A stretch of DNA of 48,092 nt from Clostridia bacterium. Its GTDB lineage: Bacteria > Bacillota > Clostridia > Oscillospirales > Acutalibacteraceae. The stretch lies in the NCBI GenBank assembly GCA_017513245.1, contig JAFXGK010000012.1, positions 1 through 48,092 of the forward strand, read 5' to 3'. How positions within the stretch are numbered: position 1 is the stretch's first letter; each line of letters starts with the position of its first letter. Under the pieces are notes generated by a model that saw only the letters and a program-made list of their open reading frames with translations, was not told where the DNA came from and searched no databases. The position numbers and the translations under genes were made by a program. This document shows, piece after piece, positions 1 to 48,092 of the stretch.

Positions 1-102
1 GTGGTCTATGTAGTCCTCCGCCATACATTCCATGATAAAGTCGTAATTGTGATTGATATATCCTTCCACAAAAAAGCGACTTACCAGTTCTTTGTTATCC
101 AT
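1..102 (-). CDS. SnoaL-like / NTF2-fold protein, N-terminal part only
   Basis: The 3' end lies outside the window, so only the first 34 codons are visible. The protein begins MDNKELVSRFFVEGYIN and continues to an EDYIDH stretch, the usual start of SnoaL-like ester-cyclase/NTF2-fold proteins (first helices plus a conserved Asp-His near residue 33). The ATG at 102-100 has a strong CAAGGAGG site just upstream and a promoter at 198-226. Family members are small cytoplasmic proteins of varied function, so the substrate cannot be named. Family assignment rests on the N-terminus alone. Confidence 0.6.
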   Translation of the reverse strand, partial: MDNKELVSRFFVEGYINHNYDFIMECMAEDYIDH

Positions 103-197
103 AACTGTTGTTCCTCCTTGTCGTTAAGATTTATATGTTTACTATCATTGTAGGCGCAAATTCAAAGCTTTCGTTCTATGTGTCTACACACTTTTAT

Positions 198-226
198 ATT
201 ATACTACTTCTTTGTTAAAATTTCTA
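198..226 (-). promoter_or_regulatory. Promoter of the SnoaL-like gene
   Basis: On the minus strand, TAGAAA (221-226) and TATAAT (198-203) are separated by 17 bases. The -10 is perfect and the -35 matches 4 of 6. It lies just downstream of the TnpV terminator, so the SnoaL-like gene has its own transcription start and a leader of about 90 bases. Confidence 0.5.
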
Positions 227-232
227 CGATTT

Positions 233-276
233 TGAAAAAAATCAGTGACAGAGAGGTATCAATCTCCCTGCCACTG
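233..276 (-). terminator. Rho-independent terminator after tnpV
   Basis: Two 13-base arms (264-276 and 243-255 read on the minus strand) pair with two G-U wobbles around an 8-base loop and are followed by a T-run. It follows the stop codon of the TnpV gene directly. Confidence 0.8.
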
Positions 277-284
277 TGTTTCGG

Positions 285-656
285 TTAGTTATAAATTATA
301 TCATGATTTACGATTTCTGTGGCTCTGCTACGAATATTATTCATCCGAGCAATCCATTCCATTTGATTGTCTGCTTTGAGCAATTCGGTCACACCCTCAC
401 GCTCTGCCATCCGTTTTACAAGCCGAAAAAACATATCCTCAGCTTGTTTGTCAATATCAGCGAGATAGCTGTTCAACTTACCGCTTGTCAGTAGATTGAC
501 ATATCGCACCTTGTGATGTTGCTTGATATATCTCAAATGTTGTTGTCCCCATACACCGATTTCAACTTGTTCTTCATCTGGTAAGGTTAGATTGGGAATG
601 AGATAACCGTTTTCCTCACGATAAGTGCCACCTAATTGTTCAAATAATGATTTCAT
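285..656 (-). CDS. TnpV family transposon-encoded protein
   Basis: This 123-residue protein begins MKSLFEQLGGTYR. It carries the run GVWGQQHLRYIKQH, then LLTSGKLNSYLADID and WIARMNNIRSRATEIVN, which I recognise as the TnpV family found on Tn4451-type transposons and conjugative elements of Firmicutes. Its biochemical role is unknown to me. The ATG at 656 is chosen over an upstream TTG at 671 because GGAGGAAAC sits at correct spacing before it. No recombinase or relaxase is visible beside it, so it may mark the end of an element lying to the left or a relic of one. Confidence 0.85.
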   Translation of the reverse strand: MKSLFEQLGGTYREENGYLIPNLTLPDEEQVEIGVWGQQHLRYIKQHHKVRYVNLLTSGKLNSYLADIDKQAEDMFFRLVKRMAEREGVTELLKADNQMEWIARMNNIRSRATEIVNHDIIYN

Positions 657-776
657 TGCAGTTTCCTCCAAATATAATTTTTAGATTTTTCTGCAATATA
701 CCGTACCGATTGTCTTTACCACTTGTTTTCAAAACCTTCGTTACGGAACCTCATCATTTTCGAAGTCCTTTTAATT
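657..776 (-). other. Intergenic stretch with a 13-codon coding remnant
   Basis: Between tnpV and the sialidase-like gene there is a short minus-strand frame (757-716), MMRFRNEGFENKW, ending in TAA. It looks like a natural C-terminal tail rather than a gene, and could be the last codons of a mobile-element gene joined to chromosomal sequence near 770. No terminator is obvious. Confidence 0.2.
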
Positions 777-2615
777 TTAGTTTATAAAGCTGTCGCAGGT
801 TTCGCAAAGGGTTATATAGTTTTCGAGGGTTAAGTTTTCTTTTGCCTTTTCGGCGGCCGAAGTAATCGCCGTCACTGCCTCGGGGTGGGCGGCCATTATA
901 CGCTCGGCGGCAGACAACTGCTCTTTAAGGCACTCCTCACGCGGTGCCTCCTCGTAGCGAGATACAAGGCGCTTAAGCACGGCGCGCTCGGTAACGGGCT
1001 TACCCGCTATAATATCCTCCTCGCGAAGGCGCGAGAGCAAAATCTCGCTCGAGCCGGGGCGAACCGTGCGGCCGCGGCCCTGGTCGTAGACGACTATAAT
1101 ATCGCCGTTTTCCATCTCGTCAATCATAGCGTATGAGCTATGAATGCGGGTATCGAGAGTTAGCTTATAAGGCCAGGTAACTCCGCCATCCTTTGATAGA
1201 GCGACAGCTATATTATCGCGGACTTTTGTATTGTTGTTGTGAAAGGTGAGCAAGAGGTTGCCAGATGCAAGACGCTTGATGTTGTTAAGCGAATAAACCG
1301 TTTGCATTATTGGGCTGTTTTCATCGTTGTTATCATAACGCAGCAGCTTGTAGCTATCCCACTTATCGGGAGCAGATAGCTTGGCCTTGGTGTATCGCGA
1401 GCCTAACTCATTGCGCTCGATGAGAATAAGTTCGCCGTTTGCAGTTTCGGTAATGGTAGCTTCCCCTGTGTCGCTTTCGCCACCCTCGGGTGTGCAAACA
1501 TATTCAAATTTTTCAAGGTCTTCGCTCCTGTATATGCGAGGACCGCTTCCGCGGGCAAGGCATTCCTCCGGATAATATTCGGGCATGGCATGGCGGGAGA
1601 AATAGGCGGCAAAATACCATTTTCCATCCGATGCCTTTAAGGGAATGTCGCGATAAAAGCCATCGAACATTCGCTTTGGCTCGCTCCAGACGGGAGCATC
1701 ACTTTCGGGATTATCACAATAGGTTATCCACTGACCCTGCCTGCCCGAATAGTTTGATTCAATACCAACCTGCTGGGTGTAGATGAGGTAAAGGCGGTCG
1801 CCCACAGTGAAAAGAGCGGGGTCGTATACACGGCTGGGACCATCCTTATCGGGATCAAAAACGGTTATGGGGTTATCCCAGTTGATACCGTCGCGGCTGC
1901 GCAAAATCGGGATATAGCCATAATAGTTCTCGCCGCCGCAGAAGGTTTTGCCGAAGGGATCGGCCATAATCGCAACATAAAACGTTCCGTTTGGGGTGTG
2001 GGCTATGGTTGGAACAGCCTGATAACCGCGCTCCCGCGGGCGGTAATATTCCATATCTGCGGCAAGAGCTTCGCCCGACAGATACCCGCAAGGAAGCATT
2101 GAAAGACGGAGGTTTTCCTCAACCATCTCGGTTTGCTTGATAGGGACATAGCCGGGGTCAATATCGCAAATAACAACCGACAAACCGCCGCGAATGATAG
2201 CGCTTTGGAAATCGGTTCCCTCGGGAACAAAGCCGCCTAAAAGCGAAAGCGGAGTTTGCCATCCGGGAAGCAGTTCGCCCTCTTCAAAATCGGCAACCTT
2301 TTTGAAAGTGCCCGGAATACGGAGATTTAGATAAAATGAAATATCGTTGGGGGTCGGTGTTTCAGGCTCTTGCTCGACAACAATAAGCATCCAACCACTC
2401 TTTTTAACCGTCATACCGATGTTGGAAAAAGAATCGGTGAAAAGAAAATTCTCTCCTGCAAGGCCTTCGGGGATGTTACCGATTGTTGTATGAAACATCA
2501 TTGAAGCGATGTCGAAAAGGTGCTTGCCTTCAGCTATGGTATCAGCACAACCGTGTTGCGGAACAACAACTGCTCTCCGACGGTCGGATATCCAACTATC
2601 ATCATAAATTTTCAT
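777..2615 (-). CDS. Sialidase-fold (BNR/Asp-box) protein, probable glycoside hydrolase
   Basis: 612 residues from the ATG at 2615, preceded by AAAGGAGG at ideal spacing; an upstream in-frame start lacks a ribosome site. The middle region contains Asp-box-like motifs (RSRDGINW and SKDGGVTW) and repeated blade-like segments ending in W/Y-rich strands, typical of six-bladed sialidase-superfamily propellers. There is no signal peptide, so it probably acts in the cytoplasm on an imported sugar or glycan. It is transcribed divergently from an AraC regulator, a common arrangement for carbohydrate use genes. Substrate is not deducible: exo-sialidase is one option, another BNR hydrolase or epimerase is equally possible. 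Confidence 0.65.
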   Translation of the reverse strand: MKIYDDSWISDRRRAVVVPQHGCADTIAEGKHLFDIASMMFHTTIGNIPEGLAGENFLFTDSFSNIGMTVKKSGWMLIVVEQEPETPTPNDISFYLNLRIPGTFKKVADFEEGELLPGWQTPLSLLGGFVPEGTDFQSAIIRGGLSVVICDIDPGYVPIKQTEMVEENLRLSMLPCGYLSGEALAADMEYYRPRERGYQAVPTIAHTPNGTFYVAIMADPFGKTFCGGENYYGYIPILRSRDGINWDNPITVFDPDKDGPSRVYDPALFTVGDRLYLIYTQQVGIESNYSGRQGQWITYCDNPESDAPVWSEPKRMFDGFYRDIPLKASDGKWYFAAYFSRHAMPEYYPEECLARGSGPRIYRSEDLEKFEYVCTPEGGESDTGEATITETANGELILIERNELGSRYTKAKLSAPDKWDSYKLLRYDNNDENSPIMQTVYSLNNIKRLASGNLLLTFHNNNTKVRDNIAVALSKDGGVTWPYKLTLDTRIHSSYAMIDEMENGDIIVVYDQGRGRTVRPGSSEILLSRLREEDIIAGKPVTERAVLKRLVSRYEEAPREECLKEQLSAAERIMAAHPEAVTAITSAAEKAKENLTLENYITLCETCDSFIN

Positions 2616-2640
2616 TACACAACCTCCTTTGGTTGGGTTT

Positions 2641-2669
2641 ATTATGGCACAAATATACCGTAAATGCAA
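2641..2669 (-). promoter_or_regulatory. Promoter of the sialidase-like gene
   Basis: Minus strand: TTGCAT (2664-2669), 17 bases, CATAAT (2641-2646). It lies just upstream of the ribosome site and about 60 bases from the divergent AraC promoter, leaving room for a shared operator between them. Confidence 0.6.
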
Positions 2670-2685
2670 TATATTATGTCCAGTA

Positions 2686-2726
2686 TTGTTCGCTCAATGT
2701 GCCACTTTGAAATAAATTGCGAACAA
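2686..2726. promoter_or_regulatory. Candidate AraC-regulator operator (inverted repeat)
   Basis: TTGTTCGC (2686-2693) and its perfect inverse GCGAACAA (2719-2726) are 33 bases apart centre to centre, about three helical turns, between the two divergent promoters. That is the expected geometry for a dimeric AraC-family protein. Binding is inferred from position only. Confidence 0.4.
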
Positions 2727-2731
2727 AACGC

Positions 2732-2760
2732 TTGCATTACTTCAAGCCGGACTATATACT
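2732..2760 (+). promoter_or_regulatory. Promoter of the AraC-family gene
   Basis: TTGCAT (2732-2737), 17-base spacer, TATACT (2755-2760). The predicted start of transcription is only about 10 bases before the ATG, so the leader would be very short. Confidence 0.55.
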
Positions 2761-2776
2761 TTAATTGGTGATATTT

Positions 2777-3673
2777 ATGATAGAAAAAAATCGATTTGAA
2801 ATAGAGAGTTATAGTTTTATCAGCTATAACAACTATACATCGCCAATCAAATCCGCTCGCGGAATACACATAATTCTGGCCGATGATAACCCGTTCAGCC
2901 TGCAAATAGAATCCAAAAGAGGCGAGCGTTTGCTTCGGTTGGCACAGAGCGACGTGTGCATTGTTTTTGACGGCGTTAAATATCATTTTTCCACAATGCC
3001 GGATATTGACACGAGAATTTTAACCCTGGAGTTAAGTTGCCCCCCTATCTCGGAAGACGACGGCAAGGAACTTGCAAAGCTTTTAAACTGCGATAGGGAA
3101 TATCTTATTTTTTCGGGCACCAAGGAGCTGCGCGAGCTTATGCTGCTTTTGCAACGCTGCCACGAAACCCAATACCGCTCAGGCAACGTTTATCAAAGCG
3201 TTGCACTGCTTGCTAAGGCTTTTTTATGCAGGATTGCGGAAGAAATTTTCGGCCGCCAATTAGCACCCATGCTGTGCGCCCACACCCGCAAAGCAATTTC
3301 CTACATCAGCAAGAACTACAAGTCCCCTATCACGCTTGGTTTGCTTTGTGCCGAGGTTGGCATTGGCGAACGTCGTATGCAAAAGCTCTTCCGTGAGGAG
3401 CTCTCAACCACGTTTGTAGATTATCTTACAGATTTCCGCATCAGCAAGGCTTGCGACCTTTTGCGCAGCAGCAACGCCACAATCGAGGCGATAGCCGAGC
3501 TAATCGGATACAACAGTCGGCAGCATTTTACCCACGTTTTCAAGCAAAAGCTTGGGCAATCGCCGCAACAGTTCCGCACGGCCATAAAGCAGCGCAACTA
3601 CCGCTATACCCACGCGGATTTAAGCTATCTACAGGATGCCTTTATATCGTTTGAAGGCGCCATTGTTGAATAA
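2777..3673 (+). CDS. AraC family transcriptional regulator
   Basis: 298 residues from the ATG at 2777, preceded by a modest GGTGA site; an in-frame TTG at 2765 is the alternative. The N-terminal 170 residues resemble a ligand-binding cupin-type half. The C-terminal 100 residues hold the two AraC helix-turn-helix units, including ITLGLLCAEVGIGERRMQKLF and the hallmark IAELIGYNSRQHFTHVFKQ segment. It faces the sialidase-like gene across a 161-base divergent region and probably controls it in response to a sugar. Confidence 0.9.
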   Translation: MIEKNRFEIESYSFISYNNYTSPIKSARGIHIILADDNPFSLQIESKRGERLLRLAQSDVCIVFDGVKYHFSTMPDIDTRILTLELSCPPISEDDGKELAKLLNCDREYLIFSGTKELRELMLLLQRCHETQYRSGNVYQSVALLAKAFLCRIAEEIFGRQLAPMLCAHTRKAISYISKNYKSPITLGLLCAEVGIGERRMQKLFREELSTTFVDYLTDFRISKACDLLRSSNATIEAIAELIGYNSRQHFTHVFKQKLGQSPQQFRTAIKQRNYRYTHADLSYLQDAFISFEGAIVE

Positions 3674-3674
3674 G

Positions 3675-3702
3675 AAAAGGACTCGGAATACCGAGTCCTT
3701 TT
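3675..3702. terminator. Bidirectional terminator between AraC and asnB-like genes
   Basis: AAAAGGACTCGG / CCGAGTCCTTTT form a perfect 12-base stem around the loop AATA. The flanking A- and T-runs serve both converging genes. Confidence 0.85.
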
Positions 3703-3705
3703 AAT

Positions 3706-5241
3706 TTATCTTTTTATAAAATATTCTTCATACCAAACGAGGAAGGTATAGATTACGTATATTTTACGCCAGTTGTCGGAGTTTCCGCCGATATATTCCT
3801 CGAAGATGGCGTTTACCTCGTCGAGGTTGAAGAATTCGGCGGCGAAGTCACTGCTGAGTTTTGCGCGCACGTCCGAATTGTAGCGCTCGTCGGCCATCCA
3901 CATACGGATGGGAACAACAAAGCCAAGCTTTTTGCGGAAAGCAATATCCTCGGGCAGTACCTTAGCGGCGGCGGTGCGAAGAGCAACCTTGTTTTGCTCG
4001 TCGTTCACCTTATAGCGAGAAGGTATGCGGGCCGCTATATCGAAAATTCGGCGGTCGGTTAAGGGCATACGCACCTCAAGGCCTGCTGCGCGGCTCATTT
4101 TATTTACGTTTAGGTAAATATCGCCCTCAAGCCATACTTGAATATCAACGTCGGTCATCTTGGAGAGGGGGTCCAGCCCCTCGTTCTCTTTATAAATATC
4201 ACGGACAAGGTCGATAGGCTCGAAATTATCAAAGTATTTTTTAAGCAGGCGGCGCTTTTCCTCCTCCTTCATTATGTTGGTGTTGCCAACGTAAAAGTCG
4301 TGAAGATTTTCGCCGTAGCGGTCGGCGTTTCGGTACATATTGTAGCCGCCGAAAAATTCGTCTGCGCCCTCGCCCGAATAGCAAATATCGGTATGCTCTG
4401 CGGTGGCACGACAGCCAATCGCGAATGCAACGGCCGAAGCGTCACCAAGCGGCTGCTCCATATTATACATTACGTAGGGCACGGCACTAAAATACTCCTC
4501 GGGGGTTATGAGGCAACGATTAAATTTTCGTCCGAGAATATCGGCGGTTTGACGCGCAAGGCCGGATTCGTCAAGTCGGCTGTCGTCATAGCCGCAACTG
4601 TTGCAGGCCGTGGCGTCCGAAACCGCCAGCACATAGGACGAATCTACGCCGCCCGATAAAAAGCTTTCGACGTATTCATCTTCGCTTTTAACCTCGGTCA
4701 TAACGGCCGATAAGGTTGAATTAATCTCGTTCGCCCATTCTTCGAGGCTTTTATTCTCATCGGGGGCAAACTGCGGTCGCCAATAGCGAGTGATTTCCTT
4801 TTTGCCGTTTTTATAGGTCATAAAACGGCCGGGCAGAAGCTTGCGAACGCCCGTAAAGAAGGTTTCGTCACCCGTCGTATAGGTCATTGTAAGGTATATC
4901 TGAAGCATTTTGAGGTTTAGAGATTTTTCGAAGCCCTCACCCTCCATCAGCTCGCGAATTGTGGTGGCCGCGAGCAGGCGGCCGTCGGCCGTTTCGTAGT
5001 AGTAAAGCGGCACGGTGCCGAAATGGTCGCGGCAGAGAAAAAGACTGCCGTCTTCGTTTTCGATTACAAAGGCAAACATACCGTGGAAGTGATTTGCGCA
5101 GTCCTCTCCCCACTTTTCATAAGCCGCGAGAATTATAGCCTCCTCACGGGCGGCTCGAGGCAGGGCTTTATCTATTCCCAGCTGTTCACAAAGTTCTTTA
5201 TGATTGCGGATGTGACCGTAATAAACCTTTAAACGTAGCAT
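3706..5241 (-). CDS. Asparagine-synthetase-like protein lacking the glutaminase cysteine
   Basis: 511 residues. The C-terminal half is a clear asparagine synthase domain: the ATP-pyrophosphatase loop SGGVDSS near residue 195, then GDASAVAF and SGEGADEFFGGY near residue 285. The N-terminus starts at VYYGHIRNHKEL, which matches a point about 65 residues inside normal AsnB, so the MCGI start with the nucleophilic Cys is absent. The ATG at 5241 has an AAGGA site and a good promoter, so this looks like the true start rather than a misread one. It could use free ammonia, or amidate or adenylate another substrate. See findings. Confidence 0.75.
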   Translation of the reverse strand: MLRLKVYYGHIRNHKELCEQLGIDKALPRAAREEAIILAAYEKWGEDCANHFHGMFAFVIENEDGSLFLCRDHFGTVPLYYYETADGRLLAATTIRELMEGEGFEKSLNLKMLQIYLTMTYTTGDETFFTGVRKLLPGRFMTYKNGKKEITRYWRPQFAPDENKSLEEWANEINSTLSAVMTEVKSEDEYVESFLSGGVDSSYVLAVSDATACNSCGYDDSRLDESGLARQTADILGRKFNRCLITPEEYFSAVPYVMYNMEQPLGDASAVAFAIGCRATAEHTDICYSGEGADEFFGGYNMYRNADRYGENLHDFYVGNTNIMKEEEKRRLLKKYFDNFEPIDLVRDIYKENEGLDPLSKMTDVDIQVWLEGDIYLNVNKMSRAAGLEVRMPLTDRRIFDIAARIPSRYKVNDEQNKVALRTAAAKVLPEDIAFRKKLGFVVPIRMWMADERYNSDVRAKLSSDFAAEFFNLDEVNAIFEEYIGGNSDNWRKIYVIYTFLVWYEEYFIKR

Positions 5242-5271
5242 CTGACCATTCCTTTTTCTTTTATCACACCG

Positions 5272-5300
5272 ATTTTATCACATTTTTCTTATCTTTTCAA
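5272..5300 (-). promoter_or_regulatory. Promoter of the asnB-like gene
   Basis: Minus strand: TTGAAA (5295-5300), 17 bases, TGA-TAAAAT (-10 at 5272-5277, extended form). Its position supports the short N-terminus of the asnB-like protein. Confidence 0.65.
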
Positions 5301-5327
5301 CAAATATCGCGTGCGTATGCTTTTCGG

Positions 5328-5356
5328 TTGAATTATTGTCGCGGTTGCGGTAAAAT
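5328..5356 (+). promoter_or_regulatory. Promoter of the first LRR gene
   Basis: TTGAAT (5328-5333), 17 bases, TAAAAT (5351-5356). It is divergent from the asnB-like promoter and about 20 bases ahead of the ATG. Confidence 0.65.
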
Positions 5357-5377
5357 ATTCGTAAAGAGGTGGCTTGT

Positions 5378-6223
5378 ATGAAAAGATTTTTAGGCGCTTT
5401 TTTATGTTTGGCGCTTTTGCTTTCTTTCCCGATTTCGGCCGATGCCGCGGCGGGTTGGGAAAACGGTATGCGCTTTAAGGCGGTTGACGGCTACGCCGAG
5501 ATTATAGAGGTTGACCAAACCTTAAGCGGCGATATCGTTATCCCCGATTACTACGGCGGTTACGGCGTTGAATACGTCGGAATCGAGGCCTTTAAGGACT
5601 GCACTGGCATCACCTCGATTACGTTTGGCGAAAACATAGGCGGCATATACTATAACGCATTCGAGGGCTGCACAAATCTTAAAACGGTTAATTTTTATGC
5701 TAAATCCTTTTCGGAAAAGTATTCGGCCGGTTCGCCCGAGAGACCCGTTTTTGCAGGGTGCCCGAATCTCACAACCGTAAATATCGGCGCAGAGGTTGAA
5801 TCTATCCCGAAGTATCTTTTCTACGGCGTTACTTCGCTCACGACGGTAAATTTTGAGGGCGCCGTTCCGAAAATCGGAGAAGACGCTTTTTACGGTTGCT
5901 CGGTCGACCTCAGCCCCTATGAGAAGCCTGCGTCCTCCAGTAGCAGCAAAAAGCCTTTGAGCAGCGCCACGCCTCCCTCATCGAGCAAAAAGCCCGCTAG
6001 CTCTGCGCCGGCGCAAAGTGAAATCGTAAATTCCGAAGAAGCTAAGGACGAGCCCTCGTCTTCCGCTATTATGGCTCCCACCCTGTCTTCCGACACGCCT
6101 AAAGGTGGCGGCGGTATAAATCTCGGACTTATTTGGGGAGCCGCAGGCGGCGCTGTCGCCGTTTTGGCGGCGGTTTTCCTCGTTCTTATGAAAAAGGATA
6201 AGAAATCCGGAGATAAAATATAA
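5378..6223 (+). CDS. BspA-type leucine-rich-repeat (LRR_5) membrane-anchored surface protein 1
   Basis: 281 residues, start ATG 5378 with GAGGTGG upstream. A signal peptide (hydrophobic to about residue 22, ending SADAAA) is followed by LRR_5-type repeats such as GIEAFKDCTGITSITF and YNAFEGCTNLKTVNF up to about residue 180. A Ser/Pro/Lys linker comes next (about 185-235), then one membrane helix (about 246-269) and a short basic cytoplasmic tail. So the repeats face outside and the C-terminus is inside. It is paralogous to the next gene and shares its architecture. The ligand is unknown; the downstream kinase suggests a sensing role. Confidence 0.85.
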   Translation: MKRFLGAFLCLALLLSFPISADAAAGWENGMRFKAVDGYAEIIEVDQTLSGDIVIPDYYGGYGVEYVGIEAFKDCTGITSITFGENIGGIYYNAFEGCTNLKTVNFYAKSFSEKYSAGSPERPVFAGCPNLTTVNIGAEVESIPKYLFYGVTSLTTVNFEGAVPKIGEDAFYGCSVDLSPYEKPASSSSSKKPLSSATPPSSSKKPASSAPAQSEIVNSEEAKDEPSSSAIMAPTLSSDTPKGGGGINLGLIWGAAGGAVAVLAAVFLVLMKKDKKSGDKI

Positions 6224-6228
6224 ATCAG

Positions 6229-6257
6229 TTGAATCAGCGCACCGAATATGGTAGAAT
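6229..6257 (+). promoter_or_regulatory. Promoter of the second LRR gene
   Basis: TTGAAT (6229-6234), 17 bases, TAGAAT (6252-6257), starting just after the upstream stop codon. The second LRR gene and the kinase can therefore be transcribed without the first. Confidence 0.65.
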
Positions 6258-6281
6258 ATTCGGGTATTGGAGGTAATAAAA

Positions 6282-7190
6282 ATGAAAAAGACAATTACTT
6301 TAATTTTAAGCTTAATACTCGTTTTCTCGCTGTTTAGTTTCTGCCTTGCAGGCAACGTTTCGGCAATCACCGAAGGCTACTTTACATACGAGATGACCGG
6401 CGGTAACGCTATCCTCACAAAGGTAGACCCCGCGATCAGCGGCGACGTTGTTGTTCCCGTTCATCTTGGTAATTTCGATATTCTTTATGTTGATGAGGGC
6501 GCCTTTAAGGACTGCGTAAACATTACGTCTGTTACCATTCCCGAGGAAATTGACGGCATTTATTACGGCGCATTCGAAGGCTGCACCAACCTTACTACCG
6601 TTAACTTCAACTGCAAGGACTATTCCTACAAGGATTCTGCAGGCAACAAGGACAGACCTGTTTTTGCAAACTGCCCCAATCTTACTACCGTAAACGTTGG
6701 CGCAAACGTTACTGCCATTCCGAAGTTCCTTTTCTACGGAGTATCCTCGCTTACCACCGTTAACTTTGCAGGCGAGATGCCCAAAATCGGTCAGGACGCA
6801 TTCACCGGTTGCTCGGTTGACCCGAGCGCCGACAAGGAGTCTTCTTCCTCTTCGAGTAGCAGAAAGCCCTCGAGCAGCACCGTTGCCCCCTCTAGCCAGA
6901 AACCCGTAAGCTCGGAAAAGCCCGAGAGTGAAATCGTTAGCTCTGAGGAGCCCACCGCCAAGCCCTCTTCTTCTGAAGTAAAGGCTCCCATCACTTCTAA
7001 CAACAATAACAACGACACCACTACCACCGGCAGTGAAGGCGGCGGCATGAACCTTGGTCTTATTTGGGGAATTGCCGGCGGCGCTATCGTGGTTTTGGCT
7101 GCGGTATTCGTTATCCTTTTAAAGGGCGGCAAGGGTGACGACAAGGCCAAGGCAGACGAAAACGAAGCTGACGACAACAAGGCAGAATGA
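6282..7190 (+). CDS. BspA-type leucine-rich-repeat membrane-anchored surface protein 2
   Basis: 302 residues from the ATG at 6282, preceded by GGAGG. It has a signal peptide ending near VSAIT, LRR_5 repeats (EGAFKDCVNITSVTI, YGAFEGCTNLTTVNF, CPNLTTVNVG) and a Ser/Pro linker. An Asn/Thr run, a C-terminal membrane helix and a charged Lys/Asp/Glu tail follow. It closely follows its neighbour, indicating tandem duplication; the longer acidic tail is the main difference. Its stop codon overlaps the kinase start (ATGA), so the two are translationally coupled. Confidence 0.85.
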   Translation: MKKTITLILSLILVFSLFSFCLAGNVSAITEGYFTYEMTGGNAILTKVDPAISGDVVVPVHLGNFDILYVDEGAFKDCVNITSVTIPEEIDGIYYGAFEGCTNLTTVNFNCKDYSYKDSAGNKDRPVFANCPNLTTVNVGANVTAIPKFLFYGVSSLTTVNFAGEMPKIGQDAFTGCSVDPSADKESSSSSSSRKPSSSTVAPSSQKPVSSEKPESEIVSSEEPTAKPSSSEVKAPITSNNNNNDTTTTGSEGGGMNLGLIWGIAGGAIVVLAAVFVILLKGGKGDDKAKADENEADDNKAE

Positions 7191-7891
7191 CACGCGAAGA
7201 ATTTATAGAAAATCTGCGCGAAGATTATAAAATCGCCAAGGTTTTATCCGATAAAAACGGATACCGCGTGCTCCGTCTTAAGCACCGCGCGCTGGGTCGC
7301 GACATAATTTTGCGAAGCTACCCTATACCCGTTTCGGCTTATGAAAAGCTAAAGAACATTTCCCACCCGAATATGCCCGAAATTCTCGACGTGCTCACGC
7401 TCGACGACGGGCAGATAATACTTGAGGAGTTTATTGACGGTATTACGGTGGCCGAGGTGCTCTACAGTGACAGCTACACCTACAAGGGCGCCAAGCGGGT
7501 TATCGAGGGCGTGGCCTTTGCGCTGGATACGCTTCACTCGATGGACATCGTTCACCGCGATATAAAGCCCGAAAATATTATAATTAAGAGCGATGGAGAC
7601 GTTGTTCTCCTTGACCTTAACGCTTCACGCGAATACAACAAGAAAAAGCGCACCGATACTGTGGTGCTTGGCACGGTTGGATATGCTCCGCCCGAGCAGT
7701 TCGGCATTTCGCAAAGCGACCCTAAATCGGATATTTACGCTTTGGGCGTACTGCTGAACGTTATGCTCACCGGGGCGCACCCCAGCGAAAAGCTGGCCCG
7801 CGGCAAGGCAGGCAGAATTGTTCTGCGCTGCACCCAAATAAGCCCCGAAAAGCGCTTTTCTTCAATCAAAAAGCTAATAGAAGCTCTGTAA
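7187..7891 (+). CDS. Small soluble Ser/Thr protein kinase, divergent
   Basis: 234 residues, kinase fold only, with no transmembrane or sensor domain. Visible landmarks: HRDIKPEN (catalytic Asp125, Asn130), a DLN in place of DFG (Asp143), and GYAPPEQF plus SDIYALGVLL in the C-lobe. The glycine loop is degenerate and the position of the ATP-anchoring Lys appears to be Arg43 (IILRSY). The start overlaps the LRR2 stop by four bases (ATGA). I infer that it is the cytoplasmic partner of the LRR proteins. It may be a weak or atypical kinase; activity is not certain. Confidence 0.8.
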   Translation: MTREEFIENLREDYKIAKVLSDKNGYRVLRLKHRALGRDIILRSYPIPVSAYEKLKNISHPNMPEILDVLTLDDGQIILEEFIDGITVAEVLYSDSYTYKGAKRVIEGVAFALDTLHSMDIVHRDIKPENIIIKSDGDVVLLDLNASREYNKKKRTDTVVLGTVGYAPPEQFGISQSDPKSDIYALGVLLNVMLTGAHPSEKLARGKAGRIVLRCTQISPEKRFSSIKKLIEAL

Positions 7892-7894
7892 AAC

Positions 7895-7926
7895 AAAAAC
7901 ACCAACGGCATCCCGTTGGTGTTTTT
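7895..7926. terminator. Bidirectional terminator after the kinase
   Basis: AAAAACACCAACGG and CCGTTGGTGTTTTT form a 14-base perfect stem with a CATC loop. It ends both the kinase operon and the converging lipoprotein operon. Confidence 0.9.
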
Positions 7927-7941
7927 AAGTTTATCGTTCAG

Positions 7942-8460
7942 TTAATTAATGCGGGTGGCATCAAAGTTCACGTATTCGGAGCCTTCATCGATATAGTATG
8001 CAAACTCCCAGCCTGATTTCACGATATACATAATAAGCATTCCACTCTCTTCATATGCATTATCCGAATCGAGTACCGCGCTTGTCATTTCATCTATGTC
8101 GTTGCCGGGATATACAAACGAAGCCGGAACGGCCGAAACCCACATCATGTACGGCAGTGCATCCTCAAAAGATTCGCCTGTTCCGATATCGCGCAGACGA
8201 ACCGCACCGCAGATTTTCTTTATCTCGCCGTTTGCATCCTTGGTAAGTGAATACAGCGCGGTATTGTATGCATAGGTATACCTGATAATCGAGCTTGTAG
8301 ATTGGTTTACAACCTCGCCGCCTTCGGCCTCCTCAAACCATTCGGCCATATAATCAGAAACGTAATTTGCTATGTTTTCTTCGGTAACCGCTTCGCCGCC
8401 GCAGGCAGTGAGTAAAAAGCACAGCATAAGCGCCAAAATTAAAGCAACTGCCTTTTTCAT
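7942..8460 (-). CDS. Hypothetical lipoprotein A
   Basis: 172 residues from the ATG at 8460, with GGGAGCGA upstream. The signal is MKKAVALILALMLCF followed by the lipobox LLTAC, so it should be lipidated on Cys and exported. The mature part begins GGEAVTEENIANYVSDYM and has no domain I recognise. Its N-terminus closely resembles those of the next two genes, and the operator-controlled promoter at 10238-10266 probably drives all three. Function is unknown. Confidence 0.75.
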   Translation of the reverse strand: MKKAVALILALMLCFLLTACGGEAVTEENIANYVSDYMAEWFEEAEGGEVVNQSTSSIIRYTYAYNTALYSLTKDANGEIKKICGAVRLRDIGTGESFEDALPYMMWVSAVPASFVYPGNDIDEMTSAVLDSDNAYEESGMLIMYIVKSGWEFAYYIDEGSEYVNFDATRIN

Positions 8461-8476
8461 AATTCTCGCTCCCATT

Positions 8477-9622
8477 TTACCACATATGACGGTAGTACAT
8501 TGTTACACTGCTACTATCCCATGATACGTGGCCGTCGCCATCTAAGTAAAGATACAGTTTACTGCCGTCGGTAAAGGTTATTTCATACTCGTCCGTATCG
8601 TCCACCTGACCGGTAAATTTCCAATTACCATCAGAATACTCGCTTATTCCTGAAGTGAATCTGCAGGTGCCGTTCTCTTCCATTTTGATGCTGAAAATGT
8701 AGGAACCTGTGAGTTGCACCTTTTCATCGGTGCCAAGTTTGGTAGCGTAATCAAACACCCATGAACCGGTTACGCCGTCTGTTCCGTAACGCGGTACGGT
8801 AGGATCTGTCGGTTCTTCTTCCTTGGAACTTGTTTCTTTATCGGCCTTTTGTTCTGTTTCCAGCATTACAATTATAACTGGACGGAATCCACGGTACGTA
8901 TAGGTCTTTGCGGGCCTGGTATACGGTGTATCAATTGAAACCATGCCATCAGCTTCTATCCACTTTTTTGTCATAACGTAATCGTTAATAACCGATTGCT
9001 CAGATGCCATCCACCAACTGGATGCGTCTACGTCATTCTCATAAATCGTAGCCATCAGCTTTGCGTATTCCGTTGGTTCGGCTACATACAATTCCTTGTC
9101 CATATAACGAGAATGCTGTGTTTCGTTAAAAAGGCATGCATGGGTGGTTACGCCGTCATTGGTTACCGTTCCTATATGCTCGAGCTCTTCCTCAGTAAAG
9201 GATTCTTTTACAAACTCCTGCTCTATCCACGCAGCAAGATAGCTCTTACTCCAATCGGCATATGTCGTGTTCGTGTTTGGATCGTTATATGGTTGCACAT
9301 CCAATATGTACTTACTTAAGAGAACAACGCCCGCTTTTCCGCCATCAGGGCCCTGCAAAGCCATAACGGGAACCCATTCAATATCTTCCTTGCCGTTGTC
9401 TTTATCTGCATCCTGTTCATACGAACCGTAATATATAGCTCCGCCGCCATACTCAATGACTTCGAGTTTTTCGGATATTGAAATTTCCTTTTTAGAAGGT
9501 TTTTTCGAGGAGGTTTCGTCTTTATCCTTCGATGTTTCCTTCTTGGAGCCGCCGCAGGCAACAAGAGATAAACATAGTACAAGCGCAGTAACAACAGCGA
9601 TTATTTTCTTAAACATTTTCAT
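8477..9622 (-). CDS. Lipoprotein B with a DUF6273-like domain
   Basis: 381 residues from ATG 9622 (GGTGA upstream). It has a lipoprotein signal with lipobox LSLVAC and a Lys/Ser/Glu-rich linker. Next is a region of about 200 residues with the pattern WVPVMAL..VVLLSKYILDVQPYN, DWSKSYLAAWIEQEF and ASSWWMASEQ, typical of DUF6273-like domains on Clostridia surface proteins. A second small beta-rich domain follows (TGSWVFDYATKLGTDEKVQL onward), resembling the five-stranded sheets seen in other lipoproteins of these bacteria. Role unknown; co-transcribed with lipoproteins A and C. Confidence 0.7.
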   Translation of the reverse strand: MKMFKKIIAVVTALVLCLSLVACGGSKKETSKDKDETSSKKPSKKEISISEKLEVIEYGGGAIYYGSYEQDADKDNGKEDIEWVPVMALQGPDGGKAGVVLLSKYILDVQPYNDPNTNTTYADWSKSYLAAWIEQEFVKESFTEEELEHIGTVTNDGVTTHACLFNETQHSRYMDKELYVAEPTEYAKLMATIYENDVDASSWWMASEQSVINDYVMTKKWIEADGMVSIDTPYTRPAKTYTYRGFRPVIIVMLETEQKADKETSSKEEEPTDPTVPRYGTDGVTGSWVFDYATKLGTDEKVQLTGSYIFSIKMEENGTCRFTSGISEYSDGNWKFTGQVDDTDEYEITFTDGSKLYLYLDGDGHVSWDSSSVTMYYRHMW

Positions 9623-9637
9623 TTTAATCACCAATTT

Positions 9638-10117
9638 TTAATAGCTGCAAAGATATAAAACCGCGAAGGTGTTAAACGCTTTGCACTCGGCGTATTTTGC
9701 GCTCATTACAAGATTATCTTCCTCATCGTATACGCAAAGAAGCTTGATGATTTCCTGTACGTCGGTCATAAGAGAGGGAATCTGGGGATTTTCTCTTACC
9801 GAGCCGGTTACGGTTACAAGATAGGTATTAGAAAGGTACTGGGTGTAATCGTTTTCCTCAATATACTCTTTCCACTGGTCATCGATTTCTTCCTCTACAG
9901 CAGAATACGGCGCATAGGTTACCTTATAATCGGGAGAGGCCTGGTTAAGAAGCGTTCCTAAAGGAGAACTGAAAACACCGCTTACGGTATACTTAAACGT
10001 AGAAACGGTTTCTGCGATTATTTCTCCGGATATTTCCTTTTTTCCTCCTCCGCCGCCGCAGGCGGTAAGGCCGAGGCACAGAATAAGTGCCAATACGATT
10101 GCAAGTGTCTTTTTCAT
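9638..10117 (-). CDS. Hypothetical lipoprotein C
   Basis: 159 residues, ATG 10117 with AAAGGAGG at good spacing. The signal ends in lipobox GLTAC followed by a Gly run. The mature domain of about 135 residues is not recognised. It is the first gene of the three-lipoprotein operon and lies directly downstream of the operator-bearing promoter at 10238-10266. Confidence 0.75.
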   Translation of the reverse strand: MKKTLAIVLALILCLGLTACGGGGGKKEISGEIIAETVSTFKYTVSGVFSSPLGTLLNQASPDYKVTYAPYSAVEEEIDDQWKEYIEENDYTQYLSNTYLVTVTGSVRENPQIPSLMTDVQEIIKLLCVYDEEDNLVMSAKYAECKAFNTFAVLYLCSY

Positions 10118-10237
10118 TTTTTATTTCCTCCTTTAAATTAATCGGGCCGCTTTTGCGGCTCGAAAATTTACAAAACGATTTAGCGAGGGGTAAATGCACA
10201 AAAAATTCGTCCTTCCCCTCTTTGTCGAATTTATTAT

Positions 10238-10266
10238 AATATAGCATTTTTAATGCTTATTGTCAA
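10238..10266 (-). promoter_or_regulatory. Lipoprotein-operon promoter with operator in the spacer
   Basis: Minus strand: TTGACA (10261-10266), 17 bases, TATATT (10238-10243), with a TATAAT slightly further downstream. The spacer begins with ATAAGCATTA, the same decamer as in two other promoters of this cluster. Confidence 0.65.
10251..10260 (-). promoter_or_regulatory. Operator site A (ATAAGCATTA)
   Basis: Decamer immediately after the -35 of the lipoprotein promoter. A second partial copy (TTTTAATGCCTT, 10268-10279) lies just upstream of that -35. A bound repressor here would block RNA polymerase. Confidence 0.5.
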
Positions 10267-10286
10267 CTTTTAATGCCTTTAGTGCG

Positions 10287-10315
10287 TTTATAAATAATGC
10301 TTATTGAAGTAAAAT
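10287..10315 (+). promoter_or_regulatory. Promoter of the first XRE gene
   Basis: TTTATA (10287-10292), 17 bases, TAAAAT (10310-10315). The -35 is weak. The spacer contains operator B (10295-10304), inside the near-palindrome AATAATGCTTATT (10293-10305), so autoregulation is likely. Confidence 0.5.
10295..10304 (+). promoter_or_regulatory. Operator site B (TAATGCTTAT)
   Basis: Inverse orientation of sites A and C, centred in a near-palindrome AATAA-TGC-TTATT. It lies in the spacer of the promoter of the XRE regulator itself. Confidence 0.5.
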
Positions 10316-10342
10316 AGAATTATAAGTAGTGAGGTGACTAAT

Positions 10343-10681
10343 ATGCAAAAAGACATCGACTATAAGGCAATGGGCAGCCGAATACGCGCCGCCCGAAAGA
10401 AAAAAGGCATAACTCAGGATAAACTGGGCGAGCTGTGCGCAATATCGACGGCTCATATCGGCCACATTGAGAGAGGCACCCGTATTCCCTCGGCGGATAC
10501 GCTTTTCCGTCTGTCAGGCGCACTTGATATAAGCCTCGATTACCTGTTTTTTGATTCGCAAACAGAAACCGATAATATTTTAAAAAGTATCTCCGCCCAG
10601 CTGGCGGGCAAGGACGGAGAGAAGGTTAAAATATTTCTTTCCACTGTAAAGGCACTTGCGGATAAAATAGATGAACTTTAA
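10343..10681 (+). CDS. XRE family helix-turn-helix regulator 1
   Basis: 112 residues from ATG 10343 (GAGGTG upstream); the in-frame GTG at 10334 is too close to that site. It has a classical XRE fold at residues 8-65: IRAARKKKGITQDKLGELC, AHIGHIERGTRIP and ALDISLDYLFF. A short helical tail (about 40 residues) follows and could serve dimerisation. It lies between operators found in three promoters and is the best candidate to bind them. Confidence 0.85.
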   Translation: MQKDIDYKAMGSRIRAARKKKGITQDKLGELCAISTAHIGHIERGTRIPSADTLFRLSGALDISLDYLFFDSQTETDNILKSISAQLAGKDGEKVKIFLSTVKALADKIDEL

Positions 10682-10761
10682 CCTTCGAGAAAATTATAGT
10701 TGAGTTAATCGGAATAATATCGTGCTGTCAGCACAGTTTTCGAGTTTTTTCGAGTATTATC

Positions 10762-10790
10762 TTGACTATAAGCATTATTTCGATTAAAAT
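10762..10790 (+). promoter_or_regulatory. Promoter of the second HTH gene, with operator in the spacer
   Basis: TTGACT (10762-10767), 17 bases, TAAAAT (10785-10790). The spacer starts with ATAAGCATTA exactly as in the lipoprotein promoter. Confidence 0.65.
10768..10777 (+). promoter_or_regulatory. Operator site C (ATAAGCATTA)
   Basis: Third copy of the decamer, placed directly after the -35 hexamer, which is the same position as site A in the divergent lipoprotein promoter. Confidence 0.5.
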
Positions 10791-10820
10791 TTATTAAAAG
10801 GTTAAAGACGGGTGCCGAAA

Positions 10821-11243
10821 ATGAAAAAAGAAACTACCGAAATGCTAAAGGAGCTGGCCGAGTGCGAAAGCTTTACGGCCTTTTACAGCGAAAACACCGA
10901 AAGCCTGGCAAAACAAGAGCTTTCGGAACTGCTTCGGGAGCTTGTAGAAAAGCACGATATCAAACGAAGTGACGCCATTCGCCGCGCACAGCTTAACGAT
11001 TCCTACGCCTACCAGATTTTTTCTGGCAGGCGAATTCCGGAGCGCAATAAGCTTTTGGCTCTCGCGGTTGGAATGGAGCTTCAGCTCGACGAAGTGCAAA
11101 GGCTGCTGCGCTCGGGCGGATATGCTACACTTTATGCTAAAAACGAGTTTGACTGTATTGTTATTTTCGGCATTTGCAAAAAAATGACCGTGGCCGATAT
11201 CAACGATATCCTTTACGACCGCGGATTTGATACGTTGGGTTAA
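10821..11243 (+). CDS. Helix-turn-helix protein 2
   Basis: 140 residues from ATG 10821; a GTG at 10812 is an alternative. An N-terminal helical segment precedes a degenerate XRE-like HTH: HDIKRSDAIRRAQLNDSYAYQ, then FSGRRIPERNKLLALAVGM and LDEVQRLLRSGGYATLY. The C-terminal 35 residues (DCIVIFGICKKMTVADINDIL) form a conserved-looking tail. It lies four bases before a zinc-ribbon LRR membrane gene and probably shares its transcript. Role is inferred as a regulator or adaptor for that membrane protein. Confidence 0.7.
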   Translation: MKKETTEMLKELAECESFTAFYSENTESLAKQELSELLRELVEKHDIKRSDAIRRAQLNDSYAYQIFSGRRIPERNKLLALAVGMELQLDEVQRLLRSGGYATLYAKNEFDCIVIFGICKKMTVADINDILYDRGFDTLG

Positions 11244-11247
11244 TGGT

Positions 11248-12375
11248 ATGAAAAAATGTCCGTATTGCGGCAAGAGTATAGAGGACGAGGCAGTATTTTG
11301 CCTTTACTGTATGCGGTCGCTAAACGAAAAAACGCGCATCACGCCAAAAACGGCGACTGCGCGCAAAAATAAAATAGCCTTTTCGCTGTTGTTTTTATTG
11401 CCGATAGCGCTTATCGTTTTGTGTCTGTCCGTTTTCGGAAACAATCACGCAAAAGAGGTTGGGTCCGGCAGTCAAACGGCGATGCTCTCGAGCGATGAGG
11501 GCGCACCCCTCTCGAGTGTAGACGGTATAACCGATTCACGCGGTGACTCTTCCCTTTCGGGCTCGGGCGAATCAAGCGAAGAGGAGTCGGGTTCTTCCTC
11601 CAAGGGTGACGCTTCGGGCAAACCCTCGGGCAGTTCGAGCAAGAATTCATCAAGCTCGCGAAAGCCCACCTCGAGTTCTTCGAGCGGCTCTTCTAACAAC
11701 TCGGCTACCGGTCCGTCGGACACCTCTACGGGCGGTTCCTCGGGCAGTACCTCGGGTAGCGACGAGGACGAAAAGGACGATACCGTTACCTCAACAAACG
11801 GCAGTTCCTCAAAAACGAGTTCGGATGAAAGCAGTTCGAAAACCAGTTCGAAGACCAGTTCTAAGACCAGTTCGACTGCAAGCACCTCCACTTCGGACTT
11901 TACCTACAAGGAGGTTGACGGCGGAATTTCGATAACGGCTTATAACGGAAGTGCTAAAAAAATAACCGTGCCCTCCAGCATTGACGGCAAAACCGTTGTC
12001 GGCATTGCGGACCTGGACCCCATTAAATCCACCGGTGCAAATTCCCTTCAGAGCGTTACCTTGCCCGATACCTTGCTGTTTATCGAGGACTATGCTTTTG
12101 CCCATATGGAGGACGTAAGATACTGGCATATACCGGCCAGCGTGCGCTACATAGGCGCTTATGTTTTTGCCGGAAGTGAGCTGAAGCATGACGTTTATCT
12201 TTACTCAACCGAACTTACCTTCCACGAGGACGCCTTTTCCTACGGCGATGTCGAAATGGTGCCGGGCTATATATACTGGGAGTGGGACCTTGTCGTTCAC
12301 GCATACGAAAACGTTGCAAACCAGTTAAAGCCATATTCTGCAGAATGGGATACACCTATTGTTGTAATGAAATAA
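11248..12375 (+). CDS. Zinc-ribbon / TM / Ser-rich / LRR membrane protein
   Basis: 375 residues. It starts with a zinc ribbon (Cys4, Cys7, Cys18, Cys21; MKKCPYCGKS), then a single membrane helix (about 43-63). A linker of about 145 residues follows, dominated by Ser with Thr, Gly and acidic residues. The C-terminal domain of about 160 residues has LRR_5-type repeats (SLQSVTLPDTLLFIEDYAFAH, VRYWHIPASVRYIGAYVFAGS). No cleavable signal is seen, so the ribbon should be cytoplasmic and the repeats outside, the reverse orientation of the LRR proteins at 5378-7190. It sits four bases after HTH protein 2. The ORF is intact despite extreme codon repetition. Confidence 0.8.
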   Translation: MKKCPYCGKSIEDEAVFCLYCMRSLNEKTRITPKTATARKNKIAFSLLFLLPIALIVLCLSVFGNNHAKEVGSGSQTAMLSSDEGAPLSSVDGITDSRGDSSLSGSGESSEEESGSSSKGDASGKPSGSSSKNSSSSRKPTSSSSSGSSNNSATGPSDTSTGGSSGSTSGSDEDEKDDTVTSTNGSSSKTSSDESSSKTSSKTSSKTSSTASTSTSDFTYKEVDGGISITAYNGSAKKITVPSSIDGKTVVGIADLDPIKSTGANSLQSVTLPDTLLFIEDYAFAHMEDVRYWHIPASVRYIGAYVFAGSELKHDVYLYSTELTFHEDAFSYGDVEMVPGYIYWEWDLVVHAYENVANQLKPYSAEWDTPIVVMK

Positions 12376-12376
12376 C

Positions 12377-12417
12377 AAAAACCGAGACTTGAACTAACGG
12401 TTCAAATCTCGGTTTTT
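12377..12417. terminator. Bidirectional terminator
   Basis: 18-base arms with one mismatch (AAAAACCGAGA / TCTCGGTTTTT outer part) and a 5-base loop, flanked by A- and T-runs. It separates the LRR protein from the converging ABC-F gene. Confidence 0.85.
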
Positions 12418-14320
12418 ATATTTCCAAAAGCTTTTCACATACCTTTTCCCACTCGGTCATTTTTTCTTCGAGCTGTGCATTTTGTGTTTCGAGCGTTTGC
12501 TGCAGCTCGGCCAGCTTTTGATAGTCGCTTGCGTTTTTATCGCTTATAAACTGCTGCTCGGTTTCGGCTATGCTCTCTTCGAGCTCGGCGATGGCGGTTT
12601 CCAACTTTTTCTGCTCGCGCTCGAGTCGCGAGCGCTCCTTAAGCGGCGTGGTATAGGTTTTTTTGCCCTTTTTCTCCTGCGGTTTTGGTTTTTCCTCCGC
12701 CACGGGCTCGGGTCGGGAACGAACGGCGGTTTCGTACTGCTCGTAGCCGTATTCGTACCAGTTTGCGGTACCGTTTTCGAACACGAGCAGCTTTTCGGCC
12801 AGCTTTTTTATAAAATAGCGGTCGTGCGATACGAAAATGAGCGTTCCCTCGTAGCCTTCGAGTATTTCCTCGAGCGTTTCCTTGCCGATTATGTCCATAT
12901 GGTTGGTCGGCTCGTCGAGCAGCAGTACGTTTGGCGAGGTGGCGAACAGCTTGCAAAGCGCCAGTCGCACCCTCTCTCCTCCCGAGAGCATATCGAGGGT
13001 TTTATAAACCTCTTCACCGCTGAACATAAACGCGCCGAGGGCGCTGCGGCACTCGAAATCGTTTTTATCGGGGAAGGCCATACGGAAATTATCAAACACC
13101 GTCTGGCCGCCGCGATACTGCGCCATCTGCTGGTCGAAGTAGCCGCATTTTACTAGCGCGCCGAACCGAAATTCGCCCGACAGAGGCGGCATCTTGCCCA
13201 TCAGCGTTTTAAGCAGGGTCGATTTTCCAAGGCCGTTGCCGCCCAAAATTGCTACGCGGTCACCGCGCTTTACCTCGAACGACAAGGTCGATAACGGGCG
13301 GTCGAAGCCGACGGTAAGCTCGCTTACCGTAAGCACGTCCTTGGCCGAGCGTACGGCCGGAGTGAGCGACGCGTGGAAGGTGCGGTTATCCTCACTTTCG
13401 GGGGCGGACAGACGCTCCATTCGGTCGAGCTGCTTTAGCTTTGACTGAGCCATCGACGCCTTGGTGGCCTTATAGCGAAAACGGTCGACAAGGCCCGTCA
13501 GGTGTTCGATTTCCTTTTGCTGGGCGGCATAATCCTTGGCCGCGAGGGCTCGCCTTTGGCGTTTTTGATTTATAAATTCCGAATAGTTGCCCGGGTAGCG
13601 CTCGGTTCTTCCGTGCTCGATTTCGTACACGGTTTTCACCGTGCGGTCCAAAAACATTCGGTCGTGCGATACGACGACGAAAGCATTTTTATAGTTTTTA
13701 AGGTATTCCTCAAGCCAGGCAACAGCCTCGATATCGAGGTGGTTCGTCGGCTCGTCGAGCAGCAGTAAATCGGGCTTTGAAAGCAGCAACTTTAAAAACG
13801 CGATTTTGGTGCGCTGGCCGCCCGAAAAGGAGTGAAGCGGACGATGCTTTTCCTCTTCGGTAAAGCCGAAGCGCTTTATTGCGGCCTCGTATTCCTTTTC
13901 GAAATAAAATCCGCCCATATTTGTAAAGCGGTCTAAAAGGTCGGTGTATTCGGCGATTACCCGGTCGTTTTCGCTCTGTTCCATCAGCATTTGAAGCTCG
14001 CCTATTCGCTTTTGCATCGATAACAGCTCGCCATAAGCCGAGCGAAGCTCCTCAACGAGGGTTACGCTGTCGTCCTTAAAGGTCATCTGGTCGAGGGTGC
14101 CGATTACGGGCGAACCCGACACGGCAAAAACGCCCTCCGCCCCGTCCTCACGGGGAGAAAGCGTAAGCTCGCCCGACAGAAGCCTCAGCAGCGTCGTTTT
14201 ACCGCAGCCGTTTCGGCCCACGATGCCGATTGCGCTGTCGGGGAGTATCTCTATATTAATGTCGGTAAGTATCGGCTCGCCCGACAGGTCGACCGCGCCG
14301 TTTCGCACACTTATCTGCAT
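12416..14320 (-). CDS. ABC-F family ATPase
   Basis: 634 residues with two ABC domains and no membrane segments. Domain 1 has GRNGCGKTTLL, FSGGQRTK and LLLLDEPTNHLD. Domain 2 has GGNGLGKSTLL, LSGGERVRL and VLLLDEPTNHMD. An interdomain linker rich in charged residues and a C-terminal coiled coil of about 80 residues resemble the YdiF/Uup-type members. ABC-F proteins act on the ribosome, either as translation factors or as antibiotic-protection proteins; the sequence alone does not decide which. The start ATG 14320 has AAAGGA at good spacing. Confidence 0.9.
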   Translation of the reverse strand: MQISVRNGAVDLSGEPILTDINIEILPDSAIGIVGRNGCGKTTLLRLLSGELTLSPREDGAEGVFAVSGSPVIGTLDQMTFKDDSVTLVEELRSAYGELLSMQKRIGELQMLMEQSENDRVIAEYTDLLDRFTNMGGFYFEKEYEAAIKRFGFTEEEKHRPLHSFSGGQRTKIAFLKLLLSKPDLLLLDEPTNHLDIEAVAWLEEYLKNYKNAFVVVSHDRMFLDRTVKTVYEIEHGRTERYPGNYSEFINQKRQRRALAAKDYAAQQKEIEHLTGLVDRFRYKATKASMAQSKLKQLDRMERLSAPESEDNRTFHASLTPAVRSAKDVLTVSELTVGFDRPLSTLSFEVKRGDRVAILGGNGLGKSTLLKTLMGKMPPLSGEFRFGALVKCGYFDQQMAQYRGGQTVFDNFRMAFPDKNDFECRSALGAFMFSGEEVYKTLDMLSGGERVRLALCKLFATSPNVLLLDEPTNHMDIIGKETLEEILEGYEGTLIFVSHDRYFIKKLAEKLLVFENGTANWYEYGYEQYETAVRSRPEPVAEEKPKPQEKKGKKTYTTPLKERSRLEREQKKLETAIAELEESIAETEQQFISDKNASDYQKLAELQQTLETQNAQLEEKMTEWEKVCEKLLEI

Positions 14321-14347
14321 AAATATTTCCTTTAAAAGTTTTTATCC

Positions 14348-14376
14348 ATTTTACCACCAAGCGCACCCCAGGTCAA
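14348..14376 (-). promoter_or_regulatory. Promoter of the ABC-F gene
   Basis: Minus strand: TTGACC (14371-14376), 17 bases, TAAAAT (14348-14353). Confidence 0.7.
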
Positions 14377-14387
14377 CCTCTCTTTGC

Positions 14388-14416
14388 TTGACGGGATGGG
14401 TGAATAATGGTATAAT
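14388..14416 (+). promoter_or_regulatory. Promoter of trmB
   Basis: TTGACG (14388-14393), 17 bases, TATAAT (14411-14416). It is divergent from the ABC-F promoter with 11 bases between the two -35 boxes. Confidence 0.75.
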
Positions 14417-14442
14417 CTTTTCGGTCTCGGAGGGGATATAAA

Positions 14443-15108
14443 ATGAGAATGCGAAAGAAAAAACATCTCGACGAGCGACTTGCTCTTTGCAAAAATCTAA
14501 CAGTTATGGAAATTAACGACCGCAATGAGCAAACCGCTATTGAGGTTAAGGAATATATTGATTTCCGCGAGCTTTTCGGCAACGATAATCCGGTCTATAT
14601 GGAGATCGGTTGCGGCAAGGGCGGCTTTTGTCGCGAGGCGGCACTAAGGGAACCTAATATAAACTTTTTGGCGGTTGAAAAGGCGGCCAACGTTATGGTT
14701 ACGGCCTGCGAGCAGTGTGCCGACGTGAAAAATCTGCACTTTTTGCTGGGCGGCGCCGAATATCTGCCCAAGTTTATCAAGCCCGAAAGCATATCGCGAC
14801 TGTATCTTAACTTTTCCTGCCCCTTCCCCAAAAAGAAATATGCCGCACACAGGCTGACGGCAGGCAGATTTTTAAAAATCTATAAAAGCTTTTTAAAGCG
14901 TGACGCCGAAATCCATCAAAAGACCGACAATATGCACTTTTTTGAATTTTCGCTAGAGCAGTTTTCGCAAAACGGTTTTTCGCTTAAAAACGTATCGCTT
15001 GATTTGCACGCAAGCGATTTCGAGGGCAATATTATGACCGAGTATGAGCGGCTGTTTTCTTCTAAGGGACAGCCCATTTACCGACTCGAAGCCTATATAA
15101 AGGAATAA
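14443..15108 (+). CDS. trmB: tRNA (guanine-N7-)-methyltransferase TrmB
   Basis: 221 residues. It methylates G46 of tRNAs at N7 using AdoMet. The AdoMet-binding motif YMEIGCGKGGF is near residue 52. LAVEKAANV, HQKTDN and the GNIMTEYE C-terminus fit the family. The usual signature NFSDPWPKKRH reads NFSCPFPKKKY here, so a strongly conserved Asp is Cys. RBS GGAGGGG precedes the ATG. Length is normal. It is monocistronic, with its own promoter and terminator. Confidence 0.85.
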   Translation: MRMRKKKHLDERLALCKNLTVMEINDRNEQTAIEVKEYIDFRELFGNDNPVYMEIGCGKGGFCREAALREPNINFLAVEKAANVMVTACEQCADVKNLHFLLGGAEYLPKFIKPESISRLYLNFSCPFPKKKYAAHRLTAGRFLKIYKSFLKRDAEIHQKTDNMHFFEFSLEQFSQNGFSLKNVSLDLHASDFEGNIMTEYERLFSSKGQPIYRLEAYIKE

Positions 15109-15142
15109 AAAAGCAGAGTACTTTTTTGAGTACTCTGCTTTT
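15109..15142. terminator. Bidirectional terminator after trmB
   Basis: AAAAGCAGAGTACT / AGTACTCTGCTTTT, a 14-base perfect stem with a 6-base loop. It also serves the converging sigma-like gene and marks the left edge of the prophage-like island. Confidence 0.9.
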
Positions 15143-15150
15143 GTTATTAT

Positions 15151-15465
15151 TTAGTCGCGGTCGAGATAGATTGGCGAGAGCGCATATCGCATCGAGGCGG
15201 CGAGCTTGATACGGGCGCGCTTTAAATTGCGCGATACGGTTGATTTATTTACGCCCTGCTCGGCGGCCAGCGCCGTTACGCTTTTTCCCTCGAAGTAAAA
15301 GCCCGTAACCGCCGCCCGTTGGCAATCGGTGAGTTCGCTTTCTATTGCCCTGTGCAACAACATTTTAAGTCTGGATATGTATTCGCTGTTGTCACCGCGA
15401 AATCCGTAAATGCGGCTTGATATCTGCTCACCGAAAACCTCAAGGCTGAAAGAAACTCTATTCAT
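15151..15465 (-). CDS. Sigma-70 region-4-like phage transcription factor
   Basis: 104 residues from ATG 15465, with GGTGA six bases upstream. The C-terminal half is a sigma region 4-like helix-turn-helix: ELTDCQRAAVTGFYFEGKSV, then LAAEQGVNKSTVSRNLKRARIKL. There is no region 2, so it cannot be a complete sigma factor; phage late-gene activators of this size are common. It overlaps the upstream small gene by 8 bases. I infer that it activates the head operon once the repressor is lifted. Confidence 0.65.
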   Translation of the reverse strand: MNRVSFSLEVFGEQISSRIYGFRGDNSEYISRLKMLLHRAIESELTDCQRAAVTGFYFEGKSVTALAAEQGVNKSTVSRNLKRARIKLAASMRYALSPIYLDRD

Positions 15466-15667
15466 GGCGGTCACCGTAATAGTTTATAAGATGCTCGCCG
15501 GTTATTTTAAGCGACATGGCTACCTCGCCGAGTGAGAGAATTCGGCAATTGTAAAGATACTGTTGCTTTTTTGACAGCCCCCGCATTTGTTTTTTAAGCT
15601 CTTTTATGCGCTCGCGTACTGCGCGGTACTGATTTAAGTATTCCATTCCTAATTCGTATAAGCTCAT
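15458..15667 (-). CDS. Small phage-type helical protein
   Basis: 69 residues, ATG 15667 with AAGGTG upstream. It is highly charged and helical (YRAVRERIKELKKQMRGLSKK) with a C-terminal segment resembling a second HTH-like helix pair (SLGEVAMSLKITGEHLINYY). It is the first gene of the operon facing the repressor and is followed, overlapping, by the sigma-like gene. The sequence resembles small phage proteins found next to late activators; function unknown. Confidence 0.6.
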   Translation of the reverse strand: MSLYELGMEYLNQYRAVRERIKELKKQMRGLSKKQQYLYNCRILSLGEVAMSLKITGEHLINYYGDRHE

Positions 15668-15681
15668 TTCTTCACCTTTCT

Positions 15682-15888
15682 ACACATATCGTGTGGTTTT
15701 GCTGTTTAAAAATTCCGACACATATACGGGGAATATCTGTCGGTTAATTTAACCTTAACACATTTCGTGTAGTCTTTCAAGGTATTAAACGAATATTATA
15801 CACATTTCGTGTATTTATATAAACGTTGCATTGTAATTTTGTTGATTTTTAGATCATACGACGGTTTGACTTTTCACACATAATGTGT
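15682..15888. promoter_or_regulatory. Array of repressor operators (ACAC-N5-GTGT)
   Basis: Four 13-base palindrome-like sites: 15682-15694, 15758-15770, 15800-15812 and 15876-15888, plus a degenerate one at 15718-15730. Two are identical (ACACATTTCGTGT) and three end in the -35/-10 spacers of predicted promoters. The arrangement is that of a phage lysogeny switch controlled by the XRE repressor at 15916. Confidence 0.7.
15795..15823 (-). promoter_or_regulatory. Leftward switch promoter
   Basis: Minus strand: TTTATA (15818-15823), 17 bases, TATAAT (15795-15800). The operator 15800-15812 fills the spacer. A second, weaker pair (TTGAAA 15775-15780, TAAGGT 15752-15757) encloses the operator at 15758-15770. 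Confidence 0.55.
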
Positions 15889-15894
15889 TATAAT
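15866..15894 (+). promoter_or_regulatory. Repressor promoter with operator in the spacer
   Basis: TTGACT (15866-15871), 17 bases, TATAAT (15889-15894). The palindrome ACACATAATGTGT occupies 15876-15888, so the repressor should shut off its own gene. Confidence 0.8.
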
Positions 15895-15915
15895 TTGACC
15901 TAAGGAGTGATCTTT

Positions 15916-16293
15916 ATGACAAACTTTGCGTTGCGACTAAAAACGCTTAGAACCAAGCACGGCTACACCCAAGCCGAGTTGGCTGAAAAGCTTGAGATTT
16001 CTACCAGTGCGGTAGGAATGTACGAGCAGGGCCGTCGCGAACCCGACAACACCCTGCTTAAGAGAATTTGCGAGGTTTTCGGTGTTTCGGCCGACTACCT
16101 TTTGGCACATGATGAAGGCCCGCGAGAGGTTGAAAAGGCTTTATCCGATATGCGAGAGCGACTTAAAAGTTCGGGCGGCATAATGTTTAAGGGCACCCCC
16201 TTGAACGACGAGGACACCGAAAAGCTTTTCGACGCTATGCTGCTGGCCGCTAAAATTATGCTTAGGGATACCCCCGAAGCGGAGGAGCGTTAG
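15916..16293 (+). CDS. CI-like XRE family repressor
   Basis: 125 residues from ATG 15916 with AAGGAGTGA upstream. The N-terminal HTH (residues 5-60) reads LKTLRTKHGYTQAELAEKL, TSAVGMYEQGRREP and VFGVSADYLL. The C-terminal half is helical and acidic with no LexA-type peptidase residues. A paired ImmA-type protease follows 8 bases after the stop, so inactivation by that protease, rather than self-cleavage, is the likely induction route. Confidence 0.85.
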   Translation: MTNFALRLKTLRTKHGYTQAELAEKLEISTSAVGMYEQGRREPDNTLLKRICEVFGVSADYLLAHDEGPREVEKALSDMRERLKSSGGIMFKGTPLNDEDTEKLFDAMLLAAKIMLRDTPEAEER

Positions 16294-16301
16294 TTTTAAA
16301 G

Positions 16302-16739
16302 ATGACCGAAAATGTTTTACTTACTGCAAAACATTTAAAAACGAAATACGGCACCGGCGACCCTAAAGAGCTTTGCGAACTCTTGGGAATTTCGGTAATC
16401 TTTACCGACCTGCCCGATGCGGTGGATGGATTCTATTTTGAAAACGACGGCCGCCGCGCGGTTATAATTAACCGTGCGCTTGGTGCTACGCGAGCGTTGT
16501 TTTGCATTGCGCACGAACTAGGACACGCGCTGCTGCACAAGGATATGAACAGTTATTTTATTTCGGAAAACACTAATATGCCGCTTGGCAGATACGAGCG
16601 CGAGGCCGATTTGTTTGCGGCAGAGCTGCTGTTTGGCGATGAATACACGCCGCTGTTGGATATAGAACACTTAAGTGCCGTTACGGGACTGTCACGGCAG
16701 GTTATTGACAGTTATTTTAAACTTCGGACTTCGGCGTAA
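16302..16739 (+). CDS. ImmA/IrrE family metallo-endopeptidase
   Basis: 145 residues. The zinc motif HELGH (in FCIAHELGHALLHKD, near residue 70) and the downstream EREADLFAAELL with its third ligand are clear. Members of this family cleave a partner XRE repressor, as ImmA does for ImmR of ICEBs1. The gene is co-directional with and immediately downstream of the CI-like gene, forming the standard pair. Start ATG 16302; GGAGGAG is rather far upstream, so coupling to the repressor is likely. Confidence 0.85.
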   Translation: MTENVLLTAKHLKTKYGTGDPKELCELLGISVIFTDLPDAVDGFYFENDGRRAVIINRALGATRALFCIAHELGHALLHKDMNSYFISENTNMPLGRYEREADLFAAELLFGDEYTPLLDIEHLSAVTGLSRQVIDSYFKLRTSA

Positions 16740-16742
16740 AGA

Positions 16743-16774
16743 AAAAGGACAGAGAATTTTTTCTCTGTCCTTTT
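16743..16774. terminator. Bidirectional terminator
   Basis: AAAAGGACAGAGAA / TTCTCTGTCCTTTT with a TTTT loop. It ends both the repressor-ImmA operon and the converging head operon. Confidence 0.9.
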
Positions 16775-16777
16775 CTT

Positions 16778-17113
16778 TTATGCTATACCGTAGTTGGACG
16801 CCACAACCTTTACCTTTTCAACTATGCGATTTTCCTCGATTATTTCCTGAAAGTCAATCCACTGGCAGCCTGAGAAGGTTGAAATTTGTTCCGGCGTGTG
16901 AACCTGTAGTGTGAAATTTGAGAGTGTGCGAAGATTAATACCGTCGGTTGCGCCCGAATGATATATGCAACGCGTAAAACTCACACTGAGTCCGGAAACC
17001 GAAACCTTTACGGCCGAATCCGCAAATTCCCAATCGCGTTCGAGCTTTATCGCCAGTTCGGATACGTTGGCCAAGCGTTTTCCCGCTACGGTGACGTAGG
17101 TGCTTTTATCCAT
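16778..17113 (-). CDS. Phage tail-tube-like or minor structural protein
   Basis: 111 residues, ATG 17113 with AAGGAGA. It is beta-rich (YVTVAGKRLANVSELAIKLERDW, VKVSVSGLSVSF). It is the last gene of the head operon. Length and position would suit a tail completion protein or a small tail-tube-like protein, but I recognise no motif. It abuts the operon terminator, so no tail genes follow. Confidence 0.5.
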   Translation of the reverse strand: MDKSTYVTVAGKRLANVSELAIKLERDWEFADSAVKVSVSGLSVSFTRCIYHSGATDGINLRTLSNFTLQVHTPEQISTFSGCQWIDFQEIIEENRIVEKVKVVASNYGIA

Positions 17114-17122
17114 ACTATCTCC

Positions 17123-17557
17123 TTAGGTTGAATTTCCGCAAAAACGGTCGCGCAGATAAAAATGTATCGGCAACACACTGCACAAGAAGGTTCTGTCAAA
17201 GTACATCTCACCCGTGGTAGCCTTGTAGATAGGCAGACTGCCGGACGCCACAACGTCAACCATCTGCGTGGCCAACTCGTAGGCTACGACGCCGTTAAAG
17301 TCACGAGGCAGGTATATAGGCGCGCTTATAACCACCTCGGCAGGCACGGAGTATTCCTCCCTGCCGTCCTTGACGCCTGCATAGTTGCCGAGCGCGGTGA
17401 GGTTCATTTTTATTTCCTTTACGCCCACCGCAACAAAAGGTTTTGACAGCGGCACGTCCATAAGCCTGTTTTCAAATTCACACTGAATTTGAAGAGGCAG
17501 GTCGGTGGTTTCGATAATCGAAACAAACTCGTTTACAAGTCTTCTAATACTCCGCAT
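17123..17557 (-). CDS. Phage head-tail connector or tail-completion protein
   Basis: 144 residues from ATG 17557, with AGGTGG at good spacing; the frame extends nine bases further to a GTG. It overlaps the upstream gene by 14 bases. MRSIRRLVNEFVSII is followed by alternating strands up to HFYLRDRF. It resembles minor capsid or tail-completion proteins in size and place; the family is not certain. Confidence 0.5.
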   Translation of the reverse strand: MRSIRRLVNEFVSIIETTDLPLQIQCEFENRLMDVPLSKPFVAVGVKEIKMNLTALGNYAGVKDGREEYSVPAEVVISAPIYLPRDFNGVVAYELATQMVDVVASGSLPIYKATTGEMYFDRTFLCSVLPIHFYLRDRFCGNST

Positions 17558-17900
17558 ATTTACCACCTTCTATTGCAGGGTAGAGCACCGCCCAAACGTA
17601 AAGCGGACGTCCGCCAAAGCGAATAAGCTCTGCTCGTTTCACCCAGAAAACGCGACCGTCAATATAAACCTTTGAGGCGTTCCAGGTTTCGGAAAAATCG
17701 TACTGCGGCTTGCCGATATAGAGGTAGCTTCCGTTATCTCGCGTACCGGCAGGTCCACGCGGCAGATCGACGTATATTTTATTCTTATAACGCATTATCT
17801 GCACAATCGCATTATCGTTATATATGCGCCCAACTATATCGATTGTGGCAGGGGCGCCGTATTTATCTATAATCTTTTCTATTTCCCTTTGGTAATCCGT
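17544..17900 (-). CDS. Phage head-tail protein with probable ACG start codon
   Basis: 118 residues if it begins at the ACG at 17900-17898. No ATG, GTG or TTG lies in frame between the upstream stop (17913) and a GTG at 17804, yet this stretch reads as good protein (DYQREIEKIIDKYGAPATID). An AGGAGGA site sits at ideal distance from the ACG. A single T-to-C change from ATG explains this. The shorter GTG form (17804) would be 86 residues. The sequence IDGRVFWVKRAELIRFGGRPLY suits a stopper-type or minor head protein. Confidence 0.5.
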   Translation of the reverse strand, partial: TDYQREIEKIIDKYGAPATIDIVGRIYNDNAIVQIMRYKNKIYVDLPRGPAGTRDNGSYLYIGKPQYDFSETWNASKVYIDGRVFWVKRAELIRFGGRPLYVWAVLYPAIEGGKYAEY

Positions 17901-17912
17901 AAAGCATTCCTC

Positions 17913-18275
17913 CTACACAGTCTTAAAGCAGAAACCTCGTTGCGGAAGACAATCGGCAATGTAGGCAAGCGCGTCGTCAAGCAGTGCCCGTGCGGCGGCT
18001 GTGGTAGCCTTTATATCCCCCGTTACCGATACGTCACCCGCCTTATACGAGGCTGTGCCCTCGCTTTGACGGGCGAGTGTATAGCGGTAGTATGCAAGGC
18101 AACCTGCCGCATGCAGCAGTTCTTCTTCGCGGAAGCGGTAATCTCTGCCTTTTTTAAGCAGTGAACTTATTGTTCGTGCCGCGGTAGCGCAAAGGCTCTC
18201 ATGGTCGGCGGCGGGCTCGCCCGAAAGCGCTTCAAATATCTGCGCCGTGCGCTCAACCGAGAGTGTTATATTCAT
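17913..18275 (-). CDS. Phage head-tail connector (adaptor-like)
   Basis: 120 residues, ATG 18275 with GGAGGCG. It is helical (ISSLLKKGRDYRFREEELLHAAGCLAYYRYTLAR) and sits directly after the major capsid gene, the usual place of the Gp6/adaptor-type connector. No decisive motif. Confidence 0.55.
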   Translation of the reverse strand: MNITLSVERTAQIFEALSGEPAADHESLCATAARTISSLLKKGRDYRFREEELLHAAGCLAYYRYTLARQSEGTASYKAGDVSVTGDIKATTAAARALLDDALAYIADCLPQRGFCFKTV

Positions 18276-18289
18276 AATAACGCCTCCGA

Positions 18290-19300
18290 TTAAGCGATGG
18301 AGAGCACCTTGCAGGCGTCGGGGAATATCTTTGCGAAGCCTACGGTAGAGGTAACGGCGGCACGCTCAAGCTGACGGTCGATAAGACGGTCGTAATCAAC
18401 CGAAACGTCACCCGCTATTACCATTTCGAGAGCGCAGTTTTTATCAAGCGCAATAATGCCGTTTTCGGGTGCGGCCGACGACTTGATAAACTCGGCACCC
18501 AAGGGATGACCCACCTTGCCGGTGCCCTGGAAGTTGATGCCGGTGTTCGGGTTTTTAAACTCGGGCAGTTCGAGCATACGGCTCATCATATCGGGCGATG
18601 CAATAAGGGTGGTCATATTATAGGGATCGACCTTATTAAGAAGCTTAATGAGGTCGGAATAAGACAGCGTGCCCTTTTCGGCAGCGGCTATTACCTCAGC
18701 GGCGTTATTGTTGCCGTCGCCTTCGGTGAGCACGCGCACTGCGTCGGCAAACTGCTGACGTGCAATGTAAGCGCCGATCTGCTTTAAGGTTACGGTGAAG
18801 AGGTCAAGACGCTGGAACTTAAGTGCCTCGTAGGAAGCAACCAGCATTCTGCCGCGCTTATTAAGCTTTACGAGATTATCCTGAGTGCGGATAACGGTCT
18901 GCGGAATGTATGCGCCCTCACCCACCTGCTTGAGTTCCTTGTCGCTGTCGCCGGGGCAGGAGCTGATGGTACGGTAGTCAAGACCGTCAATATGGGTCTT
19001 GGTTGCTACGATGCCGTCAAGCAAATTAGCCTCTTCTATTCCCTGCTTTACTGCACGTGAAACGTATTCGGGGAAGAGTGCTGCCGACTGGGTAGTGGCA
19101 AAAAACTTGCTTACTGCATCGCTGTTTGCGCCGCTTACCTTAATGTCAAAGCGCTTGAGCTGACGGCCGAAGGCATCGAGTCCTGCCGTTTCGGTGCCTG
19201 CATACTCGGCCGAGGGGTCGAGCGATTCGAGCACCTGAGAAAAGGTCTTACCGGGTACGGCGTACATACCCTTTTCAAGTTTAATTTCCTTGTAGTTCAT
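18290..19300 (-). CDS. Major capsid protein (HK97-type)
   Basis: 336 residues, ATG 19300 with AAGGAGG. Features seen: an N-arm, the SAALFPEYVSRAVKQGIEEANL stretch, a central SYEALKFQRLDLFTVTLKQIG helix (spine-like), and VDPYNMTTLIASPDMMSRML. It lies downstream of protease-scaffold and decoration genes, as expected for HK97-fold capsids. It is complete and shows no internal stop. Confidence 0.8.
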   Translation of the reverse strand: MNYKEIKLEKGMYAVPGKTFSQVLESLDPSAEYAGTETAGLDAFGRQLKRFDIKVSGANSDAVSKFFATTQSAALFPEYVSRAVKQGIEEANLLDGIVATKTHIDGLDYRTISSCPGDSDKELKQVGEGAYIPQTVIRTQDNLVKLNKRGRMLVASYEALKFQRLDLFTVTLKQIGAYIARQQFADAVRVLTEGDGNNNAAEVIAAAEKGTLSYSDLIKLLNKVDPYNMTTLIASPDMMSRMLELPEFKNPNTGINFQGTGKVGHPLGAEFIKSSAAPENGIIALDKNCALEMVIAGDVSVDYDRLIDRQLERAAVTSTVGFAKIFPDACKVLSIA

Positions 19301-19312
19301 TACTTTTCCTCC

Positions 19313-19648
19313 TTAAAAAATGAATCCGACAACGGCGTTTTCGGTATCGATCTTGATAACGGTGACAGCAGTACCATTTTCCGATACCTTTACACCGCCG
19401 TTACCGTCGGCTGCCACGCGGTTGCTGCCGTGGGCGATTTCGCCGCTAAAGGGCATTTCTACGTAGCCGCCCATAAGCACGGTAGCGGCGCCGCAACGCT
19501 CGCCGAGAGCAATGCCGCAAAACTGTTCGCCGTCTGCCGCTGCGTCAACCGTAGAGTCGGCAACAACCTTCACGGGCTGACCCTTGATATTTTCGTTCTC
19601 TGTTTTGAAGGTGAGTACATTCTCACCAAAGCCTGTAAAATCAAACAT
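19313..19648 (-). CDS. Phage head decoration-like protein
   Basis: 111 residues, ATG 19648 with AAAGGA. It is Gly/Val-rich and beta-dominated (KGQPVKVVADSTVDAAADGE, AATVLMGGYVEMPF) and sits between scaffold and capsid, the usual spot of capsid decoration proteins such as DUF2190-type. Assigned mainly by position. Confidence 0.55.
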   Translation of the reverse strand: MFDFTGFGENVLTFKTENENIKGQPVKVVADSTVDAAADGEQFCGIALGERCGAATVLMGGYVEMPFSGEIAHGSNRVAADGNGGVKVSENGTAVTVIKIDTENAVVGFIF

Positions 19649-19662
19649 ATAATTTTTCCTTT

Positions 19663-19995
19663 CTATCTGATCATAAATCCGCCGTTTTCAGCGGTGTCGG
19701 AAGCCTTTTTAAGCTGGGGACACACAGGTGCGGACTTTTTCATAGCCTCGCGGTAAAGCTCATCGAGCTCTGCTGCGTTTAGGCGGTCTACCATCGACTT
19801 TGCGGTGGTATCGCTGATATCGCCGAATATGCCGCTTTTGAGTATGGCGGCGCGCTTTTCGGCAAGGTAGGCACGGCCCAGTTCGCAAAGGCCGTTCTGC
19901 TCGGCCAGATATTTGCGAAGGCTGTCGGTATCCTTATCGGTGAGGGATACCTCCTCGCCCGAGGACAGTGCCTTTAAGATTTCTGCAGATGTCAT
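19663..19995 (-). CDS. Nested scaffold protein (internal start in the protease gene)
   Basis: Within the protease-scaffold frame, ATG 19995 is preceded by AAGGAG at about 9 bases, a stronger site than that of the full gene. The product would be 110 residues (MTSAEILKALSSGEEVSL onward), largely helical and charged, typical of scaffold cores. The arrangement is like Nu3 inside lambda C. Confidence 0.5.
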   Translation of the reverse strand: MTSAEILKALSSGEEVSLTDKDTDSLRKYLAEQNGLCELGRAYLAEKRAAILKSGIFGDISDTTAKSMVDRLNAAELDELYREAMKKSAPVCPQLKKASDTAENGGFMIR

Positions 19996-20601
19996 AGTTT
20001 CTTTCTCCTTATAGGATTTTGTAACGCCTGCTTTTCGCTGGGCGGGTACCGCAACGAAGGACCATTCGTAAGCGTCTGCAGGGTTGTCCAAAACGGTGTG
20101 GCAAAGCACGTAGCCTTCGGCCGTTTTATAGCTTCTGCCCGGCTTATGGATACAGCCAACTGCACGGCTTTCACCGCAAACTGAACAGCGTCTGTCGCCT
20201 ATATTACAGCCAACGCTCACCTCTTTTTTGATGCCTGCATCAATTTCTCCGATTAGTTCTTCGTTGCTCTTGCTTTTTATCATATACGCCCTTGCGCAAA
20301 GCCTTTTATATTCTCTGCCGTCCTGGGTTTTCTCGCCCGTGTACTCGGTATGACAGCTAAAGACGCGAGCCTTTTGGTTGCCGCTTTTCATCTCGTGGTC
20401 ACAGATTCCGGTCTTGCCCACAAAAAGTTCTGCGAGCTTATCGAGCGCTTCGTCCGAAAAACGTTCATGGTCGCGGTCGATATCGTTGTCACACAGAGTT
20501 ACACTAAAGACGTATACCTCGTCGGCAGTGAGGGGGCGGCGCGAATAGGCGTTGATTTTTTCGAGCTCGCCCTCAAGTACGGTGTTTCCTTTATTCATCA
20601 C
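19663..20601 (-). CDS. Prohead protease-scaffold fusion
   Basis: 312 residues from GTG 20601 (GAGAGG upstream; an ATG follows directly). The N-terminal domain, VYVFSVTLCDNDIDRDHERFS then GICDHEMK and later EWSFVAVPAQ, fits a phage prohead protease. It includes an unusual four-Cys patch (RRCSVCGE and nearby Cys). The C-terminal 110 residues are a scaffold with its own internal start. Overlaps portal by 11 bases. The catalytic residues are not certain by eye. Confidence 0.65.
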   Translation of the reverse strand: MMNKGNTVLEGELEKINAYSRRPLTADEVYVFSVTLCDNDIDRDHERFSDEALDKLAELFVGKTGICDHEMKSGNQKARVFSCHTEYTGEKTQDGREYKRLCARAYMIKSKSNEELIGEIDAGIKKEVSVGCNIGDRRCSVCGESRAVGCIHKPGRSYKTAEGYVLCHTVLDNPADAYEWSFVAVPAQRKAGVTKSYKEKETMTSAEILKALSSGEEVSLTDKDTDSLRKYLAEQNGLCELGRAYLAEKRAAILKSGIFGDISDTTAKSMVDRLNAAELDELYREAMKKSAPVCPQLKKASDTAENGGFMIR

Positions 20602-21709
20602 GGTTTTTACCTCTCTCGGTTTCTAATTTTTCGGCCTGCGCGTTATAAAGTCTTGCGCGTGCTAGCTCGGTTTCGTCCTGAAGGCTTATATTATTCCATT
20701 CGACGGCAATATCGCAGTTTATTCCCTCGCCGCGAAGATAGGTGCGGCAGATTTTTAAAATGAGGGGCGTTAAGAGTCCGCGATAGTATTCGAGCTCACT
20801 TGTGAGGATATCGGCCTGCTGGGCCGACATACGCTCTGTTGAAGACCAGGAAATCCCCAAAAGAAAGGGCGGCAACCCCGTTTTGGCTATAATCTGCTCG
20901 AGCACAGAGCGAATGGGAACCGATACGTCGGGCATGGCACATTCGCCGCCAATCACCTTAATATCAACATCGCCCACCGCCACGAAATCACGCACGGCGG
21001 TCGGGTCACGCATTGCATCGCTCCACGCCTTGGCAATTTCCTCGGCGCACGAAGGTGCATATTCGCCACTGCCGGGCTTATAGGTAACCGCAAAGCGCAT
21101 ATTACCCATACGCTCAAAATTAACACCCACAGAGGAATATATGCTGAGCAAAACTCGGCTTAAAAAAGGCAGTCCGCGAAGTATAGATATGCCGTAAGGG
21201 CTGTGCGGTTCGGGACTGAGGGCGGTTACCATCACCCTCTCGGGGTGGGGTATTTTTTCACTGCCCGAAATGCCGCGAAGGTATATTTCGGGTTTTGCGG
21301 GCTCGCCTTCTCGCAACTCTACCGCACGCAAATCGGCACCGTAAAGCGCCACAAGGCGGCCGCCTTCGTCGATTAAAAGTTCACTTACGGCTGTACCGTA
21401 AGTTAACATTCGGTCGAGCGTGCTCGCAACGAATGCGTCTATTCCGCGATTAACTGCGCCCACGGGCACCTCGCAAAGAAAGCGCTTTAACATTTGCTCG
21501 GCCGTCTTGTCGGAGCAGGAAACCGAAAAGCCGCCGCAAAGACGAACTATCTTTCCGATGGCGGCATCGATAATCGGAACCGATTCGCGAAGGGCCGCGT
21601 ATATTTCGCCCTCGCAGTCCTGCATAAGCGCCGCACGCTCGGCAAACGAGAAGGTTTTATCCTCGGTCTGCAGTTTTTTCTGGCGCGCACGCTTTTTAAA
21701 TAAATTCAA
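20591..21709 (-). CDS. Phage portal protein
   Basis: 372 residues from TTG 21709 (GGGAG at good spacing); a GTG at 21718 overlaps the ribosome site. The sequence runs MNLFKKRARQKK, then AIGKIVRLCGGFSV, VASTLDRMLTYGTAVSELL, and the central region ending GLPPFLLGISWSSTERMSAQQ. That last block, with Pro-Pro-Phe-Leu-Leu-Gly, is typical of portal proteins that form the dodecameric head vertex. Intact and followed directly by the protease gene. Confidence 0.75.
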   Translation of the reverse strand: MNLFKKRARQKKLQTEDKTFSFAERAALMQDCEGEIYAALRESVPIIDAAIGKIVRLCGGFSVSCSDKTAEQMLKRFLCEVPVGAVNRGIDAFVASTLDRMLTYGTAVSELLIDEGGRLVALYGADLRAVELREGEPAKPEIYLRGISGSEKIPHPERVMVTALSPEPHSPYGISILRGLPFLSRVLLSIYSSVGVNFERMGNMRFAVTYKPGSGEYAPSCAEEIAKAWSDAMRDPTAVRDFVAVGDVDIKVIGGECAMPDVSVPIRSVLEQIIAKTGLPPFLLGISWSSTERMSAQQADILTSELEYYRGLLTPLILKICRTYLRGEGINCDIAVEWNNISLQDETELARARLYNAQAEKLETERGKNRDE

Positions 21710-21727
21710 ATATTTCACTCCCTTTAT

Positions 21728-22969
21728 TTATCTTCGGGCGGCCACCGCAACCCCTGCGGCGCCGCCGTACAGCACGGTGGAAACAAAATAGCGTATGTCA
21801 TCCATCGCGTGGTCGTTTTCCTTCTTGGGAGCATCCTTCACCGCCGCTTCATCCCAGCGGTAGAGCGAAAACTCCCTTGCCGCATCACTGCAGCCGCGGC
21901 ATATGCGAATTCGTGAGCTTCTCAAACAGTCCGATACCCTTCGTATGCCGTCAAGCACGTCGTTTTTCGCGGGTATGACCGTAAACCTGCCGTGCCTTTT
22001 TATGCACGTCATGAACGAGGCAGCCGACGGGTCGCATATGACCGCGGTAATGCGGCGTTCGCCCGCAAGCCGTTCAAGCTCGCGGTAGTATTCTTCGTCG
22101 GTTTTTTGTTGCCCTGCGGTGCGTGAGGAATAGTAATATTCTTTGAGTCGGTACCAGACGCCGTCACACAGTCCCCAAAGGCCGAACGAGGACGGGTTTA
22201 CCGTTCCGTAGTCGCAGGAAATATAATATTTGTGGCACCTCTCGGGCGGGTACGCCATATCCTCTTCGCGAAAGAAGGGATACACGAGTCCCTCGGCCGC
22301 CACCCACCTGCCGAGCACGAACCGCTCATAAAACGTGCCCGAATAGAGTGACGTGTAGCGACGTAAGATATCGGGCGAGAGGGATGGGTTTTCGGCCATC
22401 GTAAAGTGAAGATACAGCGCGCGTTTTTCTTCACTTTTTTTGATCCACTCGCGGTAAAACCAGTGTGACGGTCCCTGCGGATTGCAGTTGAAAAAGAACT
22501 TCGACCCCTCGACCGAGCAACGCGCCAGCGCCTGCTCGACAAACGACCGCGGCATAAGGGCAGCTTCGTCAAACAGTACTCCCGACAGCGTCATACCCTG
22601 AATAAGCGCCGCGCTTGATTCGTCGCGACCGCCGAAAAGATAGAAGGTGTTTTCACGGCCGTCAAGCGCTATTTTTAAAATTCCCTGACTTTTTAGCACC
22701 CTGCACTCAAAGCCCATATCCCGAAGCACCTCGGTCATAGGGGTTATCAGATTTCGGTGCAGGGAGGTTACCGTCTTACCGCAGATGGCAAAGTCGGCCG
22801 ACGAAAACCTGTAAAACGACCAAAACACGAAGGATAAGAACATACAAACCGATTTTCCGCTTCGCACGGCACCGTCACATATCAGCGCGTCACAGTCGCG
22901 GTAGGGGCTTTCATCGTGCCAAAAGCAGAGCGCCGTAAGCTGTTTTTCGGAAAAGGTTTTAAATTCCAT
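21728..22969 (-). CDS. Terminase large subunit
   Basis: 413 residues, start ATG 22969 with GGGGGAAG, overlapping terS by 11 bases. ATPase: Walker A CDGAVRSGKSV (31-41) and Walker B GVLFDEAALM (near 130). Nuclease: YISCDYGTVNPSSFGLWG (acidic residue at the strand end), AVICDPSAASF and NDVLDGIRRV. It packages DNA into the prohead via the portal. All motifs are present, so activity is plausible. Confidence 0.85.
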   Translation of the reverse strand: MEFKTFSEKQLTALCFWHDESPYRDCDALICDGAVRSGKSVCMFLSFVFWSFYRFSSADFAICGKTVTSLHRNLITPMTEVLRDMGFECRVLKSQGILKIALDGRENTFYLFGGRDESSAALIQGMTLSGVLFDEAALMPRSFVEQALARCSVEGSKFFFNCNPQGPSHWFYREWIKKSEEKRALYLHFTMAENPSLSPDILRRYTSLYSGTFYERFVLGRWVAAEGLVYPFFREEDMAYPPERCHKYYISCDYGTVNPSSFGLWGLCDGVWYRLKEYYYSSRTAGQQKTDEEYYRELERLAGERRITAVICDPSAASFMTCIKRHGRFTVIPAKNDVLDGIRRVSDCLRSSRIRICRGCSDAAREFSLYRWDEAAVKDAPKKENDHAMDDIRYFVSTVLYGGAAGVAVAARR

Positions 22970-23429
22970 CTTCTTCCCCCGTTTCGAAGGATAGCCTTGC
23001 TGCGCCCTGACCCAAGGCGCGGAAAAACGGCTCGGCTTTGCCGCCGTGGCTCACCGTTTGGGCGCCGAGTAAATCGAGCGCTTTTATCCGGTCGAAAAAC
23101 TTTACCTCTACTCCCCCGCCTTTTTGAAATTTCAGCTCGGATATCATAAATAAATCGAGCTTTTCAAGCTCCTCGCGAGTTGGTATTTCCCCTCTTTGAC
23201 ACAGCCACACCGCATCGGCAACGCCGCCGAAGGCTATGCGCCGCAGTCCGTCGACCGCCGCAGCCTCGGCTGACAACGCCCTTTTCACGGCCGCCTTCTT
23301 GAGCAGCTTTATCGCGCTCCTTTCGGGGAAGGGATACCCCGCACGCGCCGCCGCTTCTCGCGGGCTGTGTAAAATTTTCATATATTCGCAAAAGAGCGCC
23401 TCTTTGGCGCTAAGGTCTTTTCGCTTCAC
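22959..23429 (-). CDS. Terminase small subunit
   Basis: 156 residues from a GTG at 23429 preceded by GGAGGTGG; upstream codons in the frame are not preceded by a ribosome site. KRKDLSAKEALFCEYMKIL and AAARAGYPFPERSAIKLLKKAAVK form the HTH DNA-recognition part, followed by the DFMISELKF-like oligomer region. It is the first gene of the head operon. Confidence 0.75.
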   Translation of the reverse strand: MKRKDLSAKEALFCEYMKILHSPREAAARAGYPFPERSAIKLLKKAAVKRALSAEAAAVDGLRRIAFGGVADAVWLCQRGEIPTREELEKLDLFMISELKFQKGGGVEVKFFDRIKALDLLGAQTVSHGGKAEPFFRALGQGAARLSFETGEEDGI

Positions 23430-23463
23430 AAGACCACCTCCACTAATACCCCCTTTTTTTCGA

Positions 23464-23489
23464 TTTGTTGCATTTTTTTGTGCAACAAA
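23464..23489. repeat. 9-base inverted repeat in the terS leader
   Basis: TTTGTTGCA (23464-23472) and TGCAACAAA (23481-23489) are perfect inverses with an 8-base T-rich loop. It lies about 35 bases upstream of the terS start, where the head-operon promoter should be. It could be an activator site or an RNA hairpin. Confidence 0.45.
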
Positions 23490-23560
23490 AGTGCAATTTT
23501 TTATAAAATTTTTATTCTGCATTATTTTTTCGGCCTTCGCATATCTATAAACTAAGAAAA

Positions 23561-23580
23561 CCGCAGAAAAATTTCTGCGG
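23561..23580 (-). terminator. Terminator-like hairpin at the island edge
   Basis: CCGCAGAAA / TTTCTGCGG with a two-base loop, followed on the minus strand by TTTTCTTAGTTT. It would stop leftward transcription before terS, insulating the phage operon from the outside. A leader hairpin for the rightward S1 gene is the alternative. Confidence 0.5.
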
Positions 23581-23609
23581 TAAGACCCTAAAAAGAAAGG
23601 CTGATATAT

Positions 23610-24539
23610 ATGAATAGATTTTACCCCGAGGGGTGGCTTTTAGAGCACGAGGAAAACCGACGATGGTTATCCTCGCAGGCGGCAATTGAACGTGCGGCAG
23701 CCGAGGGTGTAGTGCTTGAGGCAGTAGCCGAAATGTGCGATTCGCAACACAATCTTCTCGTGAATTTAGGCCCCATGCGCGGCATAATCCCCCACGATGA
23801 AGGCGCGATTGGAATTGATTGCGGACAAACGCGCGATATTGCTCTGCTCTCACGAGTAGGTAAGGCGGTAAGTTTTGTGATAACCGATATAAAAACCGAT
23901 CGTCTCGGACGTCGGCAGGCGGTTTTATCACGCAAAGCCGCCCAAGAAAAGGCTCGGCGCGAATATATCTCGCGGCTGACGCCCGGCGATATTGTAGACG
24001 CCCGCATAACCCACCTCGAGAGTTTCGGCGCTTTTTGCGATATTGGTTGCGGCATAATCGCGCTGCTGCCGATAAACTCTATTTCGGTTTCGCGCATATC
24101 CCACCCGCGCGACCGCTTTTCCTGCGGCGAGGATATTAAGGCCGCGGTAAGGCAGGTGGCAGACGGTCGCATTACGCTGACCCACAAAGAACTTTTGGGC
24201 ACCTGGGAGGAAAACGCCGAACTTTTTTCTCAAGGTCAGACGGTTTCGGGTGTGGTGCGGTCGGTGGAACCGTACGGTGTTTTCGTAGAACTGACGCCGA
24301 ATCTTGCAGGCCTTGCCGAGCCAAAAAGCGACGTTTACATAGGACAGACCACCAGTGTATACATTAAAAGTATACTAAAGGATAAAATGAAGGTTAAATT
24401 AATTATTATTGACAGCTTTGATTCGGAATATTCACGCCAAAAGGAATATTTTTATAAGGGCGACCGCATAGACTGCTGGGTATATTCACCCGAAGAATCA
24501 CAAAAAAGAATTGTTACCGATTTTGTTGAAAAAACGTAA
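23610..24539 (+). CDS. S1 RNA-binding-domain protein
   Basis: 309 residues. The N-terminal 100 residues resemble a degenerate OB fold (VLVNLGPMRGIIPHDEGAIG). Two clearer S1 domains follow (PGDIVDARITHLESFGAFCDIG, GQTVSGVVRSVEPYGVFVELT). Each has the G-A/V-F aromatic face of the S1 fold. Too short for full ribosomal S1 (3-6 domains), so it is either a short RpsA-like homologue as in some Clostridia or an independent RNA-binding factor. ATG 23610 has AAAGG upstream. It stands alone between the island and mrp. Confidence 0.75.
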   Translation: MNRFYPEGWLLEHEENRRWLSSQAAIERAAAEGVVLEAVAEMCDSQHNLLVNLGPMRGIIPHDEGAIGIDCGQTRDIALLSRVGKAVSFVITDIKTDRLGRRQAVLSRKAAQEKARREYISRLTPGDIVDARITHLESFGAFCDIGCGIIALLPINSISVSRISHPRDRFSCGEDIKAAVRQVADGRITLTHKELLGTWEENAELFSQGQTVSGVVRSVEPYGVFVELTPNLAGLAEPKSDVYIGQTTSVYIKSILKDKMKVKLIIIDSFDSEYSRQKEYFYKGDRIDCWVYSPEESQKRIVTDFVEKT

Positions 24540-24553
24540 ATTTGTGTTATACT
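24526..24553 (+). promoter_or_regulatory. Promoter of the mrp-like gene
   Basis: TTGAAA (24526-24531), 16 bases, TGT-TATACT (-10 at 24548-24553, extended). The -35 lies inside the last codons of the S1 gene. Confidence 0.6.
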
Positions 24554-24591
24554 TAATGTATAGCATTTTTTAAAAATCAAGGTGATACAAA

Positions 24592-25425
24592 ATGGCAGAA
24601 GAAAGAAAATGTAACGACAGTAGCTGTACGGGCGATTGCTCGTCCTGCTCGAAGGCTGACGGCGGCATTCCCAAGGAGCCCGGCAACCAGTATAGCACCG
24701 TAAAAAAGGTTATCGGTGTTGTAAGCGGTAAGGGCGGCGTTGGCAAAAGTTTGGTTTGCGGTATGCTCGCAACCCTTATGAACCGTCGCGGATACAACGT
24801 CGGTGTTATGGATGCAGATATTACGGGTCCCTCTATCCCGAAGATGTTCGGCGTGCAGTCACGCGCTTATCAAAACGAGCTTGGTCTGCTCCCTGCAACC
24901 ACCGGCAGCGATATTCGCATTATGTCCATAAACCTCCTGCTTGAGAAGGAGGATTCTCCGGTTGTTTGGCGCGGTCCCGTTATCGGCGGAGTTGTAAAGC
25001 AGTTCTGGAACGACGTTGTTTGGGGCGACTGCGACTATATGTTTATCGATATGCCTCCCGGAACGGGTGACGTTCCGCTTACCGTTTATCAGTCGCTTCC
25101 GATTGACGGTATCGTAATCGTTACCTCTCCTCAGGATTTGGTTTCGCTTATCGTTAAGAAGGCCTATAACATGGCAAGCCTTATGAACGTGCCGGTTATC
25201 GGCGTAGTTGAGAATATGAGCTATGCTCTCTGTCCCGACTGCGGTAAGAAATTCCGCATTTTCGGTAAGGGCAAGACCCAGACGGTTGCCGACGAGCTTT
25301 CGGTTCCGCTGCTTGGCGAAATTCCGATTGACCCCTCCTTCGCAGCACTCTGCGACGCAGGAAAAATCGAGCGCTTCACGGGTGACTTCCTCGACGGCGC
25401 GGCCGATATAATTGAAAAATTATAA
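24592..25425 (+). CDS. Mrp/NBP35-family iron-sulfur carrier ATPase
   Basis: 277 residues. The deviant Walker A is GVVSGKGGVGKSLV (near residue 46), with VGVMDADITGPSIPKM, then MFIDMPPGTGDVPLTVYQSL. C-terminal CPDCGKKF carries the CxxC that binds a bridging [4Fe-4S] cluster in the dimer. An N-terminal Cys-rich stretch (CNDSSCTGDCSSC) adds a second likely cluster site, as in NBP35-like members. It hands assembled clusters to apo-proteins in the cytoplasm. It has its own promoter and terminator. Confidence 0.9.
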   Translation: MAEERKCNDSSCTGDCSSCSKADGGIPKEPGNQYSTVKKVIGVVSGKGGVGKSLVCGMLATLMNRRGYNVGVMDADITGPSIPKMFGVQSRAYQNELGLLPATTGSDIRIMSINLLLEKEDSPVVWRGPVIGGVVKQFWNDVVWGDCDYMFIDMPPGTGDVPLTVYQSLPIDGIVIVTSPQDLVSLIVKKAYNMASLMNVPVIGVVENMSYALCPDCGKKFRIFGKGKTQTVADELSVPLLGEIPIDPSFAALCDAGKIERFTGDFLDGAADIIEKL

Positions 25426-25430
25426 AAAGA

Positions 25431-25458
25431 AAAGCCTGACTCAGATGAGTCAGGCTTT
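25431..25458. terminator. Bidirectional terminator
   Basis: AAAGCCTGACTC / GAGTCAGGCTTT with loop AGAT, then a T-run on the plus strand and TTTTCTTTTTA on the minus strand. Used by mrp and the aminotransferase. Confidence 0.9.
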
Positions 25459-25463
25459 ATTTT

Positions 25464-26744
25464 TTATTTTTTTAACAGTTTTTTAAGACTTACTATCTTT
25501 ACGCAGAGGACGAAAACCTCGGTTGCGACAGCAAGGTCCTCAAGTGTCGGATAGGACGGCGCGATGCGGATGTTGCAGTCGCGGGGGTCGTTATGATAGG
25601 GATAGGTGGCACCTGCGTCGGTCATAATTACGCCGAGCTTTTTGCAGAGCGCTACGATATCCTTTGCTGTGCCCTCCATTCCGTCGAAGGAGATGAAGTA
25701 ACCGCCCTTGGGGTTGGTCCATTCTCCGATGCCGAGACCCGAAAGTTCACGATCTAAAATCTCAAGCACCTTTTGGAACTTGGGACGAAGAATATCGGCG
25801 TGCTTTATCATATGAAGGCGCATACCCTCGATATCGCCGAAGAATCGAACGTGGCGAAGCTGATTTACCTTGTCGTGACCGATGGTCTGAATTCCCAACT
25901 GGTGGCGAATTTCTTTAAGGTTATTGAGCGATGCTGCGATGGCCGAAATTCCCGAACCGGGGAAGCTTATCTTCGAGGTGGACGAGAACTTATAAACCAT
26001 ATCGGCGTTGCCTGCGCGACGGCATTCATCAAGTATCTCGAGCACTACGTCGGGATCATCGGGATAGAGGTGATGTCCGCAATAGGCATTGTCCCAGAAA
26101 ATGCGGAAATCTTCGGCGGCAGGCTTGAGTCGCGCAAAACGGCGAACTGTTTCGTCCGAGTAGGAATAGCCCTGCGGATTTGAATACTTCGGTACGCACC
26201 AAATACCCTTAACGGCAGGGTCACTTTCAACCAGCTTTTCAACGATGTCCATATCGGGACCCGTCGGCAGCATGGGAACGTTTATCATTTCAATGCCGAA
26301 ATGCTCGGTAATTGCAAAGTGGCGGTCGTAGCCGGGTACGGGACAGAGGAACTTAACGGCAGGCAGCTTTGCCCACGGGGTATGGCCCATAACTCCGTGT
26401 GTCATACAACGGGAGATGGTATCATACATAACGTTAAGACTCGAGTTGCCGTAGATGATGATGTTATCGGGCGAAACCTCCATCATATCGCCGAGAAGCT
26501 TTTTAGCCTCGGGCAGACCGTCGAGCACGCCGTAGTTGCGGCAGTCGGTACCGTCCTCACAGGTGAGGTCGGAATCGCTCGCCAGAACGTCCATCATTCC
26601 CATAGATATATCGAGTTGTTCATTACAAGGCTTACCGCGAGCCATATTAAGCGTCATTCCGCGGGCCTTAAACTCCTTATATTTTGCTTCGAGCTCTGAA
26701 AGCAGAGCTTCTTTTTCTTCGGTCGACATTTCAATATATTTCAT
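25464..26744 (-). CDS. Type Ic aspartate aminotransferase-like enzyme
   Basis: 426 residues, fold type I PLP enzyme. MARGKPCNEQLDISMG, then NYGVLDGLPEAKKLL and YGNSSLNVMYDTIS, together with GIWCVPKYSNPQGYSYS and the PLP Lys in FSSTSKISFPGSG. These are typical of the MocR-like/Ic aminotransferases often annotated as aspartate aminotransferase. The C-terminal part carries NIRIAPSYP with the substrate-carboxylate Arg. Start ATG 26744 with AAAGAGG. It makes aspartate from oxaloacetate and glutamate if the assignment holds; other amino acids are possible. Confidence 0.8.
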   Translation of the reverse strand: MKYIEMSTEEKEALLSELEAKYKEFKARGMTLNMARGKPCNEQLDISMGMMDVLASDSDLTCEDGTDCRNYGVLDGLPEAKKLLGDMMEVSPDNIIIYGNSSLNVMYDTISRCMTHGVMGHTPWAKLPAVKFLCPVPGYDRHFAITEHFGIEMINVPMLPTGPDMDIVEKLVESDPAVKGIWCVPKYSNPQGYSYSDETVRRFARLKPAAEDFRIFWDNAYCGHHLYPDDPDVVLEILDECRRAGNADMVYKFSSTSKISFPGSGISAIAASLNNLKEIRHQLGIQTIGHDKVNQLRHVRFFGDIEGMRLHMIKHADILRPKFQKVLEILDRELSGLGIGEWTNPKGGYFISFDGMEGTAKDIVALCKKLGVIMTDAGATYPYHNDPRDCNIRIAPSYPTLEDLAVATEVFVLCVKIVSLKKLLKK

Positions 26745-26778
26745 AATTGACCTCTTTCTCTTACAAATGTCACCGAAT

Positions 26779-26808
26779 ATTATACTATCAAAAGACCGTA
26801 AAAGTCAA
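26779..26808 (-). promoter_or_regulatory. Promoter of the aminotransferase gene
   Basis: Minus strand: TTGACT (26803-26808), 18 bases, TATAAT (26779-26784). Confidence 0.7.
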
Positions 26809-26812
26809 TCAC

Positions 26813-27376
26813 TTACTGTCGAATAAGCCTTTTTGTTGCGCGATTTTTGAGTAAAATGAACATTGCTATCGAGGTTGCTATCATTTCGGGCACCATATAA
26901 CCTGCATTATAGGTAATTGAACCCCAAATAACGGTCCAAATATTTTCGGTTAAATCGCCAAAGATTGCAACGCCCGAAATTACGTGGCACAAAAGGCGCA
27001 AAAAGAGCGCTACGTTTACGCCGACTATTACCGAAACGTCTCCGCCCTTGCGGAAGAAGCCGATAGCGGCAAGCACGAAATAGGCTAAGATGTAGTCAAC
27101 AAGCAGGCAGGCTACAAGCTTTACCGGAGTCATACCCCAGCTTACTACCTCAGAAACGCTCAGCAGCATCTGAATTACGCTGTTTACAAAGCAGGCAAAA
27201 AGGCCCCAGTTTACACCGAACATAAGCGGTATAAGCAGAACGGGTAGCATCGAAAGCGGAGAAATTCCGCCACCGAACGGAAACTCAATTTTTACTAAAC
27301 TGAGCACCGTGCTCATTGCGATAAACAGCGCGCTTATCGTGAGTTTTACGATTGGTTTTTGTGTGTTTACTTTCAT
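26813..27376 (-). CDS. thiT: Thiamine ECF transporter substrate-binding subunit ThiT
   Basis: 187 residues with about six membrane helices. FPFGGGISPLSMLPVLLIPLMFG is the GG-x-S-x-x-x-LP loop of ThiT, and GSITYNAGYMVPEM fits the binding pocket end. It lies in the membrane and pairs with the shared ECF ATPase-T subunits, which are not in this window. A TPP riboswitch and terminator in its leader confirm regulation by thiamine pyrophosphate. ATG 27376 has GAGGA upstream. Confidence 0.9.
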   Translation of the reverse strand: MKVNTQKPIVKLTISALFIAMSTVLSLVKIEFPFGGGISPLSMLPVLLIPLMFGVNWGLFACFVNSVIQMLLSVSEVVSWGMTPVKLVACLLVDYILAYFVLAAIGFFRKGGDVSVIVGVNVALFLRLLCHVISGVAIFGDLTENIWTVIWGSITYNAGYMVPEMIATSIAMFILLKNRATKRLIRQ

Positions 27377-27429
27377 TTTTTATCCTCTTTTCCGGCGGAC
27401 AGACGGTGTAGAGCACACTCTAAAGCAAC

Positions 27430-27462
27430 AAAAAAGGACACCGCAAACATCCTGCGGTGTCC
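27430..27462 (-). terminator. Riboswitch-controlled terminator before thiT
   Basis: Minus strand: GGACACCGCA / TGCGGTGTCC with a 7-base loop and a run of six T after it. It sits between the TPP aptamer and thiT, as in transcription-terminating riboswitches: TPP bound leads to stop. Confidence 0.9.
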
Positions 27463-27486
27463 AAAAATGCATAGTTGTAGAGTTTT

Positions 27487-27574
27487 ACTTCCTACGTCGG
27501 CATTACCCGCATCAGGTATTACGGGTCGAAACAGTAACGGTTTCCTCTCAGCCGGACTCAATCCAGCTCCCCAA
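27487..27574 (-). ncRNA. TPP riboswitch (thi-box)
   Basis: The minus strand shows the diagnostic parts: GGGGAGCTGG, then CTGAGAGG, a GACCCG... ACCTGATGCGGGTAATGC arm and CGACGTAGGAAG. It binds thiamine pyrophosphate and, with the terminator at 27430-27462, controls thiT. The transcript begins near 27573. Confidence 0.95.
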
Positions 27575-27579
27575 AAGAT

Positions 27580-27608
27580 ATTTTACTACTCGCAGTCGCC
27601 GTTGTCAA
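27580..27608 (-). promoter_or_regulatory. thiT promoter inside the 3' end of the yfhO-like gene
   Basis: Minus strand: TTGACA (27603-27608), 17 bases, TAAAAT (27580-27585). It overlaps the last codons of the yfhO-like gene, which runs the same way. Confidence 0.75.
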
Positions 27609-30183
27609 CCTCGTTTTTTTCCGTTTCGTCGGCAACTATTATAAATCCGCCCGGAAACATCGGCGGCTGCTCTTGCGGCTGCTCGTCCAAAATTTCCTCC
27701 GGCGCTGCGGCAAGCGCTTCGGCTGCGTCTTCTGCCTGCCAACGGGCAATAAGCTCATCGCCCTCGGGATAGTTTTCCTCCCTTGGATGACGCTTTTTAT
27801 AGTACTCGCCAAGCACTAACCAAACGGACAACGCCACCAGCGCGATAATCGAAACGATTATGCCCACCGACAGCCCCGGTGTTGAATACTTGAATACTAT
27901 TTCATTGTCGCCCTCGGGGCAAACGACCGCCATAAATCCGATATTTACCTTCTCTATTTCGGCAGGGGCACCGTTAACGTAAGCGGTCCACCCTTCTTCA
28001 TAAGGAATCGAGAAGAAAACAAGATTTTCACGGTCGAGCTTAATTTTAGCTGTAAAGGAATTTTTGCCCTCGGTAAACTCATAGGCCGCGGTGGCGGCAC
28101 GCGCTGCACAGTCGGCGGCGAAGGTTTCGTCGTCGAAGTAGACCGATTCTTTGTCGCCGTCGTAGGAATCGAAGGTGTAGTGCGACTTGATATCACTCAG
28201 CAGACGGTCGTATTTTTTTATCTGGTCGTATTCGAGCAACATAGCCTTAAGCATCATATTGGATGCGTTGTCCGAACCGAAATGCTGTGCATCCTCACGG
28301 GTCATATAATAATCGTAGGTGAAGCCGTAAGGAATATAGTTTTCGTTTTCGTAGATATCGTAGCCGTGCTGGGTTTCGAGATAATTATAGCCCGGCATTT
28401 CTTTTTCGTCACCCGACTGGAAATGGTCGCCGTCGTCAAGGTCGATAACGTATTTTACCGATAAAAGCGGACGCGCCGCATACGACGTGGTGGTGGGTCG
28501 GCTGGCAACTCCGCGTTCCTCACCGATAAACTCGTAAAACTCGGTGACCGATGAGGGCACGATGGAATGGAATGCGTTTATACAGTTGTAATCGAAATAC
28601 ATTCCGGTGTTGTCAACACACTCGTACGCGTCGATACGGTAGTCACCCTTGTCGCCGGGAAGTTTTAACTCGTTTTGGAGCATAGGAATCATTACGGTGT
28701 CTTCATCGTAGGAGTGGGTTTTGCCCGTGCCGACAAAAACGCTGGCATATATAACCGAGATTGCGCAAACGGTACAAAGCGCTCCGCGGAAGAAAAATTT
28801 ACTGCTCTTTTCTTTATAAGAAAGCAGTATTTTAAGGATTATCAGGCTTATTATTGCAATTGCGCAGGTTAGAATAAAGCGGTCACGGAAGACGTTGTTA
28901 TCGTCCTTCACGTAGAGACCCCATTCGGCAACCTTGCCGTTTTCGTCGAGCGAGTCGGGGAAAAATCCGATTATCTGCGAGGTAAGCACCGTGATGGCGC
29001 CAACCCATCGAAGCGGACGTTTCCAATTAATTTCCTTACATTCAAGCGCCATACCGGTAGCCAGACACATCATTAGTATCGGCATATAGTACCAGCGGGC
29101 ATAGTAGGCGCTGTTGAACATATAAAACGCGCTGTTAAGCACCGGTACCATAGCCATAAATATCATTATGGCGAGCAGGCGGCGCAGCCAGTGTCCCCTC
29201 TTTTGTCCCATCCAGGCAAAGACGCCGACCATACTGAATATCGGCAGCCAGCCGCCGAGCGACGACCATTTTACGTCGGCGCCGGGGAAGAAGATGGGCC
29301 TTGCAGGTAAATCGGGCGGGAAGAAGAAGCACTGAAGCGCGTTGGCGTATATTTGCTCCTTGCCGTAAAGAAGAGCGCCCCATCCCACCATAACCTCGCT
29401 GAGTCGCGAGTTGCCAAAGATGGCCGACGCGGCAGGCAGCAGTATAAAGGCCGAAAGCAAAAGGCCCGCTACCGCCTCAAACAGAAGCGAGAAGAATCGT
29501 CCCGAGGTGACCTTGATTGCGCCCGAAAGGACGCGCACAAACCAGTAAATAACCGTAAACACAACCATTCCGAAGAAGAAGAAATAGTTGGTAACCGCGG
29601 CGACACACACCATAAAGGCAAAAACGCCGCGTCGGTTTTCGGTTATCAGCAGTTCGACCGACAGTAAAAGCAACGGAAACACGATAAGTGCTTCGTGGAA
29701 GTGATTAAAGAAAATGTTATACACCGAAAAGCCCGAAAACGCATATAAAAGCGACATAAGTCGGGCAGTTTCGTGATTTTTAAGGAAACGGCTGAGGTAC
29801 ATATACGCCGCCCATGCGCAGCAGGCGAATTTAAGAATAAGCAGCGGCCCCATTAAATAAGGCACAGCGGCATTCGGAAACGGGAGCGTCAGCCAAAAGA
29901 AGGGACTGCCGAGCAGATAGAAGGTATACGAACCTATAAAGTTTACACCCAAATCAGTGCCGAAATCCCAGCCAACGTTGCCCGTTTTTATCAGCTCGTG
30001 CGCGCGCTGGTAAAAGGGTATCTGCTGAACGTTAAAATCACCGTAAAAGAGGAAATAACCGCCGTCGGCTATCATATACGGAATAAAGATTGCCGCCGCA
30101 CAGAGGAGCGCTATAAAAAACGTGCTTGCCGCTTTACTCTTCTGCGGACGAAGAGTATGCAGGCGCTGTCTTGAGAAGGTCAT
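27586..30183 (-). CDS. YfhO-family multipass membrane protein
   Basis: 865 residues, ATG 30183 with AAAGGAGG. It has about 12 membrane helices in the first 500 residues, including a YGDFNVQQIPFY segment and DFGTDLGVNFIGSYTFY, which match YfhO. A large extracytoplasmic domain follows (to about 770), then a final membrane helix and a Glu/Ala-rich cytoplasmic tail. B. subtilis YfhO glycosylates lipoteichoic acid, so a role in modifying a cell-envelope polymer is likely; acceptor and sugar are unknown. It overlaps the upstream GT-C gene by 50 bases. Confidence 0.8.
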   Translation of the reverse strand: MTFSRQRLHTLRPQKSKAASTFFIALLCAAAIFIPYMIADGGYFLFYGDFNVQQIPFYQRAHELIKTGNVGWDFGTDLGVNFIGSYTFYLLGSPFFWLTLPFPNAAVPYLMGPLLILKFACCAWAAYMYLSRFLKNHETARLMSLLYAFSGFSVYNIFFNHFHEALIVFPLLLLSVELLITENRRGVFAFMVCVAAVTNYFFFFGMVVFTVIYWFVRVLSGAIKVTSGRFFSLLFEAVAGLLLSAFILLPAASAIFGNSRLSEVMVGWGALLYGKEQIYANALQCFFFPPDLPARPIFFPGADVKWSSLGGWLPIFSMVGVFAWMGQKRGHWLRRLLAIMIFMAMVPVLNSAFYMFNSAYYARWYYMPILMMCLATGMALECKEINWKRPLRWVGAITVLTSQIIGFFPDSLDENGKVAEWGLYVKDDNNVFRDRFILTCAIAIISLIILKILLSYKEKSSKFFFRGALCTVCAISVIYASVFVGTGKTHSYDEDTVMIPMLQNELKLPGDKGDYRIDAYECVDNTGMYFDYNCINAFHSIVPSSVTEFYEFIGEERGVASRPTTTSYAARPLLSVKYVIDLDDGDHFQSGDEKEMPGYNYLETQHGYDIYENENYIPYGFTYDYYMTREDAQHFGSDNASNMMLKAMLLEYDQIKKYDRLLSDIKSHYTFDSYDGDKESVYFDDETFAADCAARAATAAYEFTEGKNSFTAKIKLDRENLVFFSIPYEEGWTAYVNGAPAEIEKVNIGFMAVVCPEGDNEIVFKYSTPGLSVGIIVSIIALVALSVWLVLGEYYKKRHPREENYPEGDELIARWQAEDAAEALAAAPEEILDEQPQEQPPMFPGGFIIVADETEKNEVDNGDCE

Positions 30184-31396
30184 GCTTTTCCTCCTTTAAA
30201 AAGTATTTTACACAGGCGTAGACGGTATGAACAAAGCAGAGCAGGTTTATGGCGGATACCACCGTCATAAGCGAACCGAGCGAGCCGTCGAACGTTCCGT
30301 GGTTAACGTTAAAGAGCACCACGCATTGATTTATAAGCGTAATCGCCGTGAGGGCAATAAACTGCCACAAAAAGTCATAATAACGGGTGGTGATAAATGC
30401 CAGCAGAGCCATCGGCAATACCACCATCTGATAACGCTCGTGCATACGGGTTGAGAGCATAAAGATGCACTGCATAATGAAAAGTCCGCCCACGTAGATA
30501 TTGGGCCTTTTGGTTTTGAGCATTAAAAACGCCGTTGCCGCAACGGTAAGCACGAGCAGCGCCGCATTTATATGCGAATAGGTTATGGGGCCCCCTACGG
30601 CGGTTTGGTCGTAGACGCCGTTGAGGCCTAAAAGGCCGTAAATATTATAGGCGTTAAAGGTGCAGTACTGGTAGGTGTTGGCGCCGCCTAAATAAACGTC
30701 GAAAAACAGAAGCGGATTGCCGGCGCCTATCATAAACGGCAAGAACACCGCTATAACGGTGAGCGCCGCCGCGGTCACACCCTCGAGCAGGCGTTTTATT
30801 CCGTGACGTTTGAAGATAAAGAGCAGCAGCACCGGAGCAAAAAACAACGACTGGTATTTCGTAAGTCCCGCCAGCGCAAACATAAAGCAGGCAAGCAAAG
30901 GCCGGTCCTCGGCCCACATAAAGGCGATTATCAGCATCAGAGCCATAAGTCCGTCGGTTTGTCCCCAAAACGAGGAGTTAAACACCGCCGACGGGTTTAC
31001 AGCCCAGGCAGCGGCCGCAAAAAGCGCCACCGTTTCGCCGCGTTTTCTTGCCACCTTGTATATGGCAAAGACACACAGCGTATCAAAAATTACGGGCCAG
31101 AATTTCATTAAAAACATCTGCATTCCGTCGGAGCAGGCGATGCCGAACACGCGGTATGCAAGGCCCGTGAGGTACAGACAGAAAAGATAAAGCGGCGGAT
31201 AATCGAGGTCGATTTGCGACGCACGCGAATAAACCGAAAACAGACCGTTCGGAAGGTCATAGGCCCATTTGCGATACCAGTAGGTATCGAAGGCGTTAAA
31301 ATACAGCACGCTTATTACCATACGGGCGACGAGCGCCGAGCCGATGATTATTGCGAGCGCGAGTATTACCTTTTTGCGGGTTGAGCTCTTTTCCAT
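30134..31396 (-). CDS. GT-C fold membrane glycosyltransferase
   Basis: 420 residues from ATG 31396 with GGAGGTG; the longer frame upstream overlaps an unrelated promoter region. It has about 11 membrane helices. An acidic pair in the first loop (YPPLYLFCLYL after DLD), the WGQTDGLMAL motif and the AGLTKYQSLFF stretch are typical of GT-C mannosyltransferase-like enzymes that use polyprenyl-phosphate sugars. It is probably co-transcribed with the YfhO-like gene and acts on the same envelope glycan. Confidence 0.75.
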   Translation of the reverse strand: MEKSSTRKKVILALAIIIGSALVARMVISVLYFNAFDTYWYRKWAYDLPNGLFSVYSRASQIDLDYPPLYLFCLYLTGLAYRVFGIACSDGMQMFLMKFWPVIFDTLCVFAIYKVARKRGETVALFAAAAWAVNPSAVFNSSFWGQTDGLMALMLIIAFMWAEDRPLLACFMFALAGLTKYQSLFFAPVLLLFIFKRHGIKRLLEGVTAAALTVIAVFLPFMIGAGNPLLFFDVYLGGANTYQYCTFNAYNIYGLLGLNGVYDQTAVGGPITYSHINAALLVLTVAATAFLMLKTKRPNIYVGGLFIMQCIFMLSTRMHERYQMVVLPMALLAFITTRYYDFLWQFIALTAITLINQCVVLFNVNHGTFDGSLGSLMTVVSAINLLCFVHTVYACVKYFLKEEKHDLLKTAPAYSSSAEE

Positions 31397-31422
31397 TTTG
31401 CACCTCCGTAGAAAAAGATTTG

Positions 31423-31450
31423 TTGATATTATAACATTAAATGGTATAAT
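31423..31450 (+). promoter_or_regulatory. Promoter of the HD-hydrolase gene
   Basis: TTGATA (31423-31428), 16 bases, TATAAT (31445-31450). It overlaps the divergent GT-C promoter, so the two compete for RNA polymerase. Confidence 0.7.
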
Positions 31451-31456
31451 ATTCAA
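31428..31456 (-). promoter_or_regulatory. Promoter of the GT-C/yfhO-like operon
   Basis: Minus strand: TTGAAT (31451-31456), 17 bases, TATAAT (31428-31433). Confidence 0.7.
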
Positions 31457-31486
31457 TAGAAGTAAAATCAGATGGAGGTAAACGCT

Positions 31487-32071
31487 ATGAGCAGTCACTT
31501 CTATTCCATGATAATGAGAATGAAATATATTAAGCGTTGGGCGCTTATGCGCAACACCGAGGAGGAAAACCTTTGCGAGCATTCGCTTGAGGTTGCCTTT
31601 ATTGCGCACGCGCTGGCAATTATTAAAAATCACCGTCTCGGCGGCAACGTAAACGCTGACCGCGCCGCCGTTGTGGCAATGTTCCACGACACAACCGAAA
31701 TTTTAACGGGCGACCTGCCCACCCCCATTAAATACTATAGTCCCGAAATTAATTCGGTATACAAAAAAATCGAATCGGTTGCGGGTGAGCAGCTTATAGA
31801 CTTGCTGCCCGAGGACCTGAGAGAAGATTTTACGGATATATACGAGTGTCGTGACGAGGAAATACTGAAAATCGTTAAGGCGGCAGACAAATTATCGGCC
31901 CTTATTAAATGCATAAACGAGGTTTCTCTCGGAAACCGCGAGTTCTCGGCGGCGCTGGAATCCACCAAAAAGGTAATCGCCGATTTACACCTTCCCGAAG
32001 CCGATATCTTTGTAGAAGAGTTCCTGCCGAGTTTCACTTTGCCCATTGATAATATGACGATAAGAAAATAA
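31487..32071 (+). CDS. YfbR-like HD-domain 5'-nucleotidase
   Basis: 194 residues from ATG 31487 with GGAGG. ENLCEHSLEVAFIAHAL provides the first metal His. VAMFHDTTEILTGDLPTPIKY contains the HD pair. The sequence KAADKLSALIKC supplies the last Asp. That set of residues and the length match YfbR, a dimeric 5'-deoxynucleotidase acting on dNMPs. It should help balance deoxynucleotide pools. Monocistronic. Confidence 0.85.
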   Translation: MSSHFYSMIMRMKYIKRWALMRNTEEENLCEHSLEVAFIAHALAIIKNHRLGGNVNADRAAVVAMFHDTTEILTGDLPTPIKYYSPEINSVYKKIESVAGEQLIDLLPEDLREDFTDIYECRDEEILKIVKAADKLSALIKCINEVSLGNREFSAALESTKKVIADLHLPEADIFVEEFLPSFTLPIDNMTIRK

Positions 32072-32101
32072 CGGTTACAATTCTGTTGTTGACAAGTGTG
32101 A

Positions 32102-32107
32102 TATAAT
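32102..32107 (+). promoter_or_regulatory. Extended -10 element of the pseudokinase gene
   Basis: TGA-TATAAT with TATAAT at 32102-32107. No good -35 is found at the usual distance (an overlapping TTGACA is only 7 bases away), so it relies on the extended -10 or an activator. Confidence 0.5.
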
Positions 32108-32144
32108 TATTATCGGAACACAAGAAATTTCTTGGAGGCATTCT

Positions 32145-33845
32145 ATGAATAACACCGATAGACTCTGCTTAGGTTGCATGAATGACAACGGCGGCGCCGC
32201 CGTTTGTCCCATCTGCGGATACGACCCCTCTGCGGTTGCAGATGACGAAGTAATCACAGCAGGAACCTGGATAAAAGAACGTTATCTTGTAGGCCGCGTT
32301 ATCGAAACCACCGGCGAGGGCAACACCTACATCGGCTGGGATAACCAAAACGATAACGTAGTTTATATAAAGGAGTACTTTCCTCTCGGCCTTTGCGAGC
32401 GCCAAAAAAATAAGTCCGTAAAGATAACCGAGGGTCGCGAATACGACTTTAACAACGGCATTATGACCTTTATCGAAATATCGAAAAAGTTGAGTGAGCT
32501 GGATCTTCCCTCGCTTATGCCCGTTGTTGAAACCCTCGAACTCGGGGGCTCCGCCTACAGCATTATAAAATCCTCGGCCGGCATCCCCCTGCGCGAGTTT
32601 TTACTGCGCAACGGCGGCGTGCTTAAGTGGGAGCAGGCAAAGCCTCTCTTTATGCCCCTGCTCGACACCCTTGAGGAGTTACACAAGGCCGGTATATACC
32701 ACGGCGGAATCTCGCCCGAGACCGTAATCGTAGGCCGCGACGGCCGACTGCACCTTATGGGTGTTTCGGTGCCGCAGCTGCGCGATGCGAACAGCGAATT
32801 CACCTCGCAGATTTTCCCCGGATTTGCAGCTATCGAACAGTATGACCCGCAGTACGAAATCGGCGCCGCAACCGACGTTTACGGCGTTGCCGCTACGCTT
32901 TTCCGCGTGCTTATCGGCAATCCTCCCATGGCGGCCAACGAGCGCGCAGTACACGATAATATGTCCATCCCCGCCAAGGCGGCCGAAACCATACCTCCCT
33001 ACGTGCTGACAGCACTGGCCAACGCCCTTCAGATTGACCCCGCAAACCGCACCTCGGGTATGGCGGCCCTGCATGAAGACTTTTCCCGCTCGGGCGGAAC
33101 GGGAGTTGTTCCCGCACCCGTTCCCGGTGACAAGAGCAAAAACGGCGGCAAGGGCGGCGCACCCGCCCCCAAGATGAATAAGAACCTCAAATACGGTCTT
33201 ATCACCGCAGGTATTACGGTCGGAGCACTGCTTATTTTGGCCATTATCCTTATTTTAATCCTCGGCCGCGATTCTATCTTCGGCGGCAAGGACACCAGCT
33301 CGGTTGCCTCGGTAAGCGCTCCCAGCGTTTCCTCGTTTGGCGACGTTGACAGCACCTACAGTGCCCCCAATATTGAAACCCTTTACGAGGTTCCCGATTT
33401 TGCAGGCAAGAGCTACGCCGAGATTTCGGCCGACAGCGAGCTTGGCCGCACCTTTAAAATAACCATTAAGGGCACCGAATTTAACAACCGAATTGCCGCG
33501 GGCCACGTAATATCGCAGACCGTTGCCGCAGGCGAAAAGAAGGCGAAGGATACCGAAATTCAACTGGTTATAAGCCTTGGCAACGCTGAGATTAAGGTTC
33601 CCAACCTTGCAGGCACGTCCGAAATCGAGGCTTATATTGCGCTGCTTGAGCTCGGCCTTTCTAAGGATAATATTGAGTTTGTTGAGCGCTACGACGAAAA
33701 CGCCGAGCCCCAGCTCATTATCTCCACCAGTCCTGCCGCAGGCGAGAGCATTTCCCGTTTTGACAGCATCGAGGTGTACGTTAACACCTATGAGGAGATC
33801 ACAAACGAATACGATGCATTCGAGGGCGTTTCTTCGGCAGAATAA
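32145..33845 (+). CDS. Zinc-ribbon PASTA pseudokinase (membrane)
   Basis: 566 residues. A zinc ribbon (Cys8, 11, 21, 24) precedes a protein-kinase fold with an intact ATP lysine (IKEYF, Lys76). The catalytic loop HRD is HGG (186-188) with SPET in place of KPEN, and DFG is MGV (205-207). Catalytic Asp, Asn and metal Asp are all missing, so phosphotransfer is not expected. A Pro/Gly linker, one membrane helix (about 350-374) and two PASTA domains (about 414-553) follow. PASTA domains bind peptidoglycan-type ligands outside. The ribbon and fold lie in the cytoplasm. ATG 32145 has GGAGG. Confidence 0.85.
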   Translation: MNNTDRLCLGCMNDNGGAAVCPICGYDPSAVADDEVITAGTWIKERYLVGRVIETTGEGNTYIGWDNQNDNVVYIKEYFPLGLCERQKNKSVKITEGREYDFNNGIMTFIEISKKLSELDLPSLMPVVETLELGGSAYSIIKSSAGIPLREFLLRNGGVLKWEQAKPLFMPLLDTLEELHKAGIYHGGISPETVIVGRDGRLHLMGVSVPQLRDANSEFTSQIFPGFAAIEQYDPQYEIGAATDVYGVAATLFRVLIGNPPMAANERAVHDNMSIPAKAAETIPPYVLTALANALQIDPANRTSGMAALHEDFSRSGGTGVVPAPVPGDKSKNGGKGGAPAPKMNKNLKYGLITAGITVGALLILAIILILILGRDSIFGGKDTSSVASVSAPSVSSFGDVDSTYSAPNIETLYEVPDFAGKSYAEISADSELGRTFKITIKGTEFNNRIAAGHVISQTVAAGEKKAKDTEIQLVISLGNAEIKVPNLAGTSEIEAYIALLELGLSKDNIEFVERYDENAEPQLIISTSPAAGESISRFDSIEVYVNTYEEITNEYDAFEGVSSAE

Positions 33846-33856
33846 TAAGTAAAAAC

Positions 33857-33893
33857 AAAAACACCTGATGAAAGATTTTCATCAGGTGTTTTT
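33857..33893. terminator. Bidirectional terminator
   Basis: 17-base perfect arms AAAAACACCTGATGAAA / TTTCATCAGGTGTTTTT with loop GAT. It ends the pseudokinase gene and the converging ribF gene, whose stop lies in the stem. Confidence 0.9.
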
Positions 33894-34724
33894 TTGTTGC
33901 GCCGAAGCGATGTCGGACTCTATTTGTGCTTTTAGTTGGTCGAGCGAATCAAACTTTTTCTCCTCGCGCAGGAAGGAAAGCAACTCAATTTCAATATGCT
34001 TTCCGTAAAGGTCGCCCGAAAAGCCGAGGAGATTGGTTTCAACTATGCAGCGGTCAAGCTCGTAGGTCGGGCGGTTGCCCACATAGGTTACCGCGGTGTA
34101 ACGCTTGCCCTCAATACTGCAAGCGGCGGCATAAACGCCGTGACGCGCCTTGACTATTTCCTCAGGGTAGAAGAAGTTCACCGTGGGATGCCCGATAGTA
34201 CGGCCGCGGCTGTCGCCGTGAAGCACCTCGCCCGAAATTGAAAACGGGCGTGTGAGCAGTTTGTTTGCCTTCTCTACCTCACCGCGTTTTATAAGGTCGC
34301 GGATAAAACTTGAGCTGATACGAACGCCATCCTGCTCCACTACGGGCAAAATCTTGGCCTCGATTCCGCGTTCTTCACAAAACCGCTTTATAAGTGCGGC
34401 GTTACCCTTGCCGCAATGGCCAAAGCGGTAGTTAAAGCCGCAACACATGATCTTCGGCTTATACTCGGCATCCATTTTTTCTAAAAAGTCCTCTGCCTCA
34501 ATATGGCTCACCTTTGAAAAATCGAGTATGCGCACCGAAAATCCGTTTTCGAGCAATCGGTTTTTCTTTAAAAGCGGCGACAGCAGAAGTTCCTTTTCCT
34601 CCTCCATTGCGGGGGGATACGGAAAGGTTATAACCGTAGCAGGAAGCTCCGCCTGGCGAAGCACTTCGAAGTGACCCTTGTGAAGTCCGTCGAAGGTACC
34701 GAAAATTATCGAGCCCTTACGCAC
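33882..34724 (-). CDS. ribF: Riboflavin kinase / FAD synthetase RibF
   Basis: 280 residues from GTG 34724, which overlaps the truB stop by 8 bases. GTFDGLHKGHFEVL is the nucleotidyl-transferase HxGH region. ISSSFIRDLIKRG lies in the FAD-synthetase half. GRTIGHPTVNFFYP with TYVGNRPTY are in the kinase half. It turns riboflavin into FMN then FAD. A 5' extension with in-frame ATG at 34745 lacks a ribosome site. Last gene of the rimP operon. Confidence 0.9.
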   Translation of the reverse strand: MRKGSIIFGTFDGLHKGHFEVLRQAELPATVITFPYPPAMEEEKELLLSPLLKKNRLLENGFSVRILDFSKVSHIEAEDFLEKMDAEYKPKIMCCGFNYRFGHCGKGNAALIKRFCEERGIEAKILPVVEQDGVRISSSFIRDLIKRGEVEKANKLLTRPFSISGEVLHGDSRGRTIGHPTVNFFYPEEIVKARHGVYAAACSIEGKRYTAVTYVGNRPTYELDRCIVETNLLGFSGDLYGKHIEIELLSFLREEKKFDSLDQLKAQIESDIASAQQKNT

Positions 34725-35616
34725 CGCAATCACTTCCCTTCGCATCGTTAATAACACACTCAACCTTGAGTATGCCACGCTCAGCCATAACTATTCCGAG
34801 CCCTAAGAGAATCTCGCCGAATTTTACTCTTACTAACTCTCGGTCCGAAAACGAGCCCTTTATACGCGTAAGGTCGAGCTCGCCGCCGTTCGAAAAGCGA
34901 ATAGCCTGCTTTTCGGTAACCGATGTAAAGGGCAGGTGCGCTACCGCCAGGTCGGCAGGTTTAAGAAAACCACACACGTTCTCTTCAGACAGATCCTCAA
35001 GCGCTACGGCATTTTCGATAGAAAAGCCTGCGGTTTCGGTTCGAAGCAATTCGGTAAGAGTAGCACCGCAACCCAGCTTTTCGCCTATATCGCGGCAAAG
35101 CGAACGAATATAGGTGCCCTTGCTGCAGCAAACCGACAGCGTAAAATCGCGGCCGTCGAAGTCGGACACCTCTATTTTTTTAATTACAATCTCACGGGCC
35201 TCACGTTCAACCGTTTTACCCTCACGGGCAAGTTTATAAAGGCGCACCCCGTTTTGGCTTATGGCCGAGTACATGGGAGGCACCTGCATTATTTTGCCCG
35301 AAAAAGCATTGGCAGCGGCGATAAGCTCCGCTTCGGTGACCGAAACGGGCAACTCCTTAAGCACCTCTCCCGTGATATCCTCGGTATCGGTGGTAAGACC
35401 CAATCGCACGCGGGCTATATAACTTTTATCGGCATCGGTAACATACGAGGAAAGGGCTGTAGCCCTGCCCACCAAAATAGGCAAAACACCCTCGGCTAGC
35501 GGGTCGAGAGTGCCTGTATGTCCTACTCGCTTGATGCCGCAGAGTCTTCTGACTCTTGACACGGCCGAAAACGAGGTTATGCCTTTTGGTTTTTTGAGAA
35601 GAATTATGCCCTGCAA
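34717..35616 (-). CDS. truB: tRNA pseudouridine(55) synthase TruB
   Basis: 299 residues from TTG 35616 with GGAGG at 6 bases. KPKGITSFSAVSRVR and HTGTLDPLAEGVLPILVG contain the catalytic Asp (TLDPLA). TDTEDITGE, then MQVPPMYSAISQNG, are family motifs. It makes pseudouridine 55 in tRNA. The last 60 residues look like the usual PUA-type extension. Confidence 0.9.
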   Translation of the reverse strand: MQGIILLKKPKGITSFSAVSRVRRLCGIKRVGHTGTLDPLAEGVLPILVGRATALSSYVTDADKSYIARVRLGLTTDTEDITGEVLKELPVSVTEAELIAAANAFSGKIMQVPPMYSAISQNGVRLYKLAREGKTVEREAREIVIKKIEVSDFDGRDFTLSVCCSKGTYIRSLCRDIGEKLGCGATLTELLRTETAGFSIENAVALEDLSEENVCGFLKPADLAVAHLPFTSVTEKQAIRFSNGGELDLTRIKGSFSDRELVRVKFGEILLGLGIVMAERGILKVECVINDAKGSDCGA

Positions 35617-35617
35617 G

Positions 35618-36577
35618 TTAATCCTCCAAAGCCTTTCTTACGTGTTTTAATATCTCTTCCCTCGCCTGACGCTTGGTGCCCACGATTTCACAGCCTGCGG
35701 CATATTTATGTCCGCCGCCATTCATCTTGGCGCAGATTGCGGCAACGTCGAAGGGGGGATACGAGCGCATCGAAATTTTCCAAACCTTAGGTGCCTTCTG
35801 GCGCATGGTAACACCAATCTGCACGCCCTCAATCGAGCGCGGAATAGCCGTAATACCGTCAAGGTCGGCATCGGTGCAGCCGCTTTCACGCAGCATTTTG
35901 CTTGTAACTGCCATTAAAGCGCAACGGTCGCGGTAAAGCAGTTCTACGCTTCCGAGCGCCATTTTTTCAATCTCCATACGACTTTTCGACTTGGTATCAA
36001 ACATTACTCGGTTGATTTCGGAAAAATCAATTCCCGAAGCCATAAGCTCTGCCGCGATAACGTGGGTCTTGGGTGTCGTGTTGGAAAACTTAAAACAGCC
36101 CGTATCGGTTGAAATACCGGTGTAGATAGCTTGTACCATAATTTCGTCTATGGCGATATGCATGGTATTTAAAATATCGTAAACGCATTCTGCGCAAGCG
36201 GCGGCAGTACCGTCCAAAAACAGGTTCTTGGCAAAGTCGCGATGAGAGACATGATGGTCTATAGCAAGTTCTATTTTGCCCTCGTACTTTTCGGCCAGAG
36301 CGCCCAAAAGCTTAATGTCGGCAACGTCGGCCGATATTACGGTTTCCTCCGAAAATTCGGGGAACGAAACGGCATTTGTAAAGTAGCCGTAATGGGCCGG
36401 AATAGGGTCGGGGCAGACTACCTTTGCCTTTTTGCCGAGCTTAATAAGACCCGAGCAAAGCGCATAAGCCGAGCCCAAAGTATCACCGTCGGGCATACCG
36501 TGGGTCAGAATAAGGTAATTGTCGTGCTCCGAAAGAAAGGAGCAAACTCCCGAAAGATCAAGTCTTTTAGATTTCAT
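35618..36577 (-). CDS. nrnA: DHH phosphoesterase NrnA
   Basis: 319 residues from ATG 36577 (GGAGGGG upstream), overlapping rbfA by 11 bases. It has ILTHGMPDGDTLGSAYAL, then the VIDHH-like AIDHHVSH and the C-terminal NGGGHKYAAGCEI (DHHA1). It degrades short RNAs and pAp. A standard member of this operon in Clostridia. Confidence 0.88.
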   Translation of the reverse strand: MKSKRLDLSGVCSFLSEHDNYLILTHGMPDGDTLGSAYALCSGLIKLGKKAKVVCPDPIPAHYGYFTNAVSFPEFSEETVISADVADIKLLGALAEKYEGKIELAIDHHVSHRDFAKNLFLDGTAAACAECVYDILNTMHIAIDEIMVQAIYTGISTDTGCFKFSNTTPKTHVIAAELMASGIDFSEINRVMFDTKSKSRMEIEKMALGSVELLYRDRCALMAVTSKMLRESGCTDADLDGITAIPRSIEGVQIGVTMRQKAPKVWKISMRSYPPFDVAAICAKMNGGGHKYAAGCEIVGTKRQAREEILKHVRKALED

Positions 36578-36938
36578 TCTCTTCCCCTCCATTCTGCGAA
36601 GCGGGTAAGGAATTGATTATCGAGGAAATGTGTGCGCTGCGCTCGATAGAATCATCGGCTATAAAGCGCAGTTCGGGCACCTTGCGAAGAGAAAGTCTGC
36701 GACCGAGCTCACGACGGAGATATCCCGACGCGTTTTTAAGTCCCTTAACGGACTGCTCGGTGGCTTCTCTTCCTTCTATGGCGCTGACGTACACCGTAGC
36801 GTACGACAAATCGCCCGACACGTTTACCTTAACGATACTTAAAAGACTGCTTATACGGGGATCCTTAAGCTCTCTGAACATTTCCGATAATGCAAGCTGC
36901 ACATCGGAGGTTATTCTGTCGATTTTATATCCCGCCAT
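36567..36938 (-). CDS. rbfA: Ribosome-binding factor RbfA
   Basis: 123 residues, ATG 36938 overlapping the infB stop (TAATG). KIDRITSDVQLALSEMFREL, DPRISSLLSIVKVNVSGDLSY and LRRELGRRLSLRKVPEL match RbfA, a KH-like factor for 30S maturation and 16S 5' end processing. Confidence 0.93.
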   Translation of the reverse strand: MAGYKIDRITSDVQLALSEMFRELKDPRISSLLSIVKVNVSGDLSYATVYVSAIEGREATEQSVKGLKNASGYLRRELGRRLSLRKVPELRFIADDSIERSAHISSIINSLPASQNGGEENEI

Positions 36939-39454
36939 TAGTCTCTGTACTCCTCCATAATGTAGGCTTCAAATACGTCGCCCGTCTTAATATCCGAGAA
37001 CTTATCAAGTCCGATACCGCACTCGTAGCCGGAAGCTACTTCCTTAACGTCATCCTTAAAGCGACGCAGCGAATCAATCTTATCCTCGGCAAGTACTATA
37101 CCGTCGCGTACTACGCGGATAAGGCAGTTTCTGGTTACCTTACCGTTTGTTACGTAGCAGCCTGCGATGGTGCCAACGTTAGAAATCTTATACGTGTCGC
37201 GTACCTCGATGCTACCCATTTCAACCTCACGGTACTTGGGCGCGAGCATACCCTTCATAGCTGCCTCGATTTCCTCGATGCAGTCGTAGATTATGCGGTA
37301 GGTACGGATATCAACGCCGTCACGCTCGGCGCTTGCCTTGGCAACAGCGTCGGGACGAACGTTAAAGCCTACGATGATGGCGCCCGAAGTGCCTGCTAGC
37401 ATAACGTCGGACTCGTTGATAGCGCCTACGCCGCCGTGAATAACGCGAACGCGAACCTCATCGTTGGAGATCTTTTCAAGGCTCTGCTTAACAGCCTCAA
37501 CCGAACCCTGAACGTCGGCCTTAACGATGATGTTAAGGTCCTTAAGGTCGCCTTCGGAGAGCTGGCTGAAGAGGTTATCAAGCGTAACCTTCTGCATACG
37601 GCTGAATTCTTCATCCTTAATCTTCTGCTTGCGCTGTTCAACAAGCTGACGGGCCAGACGCTCATCCGATACGGCATCAAAGCCGTCGCCTGCTTCGGGG
37701 GTCTCAGCAAGACCGGTAATCTCAACCGGTACAGAAGGACCTGCCTCGTGAAGCTCAACGCCGTTTTCGTTTGTCATAACGCGAACGCGGCCAACCGAGG
37801 TGCCTGCTACGATGATATCGCCCGTGCGCAAAGTACCGGTCTGAACCAGCAGCGAAGCAACCGGACCGCGACCCTTATCAAGTCTGGCCTCGATGATAAC
37901 GCCCTTTGCACGACGGTCGGGGTTAGCCTTAAGCTCGAGCATTTCGGCAACGAGCAGTACGTTTTCAAGAAGATTGTCGATACCCATGCCGGTCTTGGCC
38001 GAAACGGGAACGCAGATGGTATCGCCGCCCCACTCTTCGGGAACTACCGAATGCTCGGTGAGCTGCTGAAGAACACGGTCGGGGTTGGCCTCGGGCTTAT
38101 CAATCTTGTTGATGGCAACGATGATGGAAACGCCTGCGGCCTTGGCGTGGTTAATAGCCTCGATGGTCTGCGGCATAATACCGTCATCGGCGGCTACAAC
38201 AAGGATTGCAATGTCGGTTGCCTGAGCACCGCGCTGACGCATTGCGGTAAATGCAGCGTGTCCGGGGGTGTCAAGGAAGGTGATATCGTTGCCGTTTGCG
38301 TTTACGCGATAAGCACCGATATGCTGGGTAATTCCGCCTGCCTCGGTGGAGGTAACGGCGGTATGGCGAATAGCGTCGAGCAGCGAGGTCTTACCGTGGT
38401 CAACGTGACCCATAACTACTACGACGGGATCGCGAGGACGCAGGGTATCTGCGGTGTCCTCGGTGTCGTCCATAATACGCTCTTCGATGGTAACTACAAC
38501 GGCCTTCTTAATCTTTGCGCCCATTTCGGTAACAACGATTTCGGCGGTGTCATAGTCGATAACCTGGTTAACGGTGGTCATCATACCGAGCTTCATAAGT
38601 TCTTTAATAACCTCGGCGGCGGTCTTCTTCATTGCCGCGGCAAGCTCGCCTACGGTAATCTCCTCGCCTACCGTTACGGTGATGGGGGTCTTCTTTATGC
38701 GCTCAAGCTGCATTCTGCGAAGCTTGTCGGCCTCGGTCTCACGCTTGGCGTTCTTGGGACGGTGATAATCCTGCGATTTCTGCTTAATCTTCTGCTTACG
38801 CTGCATATTATCACGCATGGTGTTGGCGGGAGCAATATTCTCATACTTCTCGTTGTAACGCTCGATATCAACGTTAGAGGTACGGGTGTCAACATGAAGA
38901 ATCTGGGCAGGTCCGCGATTGGGAGCCTCGCTCGGGCCCTTCTTTTTCTTGGGCGGAGCAACGAGAATTTCGGGCTCGGCCTTCTTTTCGGCCGGCTTTT
39001 CTGCCTTGGGTGCTTCGGCCTTTTTCTCTACGGGCTTTTCAGCCTTGGGAGTTTCAGGCTTCTTTTCTACGGGCTTTTCAGCCTTCTTTTCTGCCTTGGG
39101 GGCCTCCTTCTTAGGCTCCTCCTTCGGGGCATTCTTTGCGGCCTCTGCCGCTGCGGCGGCTGCCTTCATCTGCTCGAGAATTGCCATCTGCTCGGCGAGC
39201 TTACGATCCTTCTCGGCCTTACGCTCGGCGGCTGCGGCCTCGCGGGCCTTTGCGCCGGTTGCAAAATATGCGTCGAAGCTCTTTACCTCGTGCTTCTTGG
39301 TGAGTACGTCAAAAATTACGTCGAGCTCTGCTTCTTCGAGGGTCGACGAGGTCTTTTTGGTGCTCTCAAGCTCTGAAGTGAGTATCGCAACGATATCCTT
39401 CGACTGCATAGAAAAATCTTTGGCAAGATCACTTACCTTATATTTAACCATCAT
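36938..39454 (-). CDS. infB: Translation initiation factor IF-2
   Basis: 838 residues from ATG 39454 with GGAGG; upstream codons of the frame are not used. The N-terminal part has [17 protein letters not shown], then a long Ala/Lys/Pro/Glu repeat. The GTPase has [23 protein letters not shown] and NKIDKP. It delivers initiator tRNA to the 30S subunit. A 646-codon frame on the opposite strand is a shadow. Confidence 0.97.
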
Positions 39455-39470
39455 GGGCATTTCCTCCAAA

Positions 39471-39764
39471 TTATAAGTTTTCTGCAATGGCGGCGGCGAA
39501 GCCCTCATCGAGTACGGCAATTATGCCTGCGCGCGTGCCGATTGCACCGGTAATTTCGTAGGTGTCAAACGTGGGTTTTATGAATTTTATACCGTGCTTT
39601 TCGCACAAAAAGCGAATTTCCTTGCTGCTTTTTTCCGAGATATCGGAGGCCGTTATTGCGAGATAAGCTTTTTTTCGCTTTATCGCGTCTTCGGTTGCCG
39701 CGGTTCCTACCGCCAGTCGACCCGCCTTACGCGCAAAGCCCAAAAGCGTCAGCGCTTTGCTCAT
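39471..39764 (-). CDS. L7Ae-family ribosomal protein YlxQ
   Basis: 97 residues, ATG overlapping the rnpM stop (ATGA). [22 protein letters not shown] and [17 protein letters not shown] are the K-turn binding fold. In Firmicutes this gene lies between rnpM and infB. It binds K-turn RNAs; precise target unknown. Confidence 0.88.
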
Positions 39765-40021
39765 TTAAGCTCCTCCAATATTTTTTCGATTACCTCTTCG
39801 GGTACTGCCGAGGAGAAAGCCTTTTCAAATCTACGCGCCTTCCCTGCGGCAAGCAGACATTTTTCCTCTCTGCAAATATATGCGCCGCGGCCGTTTTGCT
39901 TGCCCGTTTTGTCAAGGCTTATCTCACCGCTTGCGCTCTTTACAACGCGCACGAGTTCGGTCTTCGGCTTCATCTGGCCACAGCCGACGCACATACGCAT
40001 GGGAACCTTTCCGCTTTTCAT
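39761..40021 (-). CDS. rnpM: RNase P modulator RnpM (YlxR)
   Basis: 86 residues. MRMCVGCGQMKPKTELVRVV and GRGAYICREEKCLLAA are the DUF448/YlxR motif with conserved Cys. It binds the RNase P RNA and dampens its activity in B. subtilis. It sits between nusA and ylxQ. Confidence 0.9.
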   Translation of the reverse strand: MKSGKVPMRMCVGCGQMKPKTELVRVVKSASGEISLDKTGKQNGRGAYICREEKCLLAAGKARRFEKAFSSAVPEEVIEKILEELK

Positions 40022-40032
40022 AAAATCACCCT

Positions 40033-41097
40033 TTACTCGGCGATATCCTCGCCGTAAAATCCGCTTTCGGGACGGATATCAATGTTCCAGCCCGTAAGCT
40101 TAACTGCAAGACGAACGTTCTGTCCGCCGTTGCCGATTGCGAGAGAGAGCTGCGAATCCGGCACGGTTGCACGGCAGCTGCGGGGCTCCTCGCTGATTAT
40201 TTCAACTCCTACGACCTTGGAGGGAGAAAGTGCTTCACTTACAAATGCTACAGGGTCGTCAGAATATTTTACTATATCTATCTTCTCGCCTGCGAGTTCT
40301 TCAACAATCTTGTTAACGCGAGCGCCGCGCGGTCCGATACAAGCACCTACGGCGTCAATCTCGCTGTTGGCCGACCAAACAGCCATCTTGGTACGCGAGC
40401 CGGCCTGACGGGAGATAGCCTTGATTTCGATGGTTCCGTCGAAAATTTCGGGAACCTCGTTTTCGAAGAGACGCTTTACAAGGCCCGGATGTGTACGCGA
40501 AAGCATAACCTTGGGACCCTTTTCGGTGCTCTTTACGTCTACTATGTAGACCTTGATGTGGTCGCCCTCGCGAAGTTCCTCGCCCGGTACCTGCTCCAGC
40601 TTGGGAAGCATTGCATCACTATGGCCGATGGTAAGCGATGCGTTACCGGTTTTGGGGTCGATGCGCTGTACAACGGCGGTTACAAGCTCGCGGTTGCGGC
40701 TCTGGAATTCGGCTAAGGTCTGGTCACGTTCAACGTCGCGGATGCCCTGACGGATAACGTGCTTTGCGGTCTGGGCTACAATACGGCCGAGCTTGCGGGT
40801 ATCGAGCTTGATGGTTACGATGCCGCCAACCTTGGAGCGCTTGTTGATTTTAAGCGCGTCCTCAAGCAGCATATCGGCGTATTCATCCTCAATCTCGTCA
40901 ACTACGTTCTTCTTAACGTAGGCGCTGAACTTCTGCTTTTCGCAATCGATTTCGCAGAAAACGATTTCGCGCGAGCCGTATTCCTTTTTAACGGCGGTAA
41001 CGATGGCAGCCGAAATCTTCTCGGCGATGAACTCGGCAGGAATGCCGCGCTCGGTTTCCATTACCTTTAATGCTTCAAAAAATTCTTTGTTATTCAT
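40033..41097 (-). CDS. nusA: Transcription termination/antitermination factor NusA
   Basis: 354 residues. The N-terminal domain (1-130) is followed by an S1 domain (REL VTAVVQRID onward) and two KH domains (GACIGPRGARVNKIVEEL; LSLAIGNGGQNVRLAVKL). It lacks the acidic C-terminal repeats of E. coli, as usual in Firmicutes. Role: pausing, termination and antitermination with RNA polymerase. Confidence 0.96.
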   Translation of the reverse strand: MNNKEFFEALKVMETERGIPAEFIAEKISAAIVTAVKKEYGSREIVFCEIDCEKQKFSAYVKKNVVDEIEDEYADMLLEDALKINKRSKVGGIVTIKLDTRKLGRIVAQTAKHVIRQGIRDVERDQTLAEFQSRNRELVTAVVQRIDPKTGNASLTIGHSDAMLPKLEQVPGEELREGDHIKVYIVDVKSTEKGPKVMLSRTHPGLVKRLFENEVPEIFDGTIEIKAISRQAGSRTKMAVWSANSEIDAVGACIGPRGARVNKIVEELAGEKIDIVKYSDDPVAFVSEALSPSKVVGVEIISEEPRSCRATVPDSQLSLAIGNGGQNVRLAVKLTGWNIDIRPESGFYGEDIAE

Positions 41098-41117
41098 TTT
41101 TCCATTGTCCTCCCAGA

Positions 41118-41576
41118 CTATATTGTCATATCGTTTAATTTAACCGATGAATATAAACCTTTTTCAAAATAGCGTTCTTCCCCCGAAAGAGAGATTTTAA
41201 CGCCGCCGTCAAAGTCTAAAAGCGTTCCGCAAAAGGTCTTTTCGCCGTCTAACGCACGGTAAAGGTTCACCGTTACCTCGCGGCCCTTCATTTTTTCGAA
41301 ATGCTCGGGCTTCAAAAGCTCGCGCTCGAGTCCCGTAGAGCAGACCTCAAGGTAATAGGACTTATCGATGATATCGGCCTCGTCCAAAATCGGGTCGATA
41401 GCGTGCGATACGTCGGTACAGTCGTTAATCCAGATGCCCTCTTCCTTGTCGATGAAGACACGAAGATACCACGAAGCACCCTCCTTTAAAAATCTGACAT
41501 CCCACAGGTCGTACCCCATCTCTTTGACGGTTGGGGCGATAAGCTTTTCAACTCTTTCCGCAGTGTTTCCTGCCAT
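41118..41576 (-). CDS. rimP: Ribosome maturation factor RimP
   Basis: 152 residues, ATG 41576 with AGGTG. LWDVRFLKEGASWYLRVFIDKEEGIWINDCTDVSHAI is the RimP core; LEVCSTGLERELLKPEHF ends the N-terminal domain. It supports 30S maturation. First gene of the operon. Confidence 0.95.
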   Translation of the reverse strand: MAGNTAERVEKLIAPTVKEMGYDLWDVRFLKEGASWYLRVFIDKEEGIWINDCTDVSHAIDPILDEADIIDKSYYLEVCSTGLERELLKPEHFEKMKGREVTVNLYRALDGEKTFCGTLLDFDGGVKISLSGEERYFEKGLYSSVKLNDMTI

Positions 41577-41613
41577 TTTTTCACCTACTTTAAATTAAAA
41601 AGTCCACACAACG

Positions 41614-41639
41614 AAAAGTGAGCGGGTTGCCCCACTCAC
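41614..41639 (-). promoter_or_regulatory. Hairpin in the rimP-nusA leader
   Basis: Minus strand: GTGAGTGGG / CCCGCTCAC (9 pairs with one G-U) closed by a GCAA tetraloop, followed by only four T. It lies in the 80-base leader between promoter and rimP. It could be an attenuator or a NusA-responsive site; the T-run is short for a terminator. Confidence 0.5.
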
Positions 41640-41665
41640 CTTCATTCGTCTATCTTAGCATAGAG

Positions 41666-41694
41666 AGTATAACATATATATAATATAAAATCAA
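41666..41694 (-). promoter_or_regulatory. Promoter of the rimP-nusA-infB operon
   Basis: Minus strand: TTGATT (41689-41694), 17 bases, TATACT (41666-41671), in an AT-rich spacer. Confidence 0.65.
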
Positions 41695-41701
41695 GTCTTT
41701 T

Positions 41702-42235
41702 TTATTCTTCCATCTGTTTTCCGAGAAAACCGGCCGCAACCGTAACCAGCTTGATATCGGTTTCGGTGGGAGTGGCGGCGCTGTCGGTAGCCAGCAAAGC
41801 CACCGCGCCGGTTACGTCACCCGAGGCCAAAATCGGGGCCGCTACGCAGATTTTGCGGTCAACGCCGTCGAGGGCGGGATACGCCTCCTCAGTTGCGGTA
41901 AAGAGGCGGCGCGAGTTCATAATATCCTCAAGCGCGGGCGACACCCTGCGTTCGAGCACCTCGCGCTTGGGCAGTCCCGCGGCGGCAACGCAGTGGTCGC
42001 GGTCGCAGATTATAACGGCCAGCTGAGTGCCCTTAATAAGCGACTCGGCATACTGCGCCGCAAAGGACGACAGCTCGCCTATCGGCGAATATTTTTTAAA
42101 GATAACCTCCCCACCGGCATCGGTATAAATCTCCAGCGGATCCCCTTCGCGAATTCTCATCGTTCTTCTAATCTCTTTCGGGATAACAACACGACCAAGG
42201 TCGTCTATACGGCGTACAATACCTGTTGCTTTCAT
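41702..42235 (-). CDS. spoVT: Stage V sporulation protein T
   Basis: 177 residues. The N-terminal AbrB-type swapped-hairpin DNA-binding domain is IVRRIDDLGRVVIPKEIRRTM (residues 6-26 and on). The C-terminal GAF domain (about 55-177) has LAVIICDRDHCVAAAG and ICVAAPILASGDVTGAVALL. SpoVT modulates forespore sigma-G genes in Bacillus. The protein is intact; the start is preceded by AAGGAG inside a leader hairpin. Its 5' end is duplicated further right in the window. Confidence 0.92.
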   Translation of the reverse strand: MKATGIVRRIDDLGRVVIPKEIRRTMRIREGDPLEIYTDAGGEVIFKKYSPIGELSSFAAQYAESLIKGTQLAVIICDRDHCVAAAGLPKREVLERRVSPALEDIMNSRRLFTATEEAYPALDGVDRKICVAAPILASGDVTGAVALLATDSAATPTETDIKLVTVAAGFLGKQMEE

Positions 42236-42241
42236 ATATAA

Positions 42242-42295
42242 AAACTCCTTGCTTTACAAATTTGTACTGTTAGTATCTGTAAAACAAGGAGATTT
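42242..42295 (-). promoter_or_regulatory. SD-sequestering leader hairpin of spoVT
   Basis: On the minus strand, CTCCTTG and TTTACA pair with TGTAAA and CAAGGAG across a loop of about 20 bases, burying the Shine-Dalgarno AAGGAG. The same pairing is extended in the copy at 43580-43633. It could make spoVT translation depend on a trans factor or temperature. Structure by eye only. Confidence 0.55.
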
Positions 42296-42308
42296 ATACT
42301 TGTGTTAT

Positions 42309-43226
42309 TTAACCAATATTCGAAACTAATTTTCCTTCTGAATTCATATAAAGATAATATTTCAATTCTTCAAATCTATGTTTTTCTTGCCAATCTTTTT
42401 TATCAAAATAAGGCATTTCATTACCTATCAAACCAATAATATTCGTTATGTGACCTAAACCGCGCAGATTCTCAATATCTTTATGCAATTGACCGAATTC
42501 ATCAGTTCGTGCAAAATAATGTGTTGGTCTGAAACTATGATGTTTGTATATTTCAAAACTTATTTCATCACTATCGCAACCTTCATAGGCAAAAAAACCA
42601 TCTTCATCTATTCCTTTTTCAATACCTAAATCTTTGTCTTCTTCGCTATAATGCATATTTACGAAAGGAAAAGTTTCATCGTTGTTGATTGCTACATCAC
42701 AGAACTTTAAAAATATTTCAAAATTTTCACATGACAAGTCCGTTTTATCTGTCGCCTTAAAATATACTTTACTATTTATGAGCAAGTATTTTTCTTTAAT
42801 TTCTTTGCCATCTGCAACATTTGTATATTCTTTGATATTTATATTTAGACTTTCTGCACTAAAAAGAACTTGCCCCGTTTTATGCTTAAAAGTTGGTGTG
42901 TTTTTAGTAAAGCCATATTCCCGAAACTTTAAATTTTCATAATTGTTAAGTTTGTATTTTGTTCCAATGATTTCCCCTTCTTCATTTACATCATTTTCTA
43001 AACTCCAACCATAAACTTGGCATTCTTTTATTTCGTTATCATTGAAAACAAGCTCAGTATATGTAGGATACAAACTATTGTTCATAGAAAACCATTTCCC
43101 ATTAAGGCATTCCTGCATTTCTTCAATGCTTTCAAAAGCAATATTGTCTTCTGGTTTGCTTTCGCCACAACCAGCCAAACAGAAAAGCAAACATAAAACT
43201 AAAAGCAAAGAACAAAGTTTTTTCAT
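42309..43226 (-). CDS. AT-rich hypothetical lipoprotein
   Basis: 305 residues from ATG 43226 with GGGGAAAA. Signal MKKLCSLLLVLCLLFC and lipobox LAGC. The mature part (YPTYTELVFNDNEIKECQVYGW onward) has no motif I recognise. Base use is visibly more AT-rich than surrounding genes, which points to recent acquisition. It lies between two copies of the spoVT 5' end, with its own promoter and an operator-like palindrome. Confidence 0.7.
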   Translation of the reverse strand: MKKLCSLLLVLCLLFCLAGCGESKPEDNIAFESIEEMQECLNGKWFSMNNSLYPTYTELVFNDNEIKECQVYGWSLENDVNEEGEIIGTKYKLNNYENLKFREYGFTKNTPTFKHKTGQVLFSAESLNINIKEYTNVADGKEIKEKYLLINSKVYFKATDKTDLSCENFEIFLKFCDVAINNDETFPFVNMHYSEEDKDLGIEKGIDEDGFFAYEGCDSDEISFEIYKHHSFRPTHYFARTDEFGQLHKDIENLRGLGHITNIIGLIGNEMPYFDKKDWQEKHRFEELKYYLYMNSEGKLVSNIG

Positions 43227-43236
43227 TTTATTTTCC

Positions 43237-43262
43237 CCAATCATAATGGATTTTATGATTGG
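43237..43262. repeat. Perfect 10-base inverted repeat at the lipoprotein transcription start
   Basis: CCAATCATAA (43237-43246) and TTATGATTGG (43253-43262) with a 6-base loop, directly adjacent to the -10 box. It fits an operator or a 5' RNA hairpin. Confidence 0.55.
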
Positions 43263-43291
43263 ATTATACTTCAAAATACAAATTATTGCAA
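43263..43291 (-). promoter_or_regulatory. Promoter of the AT-rich lipoprotein gene
   Basis: Minus strand: TTGCAA (43286-43291), 17 bases, TATAAT (43263-43268). The -35 falls at the end of the broken spoVT copy. Confidence 0.7.
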
Positions 43292-43572
43292 TATCTCTTT
43301 ATATCTTTCCACCACACTATGTATTGCCCAATAAACCCTGTCGAACGGTGTCAATGTTATATGTGAGGGATCCCCCTCTCGAATTCTCATTGTTCTTCTA
43401 ATCTCTTTCGGAATAACCACACGACCAAGGTCGTCTATTCTTCTCACCTTTCCTCTTGCGGTGCCCGACTCTGCGCTCACTCCTATCGTGGCGCAATCGT
43501 CGACCGCGGCGCTTCCTTACGCTCGCTTCTTCTCACACTGTGAGCGCTCGCGACGTCACCTGTTGCTTTCAT
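43283..43572 (-). pseudogene. Truncated second spoVT copy with an inserted GC-rich segment
   Basis: The first five codons (MKATG) match spoVT, then about 110 bases of GC-rich insert follow, then the copy resumes at VRRIDDLGRVVIPKEIRRTM and IREGDP. It diverges at a GGATCC and stops after 26 foreign residues, so the GAF domain is missing. The insert carries a stop (TAG) after a 29-codon frame; a GTG frame (43480) then reads the AbrB part as a 65-residue protein. It may be a relic or a SpoVT N-domain competitor. Confidence 0.7.
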
Positions 43573-43579
43573 ATATACA
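43437..43579 (-). repeat. 143-bp repeat, copy A
   Basis: This block is the same as 47676-47818 at 141 of 143 positions. It includes the spoVT start codon region and a GC-rich insert with the palindrome CTCACACTGTGAG. A 10-base direct repeat TTCTTCTCAC (43438-43447, 43527-43536) brackets the insert, like a target-site duplication. Confidence 0.85.
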
Positions 43580-43633
43580 AAATCTCCTTGCTTTACAAAT
43601 TTGTACTGTTAGTATCTGTAAAACAAGGAGATT
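43580..43633 (-). promoter_or_regulatory. SD-sequestering hairpin, second copy
   Basis: AAATCTCCTTG / CAAGGAGATTT (11 pairs) plus TTTACA / TGTAAA, the duplicate of the spoVT leader hairpin. The stem is longer than in spoVT because the mismatch there is paired here. Confidence 0.6.
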
Positions 43634-43658
43634 TATACTGATTTAAAAAATAGATTTG

Positions 43659-44555
43659 CTACGCTTTTTTTACGATGATTTCGGTATGCTTTTGAATTTG
43701 CGCAATCCAGTTTTCAACCTGTTGTTCATCAGGCTGTTCAAAACTTTGAATCGCTTCCGGTTTGCCCAGCTTCATAGGTTTGTTGCGACCGAAAGAATGA
43801 TACGGTTCAACGTTTATTTCTAAAACGTTTTGCAAAGAATTTGCTATTTCTGCAATCCCTTGGAAATGCGCGTCATTGTCGTTCACTTTGGGTATGATAG
43901 GACATCTTAATATAATTTGGGCGCCGCTGTTGTCAAGCGCTTTTAAGTTTTCAAGTATTTGTGCATTGCCGGACCCCGTATATTTTTTGTGTTGTTCCTC
44001 ATCCGTTACCTTCCAATCGAAAAGGAAAATATCGGTAAGTTCCGCTATCTTCAAAACTTCTTCCTTTTTAGCGAAGCCGCAGGTTTCAACACAGGTATGT
44101 ATTCCGTTTTGTTTTGCCAACTTGAGAAGTTCGTACGCGAAATCAAATTGCATAAGCGGTTCGCCGCCGGATAAAGTCAGTCCGCCACCGGAATTATCGT
44201 AAAAAACTTTATCCTTCACGACTTCCGCCATAACTTCGCGTGCGCTAACCTCTTTTCCGACAAGTTCGATCGCGTTTGCGTAACATTCGCTCACACAGCA
44301 TCCGCAAGAAATACATTTTTCGCGTTCTACCCTATGCCCGTTTTCAAACCGATGCACCTTCTGCCGACAAGTCTCCGCACAACGACCGCAGGCAACACAT
44401 TTTTCCGTGTCAAAAAGCAACTCGCTTTTATTCAGATGTGCCTCGTAATTATGGCACCACTTACACCGCAGGGGGCAACCCTTGAAAAACACAGTGGTTC
44501 TGATGCCGGGGCCATCATTTATACAGAATTTTTGTATGTTAAAAACAATACCCAT
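43659..44555 (-). CDS. Glycyl-radical-enzyme activase (radical SAM)
   Basis: 298 residues. The radical-SAM cluster is CPLRCKWC (Cys27, 31, 34 with CxxxCxxC). It also has two ferredoxin-type 4-Cys motifs (Cys53, 56, 59, 63 and Cys81, 84, 87, 91), typical of activases other than the simple PflA. GGLTLSGGEPL is the AdoMet site. It makes the Gly radical on the preceding GRE, whose stop is 6 bases upstream. ATG 44555. Confidence 0.92.
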   Translation of the reverse strand: MGIVFNIQKFCINDGPGIRTTVFFKGCPLRCKWCHNYEAHLNKSELLFDTEKCVACGRCAETCRQKVHRFENGHRVEREKCISCGCCVSECYANAIELVGKEVSAREVMAEVVKDKVFYDNSGGGLTLSGGEPLMQFDFAYELLKLAKQNGIHTCVETCGFAKKEEVLKIAELTDIFLFDWKVTDEEQHKKYTGSGNAQILENLKALDNSGAQIILRCPIIPKVNDNDAHFQGIAEIANSLQNVLEINVEPYHSFGRNKPMKLGKPEAIQSFEQPDEQQVENWIAQIQKHTEIIVKKA

Positions 44556-44561
44556 TCTCTG

Positions 44562-46676
44562 CTAAACCAACCTCTCAGTCCGTTTTGCCGTTTCGATAAA
44601 TGCTCGGCGTTCGTCAAAGCTCAAATCGCCGAAACGCGCGCTGTATCCACCTATCCGCACGATAACGAACGGATACTTTTCGGGCTCTGCATGTGCTTTT
44701 TCTAAAAGCTCGATGTCTGCGCTGTTGACCTGTAGTTGCAATCCGCCCTGCTGAACATACGTGCGAATTAAAGCCTTGACCTTATCCCTCAAAGCCTTAT
44801 CCTTAAACCAGGCTGCATCAAAATATAAATCTATCGGCTGACCGCCGCTGAATTTATATTGTTCCAATGCCGCAGCGGAAAGCATGACGCTTGTATGCTC
44901 TATTTTCTGCAACGCCGAAGACGGGTTGGCGTTTTTGTTGACCGGTTCGCCTTTTTTGCGACCGTCTAACGTTGCGTAAAGATGGTCTCCATACCACATA
45001 TTCACAATAAGGGTATGAAGCGAAGGCAAGAACAAGCGGTTATCGTGGTTTATTGCTTTGCAGGCACGTGACACCATATCACAAACGCGATTACAGAGCG
45101 CATTTGTCTGCGGCTCGTTTGTGCCGTATTTTTCACATTTCGAAATATCGTGCAAAAGCTTTTCGTGCCCGTCAAAATTGTCCTTTGCGGCAACGATAAA
45201 GTCATTCAAAGTATATTTTCCTTTTTCAAACACAAGTTCCTTTATTGCCGATAATGCATCACAAGTGTTTATCAGACCCATCGTTTCGACCGTTACGGTA
45301 TTATAAGTTGCGCCGTTCGAGCGGTCCCGACGGTTTTGTATGCAGCCGTCTGTCAACGCCGAAAGAAGCGGGTCCGGGGTGTTGGCTTCTTGTTCAAGCG
45401 CTACCTGTTCATACGTTTCCCCGGCTATCGCTACGGTCTCGCAAAGATATTCATTATATTTCTGCAGCAGATGCTCGAAACTCTCAATATCCTCGGGAAC
45501 GGTTTTAAGCTCAAGTTCGATTTTTGCATTAAGCGGGTTGCCTTTGTTAATCGCAAGTTCCAACGGAAGGTGCGAATTGAATTTTATGCCCCACATATCG
45601 GCAAATTCTCGTCCTACTGCAAACAGTCCCATACAGCTGTTCACCGAATAACCTACTGCATCAGACTCCGTTACACCTCTGTATGACATAGCCTCTCGGC
45701 ACGGAATTTCACCGTAAAACGTTGGCTGGCCTATTTTGAACAAATTAAAATCAATAAGCGAATCAAAGACGTCCTCGGGAATATCCGGCGTTATCCGCAC
45801 GGCGAAAATCGGTGCGCGCAACGACATTTCTTTTTCGACTTCTATTAACAGTCTCGAAAGGTCGTTTATCATATCGCGACCATCCGCATCCATACCGCCG
45901 ATATTCATGGCACAGGCACCGTCTCCGTAAGAATCAAGAAGCACAAACAGATTCTTGAGTATTTCCTTAACCTCTTCTTTTGTGCCGCCGTCTTCTATAT
46001 GCTTTTTGTAAAACGGATATAAATATTGGTCGATTCGTCCGATTGATATACTCGCCCAAGACATCTCGGCTATGGGAATAAGCAAGTGCATAATCCAGAC
46101 CGACTGTACCGCCTCCAGAAAATTCCGAGCACCCGATTTCGGCACACGGCAAAGCGCGGTGTGGATTTTCTCAAGGCGTTTCTTTTGCTCTGGTTCTTTT
46201 GCATCCTTTATCTTTTCATAAACCGTAGCCGCAAAGCGTTCGGAAAATTGACAAACCGCATTCAGCGCAATTTTCATAGCCAAAAGGCAATCGTCGTCCG
46301 GGCTTTCGCAAAGTGCGGCATCAACCCGCTTCATATAATACTCCAGACCGTTTTGCACAATGGTTTCATAGTCGACACAAGTATGTGCTCTGTTAAAATC
46401 TATCTCGATTTTCAAAGCGCCATAAAGATGCCTAAGCCGTTGTCTTTGCTCGTCGTTTAATATGCTAACGTGCTCAAAATTTCTTTTTTCCGTTAGCGTA
46501 ATATCACAACCGTTTTCATATCCGTACCAGCCTGCAATATAATCGTTATCCGTTACCTTCAGCGGAAGTTGTTCCGTTATCAGTTTGAAAAGCGTCGCCT
46601 GACGGATATACGGAGAATATTCTTTGAGCTCGTCAAAATGTTTGTTTCTTATAAAATCAATTATGTCATATACCAT
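44562..46676 (-). CDS. Glycyl radical enzyme, uncharacterised subtype
   Basis: 704 residues from ATG 46676 with AAGGG; a GTG nine bases upstream lacks spacing. The C-terminal radical motif RIGGYSARF (Gly677) is intact. The active-site Cys is in VNSCMGLFAVG (Cys348). Diol dehydratases, choline lyase and arylacetate decarboxylases have Cys-x-Glu there; here the base is missing (C-M-G). The protein is shorter than most such lyases (about 780-850). So the reaction is unknown, possibly an anaerobic C-C or C-heteroatom cleavage. Regulated by the upstream IclR gene. Confidence 0.85.
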   Translation of the reverse strand: MVYDIIDFIRNKHFDELKEYSPYIRQATLFKLITEQLPLKVTDNDYIAGWYGYENGCDITLTEKRNFEHVSILNDEQRQRLRHLYGALKIEIDFNRAHTCVDYETIVQNGLEYYMKRVDAALCESPDDDCLLAMKIALNAVCQFSERFAATVYEKIKDAKEPEQKKRLEKIHTALCRVPKSGARNFLEAVQSVWIMHLLIPIAEMSWASISIGRIDQYLYPFYKKHIEDGGTKEEVKEILKNLFVLLDSYGDGACAMNIGGMDADGRDMINDLSRLLIEVEKEMSLRAPIFAVRITPDIPEDVFDSLIDFNLFKIGQPTFYGEIPCREAMSYRGVTESDAVGYSVNSCMGLFAVGREFADMWGIKFNSHLPLELAINKGNPLNAKIELELKTVPEDIESFEHLLQKYNEYLCETVAIAGETYEQVALEQEANTPDPLLSALTDGCIQNRRDRSNGATYNTVTVETMGLINTCDALSAIKELVFEKGKYTLNDFIVAAKDNFDGHEKLLHDISKCEKYGTNEPQTNALCNRVCDMVSRACKAINHDNRLFLPSLHTLIVNMWYGDHLYATLDGRKKGEPVNKNANPSSALQKIEHTSVMLSAAALEQYKFSGGQPIDLYFDAAWFKDKALRDKVKALIRTYVQQGGLQLQVNSADIELLEKAHAEPEKYPFVIVRIGGYSARFGDLSFDERRAFIETAKRTERLV

Positions 46677-46704
46677 ATCGTTCACCCTTAAAAATTACAT
46701 CAAT

Positions 46705-47454
46705 TTATTTGCCCAAGCGGGTTGAAATTGTCTTTGCCGCCTCTGTCACGTACGGCAACAAGTGACTTACAATCCGGTCAGATTGGCCGTTAAACGTGAA
46801 CGCCGAGCAGCCAACTGTCGCAATTACTTTACCTGTATAGTCATATATTGGAGCCGCAACGCATGTAATGCCGTTACCGAATTCTTCTTTGTCGGTTGCG
46901 TATCCATTTTTACGAATATTTTCAATTTCCGAGAGCATAGCCGTTTTTTCAGTAATTGTATTTTGAGTTGTTTTTTCAAAATTTCTCGAAGTATATTCCT
47001 CAATAAAACCATCATCCGCATATGATAACAGCACTTTGCCCGGTGCAGAGCAATATAGATCATATTCTCCGCCTACTCTACCTGCAACGCGAACATCCTT
47101 TACACCGTCAAGATGCTGAAGATATAACACCTTATCGTCTTTTAATATTCCAAGATATGTACTTTCACCTGTTTTGCTTAGTAAATCATATAGAACAGGA
47201 GCAGCAGCCGTATTCAAGGAAAATCTGGCAATCGGCTTTGAAGCCAAGCTAAACAAGGAAAGAGTTAAACTGTATTTTTGCTCATGACAGTATACCCAAC
47301 CCTCTTTTTCAAGCGTATTCAGTATTCTAAACACCATATTCTTATTTATTTCTGTACCGCGACTGATTTCAGAAATACCAACTTCCCGCTCGCTATCTGC
47401 GAGAAACGATATTATCTTAGTTGAAGCTTCAACAGATGGCGCAAAATTAGACAT
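46705..47454 (-). CDS. IclR family transcriptional regulator
   Basis: 249 residues. The N-terminal winged HTH reads EVGISEISRGTEINKNMVFRIL and NTLEKEGWVY. The C-terminal effector domain has APGKVLLSY and EFGNGITCVAAPIYDYTGKVI. Start ATG 47454 with AAGGAGAGG. It is the first gene of the GRE operon and probably senses the GRE substrate. A palindrome overlaps its own -10. Confidence 0.92.
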   Translation of the reverse strand: MSNFAPSVEASTKIISFLADSEREVGISEISRGTEINKNMVFRILNTLEKEGWVYCHEQKYSLTLSLFSLASKPIARFSLNTAAAPVLYDLLSKTGESTYLGILKDDKVLYLQHLDGVKDVRVAGRVGGEYDLYCSAPGKVLLSYADDGFIEEYTSRNFEKTTQNTITEKTAMLSEIENIRKNGYATDKEEFGNGITCVAAPIYDYTGKVIATVGCSAFTFNGQSDRIVSHLLPYVTEAAKTISTRLGK

Positions 47455-47494
47455 AATCGCCCTCTCCTTGTTATATATTTATTATGTTGTTATA

Positions 47495-47523
47495 ATTGTA
47501 TTACAATATTACACTTTTGTCAA
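47495..47523 (-). promoter_or_regulatory. GRE-operon promoter with IclR-like operator
   Basis: Minus strand: TTGACA (47518-47523), 17 bases, TACAAT (47495-47500). The palindrome ATTGTATTACAAT (47495-47507) covers the -10, and 8 of 10 bases match in wider arms. Autoregulation by the IclR protein is likely. Confidence 0.65.
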
Positions 47524-47675
47524 TGCCTATAAAAAAACAGCACCATCGGAATTAATTTTACTCCTTTGGTGCTATTTATGTTATACTTGCGCAAATTAAA
47601 CGCTATAAAAACCGATGAAAAGCATAGCTTTTATGCGGTTTTTCCGATTTTTGTCCTATTATACCATATTCCTCG
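47524..47675. other. Gene-free stretch with two hairpins
   Basis: No gene is seen between the GRE promoter and repeat copy B. AGCACCA (47539-47545) and TGGTGCT (47567-47573) with seven T after them on the minus strand look like a terminator for leftward transcription. AAAAACCG / CGGTTTTT with an inner AAAAGC / GCTTTT (47607-47643) is a second, larger hairpin. Confidence 0.5.
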
Positions 47676-47818
47676 ATTCTTCTCACCTTTCCTCTTGCGG
47701 TGCCCGACTCTGCGTTCACTCCTATCGTGGCGCAATCGTCGACCGCGGCGCTTCCTTACGCTCGCTTCTTCTCACACTGTGAGCGCTCGCGACGTCACCT
47801 GTTGCTTTAATATATACA
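47676..47818 (-). repeat. 143-bp repeat, copy B
   Basis: It matches 43437-43579 at 141 of 143 positions. The spoVT start codon ATG has become ATT, so no protein can start there. The remaining spoVT body is absent; sequence diverges directly after the GC-rich insert. A decayed version of the spoVT leader follows (47819-47920). Confidence 0.85.
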
Positions 47819-47839
47819 TTTCTCCTTTATCATCCAAAC

Positions 47840-47861
47840 GGGCGGATGTGGGCATCCGCCC
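47840..47861. repeat. GC-rich palindrome within a decayed spoVT leader
   Basis: GGGCGGATG / CATCCGCCC with a TGGG loop, flanked by CCTACA. It resembles the short interspersed palindromes frequent in Clostridia genomes and interrupts the third spoVT leader copy. Confidence 0.6.
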
Positions 47862-47925
47862 CTACACAAAATTCTCGAATCGTGATGTTAATATTTGTAA
47901 ATGGTGGAGATTTATACTGCCGCAA

Positions 47926-47954
47926 TTTACTTTTTAAATACTTTGTGATACAAT
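47926..47954 (+). promoter_or_regulatory. Promoter of metF
   Basis: TTTACT (47926-47931), 17 bases, TGA-TACAAT (-10 at 47949-47954, extended). Confidence 0.6.
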
Positions 47955-47981
47955 AAAGACGATTCTGAAAGGAGTGGGGAA

Positions 47982-48092
47982 ATGAAAATCGCCGATCTTC
48001 TCAAAAAAAATACCCTGTCAATTTCTTTTGAGGTCTTTCCTCCAAAAACCGATTACAATTTTGAAAGCGTGCGCGCGGCCGTTGAGGAAATA
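47982..48092 (+). CDS. metF: Methylenetetrahydrofolate reductase, N-terminal part
   Basis: The first 37 codons only; the gene runs off the right edge. MKIADLLKKNTLSISFEVFPPK is the typical start of MetF, with the FEVFPPK strand that opens the TIM barrel. ATG 47982 has GAAAGGAG upstream. MetF reduces methylene-THF to methyl-THF for methionine synthesis or the Wood-Ljungdahl branch. Confidence 0.85.
   Translation, partial: MKIADLLKKNTLSISFEVFPPKTDYNFESVRAAVEEI

Follow-up and report, generated by a model that had tools for sequence, protein, structure and literature searches.

The 5' end of spoVT as a probable integration site for small gene cassettes in gut Clostridia

Why should a single contig carry the beginning of one developmental gene three times over, with cargo modules lodged between the copies? 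The window analysed here is the whole of contig C16, 48,092 nucleotides from a Clostridia bacterium of the Acutalibacteraceae. An earlier note had described an intact spoVT (copy 1), a truncated copy with an insert (copy 2) and a copy with a dead start (copy 3), with a lipoprotein gene between the first two and an IclR regulator, glycyl radical enzyme and activase between the last two, and all of these pieces are present in that arrangement (Table 1). Copies 2 and 3 are not merely shorter versions of each other, since their conserved junctions differ (codon 34 and codon 10). Copies 2 and 3 share their insert and start (96% over 156 nt, 47663-47818), and the repeat core (43453-43557), 99% identical to 47692-47796 in copy 3, has a further copy of about 80-81% identity on contig C14 of the same genome. 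Leader 1 carries what we take to be a SigG-like promoter, and the gene cut by the contig end is presumably metF, its 37 aa matching no Pfam family. Elsewhere in the window, Rfam recognises a TPP riboswitch.

Table 1. Features of the spoVT region of the window, with their coordinates and the evidence for each.
Feature	Position	Strand	Evidence
spoVT copy 1, intact	41702..42235	-	177-aa ORF; SpoVT_C E=4.9e-39; TIGR02851 216 bits (cut-off 235.9, not reached)
Leader 1, before spoVT	42236..42301	-	RBS AAGGAG; 97% identity to leader 2 over 67 nt (42234-42300 against 43573-43639)
Lipoprotein-like cargo gene (MKKLCSLLLVLCLLFCLAGC...), module 2	42309..43226	-	ORF; no Pfam or NCBIfam match at 0.001
T2 tail, fused to codon 34 of spoVT copy 2; forms the left end of module 2	43285..43369	-	nhmmer E=2.3e-14, model positions 1-85
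Copy 2, broken, spoVT codons about 7-34	43370..43449	-	85% identity with spoVT over 92 nt
GC-rich dispersed repeat (~110 bp), within copy 2 start, after codon 5	43450..43557	-	
Copy 2 first codons (ATGAAAGCAACAGGT)	43558..43572	-	
Leader 2	43573..43639	-	
Glycyl-radical enzyme activase (radical SAM), module 1	43659..44555	-	TIGR02494 340 bits (cut-off 174.35); Radical_SAM
Glycyl radical enzyme (PFL-like), module 1	44562..46685	-	PFL-like E=1.2e-96; Gly_radical E=4.3e-17; no NCBIfam model above its cut-off
IclR-family regulator, module 1	46705..47454	-	IclR_C E=7.4e-42; HTH_IclR E=6.6e-9
T1 tail, fused to codon 10 of spoVT copy 3; forms the left end of module 1	47587..47674	-	nhmmer E=6e-16, model positions 1-88
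Copy 3, spoVT start (codons 1-10), same ~110-bp repeat inside	47675..47811	-	ATG -> ATT
Leader 3, second repeat insertion at 47840-47865	47812..47930	-	
Upstream flank, 5' end of gene, cut by contig end	47982..48092	+	window = entire contig C16

Each of the two broken starts is fused to a tail, and such a fusion is called a stub in what follows. Profiles built entirely from other loci (18 GGA-class tails for T1, nine T2 tails for T2) match the window exactly at the stub boundaries. With the reversed window as a control, the best T1-profile match had E=0.14 and there was no match among the five T2-profile rows listed; set against these, E values of 6e-16 and 2.3e-14 place the tail matches beyond chance. 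A TATAAT box is present in the tails, frequently together with a terminator-like hairpin, and MKATGIVRRI is kept in 132 of the 151 stubs found by their tail, features that would suit a conserved small-RNA or uORF gene with a function of its own, beside which cargo arrives through ordinary recombination. Such a gene is nevertheless improbable: no RNA fold is shared, RNAalifold over 38 GGG- and GGA-class tails giving an energy of 0 and no consensus structure, Rfam matches neither stubs nor tails, the ATG has been lost in some stubs, and stub starts are in linkage equilibrium with tails across the junction. GGG-class tails fold well singly, but no consensus unites the 38 tails, and an attC-like hairpin was therefore dropped as evidence.

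The same joint recurs far beyond the window. With duplicates removed by sequence key before all counts, T1 stubs are found in at least 119 stretches of Clostridia genomes, collected by a pattern that fixes the amino acids MKATGIVRRI and so misses decayed stubs, including the window's own copy 3. Of 394 genomes sampled from the order, 21 have them, and the reversed control pattern occurs in 0; carriers include MAGs, and many stubs lie at contig ends, both of which count against the cassette reading set out below. Stubs and spoVT lie on one strand, and between stubs or before spoVT there are 72 complete cassettes of 0.66-5.8 kb, 47 of them with exactly one ORF of at least 100 aa. Where the first ORF is antisense, the median distance between its stop and the start of the stub is 185 nt (IQR 180-200, n=54). 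A spoVT-like start stands upstream of the stub at six loci, three with T2 stubs and three with stub variants (three mismatches allowed). Pfam matched 87 families among the cassette ORFs, of which the 25 commonest were examined. One cassette (L145), considered as a carrier of a glycyl-radical enzyme, turned out to hold MetH-like and MetF-like proteins. In a genome of the same genus (G001), the place taken by the modules in the window is occupied by a stub and two ORFs, of 741 and 85 aa; the 741-aa ORF has no Pfam match, and its reading as a restriction enzyme was given up. Array-less spoVT is common, with 30 distinct copies lacking a stub in the examined stretch. The repeated insertion at the spoVT 5' end proposed in the earlier note thus gains support from recurring stubs, varied cargo and array-less sites, and the other cargo, empty sites and further leader copies that it had suggested looking for all came to light. 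What it had named as speaking against insertion, the modules elsewhere without spoVT copies (judged by the glycyl-radical enzyme of module 1) or one layout everywhere, did not appear: layouts vary, and a search of 40 genomes gave no match to the window's glycyl-radical enzyme at E<=1e-100 in any of the 39 others.

Leaders move without the gene body. In arrays, spoVT bodies that are 61% alike can follow leaders with a likeness of up to 99%, and leader pairs at or above 0.85 make up 8.1% among 32 array copies and none among 30 array-less copies, in comparisons that omit starts with less than 90-100 nt upstream. Relatives of leader 1 precede stubs and spoVT in other genomes, and the same tails and leaders are found in different families. 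The start marked by the 110-bp repeat stands behind three different leaders, one of them in MAG RGIG6325 (L152), where it is 98% identical over 105 nt to the window's although the SpoVT of that MAG is only 70% identical to the window's. Sequence comparison thus indicates that cassettes bring their own spoVT leader. Another account, in which the spoVT 5' end was duplicated locally and in tandem within a single lineage and genes filled in later, would explain the 97% likeness of the window's leaders 1 and 2 and the identical 30-nt starts in 6 of 41 stub-spoVT pairs. Stub and spoVT starts within one array differ nearly as much as unrelated ones (means of 3.98 and 5.07 of 30 nt), and the same tails and leaders recur across families; these observations contradict simple duplication, which was rejected as highly unlikely. 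Target-site duplication was likewise abandoned as a rule: the starts flanking cassettes mostly differ, the 6 of 41 pairs and the marked start shared by the window's copies 2 and 3 notwithstanding. A target-site-duplicating transposon, which would leave an identical short duplication on both sides, was set aside on the same grounds.

The reading that we prefer, and hold to be probable, is that the 5' end of spoVT serves as an integration site for a family of small gene cassettes. On its left, each cassette would have a tail of about 150 bp that contains a TATAAT box and, as a rule, a terminator-like hairpin; one or a few genes would follow, and the right end would in itself be a spoVT leader (promoter, RBS and ATGAAAGCAAC). 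Insertion would take place within spoVT codons 4-11, the old promoter and first ~10 codons remaining upstream, fused to the tail as a stub. The cassette's leader and codons 4-10 would be joined in frame to the resident gene body, and spoVT would therefore stay readable under its new promoter; repeated rounds would yield the order stub, cargo, stub, cargo, spoVT. As for the window, module 1 would be a T1 cassette inserted at a start already carrying the 110-bp repeat, which would have broken copy 2; a second element, bringing the lipoprotein gene and a T2 junction at codon 34, would then have given a fresh leader and the first 34 codons, and so the intact copy 1. Circular intermediates may have taken part in this presumed order of events, as may a recombinase supplied in trans. 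The cassette reading has to reckon with stubs that lack the gene: a spoVT body lies downstream of 40 of 136 stubs in the available DNA and is absent for 96, of which 65 had less than 3 kb available and 14 lack it despite at least 6 kb, a spoVT start being visible at the stretch end in at least two of the 14 (L131, L166).

How the pieces are exchanged can be followed at the junctions, where many independent joinings meet at one point. Across the junction, linkage among 120 stubs is nil (mean z 0.03 for 51 column pairs 3-20 nt apart), against mean z of 2.49 within the left side (40 pairs) and 9.58 within the right (93 pairs); these linkage and edge analyses exclude 16 GAC-type stubs. At the tail side, mismatch in selected and random pairs is.56 and.60 at +29 and.01 and.41 at +32 (135 pairs), which sets the left boundary between +29 and +32, at GA. 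At the leader side, the values are.00 and.26 at +8 and.40 and.55 at +11 (55 pairs). Start codons 4-10 are thus largely uncoupled from leader and tail alike. On spoVT itself, synonymous sites are saturated, and a Mantel test of start against body carries no weight there. Fixed junctions and linkage equilibrium across them point to site-confined recombination. Between islands and repeat-mediated recombination, the alternatives of the earlier note, the choice is hence narrowed; the ~20-bp start block, however, fits no simple integrase scheme. Two further facts weigh against a tidy cassette model. The edges are imperfect: mismatch in right-end pairs reaches.27 at positions -14 to -1, and partial linkage persists at sites 20, 24 and 26; and cassette ends are also exchanged, since only three of seven same-cargo pairs keep both ends (one keeps the left tail only, three the right leader only). 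Recombination confined by homology is a possible, if doubtful, mechanism: a cassette would pair with spoVT only over the shared ~30-bp start and the heteroduplex would be resolved as a block, with the start coming from either parent and no dedicated recombinase. It accounts for the uncoupling at both edges and for the 131-bp marked start moving as a block, and the exchange zone is the sole stretch common to cassette end and native spoVT. Against it, 30 bp with an identity of ~80% make a very short substrate for RecA, and the same boundaries in unrelated tails, like the T2 junction at codon 34, are left unexplained.

The putative enzyme that moves the cassettes is perhaps related to the recombinase of a spoVT-targeting serine-recombinase element. 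ICE-type elements with transfer-type genes interrupt spoVT at the same codon (10/11) as the T1 junction, and their serine recombinase genes adjoin the interrupted spoVT body. The left end of such a conjugative-type element, which has large serine recombinases, is similar to the T1 tail: T1 tails and the ICE left end share TATAATAGG..AAACACTGG..GTTTCGCTGATTTTGTCC. Within ~3 kb, one locus (L080) combines a stub, a DUF6017 protein, a single serine recombinase and the body of spoVT. All this, with the left boundary at GA, agrees with serine-integrase accretion, in which the large serine recombinase of a helper ICE would insert cassettes in trans at codon 10/11 (core GA), the cassettes being decayed, cis-mobilizable ICE relatives and spoVT being restored later by homologous recombination. 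We regard this as possible but less likely than not. It is opposed by the right ends, which are the spoVT start and unlike the ICE right end, and by the uncoupling of start from leader about 20 bp from GA; a large serine recombinase crossing over at one dinucleotide would not produce that uncoupling, which is a difficulty for the cassette reading as well. The cassettes themselves yielded no recombinase, nor were in-tandem ICEs seen beside them. Among the ORFs of L042-L225 there is one tyrosine recombinase, at an unrelated spot, and serine recombinases are confined to L080 and L160, both ICE-type loci. Relatives of the L080 recombinase at E<=1e-20 are absent from eight carriers (G012, G025, G029, G046, G054, G059, G124 and G212), which contradicts a large serine recombinase of that family in every carrier and tells against accretion and cassette model alike. 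An orphan tyrosine recombinase (L243 family) was discarded as a requirement: at E<1e-50, 10 of 26 carriers have it, as do 6 of 34 non-carriers.

In integrons, short cassettes, most of them with a single gene, line up in arrays; they have a short conserved end and contain no recombinase. The spoVT arrays are similar in their predominance of single-ORF cassettes and their lack of an internal recombinase. Unlike integrons, they have no IntI-type integrase (TIGR02249 lies above its cut-off in 0 of 18 carriers, with matches below it in all 18 and likewise in all 14 control genomes) and no conserved attC-like fold; their right end is promoter-like and their site is a chromosomal coding sequence. The skin, gin and SPbeta elements are site-specific elements inside sporulation genes, and the ICE-type elements here likewise interrupt spoVT; with the cassettes, in contrast, spoVT stays readable without excision. 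The closest known systems are tandem ssrA islands and cis-mobilizable elements. The Dehalococcoides ssrA islands, like the spoVT cassettes, are serial units at one gene with short direct target repeats between them and variable cargo, some with a serine recombinase and 15 without an integration module; they target an RNA gene at its 3' end, and their repeat measures 20 bp (PMC3146451). The spoVT cassettes, by contrast, are mostly 0.7-5.8 kb, lie in a protein gene at its 5' end and supply a whole promoter and start. Cis-mobilizable elements and ICE accretion involve decayed, recombinase-less elements that stand in tandem where a related ICE integrates (PMC7563491). The spoVT cassettes similarly use the same site as a related integrative element (ICE-type, codon 10/11, homologous left end); around a cassette no clear attL/attR pair is seen, the left junction matching that of the ICE and the right end being an intact spoVT start.

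No earlier report of such cassettes at spoVT was found in the literature searched. It is conceivable, though we would not count on it, that they represent an undescribed integron-like cassette system of gut Clostridia, with the spoVT 5' end as attachment site, single-gene cassettes captured serially and each re-supplying the spoVT promoter and start, and the ~20-bp target block passed between hosts as a coupling segment by a mechanism outside the known recombinase classes. If true, this would raise the question of which recombinase swaps a ~20-bp coding block, and spoVT loci would become a place for mining unknown accessory genes. Restriction, Fic, HTH and glycoside hydrolase genes, together with unknown ones, would be spreading between families via spoVT cassettes. 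A developmental gene of uncultured gut Clostridia would then be the docking site of a cassette exchange system, an integron-like platform that would explain part of their strain-specific cargo.

Serial insertion confined to one site, the 5' end of spoVT, is well supported as the source of the layout near the end of the window, which is contig C16 entire (48,092 bp) in a 1.7-Mb genome of 51 contigs. The earlier note had described three copies of the spoVT 5' end separating two cargo modules, all pieces of which were found as described, and its proposal of repeated insertion there is supported by the loss of linkage across the junction, leaders shared over divergent gene bodies and recurrent stubs. 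Copy 2 is a broken start and copy 3 a third start whose ATG is dead; the tail of copy 3 is matched at E=6e-16 by tail profiles made from other loci. Broken spoVT copies reaching codon ~34 have another common tail, T2, and the lipoprotein module lies behind such a junction (tail-profile match, E=2.3e-14). Copies 2 and 3 share an insert, a dispersed repeat that recurs as an 81% copy on contig C14 of the same genome; MAG RGIG6325, whose SpoVT is 70% identical to that of the window, has a 98% copy (105 nt), there too within a spoVT-like start. The layout suggests that the marked start would have come first, followed by module 1, and that a T2 module would have arrived last, restoring spoVT.

Features of the spoVT arrays and related elements
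Feature	Sequence	Position	Strand	Remark
Copy 1 spoVT, lipoprotein-like gene, copy 2, activase-GRE-IclR set, copy 3	window	near end	-	order from intact gene
TPP riboswitch	window	27472-27583	-	Rfam RF00059, 63.7 bits
T2 junctions	window, L030, L032, L078, L119, L129, L158, L165, L273, L274
Cassette between two stubs	L145	240-4105
Stub	IMGVR_UViG_2897530398_000009	1030		then DUF6017/HTH_36 protein, more genes
Three large serine recombinases	IMGVR_UViG_2897530398_000009	58,602-63,564
spoVT body restart	IMGVR_UViG_2897530398_000009	~63,734		at codon 11, without start codon

With the copy-2 region as query against relatives, second leader/start copies were found close to spoVT in several genomes. 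In these stubs MKATGIVRRI is read through before spoVT gives way to a common tail (T1). A degenerate junction pattern matched at least 119 stretches in the genome collection and one viral-contig record; in the order sample it matched 21 of 394 genomes (18 of 169 genera), and a reversed control pattern matched none of the 394. The window's own genome escapes the pattern because its stub bears the insert. Genomes with stubs (carriers), MAGs among them, often have them at contig ends, and the spoVT body is absent from the available sequence for 96 of 136 stubs, 65 of the 96 having <3 kb to show one. At L009 (G002:C155, the window's genus) the spoVT leader joins codon ~14 directly, the start being deleted between short GATTTGG repeats; the gene is broken there, unless the assembly is wrong.

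Across 120 stubs, sites 3-20 nt apart are mutually linked left of the junction (synonymous sites, mean z 2.49) and within the tail (mean z 9.58), and linkage across it is absent (mean z 0.03); when GAC-type stubs are added, part of the cross-junction linkage reappears, as expected from lineage. The spoVT genes behind stubs have leaders up to 99% alike over bodies only 61-81% alike in the next 270 nt (top pairs), and therefore the leader moves and the gene body stays; among 30 array-less spoVT genes no leader pair reached 0.85. Among pairs whose tails are nearly identical (135), linkage is complete at position +32, and +29 mismatches at the random-pair level; among those whose leaders are nearly identical (55), it is complete at +8 and mostly lost by +11. 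Codons 4-10 therefore behave as an exchange block. Its edges are imperfect, leader positions -14 to -1 mismatching up to.27 and sites 20, 24 and 26 retaining partial linkage. Starts inside one array differ nearly at the random level. In the seven same-cargo pairs aligned, both ends are kept in L084/L151, L097/L130 and L079/L128, the left tail in L132/L181, and the right leader in L049/L151, L063/L076 and L085/L126.

A loose regular expression for what we take to be a SigG-like promoter matches 75 of 148 stub leaders, a count without a control set. A second leader kind (AAACCTGCATAAATGCTGGGTTTTTGGCACATTTTTAGAGTAGAGAAAAGGAGTAAATAT), lacking that motif and containing tail-like sequence, precedes some stubs (L122, L125, L137, L151, L166 and L175). 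TATTAT-class tails (L084, L138, L151, L042) have an extra ~85-bp hairpin module ahead of their normal tail sequence, which gives them the look of two tails in series.

The 72 complete units span 659-5817 bp from stub to next start, and 47 contain a single ORF 100 aa or longer. Relative to spoVT, 70 of the 114 such ORFs are antisense and 44 sense, antisense first ORFs ending at a median of 185 nt from the stub start. The 25 Pfam families listed, of 87, include N-6 methylases (5), HTH_3 (5), type I specificity (4), AraC (4) and Fic (3), with many singletons; PADLOC matches are chiefly methylases and restriction enzymes. Since the L145 cassette holds MetH-like and MetF-like genes, the metF-like sequence flanking the array in the window may belong to a cassette too.

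No recombinase was found among the cassette ORFs. The element interrupting spoVT in IMGVR_UViG_2897530398_000009 has a counterpart in L080/L275 (an Oscillibacter MAG), where a stub, a DUF6017 protein and the interrupted spoVT body occur with a single recombinase, which shares 79% identity with the third one of the IMGVR element. It is called ICE-like because DUF3801 and T4SS coupling-protein matches adjoin the stub of L273, and its left end is similar to T1 tails. In Oscillospiraceae-type genomes (L062/L270/L271, L080/L275, L273, L274), codon 11 of spoVT is where such elements break the gene, and each encodes either one large serine recombinase or three. Eight carriers have no relative of the ICE-like recombinase at E<=1e-20, seven others have distant relatives only, and G354 has a 68% one. 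A tyrosine recombinase family of ~290 aa (HNLRHLFARTFY motif), repeated within one genome (seven copies in G042; also C46 and C2 of G000), is weakly enriched in carriers.

Integron membership fails on the integrase and on attC. For serine integrases, exchange occurs at a central dinucleotide flanked by 25-bp-scale half-sites (PMC3783163), which suits the ICE-like element but not the cassette right end. A search of the journal literature open without subscription brought up no account of spoVT as an insertion target. The cassettes may be moved by a large serine recombinase acting in trans, by recombination confined to shared homology, or by a so far unknown recombinase. The two closest known systems are the tandem ssrA islands of Dehalococcoides (PMC3146451) and CIME accretion (PMC7563491).
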